DNA of 38,744 bases from Gammaproteobacteria bacterium (GTDB lineage Bacteria > Pseudomonadota > Gammaproteobacteria > Steroidobacterales > Woeseiaceae), in contig JAACFJ010000005.1 in NCBI GenBank assembly GCA_009937505.1, positions 1 through 38,744 of the forward strand. The letters are read 5' to 3'. Under the pieces are notes generated by a model. The model was not told the DNA's origin and ran no database searches. It worked only from the letters and a program-made list of their open reading frames with translations. Made by a program: the position numbers and the translations under genes. Position 1 is the stretch's first letter; each line of letters opens with the position of its first letter. Shown here piece by piece: positions 1-38,744 of this stretch.

Positions 1-42
1 ATCAGCGCGTATGATAACGGTTATTGCCGGGACAGGCATACT

Positions 43-2190
43 GTGAAGTTCTGCCAAATGGCGGTTACGAAACCTGAAAATCACGACAACGGCGCCGAAC
101 AGGCGGATATCGTCGCTGCCGCACGCGATTTCGCAGGCACACTGCCTGCGCACCCGGGGCTCGCGAGGGCCGTGCAGGACGGCCAGGCCATCGCCGCCAT
201 CGTCGCATCGCTCGGGCTGCCGCAGGACGTTGTTGCCGCTGTGCACCTGTATCCCCTGGTGCGGGATGGTTTCATCGATGATGAAACTATTAAAAACAGT
301 AATTTAGCAGCACTTTCTCAGGTTATTCGAGGTCTGGTCCGGCTCGGCCGGTTCTCGCTTCCCGCAGACTGGCAGCCCGGCGAGGCGCTTGCCGTGCAGC
401 AGTCCGAGGCCCTGCGCAAGATGCTGCTCGCCGTCGTATCGGACGTGCGGCTCGTGCTGGTTCGCATCGCCGAGCAGCTGCACCGCATGCGCTCGGCCAA
501 GGGGGCATCGCAGGCCGAGAAGCTGGCGCTCTCGACGGAAACCCGCGAGATCTATGCCGCACTCGCGAATCGGCTCGGTGTCTGGCAGCTCAAGTGGGAA
601 CTCGAAGACCTCGCGCTTCGCTACACGCAACCCGATACCTATGCCGACATTGCGCACGCACTGAAGGAAAAGCGCGAGGAACGCGAGGCATTCATCGAAG
701 AGGTCAAGGGAATCCTGCGCCGGGAACTTCTCGCTGCCGGCGTGGAAGCCGAGGTTACCGGCCGCCCGAAGCACATCTTCAGCATCTGGCGCAAGATGCA
801 GCGCAAGGACCGAGGCCTCGAAAGCCTGTTCGATATTCGCGCGGTGCGTATCCTGGTAAGGGACGTGAAGGACTGTTACGCGGCACTCGGCGTCGTGCAC
901 AACCTCTGGTCCTACCTTCCGGGCGAATTCGACGACTACATCGCGAACCCGAAGGAAAACGACTACCGCTCGCTGCACACGGCCGTAATCGGCCCGCAGG
1001 GCAAGACGCTGGAAGTCCAGATCCGCTCATTCGATATGCATCGTCAGGCGGAACTCGGCGTTGCCGCTCACTGGCGTTACAAGGAAGGCGGCGGCGCACC
1101 GGCGGCTTTCGACCAGAAGATCCGTTTCCTGCGACAGTTGCTCGACCCGGGTAACGACAGCGGCGACCTGCTCGACCAGATCCGCGACGATGTGTTCGAA
1201 GACCGGGTGTACGCCGTCAGTCCGAAGGGCGACATCGTCGAACTGCCAGCGGAGGCGACGCCGCTCGATTTCGCCTACCACGTGCACACCCAGGTCGGCC
1301 ATCGCTGCCGCGGCGCCAAGGTCAACGGCCGCATCGTGCCCCTCACCTACAAGATTCAGAACGGCGACAAAATAGAGATCATCACCGGCAGCCAGTCGCA
1401 GCCGAGCCGCGACTGGCTCAGCCCCCGCCTCGGCTATCTTGTCGGCAGCCGCAGCCGCGCAAAGGTGCGCAACTGGTTCCGCCAGCAGGACAGGGACCAG
1501 CACCTTCGCCAGGGCCGCGAGATCCTGGAGCGGGAACTTGCGCGCCTCAACGTCAGGGATGTTGCGACCGATACCATCGCGACCCAGATGAAATTCTCCA
1601 ACACCGAAACGCTGTGCGTCGCGCTCGGGGCTGGAGACCTCACGCCGGCGGCCGTTGCCACGGCACTGCAGCAGCTTCGCGGGACCGATACGGCACAGAT
1701 GTTGCGGCGGCGGCGTCCGGCGCAACGCAAGGCGGGACAGCCCGAGGGCGTGGCGGTAAGCGGCGTGGGCGATCTCATGTGCAACTTTGCACGCTGCTGC
1801 CATCCGGTACCGCCGGAACCGATATCCGGCTATATCACCCAGGGGCGTGGGGTAAGTATCCATCGGCAGGACTGTGGCAACTTCCTCGGCCTCAACCAGC
1901 GCCAGCCCGAGCGCATTATCGAGGTGGACTGGGGCAACTCGGAGTCCGCGACCTACCCTGCCGACCTTACCCTGCGCGCCTACGACCGCAGCGGGCTGAT
2001 CCGCGATATCAGTACGGTCCTTGCCGATGAGGGGGCGAACGTCATCGACCTGAAGAGCAAGACGGACAAGAAAACCCTGGAAACCGTGATGGAGATCAGC
2101 GTCGAGATTCGCGATCTGCCGACGCTCAGCACCACGATTGCGAGGCTGGAGCAGCTACCCAATGTCATCACCGTACAACGCCGATCCTGA
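43..2190 (+). CDS. relA: RelA, GTP pyrophosphokinase (ppGpp synthetase I)
   Basis: Makes (p)ppGpp from ATP and GDP/GTP on stalled ribosomes during amino-acid starvation. The protein has 715 residues. The N-terminal HD hydrolase region (about 30-170) has lost the His-Asp pair: the family HD site reads as VHLYPLV here, so hydrolysis is unlikely. The synthetase domain (about 230-350) carries the acidic EFDD motif at residues 295-298, the mark of RelA rather than bifunctional SpoT (RxKD). TGS follows (about 395-455), then the conserved Cys-Cys-His (585-587) of the ribosome-binding zinc-finger region, then a C-terminal ACT domain (about 640-715). GTG at 43 is preceded by AGG six bases upstream; ATG at 58 is the alternative. 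A short AT-rich stretch with rare codons lies at about 278-330. Confidence 0.96.
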   Translation: MKFCQMAVTKPENHDNGAEQADIVAAARDFAGTLPAHPGLARAVQDGQAIAAIVASLGLPQDVVAAVHLYPLVRDGFIDDETIKNSNLAALSQVIRGLVRLGRFSLPADWQPGEALAVQQSEALRKMLLAVVSDVRLVLVRIAEQLHRMRSAKGASQAEKLALSTETREIYAALANRLGVWQLKWELEDLALRYTQPDTYADIAHALKEKREEREAFIEEVKGILRRELLAAGVEAEVTGRPKHIFSIWRKMQRKDRGLESLFDIRAVRILVRDVKDCYAALGVVHNLWSYLPGEFDDYIANPKENDYRSLHTAVIGPQGKTLEVQIRSFDMHRQAELGVAAHWRYKEGGGAPAAFDQKIRFLRQLLDPGNDSGDLLDQIRDDVFEDRVYAVSPKGDIVELPAEATPLDFAYHVHTQVGHRCRGAKVNGRIVPLTYKIQNGDKIEIITGSQSQPSRDWLSPRLGYLVGSRSRAKVRNWFRQQDRDQHLRQGREILERELARLNVRDVATDTIATQMKFSNTETLCVALGAGDLTPAAVATALQQLRGTDTAQMLRRRRPAQRKAGQPEGVAVSGVGDLMCNFARCCHPVPPEPISGYITQGRGVSIHRQDCGNFLGLNQRQPERIIEVDWGNSESATYPADLTLRAYDRSGLIRDISTVLADEGANVIDLKSKTDKKTLETVMEISVEIRDLPTLSTTIARLEQLPNVITVQRRS

Positions 2191-2242
2191 TTTCGGTTAG
2201 TATTCCAAGGCATAAAAAAACAGAACAACAAAGGACAGGGGA

Positions 2243-3718
2243 ATGCAGGAATTCGTCGATCTGATCAATAGCTACGTCTGGAGCCCGGTGCTCGTCTATC
2301 TTCTGCTGGCGGCAGGACTGTTCTTCTCGGTCCTTACCCGCTTCGTGCAGGTGCGCCTCTTCAAGGAGATGATCAACCTGCTGTTCTCCAGCAAGGAGTC
2401 CGATCGCGGTATCTCGTCATTCCAGGCTTTATCGGTGTCACTGTCGGGCCGCGTCGGCACCGGCAACATCGCCGGCGTCGCCGCAGCGATCGGCTTCGGC
2501 GGCCCCGGGGCCGTGTTCTGGATGTGGGTCGTAGCGTTCCTGGGCGCAGCAACCGCCTATGTCGAGTCGGCGCTCGGCCAGATCTACAAGGAAGAAGACG
2601 AGGGCCAGTTCCGCGGCGGACCGGCGTACTACATCGAGAAAGCGATGGGCCAGAAATGGTACGCGTGGATATTCGCCATTTCGACTATCTTCGCCGTCGG
2701 ACTGCTGTTGCCGACCGTGCAATCGAATGCCATCGGCAATGCGGCCGATCTCGCCTTCGGTGGCTCCGGTGTCCTGGAGACGTCGCTCGGTTCGGTGACC
2801 TATACCAAGTTGTTGACGGCCACCATTGTCGTGCTGATTCTCGCCTTCATCATTTTCGGCGGCGTCAAGCGAATTGCACACTTTACGCAGGTCGTCGTGC
2901 CGTTCATGGCGATCGGTTATGTGCTCCTCGCGATCGTTATCATCCTGCTGCACATCACTGAGTTGCCCGGGATCCTTATGCTGATCGTCACGGATGCCTT
3001 CACGCCGATGGCCGGTGTCGGCGCCGCGATCGGCTGGGGTGTCAAGCGCGGGGTGTACTCGAACGAAGCGGGACAGGGAACCGGGCCGCACGCAGCTGCG
3101 GCGTCCGAAGTCGAGCATCCGGCGCAACAGGGGCTCGTCCAGGCCTTTTCGGTCTACGTCGATACGCTGTTCGTATGCTCGGCAACGGCCTTCATGATCC
3201 TGATTACGAACCAGTATTACGTGACGGGTATCGAGGCGACGGAGAGCGGCGGAATGCTGTCCAACGACGTCCTCGCGAACAGTCCGGCGTTCACCCAGTA
3301 CGCACTGGAGAGCGTCGTCGGCGGTTTCGGCAAGACATTTGTGGCGTTCGCTCTGTTCTTCTTCGCGTTCACGACAATCCTCGCCTACTACTACATCGCG
3401 GAAACCAACGTCGCTTACATACGGCGCACGATACGCGTTCCCGGCGAGATCACCGTGCTGAAGATCCTGATGCTGGGCGCGGTCTTCTACGGCACCGTAC
3501 GCACCGCGGACCTCGCCTGGGCTCTCGGCGACATGGCCGTCGGTTTGATGGCGTGGCTGAATATCATCGGCATCCTGGTCCTGTTCCTGATGGGCAAGCC
3601 GGCGCTTAAAGCGCTCAAGGACTACGAAGCGCAGATGAAAGCGGGTGTGACGAAGTACACCTTCGATCCCAAGAAGCTCGGTATAAAGAACGCGGACTTT
3701 TGGGAAGGTGAGGGCTGA
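2243..3718 (+). CDS. AGCS-family Na+/alanine (glycine) symporter
   Basis: Inner-membrane sodium:amino-acid symporter of the alanine or glycine:cation symporter family (sodium:alanine symporter, AgcS/DagA type). The 491 residues are largely hydrophobic, with about ten or eleven membrane spans. The family signature near residues 68-90, with SGRVGTGNIAGVAAAIGFGG followed by PGAVFWMW, is intact. The family PAYYIEKAMG segment (about 127-136) and the GWGVKRGVYSNEAGQGTGP segment (about 264-282) are also present. The start ATG follows an AGGGGA ribosome site. It lies 52 bases after relA on the same strand, so read-through is possible. It ends convergent with lpdA across a 10-bp hairpin. Substrate choice between alanine and glycine cannot be read from the sequence. 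Confidence 0.93.
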   Translation: MQEFVDLINSYVWSPVLVYLLLAAGLFFSVLTRFVQVRLFKEMINLLFSSKESDRGISSFQALSVSLSGRVGTGNIAGVAAAIGFGGPGAVFWMWVVAFLGAATAYVESALGQIYKEEDEGQFRGGPAYYIEKAMGQKWYAWIFAISTIFAVGLLLPTVQSNAIGNAADLAFGGSGVLETSLGSVTYTKLLTATIVVLILAFIIFGGVKRIAHFTQVVVPFMAIGYVLLAIVIILLHITELPGILMLIVTDAFTPMAGVGAAIGWGVKRGVYSNEAGQGTGPHAAAASEVEHPAQQGLVQAFSVYVDTLFVCSATAFMILITNQYYVTGIEATESGGMLSNDVLANSPAFTQYALESVVGGFGKTFVAFALFFFAFTTILAYYYIAETNVAYIRRTIRVPGEITVLKILMLGAVFYGTVRTADLAWALGDMAVGLMAWLNIIGILVLFLMGKPALKALKDYEAQMKAGVTKYTFDPKKLGIKNADFWEGEG

Positions 3719-3731
3719 CCGCAGCGTAGCC

Positions 3732-3760
3732 AGGGCCTGTTAATACAATGAACAGGCCCT
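3732..3760. terminator. Hairpin between convergent symporter and lpdA genes
   Basis: Perfect 10-bp stem, AGGGCCTGTT (3732-3741) and AACAGGCCCT (3751-3760), with a 9-base loop. There is no T-tract on either side. The minus-strand arm runs into the lpdA stop codon (3759-3761). It probably ends or stabilises both converging transcripts. Confidence 0.55.
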
Positions 3761-5183
3761 AGTTCATGTAGTTAAGCGCGCGTTTGTCGACGGCAAGCGC
3801 GGCCTCGTGAATGGACTCGGCAAGACTGGGATGGGCGTGGATCGTGCGCTGGATGTCCTCGGTGCTGGCCGAAAATTCCAGGGCGAGAACGGCTTCGGAA
3901 ATAAGTTCGCCGGCCATTGGGCCCACGATGTGCACCCCGAGTACCTCGTCGTCGTCTTCGGCCGAGATGATCTTGACCATGCCCGTAGTCTGCTCCATCG
4001 CCTTTGCCCGGCCGTTGGCAGCAAACGGGAATGAGCCCTTCTTGTAGGGGCGGCCACTTTCCTTGACTTCCGCTTCGGTCTTGCCTACCCAGGCGATCTC
4101 GGGCGCGGTGTAAATCACCGACGGGATAACGTTGTAGTTGACCTCCGCTATCTCTCCGGCGATGAGATCGGCAGCCATGACGCCCTCTTCCGAACTTTTG
4201 TGCGCAAGCATCGGGCCGCGCACCGAATCGCCGACTGCAAACACGCCCTTGACGCGCGTGCGGCAGTCCTCGTCCACCACGATGAAACCACGATCGTCCA
4301 GCTGGATACCGGCGTCGTCCGCCAGCAAGCCTTCCGTGTATGGCTTGCGGCCGACCGCCACGATCAGCTTGTCCACCTCGATGGCGTGCGATCCGGCCTT
4401 ATCGTCGTACTCAACCTTGACGCCCTTCTTGCCCGCCTTGGCTGCAGTCACTTTCGCACCCAGCTGGATGTCGAGCCCCTGCTTCTTGAAGTCTCGCGCT
4501 GCCACGTTCGCAACGTCGCGATCGGCCATGAACAGGAAATCGTCCATGGCTTCCAGAATGGTGACTTTCGAGCCTAGCCGTGACCACACGCTGCCGAGTT
4601 CGAGACCGATGACGCCGGCACCGATTACGCCGAGACGCTCCGGTATCGCCTCGAGTTCCAGCGCATCCCAGGAGTCGATGATGGTTTCGCCGTCGAACCG
4701 CGCGAACGGCAGCTCGATGGGTGCCGAGCCGGATGCCAGGATGACAGACTTCGCCTCGAGAATTTCGGGATCACCATCATCAGGGGTGAACTCTACTTTC
4801 CTGCCTGCGAGCAGCTTGCCGTGACCCACCAGGCCTTCGACCTTGTTGGCTTTGAACAGGCCGGCGATGCCGCCTGTCAGCTGGCGCACGATTCCCGCCC
4901 GGCGCTTTTGCATTGCGGCGATATCGAGACCGAGCTCGCCGGTCTTGATACCGTGCTTCTTGAATTCGTGCCCGGCGCGGTGGTAGAGCTCGGACGACTC
5001 CAGCATGGCTTTCGACGGTATACAACCCGCATTCAGGCAGGTACCGCCGAACGCGTGCTTGCCGTCCCTGTTCTTCCACTCATCGATACACGCGACGCTC
5101 ATACCGTGTTGCGCGGCCCGAATCGCAGCGACATAGCCGCCGGGTCCCGCGCCGATAACAACGACATCAAATTTTCTGCTCAT
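3759..5183 (-). CDS. lpdA: Dihydrolipoyl dehydrogenase (E3)
   Basis: FAD flavoprotein that reoxidises dihydrolipoamide with NAD+ in the 2-oxoglutarate dehydrogenase complex, and probably in other lipoyl systems. The 474 residues match the family length. The N-terminal FAD motif GAGPGGYVAA is at 11-20, and the redox disulfide is Cys49-Cys54 in CLNAGC. An NAD-binding GxGxxGxE motif is mid-protein (GVIGAGVIGLELG). The C-terminal active-site His-Glu motif HAHPSLAE spans 449-456. It is the last gene of sucA-sucB-lpdA, 15 bases after sucB, so its main partner here is OGDH. The Ala in CLNAGC, where Val is common, is a mild and known variation. Confidence 0.97.
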   Translation of the reverse strand: MSRKFDVVVIGAGPGGYVAAIRAAQHGMSVACIDEWKNRDGKHAFGGTCLNAGCIPSKAMLESSELYHRAGHEFKKHGIKTGELGLDIAAMQKRRAGIVRQLTGGIAGLFKANKVEGLVGHGKLLAGRKVEFTPDDGDPEILEAKSVILASGSAPIELPFARFDGETIIDSWDALELEAIPERLGVIGAGVIGLELGSVWSRLGSKVTILEAMDDFLFMADRDVANVAARDFKKQGLDIQLGAKVTAAKAGKKGVKVEYDDKAGSHAIEVDKLIVAVGRKPYTEGLLADDAGIQLDDRGFIVVDEDCRTRVKGVFAVGDSVRGPMLAHKSSEEGVMAADLIAGEIAEVNYNVIPSVIYTAPEIAWVGKTEAEVKESGRPYKKGSFPFAANGRAKAMEQTTGMVKIISAEDDDEVLGVHIVGPMAGELISEAVLALEFSASTEDIQRTIHAHPSLAESIHEAALAVDKRALNYMN

Positions 5184-5198
5184 CTTCGACTTGTTTCC

Positions 5199-6431
5199 TT
5201 AAACCTGTAACAGCAGCCTGCCCGGATCCTCGAGCTGCTCCTTGATCGTAACGAGGAACTGCACCGCCTCGCGGCCATCGATGATCCGGTGATCATAGGT
5301 CACCGCGAGGTACATCATCGGGCGAATCTTTATTTCGCCATCGACCACCATCGGACGCTGTTGAATATTGTGCATACCGAGAATGGCGCTTTGCGGCGGA
5401 TTCAGGATCGGCGTCGACATCATCGATCCGAAAATACCGCCGTTGGTGATCGTGAACGTCCCGCCCGTCAGGTCGTCCATGCCGATAGCGCCTTCCTGGG
5501 CCTTGGTCGCCATCGCACCGAGTTCAGTCTCGAACCGGGCAAAACTCATCTGATCGACGTCGCGCAATACCGGCACCATCAGGCCCCTTTGCGTCGAGAC
5601 CGCGATCCCGATGTCGTAGTAGTTATGGTAGACGATGTCGTTATCTTCGACCGATGCATTGACGGCCGGGAATTTCTTCAGCCCCTCGACCGCAGCTTTT
5701 GCGAAGAACGACATGAAGCCGAGACGCACGCCGTGTTTCTTCTCAAACGAATCCTTGTAACGGCTGCGCAAGGCCATGACCTCGGTGAGGTCCACTTCGT
5801 TGAACGTAGTGAGCATTGCGGCCGTATGTTGCGCGTCCACCATGCGCTCGGCGATCCGCGCCCGCAGCCGCGTCATCGGCACGCGCTGTTCACTGCGTTC
5901 CAGCCCGACGGCCGCGTGCGCGTCGTCGGCGACCGGCGCCCGGTCGCCCGGCGTCACATCGCTGCTTTCGTCAGCCTTCAGGAATGCCATGACGTCAGCT
6001 TTCGTGATACGGCCGTCCTTGCCGGTACCGGTAACGATCGTCGCTTCGAGATCGTGCTCTTCCAGGAGGCGGCGTACGGCGGGGCTGGTTTTCCCCGCCT
6101 TTGCCGCGCGCGGAGATTCGGCAGGTGGTTCTTCCACCGCGGCTGGCTGCTCCTCGGCCTGCGCAGGCTCGGCCGCCGCTTGCCCGGCACCCTCGCCCTC
6201 AGCCAGAACCGCCAGCACGTCCCCGGCGGTGACTGTCGCACCGTCGTCGACCTTGATTTCCTGCAGCACTCCGTCGGCGGGTGCCGGAACTTCAAGTACG
6301 ACCTTGTCAGTTTCCAGGTCGACAAGATTTTCGTCTCGATTGACTCGCTCGCCGGCTTTCTTGTGCCAGGCGACGAGGGTTGCATCGGTCACCGACTCCG
6401 GCAGTGCTGGCACTTTGATTTCAATACTCAT
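5199..6431 (-). CDS. sucB: Dihydrolipoyllysine succinyltransferase (OGDH E2)
   Basis: Core E2 of the 2-oxoglutarate dehydrogenase complex; it transfers succinyl from lipoate to CoA in the TCA cycle. The 410 residues comprise a lipoyl domain with the lipoylated Lys43 in ETDKVVLE, an Ala/Glu/Pro-rich linker (about 80-115), a peripheral-subunit-binding domain (about 112-150, [11 protein letters not shown] then [11 protein letters not shown]), and a catalytic domain ending with the CoA-acyltransferase His381-Asp385 motif (HRIIDG). Its start overlaps the sucA stop as ATGA, which indicates translational coupling. A single lipoyl domain is usual for SucB. Confidence 0.97.
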
Positions 6432-9307
6432 TTGGTTTTCCGTTTCGACTCGCGCGGCCTGACTGACTTGCTCGCCTTGATTTCGATATCGAGCGCCGCG
6501 TCGACCAATGCCTTTTGCTGTTGAAGATGAACTTTAAATATACCGGATGCGGGCGCGGCCGCTCCGGCACGGCCCGCGTAATAGAGGTGCTGGTGATCGC
6601 GCAAGGGTTCCTGCAGACGGTGCCGGATCTGGTACCAGGCACCCTGGTTCTGCGGCTCCTCCTGGCACCATACGATATCCTCGACGTGCTCATATTGCTC
6701 TATCACTGCGGCGAACTCATCGATGGGGAAGGGATAGAGCTGCTCGATTCGAATGAGCGCAACGTCATTGATGCCGTGCACCTGGCGAGCCTCGAGCAGG
6801 TCGTAATAGACCTTACCGCTGCAGAATACGACACGCCGCGTTGCGGCGGGCTCGATCGCCTCGATCTCGGGAATGATCAGGTTGAAACGGCCATCGGATA
6901 ATGCCGTAATCGGTGACACCGACATCTTGTGCCGCAACAGGCTTTTCGGCGTCATGACGATCAGCGGCTTGCGGAACTTGCGCAACATCTGGCGACGCAA
7001 CATGTGAAACATCTGCGCCGGCGTAGACGGCACGCAGACCTGCATGTTGTGTTCGGCGCAAAGCTGCAGGAATCGTTCGAGCCTCGCGGACGAGTGCTCA
7101 GGTCCCTGCCCTTCGTAGCCGTGCGGCAGGAACAGAGTCATGCCGCAGAGACGGCCCCACTTCGCATCACCGGAACTGATGAACTGATCGATAACCACCT
7201 GCGCCCCGTTCACGAAGTCGCCGAACTGGCCCTCCCAGATGACGAGCGTACCGGGGTCCGTCGTGGCGTAACCGTATTCGAAGCCGAGCACCGCCTCTTC
7301 CGACAGCAATGAATCAATGACGCGAAACGCGTTCGGCCGCTCGACGATGTGTTGCAGCGGTGTGTATTCCTGGTTGTTGACCTGGTTGTGCAGCACCGCG
7401 TGGCGATGGAAGAACGTGCCGCGGCCACTGTCCTGGCCGACCAGTCGGCAGTCGAAGCCGTCCTCTATCAAAGACGCGTACGCCATGGTTTCGGCGAAAC
7501 CCCAGTCCATGGCGATCTCGCCCGAGGCCATGCGTGCCCGTTCATCGACAATGCGCTGTACGCGACCGTGCAGCTTTATATCGCGAGGAATTTCCGTGAA
7601 GTACTTGCTGGCTCGTTCAGCACGCGACGGACTGATCGTCGTGTCGACAGGCTCGTCCCAGCTCGCATCGATGTATGGCGTCCAGTCGACCGTGAATTCG
7701 TTGCCGATCATACCCAGCGACGCTTTCGGCACGGGTTCGCCGCGGTCCAGCCGGTCACGGTAATCATCCTGCATCTTGCGGACACCGTCCTTGCTGATGA
7801 GCTTTTTCTCGATCAACCGTTCCGCGTAGAGGTCCCGCGTCGTGCGATGGCTTCGAATCGTGCTGTACATGACCGGCTGTGTTGCTGCAGGCTCATCGGC
7901 TTCATTGTGGCCGTGACGGCGGTAGCAGACGAGGTCGATAACGACGTCCTTCTTGAACTTCTGGCGATACTGCAGCGCGAGCCGGGTCACGAGAATCGCG
8001 GCCTCCGGATCGTCGCCGTTGACGTGGAATATCGGCGCCTCGATCATCTTCGCAACGTCACTGCAATAGTCGGTCGAACGAGCGTCGGAGGGCCGGTTTG
8101 TCGTGAAACCGATCTGGTTATTCACCACGATATGCACGGTGCCACCGGTCCTGAAGCCATTGGTCTGTGACAGCTGGAATGTCTCGGTGACGACGCCCTG
8201 CCCTGAAAATGCCGCATCGCCATGGATGAGTACCGGCAGGACCTCGACGCGTTCCCTGTCGTCGCGGCGTTGTTGACGCGCGCGGACCGAACCCTCGACG
8301 ACCGGATCGACGATCTCGAGATGCGACGGATTGAAGGCGAGCGCAATATGCACGTTACCGCCGCTGGTCTTCATGTCGGCGGAGAAGCCCTTGTGATACT
8401 TGACGTCGCCCGAACCCTTGAGTTCGTCGAGGTCGTAGTTGCCTTCGAACTCCTCGAACAGCTCTTCCGGCGACTTGCCAAGGATATTAACCAGGACATT
8501 GATACGGCCCCGGTGCGCCATGCCGATGACGATCTCGTGAATCCCCGCGGCACCGCCCTGGTGAATCAGGTCGTCCAGCATCGGGATCAGGCTGTCACCG
8601 CCTTCCAGCGAGAATCGCTTCTGCCCCACATATCTTGTATGCAGGTAGCGCTCGATGCCTTCCGCGCTGGTCATCTGCTCGAGAATGGTCAGTCGCTCCT
8701 CATCGCTGAGCGCCGGCGAAGCCATGTCGTGCTCGAAGTGCTTGCGCAGCCAGAGACGCTCGCGAGCGCGCGAGATGTGTGCAACTTCGACCGTGGCCTT
8801 GCCGCAATAAATGGACCTGAGCAACGCGATGATGTCACGCAGTTTCATGCGCGAATTTCCCGACCCGGCGAGCCCGCCCGTATAGAACTCCGTGTCCATG
8901 TCGGCCTCTGTCAGGCCCAGGTAATCGAGCTTGAGGACGCCCGGGACGCGCCGCTCCATCAGGCCGAGGGGATCGAGATCTGCGATCTGGTGTCCACGCA
9001 GGCTGTAGACCTGGATGAGCCGCGCCACCGCGGCCTGCTTCTCGGCCGAGGACCCTGACAACTTGCGGCCGCCCGGCCTCATTTGCCGCGCCCTGCCGCC
9101 GTCGCGCGCCGACTCGAGCAGCTCTTCCCGTATCCCGGAATGGGCGATCTCGGTCCCTGGATCTCCCAGCGACTCGAAGTATTCCCGCCAGGCCTTCGGA
9201 ACCGAGCCCGGGTCGCTCAGGTATTGCTCATACATGGCCTCGACGGCGCTGGCATTACTGCCGAACAGCGGTGTCGATGCATATTGGTCCTTGAGAGAAC
9301 TGCCCAT
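6428..9307 (-). CDS. sucA: 2-oxoglutarate dehydrogenase E1 component
   Basis: Thiamine-diphosphate-dependent E1 that decarboxylates 2-oxoglutarate and succinylates the E2 lipoyl group. With ATG at 9307 the protein has 959 residues, near the 933 of the E. coli enzyme. The frame stays open to a TTG at 9391, but the extra 28 residues do not look like the family N-terminus, while residues after 9307 (sequence [20 protein letters not shown]) do. The HRGRINVL and GHNEADEPA segments of the thiamine-binding core and the C-terminal transketolase-like domain are intact. The ribosome site before 9307 is weak. It is the first gene of the sucA-sucB-lpdA operon; sucC, sucD and sdh genes are not in view. 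Confidence 0.96.
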
Positions 9308-9379
9308 GAGAATGGATTGTGGGGACGATTCGCCCCGTGAGTACCCGCTTATCTGTTCAGGCTGCTGAAAAGGCCGGCT

Positions 9380-9408
9380 AGTGTAGCCCAAGCTACCGGT
9401 ATTGGGAA
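9380..9408 (-). promoter_or_regulatory. Possible sigma70 promoter for sucA
   Basis: On the minus strand TTCCCA (9408-9403) lies 17 bases before TACACT (9385-9380), giving a start near 9373 and a leader of about 66 bases before the sucA ATG. The -10 is good and the -35 is poor, so the call is tentative. Confidence 0.35.
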
Positions 9409-9419
9409 CGATACGTTAG

Positions 9420-9893
9420 TCAAAGCACTGCTAGCAGGTTCACGATCTCGTAGCAGACGAGGCAGCAGTAGAAGCTGAAGAAAAAGGTCAGGAAAAGGCC
9501 GGTGCGCAAGCGGTTCATGAACCGGGATTTGGCGAGAAACACCAGGATCAGGATGCCCGTGCCGGTCATCACAATCTTGCTGACCGCGAAGGCTGCCGTG
9601 CCCTGGCTGAGCATGCTATCCATAAACGGATTTGCCTCGATCATGCCGTGCTGCATCAGCGTCAACGTCAGGAAGGCATCGGCGCAGCTCAAAAGCATGA
9701 TGCCGACCGCAAGGAAGAACAGCCAGGGATGGTGCCAGTCGAGAAAAATGACGCCGGCGTCCGCATTGCGTCGCAAATCACGTCGCCGGGAACGCATAAA
9801 GCCGAAGAACACGGTACGCCAGCTGAAATCGCGGCGCTCGTCGTCAGCACGCCGCTCGGCCAAATCCCTGCTCTCGATGAAAGTGTCATCCAT
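9420..9893 (-). CDS. DUF5658-type small membrane protein
   Basis: Uncharacterised inner-membrane protein, 157 residues from ATG 9893. A charged cytoplasmic N-terminus of about 55 residues is followed by DWHHPWLFFLAVGIMLLSCA, the start of a DUF5658-like block. Three spans follow, at about 60-78, 95-115 and 130-155. EANPFM after the first span is also typical of that family. An in-frame GTG at 9899 has a better-placed AGGA, so the true start may be two codons earlier. It lies downstream of the cytochrome c gene on the same strand with an 80-base gap. No function is known, and the family assignment is from memory of the motif. Confidence 0.7.
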   Translation of the reverse strand: MDDTFIESRDLAERRADDERRDFSWRTVFFGFMRSRRRDLRRNADAGVIFLDWHHPWLFFLAVGIMLLSCADAFLTLTLMQHGMIEANPFMDSMLSQGTAAFAVSKIVMTGTGILILVFLAKSRFMNRLRTGLFLTFFFSFYCCLVCYEIVNLLAVL

Positions 9894-9972
9894 ATCCACT
9901 GGTGTCCCGCTTCCTGCTTTGATCAATCACGCCGTGGTAACACACAGAGTATCGTAACCTGCGCCCCGCACG

Positions 9973-10479
9973 CTAGCCGCCGTTCTGCTGGCTCGTTACC
10001 TCGAGCAGGTATGCGATCACGTCGGCCCGGTCGCCCGCGCGCGATACGCCCGGAAAACTCATCCGATTACCCGGCAAGAATAGCGCCGGCTGTGCGAGCC
10101 ATGCATCCAGTGCCCTTGGCGTCCACACAAAATCCGCTTCCTGCAGCGCGCCCGAGTAACTGTAACGTTCTGCCGAACCCGCCGGTTTGCCGAAGACTCC
10201 GTAGAGGTTCGGGCCCACCATGTTTACTCCGCCTTTGCCTATCGTGTGGCAGGCCTTGCACATCTGTGCCAGGCGCCGGCCGTTATCGCGGTCGGCCCCG
10301 GCGTACGGCGCCTGCGCCAGGTAATCGGCTGCCGGCAGCAGCGCCTGTTCGCCGAGCGTTGCCGCCGTCAATGGCGCAGCGGCGCCGTCACCGGGCGCCG
10401 ACGACGAAGTTGATTCTCCGCCACAGGCCGTTACAAGACATACCGATGCCAAGATCAGGACCGCCGTATTCCGATTCAC
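9973..10479 (-). CDS. Class I c-type cytochrome lipoprotein
   Basis: Membrane-anchored periplasmic electron carrier, 168 residues from GTG 10479. A lipoprotein signal ends in VTAC, with the lipidated Cys at residue 19, followed by a Ser/Ala/Gly-rich tether. The haem site is CKACH at 74-78 (covalent Cys74 and Cys77, axial His78), and the likely sixth ligand is Met140 in GNRMSFPGV, so this is a c2/c550-like fold. GAGG lies about 13 bases before the GTG. The frame continues upstream for about 130 codons, but that stretch is intergenic in character. The gene is divergent from alkB. Its partner oxidase or dehydrogenase is not in view. Confidence 0.9.
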   Translation of the reverse strand: MNRNTAVLILASVCLVTACGGESTSSSAPGDGAAAPLTAATLGEQALLPAADYLAQAPYAGADRDNGRRLAQMCKACHTIGKGGVNMVGPNLYGVFGKPAGSAERYSYSGALQEADFVWTPRALDAWLAQPALFLPGNRMSFPGVSRAGDRADVIAYLLEVTSQQNGG

Positions 10480-10634
10480 TCCGAGCCAACCCTCTGTTTT
10501 CGAAGTAACGTATAAAACTATAAGGCAATTTGCGTACCAGCGCTGCACACCCCTTGTTTCCTGCCGATTTCTGCGTCCCCGGCGGGTCCCGCCGTAGAAA
10601 TATGTATAATTTTCCGACGCCAGTATCGGCCGCG

Positions 10635-10664
10635 TTGGAGCAAGCCCGCTAAAAAGGCGATAAT
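10635..10664 (+). promoter_or_regulatory. Possible promoter for alkB
   Basis: TTGGAG (10635-10640), an 18-base spacer and GATAAT (10659-10664) would start transcription near 10671, about 24 bases before the alkB ATG. A second TATAAT stands at 10605-10610 without a clear -35. Confidence 0.4.
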
Positions 10665-10694
10665 TGCGCCCTGCATTATGACCACGGGCACACG

Positions 10695-11897
10695 ATGAAA
10701 GGCTATACGGGAACGTTACCGAACGGCGAGGCAATCCATTACGTCGATCGCAAGCGCTGGCTTTGGTCCCTTTCCGTGCTCTACCCGCTACAGCCGTTCG
10801 CAGGCATTGCGCTGCATGCGGCGACCGGCAATGAGCTTTGGCTGCTCCTGCCTTTTCTCCTGAATTACGGCATTGCACCGCTCCTCGACATGATTTTCGG
10901 GGAGGACAGGAATAATCCGCCGGAAGAAGTCGTCATGCAGCTCGAGCGCGACCCTTATTACAGGCGTCTTACCTACATCGTCGTGCCGCTGCATTTCCTG
11001 GCGCTGATCGGCACCGCCTGGTACGCGAGTACTCAGGAACTCAGCGCCTGGGCATTTCTCGCACTTGCTGTGGTCGCCGGGCTGACCGCGGGCCTCGCAA
11101 TTAACACCGGACACGAACTGGGCCACAAGAACTCGAAGGTCGAGAAACTGCTGGCGAAGATCGTGCTCGCGGTGCCGGCTTACGGCCATTTCACTATCGA
11201 TCACAATCGTGGGCACCACCGCGACGTTTCGACGCCGGAGGATGCGGCCAGTTCGCGCATGGGCGAGAGTATCTACAAGTTTGCGTCCCGTGAGTTCCCC
11301 GGCGCGTTCCTGCGCGCCTGGAACATCGAGAAGGACCGGCTGACCCGCCGCGGCAGATCGGTGTGGCATCCGAACAACCAGATCTTGCAGTCCTATGCGC
11401 TTACGGCGGCAATCTGGCTTGCTCTCGTGTGGGCATTCGGCTGGAGCATGTTGCCATTTCTGCTGGTGCACACGCTGTTCGCCTGGTGGCAGCTGACCAG
11501 CGCCAATTACGTCGAGCACTACGGCTTGTTACGCGCGAATGACGAAAACGGCAAATACGAGCGCTGCAAACCCCACCATTCCTGGAATAGCAATCACATC
11601 TATAGCAACCTCGTCCTGTTCCACCTCGAACGGCACTCCGATCATCACACGCATCCGCTGAGGCGTTATCAATCGCTGAGACATTTCGAGGGTCTGCCGC
11701 AATTGCCGAACGGCTACTTCGGCGTCTACATGCTCGCCTACGTACCGTGGCTCTGGTTCCGGGTCATGGACAAGCGTTTGCTGGCGTTGCCGCACATCAG
11801 GGGTGACCTCGACAAAATCAACATCGATCCGGATGCCCGCGGCAGAATCTTCCTGCAATACGGCCGCGACAAGATGACGGAGCCGGTTATTTTGTAG
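10695..11897 (+). CDS. alkB: Alkane 1-monooxygenase, AlkB type
   Basis: Integral-membrane non-haem di-iron hydroxylase that adds a terminal hydroxyl to medium-chain alkanes using rubredoxin electrons. The protein has 400 residues, as usual for AlkB, and no fused rubredoxin. The histidine boxes are complete: HELGHK at 140-145, HNRGHH at 170-175 (preceded by Asp where Glu is common), HSDHH at 314-318, and the AlkB-specific NYVEHYG at 271-277. About six membrane spans precede or separate them. No rubredoxin or rubredoxin reductase gene is in the window, so these must be elsewhere. The ribosome site before the ATG is weak. The neighbouring divergent cytochrome c is not a known AlkB partner. Confidence 0.93.
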   Translation: MKGYTGTLPNGEAIHYVDRKRWLWSLSVLYPLQPFAGIALHAATGNELWLLLPFLLNYGIAPLLDMIFGEDRNNPPEEVVMQLERDPYYRRLTYIVVPLHFLALIGTAWYASTQELSAWAFLALAVVAGLTAGLAINTGHELGHKNSKVEKLLAKIVLAVPAYGHFTIDHNRGHHRDVSTPEDAASSRMGESIYKFASREFPGAFLRAWNIEKDRLTRRGRSVWHPNNQILQSYALTAAIWLALVWAFGWSMLPFLLVHTLFAWWQLTSANYVEHYGLLRANDENGKYERCKPHHSWNSNHIYSNLVLFHLERHSDHHTHPLRRYQSLRHFEGLPQLPNGYFGVYMLAYVPWLWFRVMDKRLLALPHIRGDLDKINIDPDARGRIFLQYGRDKMTEPVIL

Positions 11898-11908
11898 GAC
11901 CGCAAAAC

Positions 11909-11924
11909 CCGCGCTTTTGCGCGG
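11909..11924. terminator. Hairpin downstream of alkB
   Basis: Stem CCGCGC (11909-11914), loop TTTT, stem GCGCGG (11919-11924), 11 bases after the alkB stop. There is no plus-strand T-tract; on the minus strand GTTTTG follows. It is a weak terminator candidate. Confidence 0.35.
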
Positions 11925-11986
11925 ATAGGTACATGTCGGGCGACGATTCCGTTCGCTAGTCTTGGCCGGTCAGAGTGTCCGCCGGG

Positions 11987-12856
11987 ATGACAATGCAGCC
12001 ACCCGCCATCCGAATTCCATTGCGCCAGTTGCTGGCAATCGTCCTTGCGCAACTCTTCGCCCTTACGGTACAGGCCTGGCTGTCGCGTACCCTGGCCGCA
12101 CGCGGGTACGAGGAGTTGCAGGCTCATTATCTTGCCTACCTCGCCGTGCCGCCGATCCTGTTGCTCTTTCTCGCCCCCTTACTCCTCGAGCACCGCCAGT
12201 TCATGCAGCGAGTGTTCAGCGCGCGCGAATTGACGGTACGAGTAACGATTGCGGCCATCGTACTCGGCATCACGGCTCGCGTGGCGTGGTGGGCGCAGCT
12301 GATTACTCGCGTATCGTTCGGCATAACCAGCAACGACGATCCAGAGGCCGTAATCGGGCCCGTCTTCTCGTTCACCTGTCCACCGATGCCCGCGCTCTTC
12401 CTCGGCATGCTCGTGATGGCGGTACTGATACCGATCATGGAGGAAACGGTGAACCGCGGCCTGCTGCAATCCGCTTTCGCGCACAAGGGACCGCTGACTG
12501 CCATCCTGATTTCAGCGGTATTCTTTACGGCGCTCCACCCCCCGTCGTCCTACTGGTTTGTCTTCCTCATGGGGCTGGTGATCGGCACCCAGTTCTGGCT
12601 TACCGGTTCGCTGTGGACAACCATCATCACACACGCGACCTATAACGGACTCGCCCAGCTCGACTGGCGTTGCCTGCAGGCCCACTGGAATCCACCTCCG
12701 GAAAGTGTGCCGTTGCGAGTCCCGGGCGCAATCGCTCTCGTCACGCTCGCGGTCACAATGCTGCTCATCGTGGCCCTGTTGCGTTATCAACGGGCCGGGG
12801 CGCGAAGCGCCCCGGCCACGACGGCTACTCAAATGCGCTCGCGACACGCTCGATGA
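11987..12856 (+). CDS. CPBP (Abi/Rce1-like) intramembrane metalloprotease
   Basis: Polytopic membrane protein of the CPBP family (CAAX protease and bacteriocin-processing). From ATG 11987 it has 289 residues; GTG 11975 and ATG 11993 are alternatives. All three family motifs are present: Glu152-Glu153-x3-Arg157 (EETVNR), Phe180-x3-His184 (FTALH) and His216-x3-Asn220 (HATYN). About seven spans surround them. In Gram-positive bacteria, CPBP/Abi proteins often give immunity to, or process, bacteriocins. Here the gene converges with a small gene for a double-glycine-leader peptide and overlaps its 3' end by 32 bases, which makes a link plausible but unproven. The last codons also encode one arm of an 11-bp hairpin. 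Confidence 0.87.
   Translation: MTMQPPAIRIPLRQLLAIVLAQLFALTVQAWLSRTLAARGYEELQAHYLAYLAVPPILLLFLAPLLLEHRQFMQRVFSARELTVRVTIAAIVLGITARVAWWAQLITRVSFGITSNDDPEAVIGPVFSFTCPPMPALFLGMLVMAVLIPIMEETVNRGLLQSAFAHKGPLTAILISAVFFTALHPPSSYWFVFLMGLVIGTQFWLTGSLWTTIITHATYNGLAQLDWRCLQAHWNPPPESVPLRVPGAIALVTLAVTMLLIVALLRYQRAGARSAPATTATQMRSRHAR
12793..12817. terminator. Strong GC hairpin just past the leader-peptide gene
   Basis: Perfect 11-bp arms GGCCGGGGCGC (12793-12803) and GCGCCCCGGCC (12807-12817) around a 3-base loop. On the minus strand it begins seven bases after the stop of the 64-codon peptide gene, where an intrinsic terminator would sit. No T-tract follows. It lies inside the 3' coding end of the CPBP gene on the other strand. 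Confidence 0.5.
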
Positions 12857-13019
12857 TGTGCGAGGTTGCCGCGACGAGACCCTCGTAGATCTGGATTAGG
12901 TCCTGCCCAAGGGACCCCGTATCGGAAACACCGCCATAGTTGTTTTTGCCCGACCCCGACGAACAGCCCTTGCGCCCGCCGCCTACAAACATGACTTCCG
13001 TAACAGTTAGTTCGCGCAT
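12825..13019 (-). CDS. Double-glycine-leader peptide (bacteriocin/microcin-like precursor)
   Basis: 64-codon gene with an excellent ribosome site (AGGAG, eight bases before the ATG). The first 15 residues, MRELTVTEVMFVGGG, align without gaps with the colicin V leader: Met1, Arg2, Leu4, Thr5, Glu8, Val12, Gly14 and Gly15 coincide. They place Leu at -12, Glu at -8, Val at -4 and Gly-Gly at -2/-1. Cleavage by a C39-peptidase ABC exporter would release a 49-residue core: first a Gly/Ser/Asn-rich part with one Cys (residue 19), then an amphipathic helix-like part. No C39 transporter is in the window. The CPBP protease gene converges with it. Its activity as a bacteriocin, signal or other exported peptide is inference. 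Confidence 0.8.
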   Translation of the reverse strand: MRELTVTEVMFVGGGRKGCSSGSGKNNYGGVSDTGSLGQDLIQIYEGLVAATSHIIERVASAFE

Positions 13020-13247
13020 GATTCGATCTCCTTATCGATTATTGCCAGACATATTGCGCTTCCTGCGCACTGTCACCGTAACGGCACGCTGCTGAGTGTG
13101 CGCGGGGCGAAACCCGCCAATTCATGCGGTTTTTGACATAGTCCGCAACCCTGGCGCCCGTCAGCCTGTGATGCGCCGCACAGAACCCCCCGTGACCGGT
13201 GTTTACGCTGGTCTTCGAAATTCCGCTCGGGCAACAGGACAGGAATC

Positions 13248-13913
13248 ATGAAGAGTCTTTCATTCAGAATTGTCGCGTTTCTAATGGCGATCGCGGCAAC
13301 AGGCACTGCCGCCGCAGACAACAATTTCGGCGTCGGCGTCAAAGCCGGCACGCTCGGCATTGGCGTCGAGGGCACATGGCGGCCGCTGCCGTATCTCGAT
13401 GTGCGCCTGGGCGCCAACCAGTACGACTACAGCGACAACGGCATCTACGGCGGCGTCAACTACGACGCCGAGATCAACCTGGATAACTACTACGTAACGG
13501 GCAACTTCCGCTTCCCGCTCAGCCCGTTCCGGCTTACGGGCGGGCTGTACTCGAACGGCAACGAATTCAATGCGGTGAGCGGCGACAACGGCGCTATTAT
13601 CCTGATCGGCGGCGACCCGTATCCCGCCGACGCCGTCGGCACCCTGTCCGCAAGTGCGGCATTCGACAGCACGTCCCCCTATTTCGGCGTCGGCTTCGAC
13701 TTCACGGTGTTCGGCAAAGTCGGCATGAACCTCGATTTCGGCGTGCTCTGGCAAGGATCCCCGCAGGTATCGATGGCCACCGACGGCCTGCTTGCCGGCA
13801 ACCCGACTTTCGAAGCCTCGCTCGATGCGGAACGTGCGGAACTCGAGGACGAACTCAGCGACTACAAGGCCTGGCCTGTTGTCAGCCTCGGCTTTGTCTT
13901 CAACTTCCTCTGA
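13248..13913 (+). CDS. Predicted outer-membrane beta-barrel protein
   Basis: 221 residues with a cleavable signal peptide (hydrophobic stretch about 7-20, cleavage near Ala-Ala-Ala before Asp-Asn-Asn). The mature part has alternating polar/hydrophobic strands rich in Gly, Asn, Tyr and Asp. The last strand ends VSLGFVFNFL, a typical C-terminal Phe/Leu signal for BAM-dependent outer-membrane insertion. It resembles eight-stranded barrels of the OmpA/OmpW size class, but I do not recognise the family. An AGGA-type ribosome site precedes the ATG. Its stop (TGA 13911-13913) directly abuts the stop of the convergent oxidoreductase gene inside the palindrome CTCTGATCAGAG. Confidence 0.75.
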   Translation: MKSLSFRIVAFLMAIAATGTAAADNNFGVGVKAGTLGIGVEGTWRPLPYLDVRLGANQYDYSDNGIYGGVNYDAEINLDNYYVTGNFRFPLSPFRLTGGLYSNGNEFNAVSGDNGAIILIGGDPYPADAVGTLSASAAFDSTSPYFGVGFDFTVFGKVGMNLDFGVLWQGSPQVSMATDGLLAGNPTFEASLDAERAELEDELSDYKAWPVVSLGFVFNFL

Positions 13914-15260
13914 TCAGAGACTGTCGAGCCAGTTTGCCACGACGAGGCCCGTGCGCAGGTAAGTGCGACGCAGTACGGGAATTGGATAGCGCCTGGGCAG
14001 TTCCCGGGCGAATCTCGGAAGGTCGTCCGGGGCAGCGCCGCGCCCCATCCAGTCGGCCAGCTGCTTGCCTGCCCAGGTGGCCGTATTGACGCCGTGGCCG
14101 TGGTAACCGAAACCGAAAAAAGTAAACGGATCGTCCGTGAGGCGGCCGATACCCGGCCGTAACGACGCCGTCATGCAGATCAGCCCGTGCCAGCGGTACT
14201 CGATCTCGACGTCGGCCCATCCGGGCCAGATTGTCCGGAACGTGTCGATGATCTTCCGGTAGGTCGCGCGTTCACCCTGCAGCGTACCGCGAGTATGCCC
14301 CCGGGCACCGAAGAGGAAGCGATTATCGGGAAGCAACCGGAAATAATTCAGGAGGTGCCTCGAATTGATGGCCGGGTGTTCGGTCCGCCAACCCTGATCC
14401 AGACGCTCGTCATCGCTTAATGGACGCGTCACGACGATCGCACTGATAACCGGCAACGTGCGGCCGTAAAACTCAGCCCCGAGCTGCTCCGGCATGAAGC
14501 CGTTAGTCGCGAAAAGCACCTTCGAGGCACGCAGCGTTCCTCCCGACGTCTGCAGCCGGTGACTGCCATCCGCCGACCTGGACCAGTGCAGTACCTCGCT
14601 GGCCGAATGCAGCTTGGCGCCGCGCAGGCTCGCCGCCAGCGCAAGTCCCCTGCAAAAGCGCAGCGGATGCAGGCCGAGAGCCGGCTTCGAAATCAGCGCG
14701 CCGTGCTGTTCGGCTGAATCATAAATGCGCTCGCTGACCTCGTAGCGCGTCAACAGCTCGGCATCGATTCCGAGTAAATCGGTCAATGCCGTGTGCTCGG
14801 ATTGCAGGCGGGTGAATGCGCGCACCGAATGCGCGATCTCTACCTCCGCGGCGCCGAACGCGTCGACGTCGATGTCCTCGTCATTTGCAAGGTCTCGCAC
14901 CAGCTCGACAGCCTGCACCTGCGACCGGTACCAGTCCCGCGCCGCCTCGAGGCCAAAATGCCGGATCATGCCGCGCGGGTGCAGGCCGGTACCGCCGATG
15001 CAGCAAAAGCCACCGTTGCGGCCCGATGCGCCCCAGCCAATGTGACCGGCTTCCAGGACGCGTACGTCGATGCCGTGATCGCTTGCAAGGTGGTAGGCGG
15101 CAGACAGCCCCGTATAACCGCCACCGATGATCGCGACCTCGCAGGACTCATCACGCTCCAGCGGCGGCGACGTAAAGGCCGGCGGTGGCGCCGTGGCCTC
15201 CCAGTAGCTGGGCTGCGGCGTCGCGAAGTCGTAGAGGTTGTCGTCGTAGAGACGCCGCAT
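13914..15260 (-). CDS. FAD-dependent amine/amino-acid oxidoreductase (DAO family)
   Basis: 448 residues from ATG 15260; the frame is open further upstream but overlaps the preceding gene. The N-terminal ADP-binding motif IIGGGYTGLSAAYHLA (about 42-57) and the following GWGASGRNGGF segment are typical of the DadA/PuuB-like DAO family. The C-terminal GFGYHGHGVN block closes the FAD site. The layout resembles gamma-glutamylputrescine oxidase and related amine oxidases. It starts five bases after the PLP decarboxylase stop, so the two genes form an operon. A decarboxylase that makes an amine followed by an oxidase that consumes it would be coherent. The substrate cannot be read from sequence. Confidence 0.88.
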   Translation of the reverse strand: MRRLYDDNLYDFATPQPSYWEATAPPPAFTSPPLERDESCEVAIIGGGYTGLSAAYHLASDHGIDVRVLEAGHIGWGASGRNGGFCCIGGTGLHPRGMIRHFGLEAARDWYRSQVQAVELVRDLANDEDIDVDAFGAAEVEIAHSVRAFTRLQSEHTALTDLLGIDAELLTRYEVSERIYDSAEQHGALISKPALGLHPLRFCRGLALAASLRGAKLHSASEVLHWSRSADGSHRLQTSGGTLRASKVLFATNGFMPEQLGAEFYGRTLPVISAIVVTRPLSDDERLDQGWRTEHPAINSRHLLNYFRLLPDNRFLFGARGHTRGTLQGERATYRKIIDTFRTIWPGWADVEIEYRWHGLICMTASLRPGIGRLTDDPFTFFGFGYHGHGVNTATWAGKQLADWMGRGAAPDDLPRFARELPRRYPIPVLRRTYLRTGLVVANWLDSL

Positions 15261-15265
15261 GGTTC

Positions 15266-16633
15266 TCAAGCCTGCTTTCCGCGCTCGGCACACGCAAGCA
15301 TAGCCTCGAGGCTGATATCGACGTCCGCCACCGTCGTCGACCAGTTGCTGACACTGATACGCATGGCGCGGCGACCCTGCCATACGGTTGCGCCGCACCA
15401 GCAGGTACCGTCGCGCTGAATCTCCTCGATGACGCGCAGGGTCGTTTCATCGTCGCCGAACGACACGAGCACCTGGTTGAGCACGACGTCATTGAGAACT
15501 TCGTAACCGGCAGCGCCAAGACCATCCGCGAATCGCCTCGCGTGCGAGCAACACCGTTCGATGAGATCTTCGACACCGCGCCTCCCCAGCGATCGCAGCG
15601 CGGCCCAGACGTCGACGCCCCTCGCACGGCGAGAGAGTTCCGGCGTGTAGTCCGACGGATTGCGATGCTCGGTGTCGGTAATCAGGTAATCCGCGGTAAT
15701 CGCCATCGCTGCTTTCAACGCTGCAGCGTCGCGGGTGATAGCGACGCCACTGTCATAGGGCACGTTCAGCCATTTGTGCGCATCCGTGGCCCATGAATCG
15801 GCCGCACCCATGCCCTCAACCCTGTGGAGCATACTCGGGACGGCGGCGGCCCAGAGCCCGAACGCGCCGTCGACGTGGACCCAGGCGCCTGCAGGCCGTA
15901 CGGCGTTGCATATATCGCCAACGGGATCGAACGCGCCCGTGTTGATATTGCCAACCTGCGTGCAGACGATCGTGGGTCCGTCAATCGCCGGCAAGGCGTC
16001 GGCAATCATTCTGCCCTGGCCGTCGACAGGCACACGCAGTGCACGGTCGCGTCCCAACCCGAGCAAGCCGAGCGATTTCGTCAGGGTGGGATGTGCTTCT
16101 TCGCCGATGATCACCGTCACCTCGGGGGCCCCGATCAGGCCCTCGCTCTCCACGTCCCAGCCCACATCGGCAAGCACCTTGTGGCGGGCCGCGGCCAGCG
16201 CCGTGAAATTCGCTATCGTCGCTCCGGTCACGAAGCTGGCGGCGCAGTCCTCCGGCAGGCTGAACAGTTCGCATAGCCAGCGTCGCGAAACGTTTTCGAG
16301 TGTCGCGACCGCGGGCGTCACCTGGCTCATCACGGAGTTCTGGTCCCACGCCGTTGCCAGCCAGTTGGCGGCAACGGTGACCGGCATGGAACCCCCGATC
16401 ACGAAGCCGAAGAAACGCGGACCAGCCATTGCCACCGACGCGGGCGAACCGATCTCGTCGAGCATCGCCAGTGTCTCGGAATCGGCTTTTCCGTCCTCCG
16501 AGAGCGGCTCGTCGAATCCTGCCACTGCAGCGATCGCCTCGGGTGTCGGAACTACCTGGCGCCCTTGCAGCGACTTGCGATAGCTAATGGCGCGTTCCGC
16601 CGCGTCGCGCATCAGTTTGTCGTCATTGCTCAT
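15266..16633 (-). CDS. Group II pyridoxal-phosphate amino-acid decarboxylase
   Basis: PLP enzyme of the aromatic-L-amino-acid/glutamate decarboxylase superfamily, 455 residues from ATG 16633 (GGCGGA ahead of it). The PLP-binding Lys287 lies in WATDAHKWLN, Asp255 in HVDGAFG contacts the pyridine nitrogen, and His181 in EEAHPT stacks on the ring. The family GPRFFGFVIGG segment is at 71-81. Bacterial proteins of this subfamily act on aromatic amino acids or aspartate-like substrates; which one applies here is unknown. It is the first gene of a pair with the FAD oxidoreductase and is divergent from the PHP-domain gene. Confidence 0.9.
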   Translation of the reverse strand: MSNDDKLMRDAAERAISYRKSLQGRQVVPTPEAIAAVAGFDEPLSEDGKADSETLAMLDEIGSPASVAMAGPRFFGFVIGGSMPVTVAANWLATAWDQNSVMSQVTPAVATLENVSRRWLCELFSLPEDCAASFVTGATIANFTALAAARHKVLADVGWDVESEGLIGAPEVTVIIGEEAHPTLTKSLGLLGLGRDRALRVPVDGQGRMIADALPAIDGPTIVCTQVGNINTGAFDPVGDICNAVRPAGAWVHVDGAFGLWAAAVPSMLHRVEGMGAADSWATDAHKWLNVPYDSGVAITRDAAALKAAMAITADYLITDTEHRNPSDYTPELSRRARGVDVWAALRSLGRRGVEDLIERCCSHARRFADGLGAAGYEVLNDVVLNQVLVSFGDDETTLRVIEEIQRDGTCWCGATVWQGRRAMRISVSNWSTTVADVDISLEAMLACAERGKQA

Positions 16634-16770
16634 GCCGATTCCGCCGTACGAAGTAATGCATCCCGGCTCACGAACAGGAGCGCGAGACAGACGATGGTAA
16701 GGTTGCCTTTCTTCATCAGGACCTGTTCGCAAAAACGCAACGCGCGCATTGTCACATATCCGCAGTGAGA

Positions 16771-16799
16771 CTTTGCGGCCTTCGTCGAGTCCGTATAAT
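16771..16799 (+). promoter_or_regulatory. Promoter with perfect TATAAT for the PHP gene
   Basis: TATAAT at 16794-16799, with CTTTGC at 16771-16776 (17-base spacer) as a weak -35. The expected start near 16806 leaves only about three bases before the GTG at 16809, so the transcript would be nearly leaderless. No ribosome site precedes the GTG. Confidence 0.6.
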
Positions 16800-16808
16800 G
16801 CCCGCAAC

Positions 16809-17642
16809 GTGATCTACGATCTGCATTCCCACAGCAACGCCTCCGATGGTTCACTGGATCCAGACGATTTGCTGCTGCACGCGGCCCAGTCCGGCGTCGA
16901 CACGCTGGCAATAACGGATCACGACACGCTCGCGGCGTTCGACCGGATCGACACCCGGGTTACACGCCCTCGCCTCGTTCCCGGTATCGAGCTCTCGACA
17001 TCGTGGCGCACCATTGGTGTGCACATCGTCGGGCTCAACATCGATCCGGCGAGTGCGACCCTTCGCCGCGGCGTCCGGCAGCAGCAACGATCGCGGGACG
17101 AACGTGCCCGTATCATCGCCCGGCGGCTGCGGTCGAAGGGACTGCCGGATATGCTTGAGGACGTCCTTAGAATCGCAGACGGAGAACCGGTAAGCCGGCC
17201 GCACTTCGCCAGGCACATGGTCAGCGCGGGGATCGCCAGGGACACGCGGGCCGCGTTCCGCAAGTACCTCGGTGCCGGAAAACCCGGCGACGTCCGGCAC
17301 GGCTGGGCGTCGCTGCCGGAGATCGTACGCTGGATCCTGGAGGCAGGAGGCACCGCGGTGCTTGCACATCCAGCGAAATACCGACTTACGAAAACGAAGC
17401 TGCAGAGCCTCGCCACGGATTTTCGTCACGCGGGAGGAACGGCGATCGAGGTCGTGTGCGGGCGGCAGTCACTCAACACGACGACACATCTTGCAAAGCT
17501 TTCGCGCGACCTGGAGCTGGCCGCGTCTTGCGGCTCCGATTTTCACAGCGGCGACAACCGCTGGTCGCGGCCGGGTGGTTTTCCGCCACTGCCCGACGAC
17601 GTGCGGCCGGTCTGGACGACATGGCAGACGTACTCGAAATAA
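16809..17642 (+). CDS. PHP-domain phosphoesterase (RNase AM / YciV-like)
   Basis: Metal-dependent phosphoesterase of the PHP family, 277 residues from GTG 16809. The metal-binding motifs are in place: His6-x-His8 (DLHSHSN), Asp37-His38-Asp39 (ITDHDT), Glu in PGIELS, and the C-terminal DFHSGD. The E. coli homologue YciV (RNase AM) trims RNA 5' ends and removes 3'-phosphate from nucleoside 3',5'-bisphosphates, and the residues seen agree with that group. TTG 16749 would extend the protein, but the family starts right at the first histidine pair. The arfB gene overlaps its 3' end by 22 bases. The transcript may be leaderless. Confidence 0.9.
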   Translation: MIYDLHSHSNASDGSLDPDDLLLHAAQSGVDTLAITDHDTLAAFDRIDTRVTRPRLVPGIELSTSWRTIGVHIVGLNIDPASATLRRGVRQQQRSRDERARIIARRLRSKGLPDMLEDVLRIADGEPVSRPHFARHMVSAGIARDTRAAFRKYLGAGKPGDVRHGWASLPEIVRWILEAGGTAVLAHPAKYRLTKTKLQSLATDFRHAGGTAIEVVCGRQSLNTTTHLAKLSRDLELAASCGSDFHSGDNRWSRPGGFPPLPDDVRPVWTTWQTYSK

Positions 17643-18049
17643 CGGACGAGATCGCCGTCCCGATGGACGACATTGTCCTGTCGGCAATGCGCTCCAGTGG
17701 CGCCGGCGGTCAGAACGTCAACAAGGTGGCGACTGCGATTCACCTGCAGTTCGATATCCGTGCCTGCAGCGCACTGCCCGAGCCGATACGGGCACGCCTG
17801 CTGGATATGGATGATCGCCGCATCTCCGCGGCCGGCGTTGTCACTATCAAGGCCCGGGAGCACCGTACCCAGGCCAGGAACAGGGAGGCCGCGCTCGAAC
17901 GGCTACGAGAGCTGATCAGGTCCGCCCTCGTCGAAAAAAAACCGCGCGTCGCGACGAAACCGAGCCGAAAATCGATCCGGAAGCGCCTCGACGACAAGCG
18001 ACGCCGCAGCAACGTCAAGCGTTCGCGCGGCCGAGTCGACGACGCCTAG
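17621..18049 (+). CDS. arfB: ArfB, alternative ribosome-rescue peptidyl-tRNA hydrolase
   Basis: Codon-independent release factor (YaeJ/ICT1 family) that hydrolyses peptidyl-tRNA on stalled ribosomes. It has 142 residues from ATG 17621. The catalytic GGQ is at 29-31 in SSGAGGQNVNK. The C-terminal tail (about 105-142) is very rich in Lys and Arg, as needed to enter the empty mRNA channel. It begins inside the end of the PHP gene, which suggests translational coupling. Its stop overlaps the stop of the convergent regulator gene at CTAG (18046-18049). Confidence 0.95.
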   Translation: MADVLEITDEIAVPMDDIVLSAMRSSGAGGQNVNKVATAIHLQFDIRACSALPEPIRARLLDMDDRRISAAGVVTIKAREHRTQARNREAALERLRELIRSALVEKKPRVATKPSRKSIRKRLDDKRRRSNVKRSRGRVDDA

Positions 18050-19929
18050 GCCTGTTCGCAAAACGCGCTTTCGCCCGTCCAGGTACACCCCCGTGCGCGC
18101 CAGTAGTCCGTAATGCCCAGTGCATCCAGGAGCTTCCCGAAGTCCGGGTGTTCGCGGAGCGGCGCGACCTCCGGGATGAACAGCAGGTCCATCTCGAAGA
18201 CCTCGCCCTCGCTCTCGAGCAGCCGGGCGACTTGCATGGCGCCGTCGAGGTCACCGAGCACCGTGCGCGCGATAAATTCAATTTGCTCGCTGATGCCGTC
18301 TTGCGACGCGGCCGCATCGACCGCAGCCACCGCAGCAGCGCGTTGCGTCTCGTCGTCCAGCGCGGCGAACACAGGATCGATCCAGTCCTCGCTACCGCCC
18401 GCCATCTTCGCAGCATCTCGCGCCGCTTCGTAAGCTTCCGCACTGCGACCTTCGCGAAACAGGAACAACGCATACCCCATAGTGTGCGCCGATCCGCTCG
18501 CGCCATACTTCGCGGAACGCTTGAAGAACTCTTCCGAATTGCTCGTGTCGCCCAGCCAGAGATAGGCCAGCGCAACCCGGCTGTTGATCACCGCCGAAGT
18601 CGGATCCATCTCGAGTGCGGCAAGCGCCTGCTCGAGTGAGGCGTCCAGCCTGCCGACGGATGCCAGCATGCGCGAATACCAGTTGAATGCATTCGGATCG
18701 ATCACCTCCGAGGACGTGGCGGCCTGGTAGGCTGCTTCCGCCTGCTGCCACTGCATCTGCTGGTGGTAGACAAATCCGAAAATAGCGTTCGCCGCATCGC
18801 TGATGCTGTCGTCGACGCTGATACCTTCCTGCACGGTATCGATCGCCGCCCTGTTCATTTCATCGGCCGACGCATCCCGATAGGTCGGGAGCAACAGGTA
18901 GGCGTTCGCCAGCATCAGGTAGGCCGGCCCAAAGTTTTTGTCCAGCCTTATCGTTTCCTTGAACAGTTCGATCGCCTCCTCGAGACTCGTGCCGCTGTCC
19001 TGGCGCCGGTCGAGAGCATAAAGGCCGCGCATGTAGCGATCGTAAGCGCCGAAACTCGACGGGCGCGTCCTGCTGATCAACTGCTGTGACGATTTGCCGA
19101 ACAGGTCGCGGCGCACCATCCTCGCAAGGTCTTCCTGCAGCTGAAAGATCTCGCTGACCGGCCCTTCGAGTTCTGCGGTAGCAACGACATCACCGCTGCG
19201 GCCGTCCTCGACGGTGTAGAAGATCTGCAGCTGATCGCCGACACGATGCACGCGCCCGGACAGCACCGCATCCACGCCAAGGCTGCCGGCAATGGACGTC
19301 ACCTCTTCTCCCGCGTGTCCCAGCCGGCTGCTTTTGACCGTAAAGTCGGGGATATTGTGCAGCGTATTGACCAGTTCGTCCTTGAAGCCCGAGACCAGGT
19401 AGTTATTGGCGGGGTCCTGGCTCGCATTTTCGAACGGCACAACGCCGATAGAACGGAAGTCGCCGGGCGGCCATTGCGTCCAAACCAGCCAGGCGATTGC
19501 CGCGACCACCAGGCCGGTCAAGACCGGCTTCCAGGCGGGCACCGGTATTTCGCTCCTCAATTCAGCCGGCGCCGGTGTCTCCGCAGCGGCCGGTTCAAGA
19601 AGCTCCACCGGTTGCATGAGGCGGTAGCCGCGGCGAGTCAGGGTTTCGACGTATTGGTGCGGACGCGACTTGTCGCCCAGGTGGCGCCGCAGCTGCGACA
19701 GGCAGCGGTTGATCGGCTCATCGCTCGTGGGCCGACCGTCCCAGAGTTCGTCGACGAGTTCGTCGCGCGTTACCAGGTCGCCATCGCGTTTAGCGAGCGC
19801 AATCAGGACGCCGAAAACCCGCGGCTCCGGCTTCTCCTCGTGCTCGCCTTTACGCAGAACTCCGCGCAACGGCAGCACCTCCCAATCACCGAGCCGGAAA
19901 CCCTGTCGAAGTTCGTCTTCTGTCGGCAT
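18046..19929 (-). CDS. Membrane-anchored winged-helix regulator with TPR domain (CadC/ToxR-like)
   Basis: 627 residues. An OmpR/PhoB-type winged helix is at about 12-106 (EPINRCLSQLRRHLGD and TRRGYRL are typical of its recognition-helix and wing regions). One membrane span follows at about 134-151, then a TolB-N-like domain (from about 158, SIGVVPFENAS) and several TPR repeats (about 290-560). The C-terminal part would face the periplasm, as in CadC and ToxR, so the protein may couple an envelope signal directly to transcription. ATG 19929 is the only good start. It is divergent from a small RHH-like gene and ends convergent with arfB. The signal and target genes are unknown; the adjacent divergent promoter is one candidate. 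Confidence 0.85.
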   Translation of the reverse strand: MPTEDELRQGFRLGDWEVLPLRGVLRKGEHEEKPEPRVFGVLIALAKRDGDLVTRDELVDELWDGRPTSDEPINRCLSQLRRHLGDKSRPHQYVETLTRRGYRLMQPVELLEPAAAETPAPAELRSEIPVPAWKPVLTGLVVAAIAWLVWTQWPPGDFRSIGVVPFENASQDPANNYLVSGFKDELVNTLHNIPDFTVKSSRLGHAGEEVTSIAGSLGVDAVLSGRVHRVGDQLQIFYTVEDGRSGDVVATAELEGPVSEIFQLQEDLARMVRRDLFGKSSQQLISRTRPSSFGAYDRYMRGLYALDRRQDSGTSLEEAIELFKETIRLDKNFGPAYLMLANAYLLLPTYRDASADEMNRAAIDTVQEGISVDDSISDAANAIFGFVYHQQMQWQQAEAAYQAATSSEVIDPNAFNWYSRMLASVGRLDASLEQALAALEMDPTSAVINSRVALAYLWLGDTSNSEEFFKRSAKYGASGSAHTMGYALFLFREGRSAEAYEAARDAAKMAGGSEDWIDPVFAALDDETQRAAAVAAVDAAASQDGISEQIEFIARTVLGDLDGAMQVARLLESEGEVFEMDLLFIPEVAPLREHPDFGKLLDALGITDYWRARGCTWTGESAFCEQA

Positions 19930-20045
19930 CTGGCGCCCTCTGAGGCCACTCCCCTGCGGTGGCTTCGGACCGATTGTACGGCATTGCTCCCGCCGCTACA
20001 GGAAAGCAATAGTGCCTTGCGCATGCACCAATAGGCCGTTACCTT

Positions 20046-20062
20046 TATAACATTGTAACAAT
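20046..20062 (+). promoter_or_regulatory. -10 box and palindromic operator before the RHH-like gene
   Basis: TATAAC (20046-20051) is followed at once by the perfect palindrome ATTGTAACAAT (20052-20062), which covers the expected transcription start. That position suits autorepression by the downstream gene product or control by the divergent regulator. No convincing -35 is visible. Confidence 0.45.
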
Positions 20063-20075
20063 TGGGAGAGCCGCT

Positions 20076-20327
20076 GTGGCAAGACGCGTCGTGCAACGCA
20101 CGCAGACCGGGGTGCGCATCGAGACCTCGCTCCTCAAAGTACTCAAGGGCCTGGCCGAATACACCGACCTGTCGCTGGGCGACCTGCTGGAGGGCATCGT
20201 CCTGCACAGCTTCGAGGGCAAGGTACCCTTTTCACCCGAAACGCAAGCCGTCATCGACAAGCTCAAGTCCGTCTATGGCTGCACGCTGACGGCGGCGGAC
20301 AGCCACCAGCTGGAAGAGCGCGCATAA
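20076..20327 (+). CDS. Small ribbon-helix-helix-like protein
   Basis: 83 residues from GTG 20076, with a GGGAGAG ribosome site. After a basic N-terminus (ARRVVQR), a short strand-like TGVRIE and two helices (about 17-29 and 33-46, turn at Asp-Leu-Ser) give a ribbon-helix-helix outline. The C-terminal part (SPETQAVIDKLKSVYG and TAADSHQLEE) is a conserved-looking tail. Such proteins are usually small DNA-binding regulators, but I do not recognise a named family. The palindrome in its own promoter fits autoregulation. Divergent from the membrane-bound regulator, convergent with fhs. Confidence 0.65.
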   Translation: MARRVVQRTQTGVRIETSLLKVLKGLAEYTDLSLGDLLEGIVLHSFEGKVPFSPETQAVIDKLKSVYGCTLTAADSHQLEERA

Positions 20328-20339
20328 AGGGCGTGTCGC

Positions 20340-22016
20340 CTAGAACAGGCCCTCGATCTCTCCGTCGCTGTTGACGCTGATACTGTCGGCTGCGGGCTTT
20401 CTCGGCAGCCCTGGCATGGTCATGATTGCCCCGCAAATGACGACGACGAATTCTGCACCGGCGGCGAGACGAATCTCGCGAATCGGCACGACGTGACCGG
20501 TTGGTGCACCGAGCAGATTGGGATCGGTCGAAAAGCTGTACTGGGTCTTTGCCATGCAAACGGGATAACTGCCGTAACCGGCCTGGTCGAATTTCAGGAA
20601 TTCGTCGCGAACCTTTTTGTCCGCGATGATATCGTCGGCGCCGTACATCTCTCGGGCGACGCGGCGCGCTTTTTCCCAGAGACTCAGATCATCTGTATAC
20701 AGCGTGCGGAATTGAGCAGTGCCACTGTCGCAGAGTCTGGCCACTTTTTCGGCCAATTCGGTTGCGCCCTTGCCGCCGTCAGCCCAGTGCGTGCAGTCGA
20801 TCGCATCAACGCCGAATTCCTTGCAGTAGTCTTTGACTACGGCCGCCTCGGCGTCGGTATCGGCGGTATAGCGATTGATCGCCACCACGGCGGGCACGCC
20901 AAATTTGCCGAGATTGCGGATGTGGCGGCCGAGGTTCCTGCAGCCTTTCGCCAGCGCCTCGGTGTTCTCCTTCATCAATTGATCCTTCGGCACCCCACCC
21001 TGCATCTTCAGCGCCTTGATGGTCGCTACGAGTACAACGGCATCCGGCCGGAACCCGGCTTTGCGACACTTGATGTTGAAGAACTTCTCGGCGCCGAGAT
21101 CCGCGCCGAAACCGGCTTCCGTGACGACGTAGTCAGATAACTTGAGCGCCGTCTGCGTCGCCATCACCGAGTTGCAGCCATGGGCGATGTTGGCAAAGGG
21201 GCCGCCGTGCATGAGGGCAGGATTGTTTTCCATGGTCTGCACGAGATTCGGTTGCAGCGAGTCCTTGAGCAATGCAGTCATCGCGCCTTGCGCATTGAGT
21301 TCCCGCACGGTAACCGGCTCGTTATCCCGCGTATATCCGAGCACGATATTGCCGAGACGGTTTTCGAGGTCGGACAGACTCGTTGCGAGACAGAATATCG
21401 CCATGATTTCTGACGCGACCGTGATGTCGAACCCGGCCTCCCGCACGACGCCATTGGGGTAACCGCCGAGCCCGGAAGTAATCGCGCGCAGGGCGCGGTC
21501 GTTCATATCGACGACGCGCCGCCAGGTGACCCGCCGGGGGTCGATATTGAGCTGGTTCTCCCAGTGCATGTGATTGTCAATCAGCGCAGCGAGCAGGTTA
21601 TTTGCCGCGCCGATCGCATGAAAATCGCCGGTGAAGTGGAGGTTGATGTCGGTCATCGGCACGACCTGTGCGTAGCCGCCGCCGGCCGCGCCGCCCTTCA
21701 TACCGAAACACGGCCCGAGGCTCGGCTCTCGAAGGCAGATCGTAGTCTTCTTGCCGATCAGGTTCATCCCGTCGCCAAGCCCAACGGTCGTGGTTGTCTT
21801 GCCCTCGCCGGCGGGCGTTGGCGACACGGCGGTAACGAGGATCAGCTTGCCGTCCTTACTGTTGCCGTTTGCGTTGATGAAGTCGGCGTTGATTTTCGCC
21901 TTGTCATGCCCGTACGGAATCAGAGCATCCGTCGGAATCCCCAGCTTGGCGCCGATTTCCTGGATCGGAAGAACATTTGCAGCCCGTGCAATCTCGATAT
22001 CTGACTTAACGCTCAC
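20340..22016 (-). CDS. fhs: Formate-tetrahydrofolate ligase
   Basis: Makes 10-formyl-THF from formate, THF and ATP, feeding one-carbon units to purines and fMet or working in formate assimilation. The 558 residues are the normal length. The P-loop TPAGEGKTT is at 67-75, followed by family blocks [19 protein letters not shown] and TGDFHAI. The start is GTG 22016 with GGGAG seven bases upstream. A 10-bp inverted repeat brackets the leader and start codon, and the minus-strand sequence TGCTATAGA resembles an extended -10. Convergent with the RHH-like gene. folD or purU partners are not in view. Confidence 0.97.
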
Positions 22017-22080
22017 TTTGCATCTCCCGGCCGGACCTTTGCCTGTATGTAAGGGGCCCGGATTCTATAGCAAAGTGAGC
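22011..22080. repeat. Inverted repeat bracketing the fhs leader
   Basis: GCTCACTTTG (22011-22020) and its exact reverse complement CAAAGTGAGC (22071-22080) lie 50 bases apart. One copy contains the fhs GTG start codon; the other abuts the extended -10-like element. It could be a pair of protein-binding sites; RNA pairing is possible only if transcription starts further upstream. Confidence 0.5.
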
Positions 22081-22093
22081 GTGAAAGTGACTG

Positions 22094-23332
22094 TCAGGGT
22101 GCGGAGACGACCTGGTGTATCGAGCCGCCGTAATTCACGACGAAAAGCTCCCCGTCGACCGACTCGCCAAATGCGGCAATGCCAAGGCCGGTCTCCAGCA
22201 GCACCTCGGGTTCCGTACCCGCCACGCTGTCTGCCGGGATTGCGAACAATCTGCCGCTGACGAAGTCGCCGAAGACGTACCAGCCCGCCATGTCGGGAAC
22301 CGCACTGCCGCGGTAAACGAAGCCCCCCGTGACAGAGGCGCCGAGAGAGCGGTCGTACTCCGTGACCGGGTCAATGGAATCGGTGATGCAATCGGACGGC
22401 GGCTCGAAACAGTGCGCGCCTTCGCGGTCGTCCCAGCCGTAGTCACCAGCCGCCGTGACGATGTCGATTTCTTCCCATGCACTCTGGCCGACATCGCCGG
22501 CCCATAGATCGCCGGTCTGGCGATCGAAGCTGAAGCGCCAAGGATTGCGCAGGCCCCAGGCGAAAATTTCCGGACACTCCTCACCGCCCACGGTGAAGCC
22601 CTGCGGGCAGGTCTGGTTGGCCGCGAAGGGATTGCCCGGGTCCGTTGCCGGAATCGCGTACGGATTTCCACCATCGACATCGATCCGGACCATGGTACCG
22701 AGGAGGTTGGTGTTGTCCTGCGCGCGGTCCAGCGGATCGCCGCCGCTGCCCCCGTCGCCGAAGCCGATGTAAAGATAACCGTCCGGCCCGAATACGATAT
22801 TGCCGCCGTTGTGATTCGAAAAATCCTGCAGCACGGTGAGGATTACCTGCTCGCTCGCGGCATCCAGTGTCTGCCCGCCGTCCACGCTGGAAAATCGCGA
22901 TACGTACGACGTCAGGTCGGGTGCCCCGGTGTACGAAACAAAAACCTCCGGCGTATTGGGGAAATCCGGGTGGAATGCAAGGCCGAGCAGTCCACTCTCG
23001 CCCCCGGAAATTACGCGCGCCGAGATATCCAGGAATTCCAGCGTGCCGGTCGCACCATCGTCATTGGCAAACGCGCGTATCGTGCCCGCCTGTTCGACGA
23101 CGAACCAGCGCGTCCCATCGCCCGGCGCCTGCTGCAGCGACACGGGCGCCGCGGGTACCGGTGTGAGGCCGGCGAATACCTGCTGCAATGCGACCTGCGG
23201 AGCAGCGGCCGGGGGTGGCGGCGACGGTGTTGGTGGCGGCGACACTGCAGGGCCGTCACCGCCGCTCCCCCCACAGGCCGACAGCAGTAGTGAAAACGCA
23301 GGAATAAAGCCAGCGAGACGTAGTTTGCCCAT
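22094..23332 (-). CDS. PQQ-type soluble sugar (aldose) dehydrogenase, lipoprotein
   Basis: 412 residues from ATG 23332, with GGAGA seven bases upstream. The signal ends in the lipobox LSAC (Cys at about 20), then a Gly/Ser and Pro-rich tether (about 21-45), then a six-bladed beta-propeller of the GSDH/YliI family. The segments SNHNGGNIVFGPDGYLYIG and ESGLLGLAFHPDFP are diagnostic, and the Gly-Asp-Gly-Gly calcium/PQQ loop (GFGDGGSGGD) is intact. It would oxidise sugars in the periplasm and pass electrons to the respiratory chain. Several cysteines in the mature part (QTCPQGF, EECPE, HCFEPPSDC) could form disulfides. The frame is open upstream into the repeat array, but that stretch is not coding. 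Confidence 0.9.
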   Translation of the reverse strand: MGKLRLAGFIPAFSLLLSACGGSGGDGPAVSPPPTPSPPPPAAAPQVALQQVFAGLTPVPAAPVSLQQAPGDGTRWFVVEQAGTIRAFANDDGATGTLEFLDISARVISGGESGLLGLAFHPDFPNTPEVFVSYTGAPDLTSYVSRFSSVDGGQTLDAASEQVILTVLQDFSNHNGGNIVFGPDGYLYIGFGDGGSGGDPLDRAQDNTNLLGTMVRIDVDGGNPYAIPATDPGNPFAANQTCPQGFTVGGEECPEIFAWGLRNPWRFSFDRQTGDLWAGDVGQSAWEEIDIVTAAGDYGWDDREGAHCFEPPSDCITDSIDPVTEYDRSLGASVTGGFVYRGSAVPDMAGWYVFGDFVSGRLFAIPADSVAGTEPEVLLETGLGIAAFGESVDGELFVVNYGGSIHQVVSAP

Positions 23333-23435
23333 AGCGATCTCTCCGGTAATTGTGACCCAAGGATAGGGGCCGCGCCCTGCGCTGTCACGATGTCGCCGGA
23401 CGGCGACGCGGTTTTCTCCACCTGGGTCACATTCG

Positions 23436-23632
23436 TGTCGATTCGATCGACCTATACTCAAAATATGTCGAAAAATACAGGGCAAATCGACATGTCTGAA
23501 ATACCTGTCGATCAAATCGACACGTATCACGAATGTGTCGATATTTCCTGAAAATCTCGACATAGCTGAAAAAGACGTCGAAGGAATCGACACGTTCGCT
23601 AAATATGTCGATATTTTTCACTTTTTTCGACA
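23436..23632. repeat. Phased array of 12 TGTCGA/TCGACA half-sites (six palindromes)
   Basis: TGTCGA occurs at 23436, 23466, 23506, 23536, 23606 (and CGTCGA at 23576). TCGACA occurs at 23487, 23517, 23557, 23587, 23627 (and TCGACC at 23447). They pair into palindromes alternately 17 bp (N5 spacer) and 27 bp (N15 spacer) long, always separated by exactly 13 bp, so three 70-bp units stand in tandem. Half-site centres are 11, 19 or 21 bp apart, so all lie on nearly one DNA face. The sequence between half-sites is AT-rich and poorly conserved. It fills most of the 356 bases between the sugar dehydrogenase and fic starts and ends beside the fic -35. It is most likely a cooperative operator. Confidence 0.9.
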
Positions 23633-23635
23633 TAT

Positions 23636-23664
23636 TTGTCATAAAATGACCCCAGATTTAACAT
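23636..23664 (+). promoter_or_regulatory. Promoter of the fic gene
   Basis: TTGTCA (23636-23641), 17-base spacer, TAACAT (23659-23664); start expected near 23671. The -35 begins four bases after the last half-site of the repeat array. A GGAG ribosome site follows at 23676-23679. Confidence 0.6.
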
Positions 23665-23688
23665 AATGCCCTGCCGGAGACGCCCGTA

Positions 23689-24834
23689 ATGCCCGAATTT
23701 GACCCGAAACTGCCCTACAACGATCTGCCGCCACTGCCCCCGCCCGACGAACTCATCGAGACCAAGGCAATCCTCAAGCAGTGCATCGCAGCCCGGGTCG
23801 CACTTGCAGAGCTAAAGCAGGCCGCCGAATTAATACCGAACTCGGCCGTCCTGGTGAATGCCCTGCCGCTACTGGAGGCGCGCGCCAGCTCCGAGATCGA
23901 GAACATCGTCACGACGACCGACAAGCTGTTCGAGTTCGCGGATGTCGCTGAGGACAAGGCAGATGCGGCGACCAAGGAGGCGCTGCGCTACCGCACGGCG
24001 TTGTACGAAGGAACGAAGATGGTTCAGCGGCGCATGCTGACGACGGACATGGCAATACAAATTGTCAGTATAGTCAAAGGAGTAGAGCTTGATCTTCGAG
24101 CAGAATCTGGAACAAAGCTCAAGAACCGGGCATCGGGCGAGGTGATTTACACGCCCCCGGTGGGGCAGAAACGACTGCAGAAAATGCTCGATAACTGGGC
24201 CGAATTCATGCAGAAGAGCACCGATATCGATCCGCTGGTGCGCATGGCAGTACAGCACTACCAGTTCGAGGCCATTCATCCGTTCGCGGACGGTAATGGC
24301 CGCACCGGCCGCATTCTCAACATCGTGTTTCTCGTCGAGCAGGGCCTGCTGGACTCGCCGATCCTCTACCTGAGCCGCTTCATCATCAGCAACAAGGCCG
24401 CGTACTACCTGCTCCTGAAAGATGTTACGCACAATCAGCAGTGGGAACCCTGGATCAAGTTCATCCTCGAGGGCGTGGAAGAAACCTGCGTCTGGACGAC
24501 CGACAAGATCAAGGCTATCCGCGAACTCATGGTCCACACGGCCAAATACGTGCAGCAGAACCTGCCCAAAATCTACTCCTGGGAACTGGTCGAACTGTTG
24601 TTCAAGCAGCCCTATTGCCGCATCGGCAACCTCGTCGACACAGATATTGCGAAGCGTCAGACCGCGTCCGTCTATCTAAAGCAGCTCTGCGACCTCGGCG
24701 TGCTGAAGGAGGTCAAGTCGGGACGCGAGAATATATTCGTGCACCCAAAGTACATCGAGTTGCTCACCGGCGAGGAGAACGTCTGGATCTACTACGCGGA
24801 TATCGACGACGATGACGAGGACATACCGGACTGA
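23689..24834 (+). CDS. fic: Fic-family AMP-transferase, class II self-inhibited, winged-helix tail
   Basis: 381 residues. The Fic N-terminal helical region carries the inhibitory helix motif Ser67-x3-Glu71-Asn72 (SSEIEN), typical of class II enzymes whose own N-terminus blocks ATP binding. The Fic core has the complete motif HPFADGNGRTGR at 197-208, with catalytic His197 and Arg205/Arg208. The C-terminal 80 residues (about 300-365) read as a winged helix that could bind DNA. Such proteins AMPylate target proteins or themselves. The phased operator array directly upstream suggests autoregulation. Nucleotides 24049-24122 are AT-rich with rare codons. The gene's 3' end overlaps the convergent membrane-protein gene by 43 bases. 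The target is unknown. Confidence 0.93.
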   Translation: MPEFDPKLPYNDLPPLPPPDELIETKAILKQCIAARVALAELKQAAELIPNSAVLVNALPLLEARASSEIENIVTTTDKLFEFADVAEDKADAATKEALRYRTALYEGTKMVQRRMLTTDMAIQIVSIVKGVELDLRAESGTKLKNRASGEVIYTPPVGQKRLQKMLDNWAEFMQKSTDIDPLVRMAVQHYQFEAIHPFADGNGRTGRILNIVFLVEQGLLDSPILYLSRFIISNKAAYYLLLKDVTHNQQWEPWIKFILEGVEETCVWTTDKIKAIRELMVHTAKYVQQNLPKIYSWELVELLFKQPYCRIGNLVDTDIAKRQTASVYLKQLCDLGVLKEVKSGRENIFVHPKYIELLTGEENVWIYYADIDDDDEDIPD

Positions 24835-25583
24835 TCCGCTTCGGGCGGCGTGTTGCCTGCCTCGAAGTCGTCGGGCATGTAGTCGGTCATTTGCTGGTAG
24901 AGCAGGCCGAAGGCGGACTGGTTCATCGTATCGACGATAATACCGTCGACATCGCAGCCTCTTGCCAGCTCGAGCAGTCGGTCGAAGGTGCGCCGGAAAT
25001 TGCGCGTATGACGGCGGCGGATCTCGGTGTCATAGAGCAGCAAGCCGATGCCGCCCTCCTCCATGAATTCCATTGACAGGAACTGGCGGGCGAAGATCTC
25101 GGCATCACCATTCGACGCTTTCTGGAACATGTCGGTGACCTCATCCCGGCTGTAGCGACTGCTGCCGGCAGGGCCCAGCCCGCCCGCAAAGAGCATCCCG
25201 GTGATGCCGCCGAGTTGATGCTTGACGCTTTCAGCAATCTTGAAGAATGTCTCCTGCCGCGCATTCATCTCGGTCGCAGCAATCGCCTGGGTCTGCTTCT
25301 CCGACTGCTCCGAGGTCCGGCGCAGCATTTCCGTGTTGTTCGCGAGCTCCCGCTGCTGCATAAACAGCCCGAGCACGAGCCACAGGAACGCGAGCGGCGC
25401 GAACGCACCCTCGAGGAAGTTGCCGATCACGTCAAGCGTCAGTTCCTGGTCCGGATCCGCCGCAACGGAGCCGGCCACGAACCACAGGCCGCCGCCGATC
25501 CAGATGAAGGTGACGACCAGCCCGAACCAGATCCGCCAGTCGCGGTCGGTAATAAATCTGCGGAGTCGATTGCTTGTGCTCAT
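24792..25583 (-). CDS. Two-span membrane protein with cytoplasmic coiled coil
   Basis: 263 residues. Two membrane spans (about 18-38 and 57-75) are followed by a predicted coiled coil (about 75-115, QQRELANNTEMLRRTSEQS) and a soluble domain (about 115-240). The tail is a Ser-rich run. The layout resembles putative phage-abortive-infection proteins (putAbiC-like), where a membrane anchor precedes a soluble effector part, but I cannot confirm homology. Minus-strand TAAACT ten bases before the ATG may be a -10 giving a very short leader. It converges on fic with a 43-base overlap, so the two genes would interfere with or regulate each other antisense. Function unknown. Confidence 0.65.
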   Translation of the reverse strand: MSTSNRLRRFITDRDWRIWFGLVVTFIWIGGGLWFVAGSVAADPDQELTLDVIGNFLEGAFAPLAFLWLVLGLFMQQRELANNTEMLRRTSEQSEKQTQAIAATEMNARQETFFKIAESVKHQLGGITGMLFAGGLGPAGSSRYSRDEVTDMFQKASNGDAEIFARQFLSMEFMEEGGIGLLLYDTEIRRRHTRNFRRTFDRLLELARGCDVDGIIVDTMNQSAFGLLYQQMTDYMPDDFEAGNTPPEADQSGMSSSSSSISA

Positions 25584-25626
25584 GGCTTTGTCTAGTTTAT
25601 GCCGAAATCGGTCGAAATTACCGCCT

Positions 25627-25646
25627 GCCGCCCGATATCGGGCGGC
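25627..25646. promoter_or_regulatory. 20-bp perfect palindrome in divergent promoter region
   Basis: GCCGCCCGAT followed directly by its reverse complement, with no spacer, seven bases upstream of a GGAGGAG ribosome site. It lies between two divergent membrane-protein genes. It could be an operator for either, or form a cruciform or RNA hairpin ahead of the TTG start. Confidence 0.6.
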
Positions 25647-25666
25647 GACTCCGGAGGAGCCACTGC

Positions 25667-26491
25667 TTGAAAATCAACGGCAGAGTCCTGTACCAGCTTT
25701 TCAAGTACTCGATTTATACCCTGCTGACTATCAACATCTTCGTCTTTTTCGGCGAGGAATGGGCCGCTGCGCGGCTCGAATATCCCGGGGGCATCTCGGG
25801 CGGTGAGATCTTCAAGGCATACGCCGCCACGATCGATACGGCGGCATGGGTGGTCTTGCTGTTGATGTTCGAGCTCGAGACCTACGTGCTCGAAGACCGG
25901 CATTTTACGCGCGCAGTCACGGTGTCCCTGCACACGCTGCGAGCAGTGTGTTACCTGTTCATCGTCTCCGCGTTTTACGGCTATGTCACCGACGCCGCGT
26001 ATGTCTATCAGACCTCTCCGCTGACTGGCGTCAGCGATCTGTGCGCGCTCGTCGGCCAGAACTGGTCCTACGCCACGACCTTTGGCGAGTACGCGGAGAT
26101 CTCGGCGTCCAATTGCACCTCCTTCAGCACTCTCGATACCTTCGTCCGCTTCGACGGAGTCACCGCAGTGGTCGACCAGCCCGGGCTTGCTGCCATTCAC
26201 TTCCTCGCAGTCGTAGACGTCATCAACGCAGGCGTCTGGTTGCTGGTCGTCCTCGTCCTGGAGATCGACGTACGCCTGCAGGAAAAAAACCGTTTCGAGG
26301 GTTTGGCGCTTTACCTGAGCACGGTGGCGAAAGTTGTTCTTTATTCGATACTCGCACTCGCCGTCGTTGCCTGGATGGTCACCGGCGACTTCGTCGACTG
26401 GTGGGACGCGTTCCTGTGGCTCGTCGCGTTCGTCTTCATCGAACTCAACGTCATCGAATGGCGTCAGGAGAGCCACGAAGAAACTGCCTGA
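25667..26491 (+). CDS. Uncharacterised polytopic membrane protein, TTG start
   Basis: 274 residues from TTG 25667, chosen because GGAGGAG ends seven bases before it; the open frame before it has no ribosome site and lacks the hydrophobic pattern. About five to six membrane spans (near 17-32, 58-78, 100-118, 180-207, 230-268) with acidic turns. Two Cys (about 149 and 171) flank a predicted outside loop. The last two spans are Trp-rich (VDWWDAFLWL). I do not recognise the family. It is divergent from the two-span protein gene across a perfect palindrome, and convergent with queE with a 21-base gap. Confidence 0.7.
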   Translation: MKINGRVLYQLFKYSIYTLLTINIFVFFGEEWAAARLEYPGGISGGEIFKAYAATIDTAAWVVLLLMFELETYVLEDRHFTRAVTVSLHTLRAVCYLFIVSAFYGYVTDAAYVYQTSPLTGVSDLCALVGQNWSYATTFGEYAEISASNCTSFSTLDTFVRFDGVTAVVDQPGLAAIHFLAVVDVINAGVWLLVVLVLEIDVRLQEKNRFEGLALYLSTVAKVVLYSILALAVVAWMVTGDFVDWWDAFLWLVAFVFIELNVIEWRQESHEETA

Positions 26492-26512
26492 CCCCAGGCT
26501 CGATGTCGGGTC

Positions 26513-27157
26513 CTAATCGATGCCCAGGATCTTGTGCGTTTGCAAGCTTAGCTTCCAGCGGGGGTGAGCCAGACAGTAGTCGATCGTGGCCCTGGTGTTG
26601 GCATCGCGATCTGCATCGTCCAGCGGCTGCAAATAGAAATCATTGAACTCGAGTGACTCGAATTCTTCAGGCTGCGCCACGTCCTCGGCTTGCGGATAGA
26701 CGAGCTTGAGTTCATTACCCGACGTCTGCTCGAGCGGGGCACTTCCTTTCGGGCTGACGCACAACCAGTCGATGCCCGGCGGCGCCGCGATCGTGCCGTT
26801 CGTCTCCACGCCGACCTCGAAGCCGGCGCCGTGCAAGGCATCGATCAGCGCCTCGTCCAGCTGCAGCAATGGCTCGCCACCGGTGCACACCACGTACTGG
26901 TCGCGGTGTGACTCCGAAACCGGCCAGGCTACGGCCACCGCGTCGGCCAGTGCACTGGCCGTCGGAAATTTGCCGCCACCGGGACCGCCGGTGCCGACGA
27001 ACTCGGTATCGCAGAACCTGCACACCGCTTCCGCGCGATGCTGTTCACGCCCCGTCCAGAGATTGCAGCCGGCAAAACGCAGGAACACTGCGGGGCGTCC
27101 CGTACGGGCACCCTCGCCCTGCAGCGTGTAATAGATTTCCCGGACCGTGTACGTCAT
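26513..27157 (-). CDS. queE: 7-carboxy-7-deazaguanine synthase
   Basis: Radical-SAM enzyme that contracts 6-carboxytetrahydropterin to 7-carboxy-7-deazaguanine in the queuosine pathway. 214 residues. The cluster cysteines are Cys31, Cys46 and Cys49, spacing C-x14-C-x2-C instead of the canonical C-x3-C-x2-C. This matches the insert-bearing subtype known from Burkholderia multivorans QueE. The TGGEPLL motif (SAM-binding GGE) and VETNGT are intact. The start overlaps the queC stop as ATGA, so queC-queE are translationally coupled. Confidence 0.95.
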   Translation of the reverse strand: MTYTVREIYYTLQGEGARTGRPAVFLRFAGCNLWTGREQHRAEAVCRFCDTEFVGTGGPGGGKFPTASALADAVAVAWPVSESHRDQYVVCTGGEPLLQLDEALIDALHGAGFEVGVETNGTIAAPPGIDWLCVSPKGSAPLEQTSGNELKLVYPQAEDVAQPEEFESLEFNDFYLQPLDDADRDANTRATIDYCLAHPRWKLSLQTHKILGID

Positions 27158-27834
27158 CGGATATCGAGCAAAGGATCGCGCACGCCGGCCTCGGCAAAGC
27201 CCCTGGCACGCAGCCGGCAGGCCTGGCAGTCGCCACAGGGCGGCCGGCGGCCGTTGTAGCAGGTGTGTGTCAGCGCCAACATCTCCAGCGCGCCGAGCTG
27301 CACAGCCAGTTCGACGGTTTCCTTTTTGGACCGATGCATGAGGGGCGTGTGGATGGTGAACTCGCGATCCATACCAAGCGTGATCGCCTCTTGCAATGCC
27401 GCCATCGTCTCTTTACGGCAATCGGGATAGCCGCTGTAGTCCGTCTGTGCAACACCGGTCACGAGATGCCGCACATCGTGCCGGTACGCATACGCTGCCG
27501 CAAACGTCAGGAAGATGAGATTGCGTCCCGCGACGAAGGTTACCGGCAGCTCGGTTTCCTCATCCGCCTCATCGCTTACCGGTATTGACGTATCGGTCAG
27601 AGCGTCACCGCCGAGCGCGGCAAACGTGTCGATCGGCAAACACGCGTTCGGTACGCCCGCCGCTGCAGCCACATTGCGCGCGCATTCCAGTTCGATGCGA
27701 TGCTTTTGCCCGTAGTCGAACGTAATGCTCGATACGTTGGCACGACCGAACCGATCAATCGCCCAGTACAGGCAGGTCGTCGAATCCTGTCCGCCCGAGA
27801 GCACGACAAGCGCTTTGTCCGGACCCTTGGTCAT
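27154..27834 (-). CDS. queC: 7-cyano-7-deazaguanine synthase
   Basis: ATP-dependent enzyme converting 7-carboxy-7-deazaguanine to preQ0 with ammonia. 226 residues. PP-loop SGGQDSTT at 13-20; zinc-binding cysteines 192, 200, 203 and 206 (CYNG, then CGDCQAC). It directly precedes queE, and its own ATG overlaps the stop of the upstream SDR gene (ATGA). queD and queF or tgt are not in view, so the rest of the pathway is elsewhere. Confidence 0.96.
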   Translation of the reverse strand: MTKGPDKALVVLSGGQDSTTCLYWAIDRFGRANVSSITFDYGQKHRIELECARNVAAAAGVPNACLPIDTFAALGGDALTDTSIPVSDEADEETELPVTFVAGRNLIFLTFAAAYAYRHDVRHLVTGVAQTDYSGYPDCRKETMAALQEAITLGMDREFTIHTPLMHRSKKETVELAVQLGALEMLALTHTCYNGRRPPCGDCQACRLRARGFAEAGVRDPLLDIR

Positions 27835-28910
27835 GCACCGTCCCTGCCGCTCTTTCGCAGCCCGTTTTCAAACTCATCCCAATCCGGACGTTCGTGCTTC
27901 ACGAGATAGTCACGCGTCAGTTGTTCGGACACGACCCAGAGCCTGTCCGCCATCGCCATGTCCTGCAGGTGACTCTCCCTGACTTCGATCGCATTGCAAT
28001 CTTCGAAGTAACGCCCGCTCGTCGACCCGAGCAGCGGGCTGGTCGCCACGAAACACGACGTCGCTGCGCCCGCATCGACCGACTTCCCGCGCAGCGCCGC
28101 CAGCACGCCGAAACCGAGCTGGAGGAAGCGGTTGACGTTGCGATCGATCTCCGTGTCAATCAGACCCGGGTGCAACGCATTGGACGTTATGCGCGTGCCC
28201 TTCAACAGCTTGCCGAGTTCCAGCGAAAAAAGGACGTTGGCGAGCTTGGAGTGGCCGTAAGCCAGCGAATCGCTGTAATCGCGTTCCAGGGTGATATCGT
28301 CGAAGCGAATGCCGGTCTCCGGTGCACCACGATACGCGGCACGGCTGGCGACGACGACGATGCGCCCCTGCCAGGCAAAGAACAACCTGTCGAGCAGACG
28401 GTTTACGAGCACGAAATGACCGAGATGATTGACAAGGAAATGTTTTTCGACGCCGTCGATGAGCGTTCGCTCGTTGCCTCCTCCCCGATAGCCCGCATTC
28501 AATATCAGCATGTCTATGGGCGAGTTCAGCGCCCGTATCGTCTCGGCGCAGCGCACGACGGAGTCGAAATCGGAGAGTTCGAGCGCGAGCGGGGTCGTCT
28601 TGCCGCGCACGAGCTTGCATGCATCGTCAGCACGCTGCAGCGAGCGGCTCGTGCCGATGACCCAGGCGCCGCGCAGTGCTAGAACGCGCATCGTCTCGAA
28701 TCCGATCCCCGACGTGCAGCCGGTCACGACAGCGATCTTGCCGGACAGGTCGATGCCTTCGGTTACCTGCAGAGCGGTGGAATCCTCATCGAAGTCACTC
28801 CGCGGTACGCCGGGAGCGGCAACCTTGTCGTAGCCGCTGCAGGACGCCGCCAGCGGCGCGGCTGCAATCGCCGCCGACAGGCTGATAAAGCGCCGGCGAT
28901 CCATGCTCAT
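27831..28910 (-). CDS. Short-chain dehydrogenase/reductase with twin-arginine signal
   Basis: 359 residues from ATG 28910 (ATG 28904 also possible). The N-terminus MSMDRRRFISLSAAIAAA is a Tat signal; LAASC could even be a lipobox, so export or lipidation is likely. The Rossmann motif TGCTSGIG is at 63-70, the NAG at 138-140, the catalytic Ser189 and Tyr218-x3-Lys222 (YGHSK) in order, so the enzyme should be active. It resembles the retinol-dehydrogenase/WWOX-like SDR branch. An exported NAD(P)-SDR is unusual; Tat export would let it fold with cofactor first. It is translationally coupled to queC, though no link to queuosine is known. Substrate unknown. Confidence 0.85.
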   Translation of the reverse strand: MSMDRRRFISLSAAIAAAPLAASCSGYDKVAAPGVPRSDFDEDSTALQVTEGIDLSGKIAVVTGCTSGIGFETMRVLALRGAWVIGTSRSLQRADDACKLVRGKTTPLALELSDFDSVVRCAETIRALNSPIDMLILNAGYRGGGNERTLIDGVEKHFLVNHLGHFVLVNRLLDRLFFAWQGRIVVVASRAAYRGAPETGIRFDDITLERDYSDSLAYGHSKLANVLFSLELGKLLKGTRITSNALHPGLIDTEIDRNVNRFLQLGFGVLAALRGKSVDAGAATSCFVATSPLLGSTSGRYFEDCNAIEVRESHLQDMAMADRLWVVSEQLTRDYLVKHERPDWDEFENGLRKSGRDGA

Positions 28911-28929
28911 GAACTGGCAGCCGCCCCCC

Positions 28930-29292
28930 TCACGACCGGAACAGTTTCTCGGCGTCGCTGAGCGATGAATCCGCATCTTCGGATGGCGAATCACCGTCTC
29001 CGAACAACGCGCCAAGGGACTGTTTTGCCTTGTCGGCCTCAGCCTTGGCTGCGGGGTCGAAGGCGTTCTCGCTCGGGACGAACCACTCGCAGAAATTCAG
29101 GCGCTCCTTGTCAACGACGTCCTCGGCATCGTCCTCCAGGCACTGGCGCACCGCCGCCCGATCGAAATGCCGGCACATCCGGCACACGTGCAGGTGTGCG
29201 CTGCACTCGGGGCACTCGTCCCTGCGCGACAGCGGCAGGGACAGCGACGCCAGCGAAGCGCCACAGCGAAAACAGACGATGGTGTGGCTCAT
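28930..29292 (-). CDS. Small zinc-ribbon protein
   Basis: 120 residues from ATG 29292. Three CxxC knuckles, Cys7/10, Cys27/30 and Cys37/40, are followed by more Cys at 51 and 68, then an acidic, Ala/Ser/Asp-rich tail. It most likely binds one or two zinc ions; no DNA- or RNA-binding motif is recognised. The stop is 19 bases before the Tat-SDR start, so it heads a four-gene run: zinc ribbon, SDR, queC, queE. No ribosome site precedes it; instead TATACT lies six bases before the ATG. Confidence 0.75.
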   Translation of the reverse strand: MSHTIVCFRCGASLASLSLPLSRRDECPECSAHLHVCRMCRHFDRAAVRQCLEDDAEDVVDKERLNFCEWFVPSENAFDPAAKAEADKAKQSLGALFGDGDSPSEDADSSLSDAEKLFRS

Positions 29293-29298
29293 CCCAAA

Positions 29299-29304
29299 AG
29301 TATA
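29299..29304 (-). promoter_or_regulatory. TATACT -10 hexamer six bases before the zinc-ribbon ATG
   Basis: Minus-strand TATACT spans 29304 to 29299 and is followed by exactly six bases and ATG, so transcription would start on the A of the start codon. No clear -35 is visible. Confidence 0.45.
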
Positions 29305-29325
29305 GCGCCACACCCGGAGCCCGTC

Positions 29326-31089
29326 TCACAGCTTGCGCTGCGAAGGGACGAATTCGTTCATGACGGCTTCCTTGAGGATGTCGGGCGGCAGCATGCCCTG
29401 GGCGAGCAGGAAATCGTGGAAGGCGCGCTGGTCAAAATCGTCGCGGAGTCGGAGCTCGGTCTGCGCGCGCAGCGCCTGCAACTTGGTGTAGCCGTAGTAG
29501 TACGCCGTCGCCTGGCCGGGGATACGGTAGGTGTAACGCTCGATTTCGTGGTTCGCCCAGGACTCACCGACCGCCATGTCCTCGATCATCAGGCGTCGCG
29601 CCTCTTCAGTCGTGATCATGCCCAGGTTCAGCATTGGGTCGAGAAACATGCGCCCCGCCCGAATGAGCCTGTATTGCAGGCTGATCAGCTGTGCCTCGAG
29701 CGGCAGGTAGGGCCGCACGATCGCTTCGGCGTAGAGGCCCCAGCCTTCCACGTTGGCACTGTTGAAGGCGAACAGTGCGCGCGTAATGGACACTCCAGAC
29801 TCGATGATGCTGGAGAACTGCATTTCGTGCCCGGGCCTTGCCTCGTGCGCCGTCAGCGTCCAGGATCCCGCTTCATAAGTGCCGTCGGTCTGTTGCCAGC
29901 TGCCGTCGTCGTTCTGCGTGAGCTTTGGAATGACGAAATTGGGGTACTCGCCTGTATTGCCCAGGAGGCGCGGAATATCAATGGTCGGGGCTGGCTGTAC
30001 CGCCGTTTCTGCCTCGGTGGCGATACGGATGCCGGCTTCGCGTTCGGGCAGCGTTACGAGTTCCTCGCGTTCGATAATCGCCTCGATCTCGCGCAGCACA
30101 GAGTAGTAGTGGTCGAGCAGCTTGTCGCCATCGAGCGCACCGTCGCTCTTCAACAGCGCGATCACTTCGCGATAATCGCTGGTCTCATAACCTTTCTCGC
30201 GCGCCACGAGCGGTGCCAGCGCCTCCATTTCGTTGCGGATATCCATGTAGCCCTTGCTGGCCTGCTCTATGAGGTCGAGAGGATCCGCGTCGACGCCCCA
30301 GTTCCTGAGCGCGTCCTGGTAAAGGGCCGGCGGCAGACGATAGTCGTCTCTGGCCCGCGGCAGGATCTCGGCGCGCACCCAGTCGTTATAGCCCCGTAGC
30401 TGCCCGGCCAGTAACTCGTAGGTTTCCTGCCACCCATCGAGATCCGTACCGGCGAGCAGTTCCTCGAGACCGCTGATCATCGACTCGGACCGCTGCAGAT
30501 TCTGTATCACCTCACCCCGGTAAGGACCCGCGAGCCCCGCGACGTCGAATCGTTCCCGCGTCCTGTCCTTGGCGAGTTCCGTCAGCGGTTTTTCGGCACC
30601 CTGCAATCCTGCGTATTTCTGCATGCGAACGATCGCCGCCGGGTAGCGCTCACGTGGCACTTGCGGATCCACCAGGGCGCGAACGCCCTGGAACACGGTC
30701 TGGCTTACGTTGTAATACGGCAACAGGTGTTCGCGCGTGAGCCGGGCGCTTGTCCGGCTGTCCTCGACCGACTGGATCAGTATCTCGAGATCCTGCCGAA
30801 CCTTGGGATGGCCTTCTGCAGCCAGGCGTTCTCGCAACTCCGCAAGTACGGCTTCCGACGCGCTGCTGTTTCTTTCATACAGTCCGGGCCGATAGTCGAT
30901 GATCCCCTCGTCCAGCCCTTCGACGCCGAATCTGGCGGCACTCTCAGGATTGAACTCGGCAAGCACCCCGAGGACGATCTGCGCGTGCTCATTGCTCTTC
31001 TCTACCCAGTTGCGCTCTTCGGCGGCAACGGTCGTTGCTACCAGTAAAAGGGCCGTCGCAGCTACCGCCGCTCGATTCGGTAAGATCAT
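29326..31089 (-). CDS. DUF885-family metallohydrolase, exported
   Basis: 587 residues with a signal peptide (about 1-23, cleaved near Val-Ala-Ala). The family zinc motif is HEARPGHE at 415-422, where His415, Glu416 and His421 serve as ligands or catalyst, and Glu448 in NVEGWGLYAE is the third ligand region. DUF885 proteins are gluzincin-like carboxypeptidase relatives acting in the periplasm. The usual HEAxPGHH has Glu for the last His here, a minor change. GGAGA lies seven bases before the ATG. The zinc-ribbon gene follows 33 bases downstream and could share its transcript. An AT-rich island upstream (31231-31292) may be its promoter. Confidence 0.9.
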   Translation of the reverse strand: MILPNRAAVAATALLLVATTVAAEERNWVEKSNEHAQIVLGVLAEFNPESAARFGVEGLDEGIIDYRPGLYERNSSASEAVLAELRERLAAEGHPKVRQDLEILIQSVEDSRTSARLTREHLLPYYNVSQTVFQGVRALVDPQVPRERYPAAIVRMQKYAGLQGAEKPLTELAKDRTRERFDVAGLAGPYRGEVIQNLQRSESMISGLEELLAGTDLDGWQETYELLAGQLRGYNDWVRAEILPRARDDYRLPPALYQDALRNWGVDADPLDLIEQASKGYMDIRNEMEALAPLVAREKGYETSDYREVIALLKSDGALDGDKLLDHYYSVLREIEAIIEREELVTLPEREAGIRIATEAETAVQPAPTIDIPRLLGNTGEYPNFVIPKLTQNDDGSWQQTDGTYEAGSWTLTAHEARPGHEMQFSSIIESGVSITRALFAFNSANVEGWGLYAEAIVRPYLPLEAQLISLQYRLIRAGRMFLDPMLNLGMITTEEARRLMIEDMAVGESWANHEIERYTYRIPGQATAYYYGYTKLQALRAQTELRLRDDFDQRAFHDFLLAQGMLPPDILKEAVMNEFVPSQRKL

Positions 31090-31230
31090 TGAATGTCTCC
31101 GTTGCCGGCGCCCCGCGCGCCATCTTATCTCTCAGAGATGCATGTCCGACCAAAAAAGCTGCAAAAAACTCCCGCAAGGTGCAGGGCGAAAGCCGGGCCG
31201 GGCGCAGAGAGCGCCAGCGGCAGCTACAGA

Positions 31231-31292
31231 ACGATATTGTTAAATAACTTTAATAATGTTTTTTAATATATTGTTTTAACTACTTATTGTTA
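31231..31292. promoter_or_regulatory. AT-rich island upstream of the DUF885 gene
   Basis: About 60 bases of nearly pure A/T in a GC-rich region, with three TATTGTT copies (from about 31235, 31269 and 31285). It overlaps the 3' end of the alcohol dehydrogenase gene. A promoter or nucleoid-protein site for the minus-strand DUF885 gene is plausible; hexamers cannot be assigned with confidence. The rest of 31090-31230 shows nothing convincing. Confidence 0.4.
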
Positions 31293-32289
31293 GCACTTTT
31301 GCGCCACGAATATCACCCCGCCGCAGATCGGTCAACGCCTCGTTGGCGGCCTCCAGTGGATAGGTCTGGGTTTCGACATGGAGCGGCACGTCCGCCGCAA
31401 CCGGCAGGAATTCCGACAGGTCCCAATGCGTGACGTTAGCGACCGTCTTTATTTCCTTTTCGAGCCAGAGGTGGTCCTCGTAACGAATCTCAGCCAGAAG
31501 CTCGCGGTCGGTGTTTTCCTTGCGTATCGCGTTGATGACGAGCCGTCCGCCCGGTTGCAGCCTCTCGAGCGCCAGGATGACGGGTTTCCAGGCCGGGGTA
31601 GTGTCGATGATCGCTTTCGGGGCACCGGGTGGTGGTTCCCCGGTATCGCCGCTCCAATGTGCGCCGAGTTCGAGGGCGAACCGGCGTTCCCGTTCGCTGC
31701 GGGCAAAAACGAATACCGGGCTGTCCGGATACAGGTGGCGGGCCATCTGCAGAACGAGGTGCCCCGAACCGCCAAACCCGGTAAGGCCGAGGGTCTCGCC
31801 ATTTACCAGCCCGGTAAGCCGCAGCGACCGGTAGCCGACGGCGCCTGCGCACATAAGTGGTGCTGCCTCAATATCGTTGAAGGCATCCGGAACACGGGCA
31901 GCATAGGCTTCCGGCACCGTCATCAGTTCCGCATAGCCACCGTCGACGTCGCGGCCGGTCGCCCGGAACGCCGGACTGATGTTTTCGGATTCCGTGCCGT
32001 CCGAGGAATGGATCCAGCCGACGCCAACGCGTTCTTCGAGGCGGAAGCGGCGCGCATTGCGCCCTGTTGCCACGACCCGCCCCACGACCTCGTGCCCTGG
32101 AATGACGGGAAATTTCGGCGGTGGCGTTCGGCCCTCGATTTCATCGAGCTCGGTATGACAGACGCCGCAGGCCGCGACCCGGATCAGGATTTCATCGTCG
32201 GCAGGGCTGGGATCGTCGACATCCGCAAGTACCAGGGGCTCGGGATTGGACTCGAGGCTCCCGGTTGTATGCAGCAACATCGCGCGCAT
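31276..32289 (-). CDS. Zinc-dependent alcohol dehydrogenase family protein, structural-zinc cysteines missing
   Basis: 337 residues, MDR superfamily, close to the adh_fam_2 branch. Catalytic-zinc ligands are present: Cys41 (or Cys44) in CGVCH, His66-Glu67 in GHE, and Cys147 in LMCAGAVGY. The NAD(P) motif is GFGGSG. In the lobe that normally holds four zinc cysteines (about 91-112) there are none: it reads WIHSSDGTESENISPAFRATG. The frame on both sides aligns normally, so this is substitution, not a frameshift. GGAG lies seven bases before the ATG. The substrate is unknown; its divergent neighbour is an uncharacterised protein. Confidence 0.88.
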   Translation of the reverse strand: MRAMLLHTTGSLESNPEPLVLADVDDPSPADDEILIRVAACGVCHTELDEIEGRTPPPKFPVIPGHEVVGRVVATGRNARRFRLEERVGVGWIHSSDGTESENISPAFRATGRDVDGGYAELMTVPEAYAARVPDAFNDIEAAPLMCAGAVGYRSLRLTGLVNGETLGLTGFGGSGHLVLQMARHLYPDSPVFVFARSERERRFALELGAHWSGDTGEPPPGAPKAIIDTTPAWKPVILALERLQPGGRLVINAIRKENTDRELLAEIRYEDHLWLEKEIKTVANVTHWDLSEFLPVAADVPLHVETQTYPLEAANEALTDLRRGDIRGAKVLTISS

Positions 32290-32311
32290 GGTTCTGCTCC
32301 TTTACCCTGCG

Positions 32312-32351
32312 ATTGCCAGAGTATATGGTGCGCCATCAAGCGGCTGGCAAT
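32312..32351. repeat. Nested inverted repeat before the 197-residue protein gene
   Basis: ATTGCCAG (32312-32319) and CTGGCAAT (32344-32351), perfect 8-bp arms 24 bases apart, with ATGG/CCAT nested within. The right arm ends seven bases before the ATG at 32359, so an RNA stem would affect its ribosome site; as DNA it could be a divergent operator. Confidence 0.45.
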
Positions 32352-32358
32352 AGGTATT

Positions 32359-32952
32359 ATGCACGGCAACAATGTACCCCGATCGGTCGTCGCGGCAGCT
32401 CTGGACGCCTGCGCACATGAATCCGAGCGGCTCAACAGCGAACGGATTGCCGATCGCTTTGGCAGCTACGGCATCGATGTCGTCAGCAACGAGCCGGGAC
32501 TTCGGCACGCGAACCTTTACAGTGATGAGAATGGCGACCGCACCTGCCGCACGTATGCGGTGGTGCGGTTCGTTGATAAGCCGGATGCGCTGATCGATGC
32601 CGAGCACGCGCAGATTCTTGCCGGCAAATCGATCGGCGCGATATTCAAAGCCAGTGGCTGGGCGATTCTCAAGGAAACTCTCCACATCGGCACAGCGAGA
32701 CTCGACCATCCCACCCACCCGGTCGCGACACTGATGGGAATCGAGCACGACACTGATATTGCCATGCATGTATACCGCCTGCTGCTGAAGAAGAGCGATC
32801 AGGCCATTGATTACGCAACCCTGATCGAACTTCACCACCCCGAATACCTGGGCCAATCCGACCTCGTGAACCTGTATTCCGTCGAATCCGGCGAGTCCCT
32901 GCAACCGCAGCAGGTCGAAGCGATGAAACTGCTGGGGCTGAATGCCGCTTGA
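32359..32952 (+). CDS. Uncharacterised cytoplasmic protein (UTRA/chorismate-lyase-like outline)
   Basis: 197 residues from ATG 32359; the ribosome site is weak. The frame is open far upstream, but only because it runs antisense to the dehydrogenase. No signal peptide or membrane span. The middle, with SIGAIFKASGWAILKETLHI then RLDHPTHPV, and the later IDYATLIELHHPEYLG recall the chorismate-lyase/UTRA fold used for small-ligand binding. This is a pattern impression, not a match I can confirm. Function unknown. Confidence 0.6.
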   Translation: MHGNNVPRSVVAAALDACAHESERLNSERIADRFGSYGIDVVSNEPGLRHANLYSDENGDRTCRTYAVVRFVDKPDALIDAEHAQILAGKSIGAIFKASGWAILKETLHIGTARLDHPTHPVATLMGIEHDTDIAMHVYRLLLKKSDQAIDYATLIELHHPEYLGQSDLVNLYSVESGESLQPQQVEAMKLLGLNAA

Positions 32953-33045
32953 GCGCCCTCGCGTCTCATTTGTGGCTCGGGTTTGTCGCTCCTTTTCTTT
33001 ACGTCTAAACTCGGCCTACCTTTGGCGTAGATCGAGGTTTTGGGG

Positions 33046-33507
33046 ATGCACGGATTCAACAGCCATAAGATTATTATTGCGGTAACAGCCTTGCTGCTGT
33101 CCGGTCTCGCCGCAGCGCAGGATACGGTGGGTGACCAGGCCAGCGTCTGGGCCGTGATCGAGCGGCAATGGAACGCAGTCGAGGACGGTGACAAAAAATG
33201 GATTGACGAACTGCTCGCGGCCGACTTCTCCGGCTGGCCGAAGACTTCGCCGGCCCCTCGGAGCAAGTCGTCCACCAAGATGTGGAACCGCTTCAACGAA
33301 TCGCAGGGCAAGGTCGTTGCGCATGAATTGTACCCCCTGGCCATCATCATCCACGGCGACGTGGCAGTAGCGCACTACCTTTACACCTCTGCCTACAAGG
33401 ACAAGGACGGCGAGGTCGAGGTCAATAATGGCCGCTACAGCGATGTGCTCGTGCAGACGGATGATGGCTGGAAGTTCCTCTCCTGGCACGGGGGTGCCGA
33501 CGAATAG
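33046..33507 (+). CDS. Exported DUF4440/SnoaL-like (NTF2 fold) protein
   Basis: 153 residues from ATG 33046, with GAGG about eight bases upstream (TTG 33040 is in frame but less likely). A signal peptide (about 1-24) ends LAAA before Gln-Asp. The mature domain has the DUF4440 pattern: VWAVIERQWNAVEDGD, then GDVAVAHYLY and a final DDGWKFLSWHGG strand. NTF2-like folds bind small ligands or act as enzymes; no catalytic role can be assigned here. It lies about 98 bases upstream of the DUF3300 gene with a separate promoter between. Confidence 0.85.
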   Translation: MHGFNSHKIIIAVTALLLSGLAAAQDTVGDQASVWAVIERQWNAVEDGDKKWIDELLAADFSGWPKTSPAPRSKSSTKMWNRFNESQGKVVAHELYPLAIIIHGDVAVAHYLYTSAYKDKDGEVEVNNGRYSDVLVQTDDGWKFLSWHGGADE

Positions 33508-33521
33508 CAGGGGCTGGCGGC

Positions 33522-33555
33522 GTTAAGCGCCGGTTAAGGTAGGTACGGCTATTCT
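33522..33555 (+). promoter_or_regulatory. PmrA-like direct-repeat box and -10 before the DUF3300 gene
   Basis: GTTAAG at 33522-33527 and again at 33533-33538, five bases apart (11-bp period), then 11 bases to TATTCT (33550-33555). OmpR-family response regulators such as PmrA (YTTAAG-N5-YTTAAG) bind such repeats in place of a -35. Confidence 0.5.
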
Positions 33556-33558
33556 CGT

Positions 33559-33591
33559 CTGCAAGGTGGGCTGAAGCGCCCACGTTTGCAG
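33559..33591 (+). promoter_or_regulatory. 5' leader hairpin of the DUF3300 mRNA
   Basis: Arms CTGCAA/TTGCAG (33559-33564 and 33586-33591) and GTGGGC/GCCCAC (33566-33571 and 33578-33583) form a two-segment stem with a 6-base loop. It begins near the expected transcript 5' end and sits just before the GGGAGG ribosome site, so it could protect or regulate the mRNA. Confidence 0.55.
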
Positions 33592-33605
33592 GACCGGGAG
33601 GCCGT

Positions 33606-35150
33606 ATGAACGCCCTACGCATCAGACTCTCTACCCGCCTCGTGCCGGCGATCGCGGCGCTTGCGGCGATCGTGGTAACGCCTGCTGTCGCTCAGGTTCC
33701 CGTCGATGACGGCGGCGCGCCGCTGGCGGACTACGAATCGTTCGAACCGGATTCGCCAGCCGGGAACGAGGATATTCCGCTACTGACCAGAACCGAGCTG
33801 CAGGAGCTGGTCGGCCCCATCGCGCTCTATCCCGACGATCTCCTCGCGATCGTGCTGCCGGCATCCACCTACCCGCTGCAGCTCGTTCAGGCGCAGCGAT
33901 TCGTCGAAGACCTCGAGCAGGACCCGTCGCTGAAACCCGATGAGGCCTGGGATGACTCGGTGATCGCATTGCTCAACTATCCGGAGGTGCTGGAACTGCT
34001 CAACGAGGACCTCGACTGGACCTGGCGCCTCGGTGAAGCCGTGGTCGCCCAGCAAACGGACGTCGTCGGCGCGGTAGAGAGCTTCCGCGACCGCGCGTAT
34101 GCCGCCGGCAACCTGAAGAGTGACTCGCACCAGACGGTGGCTCGCAACGACGGCACCATCGAAATCACGCCGGTCGAGGATGACGTGATTTACGTGCCTT
34201 ATTACGAGCCCGAACGCGTTGTCGTGTACCAGACGCGGCCGGCGTATCACTACTATCCGCGCGCATACCCCGTTTACTACTACCCGTACCCGGTGGGACA
34301 CGCGTTCAACAGCGGCTTTTTCTGGGGCGTCACGACTGCGTTCACTGTCGGCTGGGTAACCGACAGTGTGCATGTCATCCACCATAGCTATCACGGCCAC
34401 CCCTACTATGATCGGCACTACTGGGATGGCTGGTGGTACCGCCGGCCGACGATTCACGTGCACAACCACTACTATTCGAGGGATCGCTACTCCGTATCGC
34501 GTCACCGTTACAGCCGTGGCGATCACTGGCGGCCGCGTCACGAAAGACGGCGCCGGCTCCACAACCAGCGCGTTGCTCACAGCAGCTACTACACGGGGCG
34601 CAGTGTGCGGCATCGTTCCTACACGGGCACGGCAACGCACGCGACGGCTCGAAATATGCAGCGCACGCACACTGCACGGTCGACGGACGACCGGCGTCAG
34701 AGTCACCGCGCGCGAAGCGTATCGGACAACCGCCGCCACGAGCGCCAGGCATTTGTTCCGTCGGCAACCAGGCAGGCGCCTCGCCGGGCAACCCAGCGCG
34801 AACGCAACTCGGAGCAGCCGCAACGAGCCCGAGTCCAGAGGCAGCAAGCGCGGCCCGAGCGCAACTCCGAGCAGAGGCAACGAGCCCGAATCCATAGGCA
34901 GCAAACTCGGCCCGAGACCGTCGCGCGGCGCGATCACGTCTCGGCAGAGCGCCACAGCAACCAGCGCACCTCGGAACAACGCCGTCACCGAGCCAGTGAA
35001 AACCGCCAGGAGCGTGGTGCGTCTACTTCACGCCGTCAGGAGCCGTCGCAGAGCAGGCAACAGCGGTCCAGGGAGAAACCTCCCGCACGGACCACCGAGC
35101 GAAAGCGCCACGCCTCGTCGCGAGACGACTCCAAAAGGCAACGGCACTGA
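33606..35150 (+). CDS. DUF3300 exported protein with long Arg/Gln/His-rich tail
   Basis: 514 residues. A signal peptide (about 1-29, cleaved near AVAQ) precedes the DUF3300 domain (about 58-260), recognised by LVGPIALYPDDLLAIVLPAS and the IYVPYYEP motif. A Tyr/His-rich stretch and a low-complexity tail (about 300-514) rich in Arg, Gln, Ser and His follow. The tail includes two 19-residue repeats (400-418 and 419-437). The protein is probably envelope-located; DUF3300 function is unknown. A GGGAGG site precedes the ATG. Long open frames on the opposite strand (33780-34988) and in another frame are composition artefacts. Confidence 0.88.
   Translation: MNALRIRLSTRLVPAIAALAAIVVTPAVAQVPVDDGGAPLADYESFEPDSPAGNEDIPLLTRTELQELVGPIALYPDDLLAIVLPASTYPLQLVQAQRFVEDLEQDPSLKPDEAWDDSVIALLNYPEVLELLNEDLDWTWRLGEAVVAQQTDVVGAVESFRDRAYAAGNLKSDSHQTVARNDGTIEITPVEDDVIYVPYYEPERVVVYQTRPAYHYYPRAYPVYYYPYPVGHAFNSGFFWGVTTAFTVGWVTDSVHVIHHSYHGHPYYDRHYWDGWWYRRPTIHVHNHYYSRDRYSVSRHRYSRGDHWRPRHERRRRLHNQRVAHSSYYTGRSVRHRSYTGTATHATARNMQRTHTARSTDDRRQSHRARSVSDNRRHERQAFVPSATRQAPRRATQRERNSEQPQRARVQRQQARPERNSEQRQRARIHRQQTRPETVARRDHVSAERHSNQRTSEQRRHRASENRQERGASTSRRQEPSQSRQQRSREKPPARTTERKRHASSRDDSKRQRH
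34803..34916 (+). repeat. 57-bp tandem repeat, two copies, within the DUF3300 gene
   Basis: Copies at 34803-34859 and 34860-34916 each encode 19 residues, RNSEQxQRARxxRQQxRPE. They differ by few bases and keep frame, so copy number could vary by slippage. Confidence 0.85.
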
Positions 35151-35157
35151 GCAGCCA

Positions 35158-35331
35158 CTAGTCCTGGCCGGCATTCTTGTCCTTCGGCAAGCGCCCCGCT
35201 CTGCGCAGGCTCTCGCGCAGGACGAACTCGATCTGCGCGTTGAGACTGCGTAGATCGTCGTTCGCCCAGCGCTGCATCGCCGCCAGGGTCTTCTCGTCTA
35301 TGCGCAGCGCAAAAGCTTTGCGGGCAGCCAT
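35158..35331 (-). CDS. Arc-type ribbon-helix-helix protein (57 residues)
   Basis: Small gene, ATG 35331 to TAG 35158-35160. The N-terminal basic strand ARKAFALRID is followed by helix A (EKTLAAMQRWANDDLRS) and helix B (LNAQIEFVLRESLRRAG), the standard Arc/MetJ-type fold, then a short Lys/Asp tail. It lies 31 bases after the SPFH gene on the same strand, an arrangement I recall from other gammaproteobacteria. It probably represses its own operon. Three TATCA repeats at 11-bp intervals before the SPFH gene are the likely operator. The ribosome site is weak (GAGAG, three bases away). Confidence 0.85.
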   Translation of the reverse strand: MAARKAFALRIDEKTLAAMQRWANDDLRSLNAQIEFVLRESLRRAGRLPKDKNAGQD

Positions 35332-35362
35332 CGCTCTCGAGGTACTCCGGTTATCTCTATGA

Positions 35363-36232
35363 TCAGGTGTAAAGCGAGCCCGTGTTCAGCACCGGCTGCG
35401 CGCCCTCCTCGCCACACAGGACCACCAGCAGGTTACTGACCATCGCCGCCTTGCGCTCCTCGTCGAGTTCGATCACCTGGTTCTGCCGCAGCTCGTCGAG
35501 CGCCATTTCCACCATCCCGACCGCACCGCTCACGATTTGCCGGCGGGCTGCGATGATCGCCGAGGCCTGCTGACGCCGCAGCATGGCATTGGCAATTTCG
35601 GGCGCATACGCGAGGTGACTGATGCGCGCTTCGATAACGGTTACGCCGGCGGTATCCAGCCGATCCTGGATCTCCTCGCGCAGCGCCTGCGCAATTTCAA
35701 CCGGGTCGCTGCGCAACGCCAGCCCGTCGCCCTCATGCGGTTCATAGGGGTAAGTCGTCGACAGGTTCCTGAGCGCCGATTCGCTCTGGATCTGAACGAA
35801 TTCCTCGTAGTCGTCAACCTCGAACAGCGCCTCGGCGGTGTCCACGACCTTCCACACCACTACCGCGGCGATTTCGATCGGGCTGCCATTGGAATCGTTC
35901 ACTTTGAGCTTGCCGCTCTCGAAATTGCGCACGCGCGTCGAAACGGCGGTCTTCTGGTAAAACGGATTCGCCCACTTCAGCCCCGGTTCGTGTGCGGTGC
36001 CGACGTACTTGCCGAACAGCTGCAGGACCTTGGCCTCGTTCGGGTGAATCATGAACAGGCCGGCCCACATGATGAGCACGACGATCGACGCGAGCACGGC
36101 GAGTATGAGCCCCGGAACCCACATGACACGCAGGGCACTGTAAATGCCGTAGGCAGTAGCCAGCTGCAAAATGACCAGCACGATGAGCATCAGGTATCCG
36201 GAAGATACATTGCGTACGTTTTCACGAATCAT
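35363..36232 (-). CDS. SPFH/Band-7 domain membrane protein
   Basis: 289 residues. Two N-terminal membrane spans (about 12-29 and 35-57) precede an SPFH/prohibitin-like domain (from about 60, [20 protein letters not shown]) and a helical C-terminal region rich in Ala/Arg/Glu (about 205-270, with [19 protein letters not shown]). Such proteins form oligomeric rings in the membrane and modulate proteases or membrane order. GGGAGA lies about five bases before the ATG. The gene is followed by the Arc-type RHH gene. Confidence 0.9.
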
Positions 36233-36260
36233 GGGCCTCTCCCCAGCGTGACCGAAGTTG

Positions 36261-36287
36261 TATCAAACTAATATCATTTTGATATCA
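36261..36287. promoter_or_regulatory. TATCA direct repeats at 11-bp spacing upstream of the SPFH-RHH operon
   Basis: TATCA at 36261, 36272 and 36283, one helical turn apart; the second and third also form palindromes (ATATCA-TTT-TGATAT, 36271-36285; TGATATCA, 36280-36287). They lie 28 to 55 bases upstream of the SPFH start. RHH proteins typically bind short repeated subsites like these. The remainder of 36288-36518 shows nothing I can assign. Confidence 0.6.
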
Positions 36288-36518
36288 TTGCTCATGGGCC
36301 GTCAAATCGGCAAAGTCGGCCGCTCGCAAGTCGTTGAAATCCGTACGCAGGAACACCGGTTTTTGATTATGTTAAATCAGGGTTGCGCTATCGGGGACCC
36401 GCGCTGGCGAGGCTTGATCAGCCGCAACAGTGTGCCGAGATGACCGATGGAATGGCCCGCAAGGGATTCGCCGCTTGATCACGGTCGTTCAGACAGGTCG
36501 TGGCAGACCGCCTGCCGC

Positions 36519-37862
36519 TCAGTTCGGCAACCGGGCCTCGAAGCAGGCCCCCTCCTCACCGGTGTCCAGGAGCTCCAGCGAACCCCCGTGCGCACGCGCA
36601 ACCAACGTGGCGAGGTACAGCCCCAGCCCGGTTCCACCGGTATCCCGGGTGCGCGACGGATCGCCGCGGTAGAAGGGCTCGCCGATATGCTCGGCCTCGC
36701 CAGGCGAAATCCCGGGGCCATGGTCGCGGACCCGAAACACCAGCTCCTGGCCTTCCGCCGCAATCGTGAGCTCCACCGCACCGCTGTCCACCGGCGAATA
36801 CCGCAAGGCGTTGCTGACCAGGTTCTTCAGGAGCAGCGACACGCGCGCCTCGTCGATATTTGCGGAAGCCCCATCACTGCGGTCTATGATTTGAATTCGA
36901 TCGCGATCGCGTTCGAAGAAATCGGCAATCAGTGCATCGACCAGCGCGCGAACCCCGACCACCGACCGCGAGAGGGGTTCGTGGCGGCTGTTCAGGCGCT
37001 CCGCCTCCAGCAGCGAGACGATAATCTTCTCCATCTCGATCAGCTCGGCCCTGATTTCCTGCTGTTGTTTATCGTCGTCGAGGAACTCGATGATCAGCCG
37101 CATCCGCGACAGCGGCGTACGCAGCTCGTGGCTGATTCCCAGCAGCAGCGAGCGCTTCGCGTCCAGCATGCTCTGCACGTCGCCGGCGAGCTTGTTGATG
37201 TCCTTGGCCAGGTCCCCCAGCTGATCGTGACGAATCGATTCGATCCTGTGATCCAGGTTGCCGCGGCCGATATGTTCGGCGCCGGCGCGTATGGCGCGTA
37301 TCGGCTTGAACAGCCAGCTCACGGCTGCATAACCGAGCAGCAGGAGGGTAAGCACCATGCCGACGATGATGTAGCTGAGATCAGGGCCGGAGCGGATGTC
37401 CGAGATCCTGGGCGTTACAACGACGATGTCGTATTCGCCGTTCTCACCTGAAGCCATGCGCAGGAAGTTGTGATCGTCCTGCCTCGCAAATTCGATACCG
37501 AGAAGCTCGTCGACCCAGGCACCGGGATCGTCGCTGAATGCGGGACTCGGGCCGAACGTGAGCTCCGAGAGCCGGGGAAAATCCGGATCCGAAGCCCAGT
37601 CGATATCCGGGCCGAGAATACGGATATCGACTGGCACTCGCTCGGTGATCGCGACGGCCCGGTCGATGCGTGGCGGGTTGCCGATATCCTCTCTCACGTA
37701 CTGCACGTGCAGGGAGAGATGTCCGCTGATCAGGCCACGAATGTCATCGCTGCTGTAGACCCAGCGGATAGCGACAAAGGTGCCGTAAACAAACAGGCCG
37801 CCGAGCAGCAGAAAAATGACCAGGAGCCGGAACGACAGTGATCGCGCCAGCTGCCTAATCAT
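36519..37862 (-). CDS. Sensor histidine kinase (CpxA/RstB-like)
   Basis: 447 residues. TM1 (about 12-32), a periplasmic sensor of about 130 residues, TM2 (about 163-185), HAMP (about 186-238), then HisKA with phospho-acceptor His245 (LGISHELRTP) and HATPase with N-box NLVSNALRYSP, DHGPGIS and GGTGLGLYLA. All catalytic motifs are intact. The start overlaps the response-regulator gene by eight bases, so the two are coupled. By analogy with Cpx it may sense envelope stress, but the sensor domain does not reveal the signal. Confidence 0.92.
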   Translation of the reverse strand: MIRQLARSLSFRLLVIFLLLGGLFVYGTFVAIRWVYSSDDIRGLISGHLSLHVQYVREDIGNPPRIDRAVAITERVPVDIRILGPDIDWASDPDFPRLSELTFGPSPAFSDDPGAWVDELLGIEFARQDDHNFLRMASGENGEYDIVVVTPRISDIRSGPDLSYIIVGMVLTLLLLGYAAVSWLFKPIRAIRAGAEHIGRGNLDHRIESIRHDQLGDLAKDINKLAGDVQSMLDAKRSLLLGISHELRTPLSRMRLIIEFLDDDKQQQEIRAELIEMEKIIVSLLEAERLNSRHEPLSRSVVGVRALVDALIADFFERDRDRIQIIDRSDGASANIDEARVSLLLKNLVSNALRYSPVDSGAVELTIAAEGQELVFRVRDHGPGISPGEAEHIGEPFYRGDPSRTRDTGGTGLGLYLATLVARAHGGSLELLDTGEEGACFEARLPN

Positions 37863-38550
37863 CGGACAATGGCACTCCGATAAATGAGTAGCCCCGCCCC
37901 CAGACGGTCTGTATGAAACGCGGCGGCTTCACCGAATCGCCCAGCTTCTGGCGCAACCGCGAAATCATGATGTCGACGGACCGCGTGAGGATTGCGGCAT
38001 CGATACCGCGTAGTTCGCCCAGTATGTCGTCGCGGGACAGCTTCTTGCCGTGCCGCCGGGCGAGGATAAGCAGCAGTTCGTACTCCATGGACGTCAATTC
38101 CACGCTCTCGCCGTCGACCTTGACGGAGCGGGATTCCGTATCGATCTCCATTCCCTCGAAGCTCAGTTTTCCAGCACTCGGCCCCGCGGAATCACTACGG
38201 CGCAGTATGGCCTGGACGCGCGCAACGAGTTCGCGCGGCTCGAAAGGCTTGCCGATGTAGTCGTCTGCGCCGAGCTCCAGGCCCGACACGCGATCGATGA
38301 CGTCGCCACGAGCCGTCAGCATGATGATCGGGATGTTGCTCGACTTTCGCACCTCGCGGCAGATTGCGAAGCCGTCTTTGCCGGGCAACATCACATCGAG
38401 AAGCAGCAGGTCCGGGTCTTCCACGGACAGCTTGCGGAAGCCCTCGTCCGCGTTTCCTGCGGTTATCAGCTTGATGCCAAAACGCTTGAAGAATTCCCGC
38501 AGAAGTTCGGAATGTTTGCGGTCGTCATCGATGATAAGGACTTTGGTCAT
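37855..38550 (-). CDS. OmpR-family response regulator (CpxR/RstA-like)
   Basis: 231 residues. The receiver domain has acidic Asp8/Asp9, phospho-acceptor Asp52 (LLLLDVMLPG), Thr79 and Lys101; the C-terminal winged helix (about 130-228) has LRGIDAAILTRSVDIMISRL and TVWGRGYSF, which is closest in my memory to CpxR/RstA. It is divergent from an exported-protein gene, an arrangement like cpxRA/cpxP in E. coli. TATTAT lies six bases before the ATG with no ribosome site, so the mRNA may be leaderless. Phased GAAAC repeats in the divergent region are a likely binding site. Confidence 0.93.
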   Translation of the reverse strand: MTKVLIIDDDRKHSELLREFFKRFGIKLITAGNADEGFRKLSVEDPDLLLLDVMLPGKDGFAICREVRKSSNIPIIMLTARGDVIDRVSGLELGADDYIGKPFEPRELVARVQAILRRSDSAGPSAGKLSFEGMEIDTESRSVKVDGESVELTSMEYELLLILARRHGKKLSRDDILGELRGIDAAILTRSVDIMISRLRQKLGDSVKPPRFIQTVWGRGYSFIGVPLSDD

Positions 38551-38556
38551 GCGCGG

Positions 38557-38562
38557 ATAATA
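38557..38562 (-). promoter_or_regulatory. TATTAT -10 hexamer six bases before the response-regulator ATG
   Basis: Minus-strand TATTAT spans 38562 to 38557, with six bases to the ATG, the same spacing as before the zinc-ribbon gene. No good -35 is visible, as expected for an activator-dependent promoter. Confidence 0.45.
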
Positions 38563-38602
38563 GCGCGTCGCACTGGCTTAGTCCTATGCAAAACGGCTAA
38601 GC

Positions 38603-38627
38603 GAAACAAATCGAAACATCCTGAAAC
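38603..38627. promoter_or_regulatory. GAAAC triple direct repeat at 10-bp period in divergent region
   Basis: GAAAC at 38603, 38613 and 38623, exactly ten bases apart (GTTTC-N5-GTTTC-N5-GTTTC on the minus strand). Direct repeats one helical turn apart are typical of OmpR-family response regulators. It sits between the regulator gene and the divergent exported-protein gene and could control both. Confidence 0.6.
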
Positions 38628-38702
38628 GCGGCTGAGACCCATACCTTCCCGGACAGGCTCACACTCGCCCTCGACCTTTTCAACCGCTTAAAGGATTTGA
38701 GC

Positions 38703-38744
38703 ATGAATTACGCAAGAATGATTTTTACCGCCGCGAGCCTCCTG
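38703..38744 (+). CDS. N-terminus of an exported protein, cut by the window end
   Basis: Partial: 14 codons (MNYARMIFTAASLL) from ATG 38703, with AAGGA at 38691-38695. The start looks like a signal peptide: one Arg followed by a hydrophobic run. Divergence from a CpxR-like gene suggests a CpxP/Spy-type periplasmic protein, but nothing beyond the signal is visible. Confidence 0.55.
   Translation, partial: MNYARMIFTAASLL

Follow-up and report, generated by a model that had tools for sequence, protein, structure and literature searches.

A phased array of TGTCGA half-sites as the probable operator of SoFic genes, with copies of its unit in phages

An array of twelve phased half-sites (23436..23632, no strand assigned) lying upstream of a fic gene is very probably the operator of this gene, to which SoFic dimers would bind through their C-terminal winged helix and so keep their own dose low. 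The array was studied in a stretch of 38,744 nucleotides from a gammaproteobacterium of the Woeseiaceae (contig JAACFJ010000005.1), referred to here in its whole length as the window. Shown directly are the geometry of the array, its conservation, the uniqueness of the multi-site arrangement within the genome, and the link of the half-site class to both the Fic clade and the recognition helix.

The half-sites reading TGTCGA start at 23436, 23466, 23506, 23536, and 23606, with CGTCGA (one mismatch) at 23576, while those reading TCGACA start at 23487, 23517, 23557, 23587, and 23627, with TCGACC (one mismatch) at 23447. The start-to-start steps of 11, 19, 21, and 19 repeat along the array, corresponding to spacers of N5, N13, N15, and N13, and generate a 70-bp unit that is present three times. 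Read as palindromes, the array starts with a short TGTCGA-N5-TCGACC carrying one mismatch (23436..23452), followed by a long TGTCGA-N15-TCGACA (23466..23492), an exact short (23506..23522) and an exact long palindrome (23536..23562), a short CGTCGA-N5-TCGACA with one mismatch (23576..23592), and finally an exact long palindrome (23606..23632), which is the closest to fic and ends 56 bp before its ATG. The constant spacing in this layout is the N13 of the outward-facing pair, with the inward-facing pairs alternating between N5 and N15. The original prediction of alternating TGTCGA/TCGACA palindromes with 13-bp gaps, in a 70-bp unit repeated three times, was borne out at all twelve half-sites, and a recount again gave ten exact half-sites and two with one mismatch.

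A chance origin of the array was rejected, as its ten phased exact half-sites compare with two at best among 300 dinucleotide-shuffled versions of the window examined over the same span. Duplication of a sequence free of selection was likewise rejected: the units agree with one another at 22-23 of 24 half-site positions versus 18-21 of 46 spacer positions, in keeping with the earlier claim that half-sites and phase are conserved and spacers are not. The G+C content is 0.386 in the array versus 0.610 across the window. The conserved inverted repeats span 56-253 bp upstream of the fic start codon and constitute a putative operator. Just downstream of the array lies a weak sigma-70-like promoter candidate on the + strand (TTGTCA-17-TAACAT, 9/12, 23636..23664), and two more + strand candidates are located inside it (23517-23545 and 23587-23615), all three being consensus matches only.

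The fic gene itself (23689..24834, + strand) encodes a 381-aa product that sequence comparison identifies as a close orthologue of SoFic, bearing a winged helix at its C-terminus. Its Fic_N, Fic, and SoFic-like_C domains all score above the curated cut-offs, and the PADLOC SoFic model matches it with an E value of 1.8e-119. In phmmer searches the protein matched SoFic chains, including 3eqx, 3zcn, and 9tch, with E values of 1e-144 to 1e-147, and, with 7e-128, chain 9vjc, annotated simply as protein adenylyltransferase; the PDB entries named SoFic among the matches were 9tb0, 9tc4, 9tch, and 9tcl. The class II inhibitory-helix motif, of pattern (S/T)xxxE(G/N), is present as SSEIEN at residues 67-72 (23887..23904, + strand), a second match to the pattern at residue 103 probably being due to chance, and the FIC motif HPFADGNGRTGR at residues 197-208 (24277..24312, + strand) is an intact HxFx(D/E)GNGRxxR. 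The C-terminal winged-helix domain PF21248 (residues 280-355; 24526..24753, + strand) was assigned by domain match and by modelled topology, the model, of fair confidence (pLDDT 64), consisting of helices followed by a two-strand wing. When submitted to Foldseek, this model had SoFic as its top match, followed at weak scores (E from 0.03 upwards) by winged-helix repressors, of which some are DNA-bound, together with other chains. The recognition helix is modelled at residues 323-336, and its proposed start and body (AKRQTAS..., residues 321-336; 24649..24696, + strand) form a clade-specific segment.

Within the window's own genome (3.09 Mb in 191 contigs, 88% complete), TCGACA-N13-TGTCGA-N5-TCGACA at zero or one mismatch was found only at this array, with five matches, and multi-site arrays are thus not scattered over this genome. 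Single TCGACA-N13-TGTCGA pairs do occur elsewhere in it (G000), four of them exact; at up to one mismatch they number 72 versus 11 for a reversed control of other composition, and composition may account for this genome-wide excess.

A search upstream of Fic homologues, which had been suggested along with the original prediction, revealed the array across several families of Gammaproteobacteria, as well as on plasmids of Alphaproteobacteria and on a single viral contig. Phased TGTCGA sites were present upstream of all 42 distinct close orthologues of 70-100% identity, a set that includes the window and from which eight identical genes were dropped. A motif-blind test, in which the words at offsets 0, 21, 40, and 51 (or the mirror arrangement) have to read word, complement, word, and complement, recovered TGTCGA in 42/42 of these with 0-2 mismatches. 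Of 12 further rows (57-79% identity), 11 were also positive at 0-3 mismatches, the word being TGTCGC in one case and TGTCGA in the others; one of these rows (L061) is the same contig as another (L059), and the sole miss (L060) is a broken gene. The null of 740 usable single-base shuffles gave 4 at best. Exact phased pairs were found upstream of 59 of the 62 SoFics above 54% identity, L060 and L061 having been left out beforehand, with up to 14 half-sites in such pairs at a single locus, and the loci include plasmids of Mesorhizobium, Methylosinus, Roseibium, Rhizobium, Cedecea, and Pantoea as well as the viral contig. No exact pair at the standard spacings was seen at L070, L099, and L226, which instead carry TGTCGC-type half-sites, alone or mixed. 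No array was found at L060 or at L072 (truncated gene, 53% identity), nor at L100 (51%) and L262 (39%), two rows on the array side of the tree, although the helix of these last two reads KRQT. The distance from the end of the array to the fic start codon is 20-60 bp in many orthologues.

Several observations concern the genetic surroundings of these SoFics. The plasmid SoFics at L221-L223, L225, and L226 are located near recombinase or integrase genes, and four of the five also near repA or repC. The Cedecea fic region is matched by 380 of 5,426 E. coli genomes. In E. coli SCU-113 (L280:3172-5473), the SoFic gene is followed on the same strand by a different Fic-family gene, and a mobH relaxase gene is present in the region.

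The half-site class follows the Fic phylogeny. In a tree of 64 rows, for which close relatives were thinned (12 kept of the rows above 75% identity), TGTCGA was found in 29/32 rows of one well-supported clade and in 0/30 of its sister, and TGTCGA pairs were missing from all 33 loci at 37-45% identity, among which L262 groups with the array-bearing side in the tree. Upstream of the sister group, TCTATACA was encountered 11 times, in 4 of 17 upstream regions, versus 0.1 expected. Exact phased TGTATA pairs were present upstream of only 5 of the 33 Fics at 37-45% identity, one of which (L256) is a gene with an internal stop, and TGTATA-type half-sites, recognised by eye or as exact pairs, were seen at the sister-group Fics L075, L078, L080, L081, L085, L089, L256, L258, L260, and L266. 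The arrangement at L075 is TGTATA-N15-TATACA with N14 outward pairs, giving a 41-bp period. In enterobacterial SoFics, whether plasmid-borne or from E. coli, the phase is retained and TGTCGA is mixed with TGTTTA.

The recognition helix reads (I)AKRQ(T/A)AS.YL in the array clade and mostly (V)(S/T)R.TA..YL, typically (V)SRLTA.KYL, in the sister group. Five genomes hold both kinds of Fic, and in three of them (G135, G044, and G018) each Fic is accompanied by its matching kind of half-site, the second Fic of G018 being interrupted by an internal stop; the second Fic of the other two genomes, G016 and G032, has no exact pair. Because the half-site class tracks both the Fic clade and the recognition helix, Fic itself is the likely binder of the array. 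The winged helix, named as the candidate ligand in the original prediction, gains support from this covariation of half-site, clade, and helix residues and from the three of five dual-Fic genomes.

According to the mechanism proposed here, each half-site, about A-Y-R-TGTCGA-T/A, would take one recognition helix, and the invariant outward-facing N13 pair is the best candidate for the site of one dimer. Neighbouring SoFic dimers would then be separated by one or two turns of the helix (N5 or N15), a distance at which they could touch and, as we propose, bind cooperatively. Bound SoFic would cover the promoter region and hold its own dose low, such control presumably being needed because the enzyme is a self-toxic AMPylator. 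SoFic is probably an autorepressor in this scheme, in which we infer from sequence the binding itself, the pair that serves as dimer site, the cooperativity, repression as the sign of the regulation, and a coupling of DNA binding to AMPylation.

Phd-Doc-type toxin-antitoxin operons are autoregulated, the product of the toxin locus repressing it through operator sites, whereas here the toxin, the inhibitor helix, and the DNA-binding domain are all found in one protein. A self-regulating Fic is already known, since CccR (YPK_0951) from Yersinia pseudotuberculosis is an autorepressor Fic with a C-terminal HTH and an inverted-repeat operator in its own promoter (PMC9755527). This operator is a single pair, AGATAATCAT-N26-ATGATAATCT, and the CccR dimer is required for binding to it (PMC9755527). 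The window Fic resembles CccR in combining a FIC domain with a C-terminal DNA-binding domain, as predicted by domain match and modelled winged-helix topology, and in having inverted repeats in its own promoter region, where the operator is putative. Unlike the AGATAATCAT-N26-ATGATAATCT pair, the array is a phased multi-site element composed of TGTCGA with spacings of N5, N13, and N15. CccR is moreover a T6SS effector, unlike SoFic, and shares 29% identity at 45% coverage with SO_4266 (PMC9755527). The original prediction, which cited no described Fic operator of this design, needs correction in that a DNA-binding Fic repressing itself through a palindromic operator had already been reported with CccR; CccR is not a SoFic, however, and its operator is not a phased array.

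SoFic (SO_4266, PDB 3EQX/3ZCN/3ZEC) and EcSofic belong to the same family as the window Fic and have the same three domains. For EcSofic, an AMPylation-dependent toxicity upon expression has been reported that needs the C-terminal domain and dimerisation, along with phage defence by Sofic through abortive infection, and the control of this toxicity was called elusive (PMC12249575). DNA binding by SoFic had not been demonstrated as of 2023 (PMC10628234), and no SoFic operator is described in the accessible parts of PMC12249575 or PMC10628234. Another comparable protein is CbFic2 (CBU_0822) from Coxiella burnetii, which likewise has an inhibitory glutamate and a C-terminal HTH, and which binds DNA through this HTH with a change in oligomer and activity (PMC10628234). 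Since DNA binding alters the oligomer and activity of CbFic2, it may by analogy also set the enzymatic state of SoFic. Unlike the array, the DNA used with CbFic2 was random, without a known specific site, and a role in the host nucleus was proposed for this protein (PMC10628234).

Apart from autoregulation by SoFic, other explanations of the array have to be considered. It could be bound by an unrelated host regulator that controls fic, perhaps as an input that senses stress or phages, given that the array does not by itself reveal its protein and that sites are also present where fic is absent. This is nonetheless unlikely, as the half-site class follows the Fic phylogeny, accompanies fic on plasmids as well as on a single viral contig, and differs between the two Fics in three of the five dual-Fic genomes; a single host-wide regulator was rejected because two half-site classes occur within these three genomes. 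Hardly credible is the proposal that the array belongs functionally to GSDH (glucose/sorbosone dehydrogenase family; 22094..23329, - strand), the divergently oriented neighbour, or represents a shared intergenic element. The array does lie between the two divergent genes, and GSDH homologues were found in 15 fetched loci, but these are all Woeseiaceae-type, other searched fic loci without GSDH in the fetched flanks still have the array, and the gap between array and fic start is 20-60 bp at many loci. A GSDH operator is thus largely refuted by the plasmid and other-family loci that have the array without GSDH. In named-neighbour searches, on which this comparison rests because an all-against-all approach was confounded by frames antisense to fic, the dehydrogenase, the formate-THF ligase, and ORF 25574 occurred in fetched flanks only at Woeseiaceae-type loci, and fic is therefore the common gene of the array loci. 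Of three neighbour proteins scanned in the window, one was GSDH and two had no Pfam family match; the longest of the ORFs that follow downstream (24792-25583) runs antiparallel to fic and overlaps its 3' end.

It is also quite improbable that the unit is a self-spreading mobile or recombination site, such as a transposon end, a resolution site, or an attachment site, of which the phage and orphan copies would be insertions. Multi-unit phased arrays occur at fic and their half-sites follow the Fic clade, neither of which suits such a site, and in phages the half-sites are better kept than the spacers. What speaks in its favour are the copies scattered over phages and fic-less bacterial genomes, and apparently related phages that have the unit in either orientation at one place. 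Recombinase or integrase genes were found near five of the seven plasmid fics fetched and no annotated recombinase near the other two, the gene tables being incomplete; among these seven plasmid loci and the window neighbours, no recombinase gene was common to the array loci.

In bacteria, the four-half-site pattern with up to two mismatches was detected in 13 of 369 genomes drawn evenly from the gammaproteobacterial genomes, versus 0 for the reversed control, and in 8 of these 13 it is located directly upstream of a SoFic. In G194 and G140, fic remnants lie just downstream of a site, that of G140 comprising 14 residues (E 0.57) at the position expected for the fic start. Such decayed fic remnants behind the unit (L233 and L242, very short at the latter) suggest that fic was lost and the site left behind. 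No recognised fic remnant was found within 3 kb of four sites, those in G198, G270, and G368 and the second site in G140, which are single operator-like units (L229, L230, L234, and L240). The genes around these four sites resemble, as we take it, defence or toxin-antitoxin genes. These fic-less copies keep the SoFic geometry and half-sites yet need an explanation of their own. The expectation that the array would not occur away from fic thus stands for the multi-site array in the window's genome and fails for the four fic-less bacterial sites and the many phage copies. A fic-less array piece in E. coli E700025 (L281:3009-3110) lies beside the flagellar genes fliH/I/J, at the end of a glycosyltransferase gene, and other E. 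coli rows have the same annotation.

One 57-bp unit of four half-sites, widened to TGTYKA, was found in 108 IMG/VR contigs (within L104-L357), whereas the spacing controls yielded 0 (spacings 14/12/7) and 2 (N5 changed to N6). The exact TGTCGA unit was present in 28 IMG/VR contigs, with 0 for an other-spacing control. At least 120 viral loci carry three half-sites, and among the matches listed 28 have the full four-half-site unit, one of them (L138) with fic. By their flanks, the 108 unit-bearing contigs fall into 50 context groups, and 57 of 101 testable unit sites are intergenic versus 18.6 expected, about three times more often. The Fic search covered 106 of the 108 contigs, many of them fragments, and detected fic in one (L138); a subset of 50 contigs gave no match in a search with no positive control of its own, L138 having been matched in the other searches. 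No relative was confirmed when the window protein was compared with viral contigs, in a search that reaches close relatives only, and blastn of the Mesorhizobium plasmid site against phages returned chance-level matches only.

With the E. coli array as query, the phage collection yielded 30 matching records, of which one is a Salmonella genome contig and which include phages ECP26 (L275), PVPSE1 (L276), BIS47 (L277), and KB57 (L278). The BIS47 site as query gave 41 records, the same Salmonella contig included, and the PVPSE1 site gave eight. Fourteen of the 15 phages fetched are recorded as Vequintavirinae and KP13-16 as Stephanstirmvirinae. The unit is present with at most one mismatch in 12 of the 15, with N13 in seven and N14 in five, and is decayed in B9-1, KpS11, and KNP2; a SoFic-like C domain above the cut-off was found in none of the 15. 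In the seven N13 phages the half-sites agree at 92% and the spacers at 68%, a comparison in which the site finder favours the half-sites. Enterobacterial phages display the enterobacterial half-site mix, and the ECP26 site is up to 93% identical over 73 bp to the E. coli array units, spacers included. Because this match extends through the spacers, phage ECP26 probably acquired its copy from the fic array of a host.

Tentatively, the phages might use the SoFic operator unit as a counter-defence, in which an AMPylating abortive-infection enzyme would be countered by decoy DNA and not by a protein. Phage replication would multiply the 57-bp unit, and its copies would capture the host's few SoFic dimers and hold them DNA-bound and harmless. 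There is an even chance that the phage copies are not decoys but either serve as promoters or operators of the phage, incidentally under the control of host SoFic, or are passengers copied from fic arrays. The identity of the ECP26 site to an E. coli array unit (93% over 73 bp) and the decay of three of the 15 fetched copies are consistent with this explanation, whereas the 50 context groups, the intergenic excess, and the preservation of half-sites over spacers favour use, not drift.

The phased array and its phage copies were not found described among the leading matches in the open-licence literature, a weak negative that extends to a phased multi-dimer operator and a SoFic-wide half-site code. 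With the geometry, the half-site code, and the candidate reading residues, the SoFic defence family gains a sequence-level regulatory rule, by which sites can be predicted from sequence, also in E. coli, and which marks out the C-terminal winged helix as the candidate reader of the operator. If the decoy proposal were true, the phage copies would represent operator DNA employed as counter-defence against SoFic. Phage 4MG (L358), whose recorded host is K-12 MG1655, is also among the cultured phages with the unit. Elsewhere in the window, two adjoining minus-strand genes (26513-27834) resemble, by our assumption, QueE and QueC of preQ0 synthesis.
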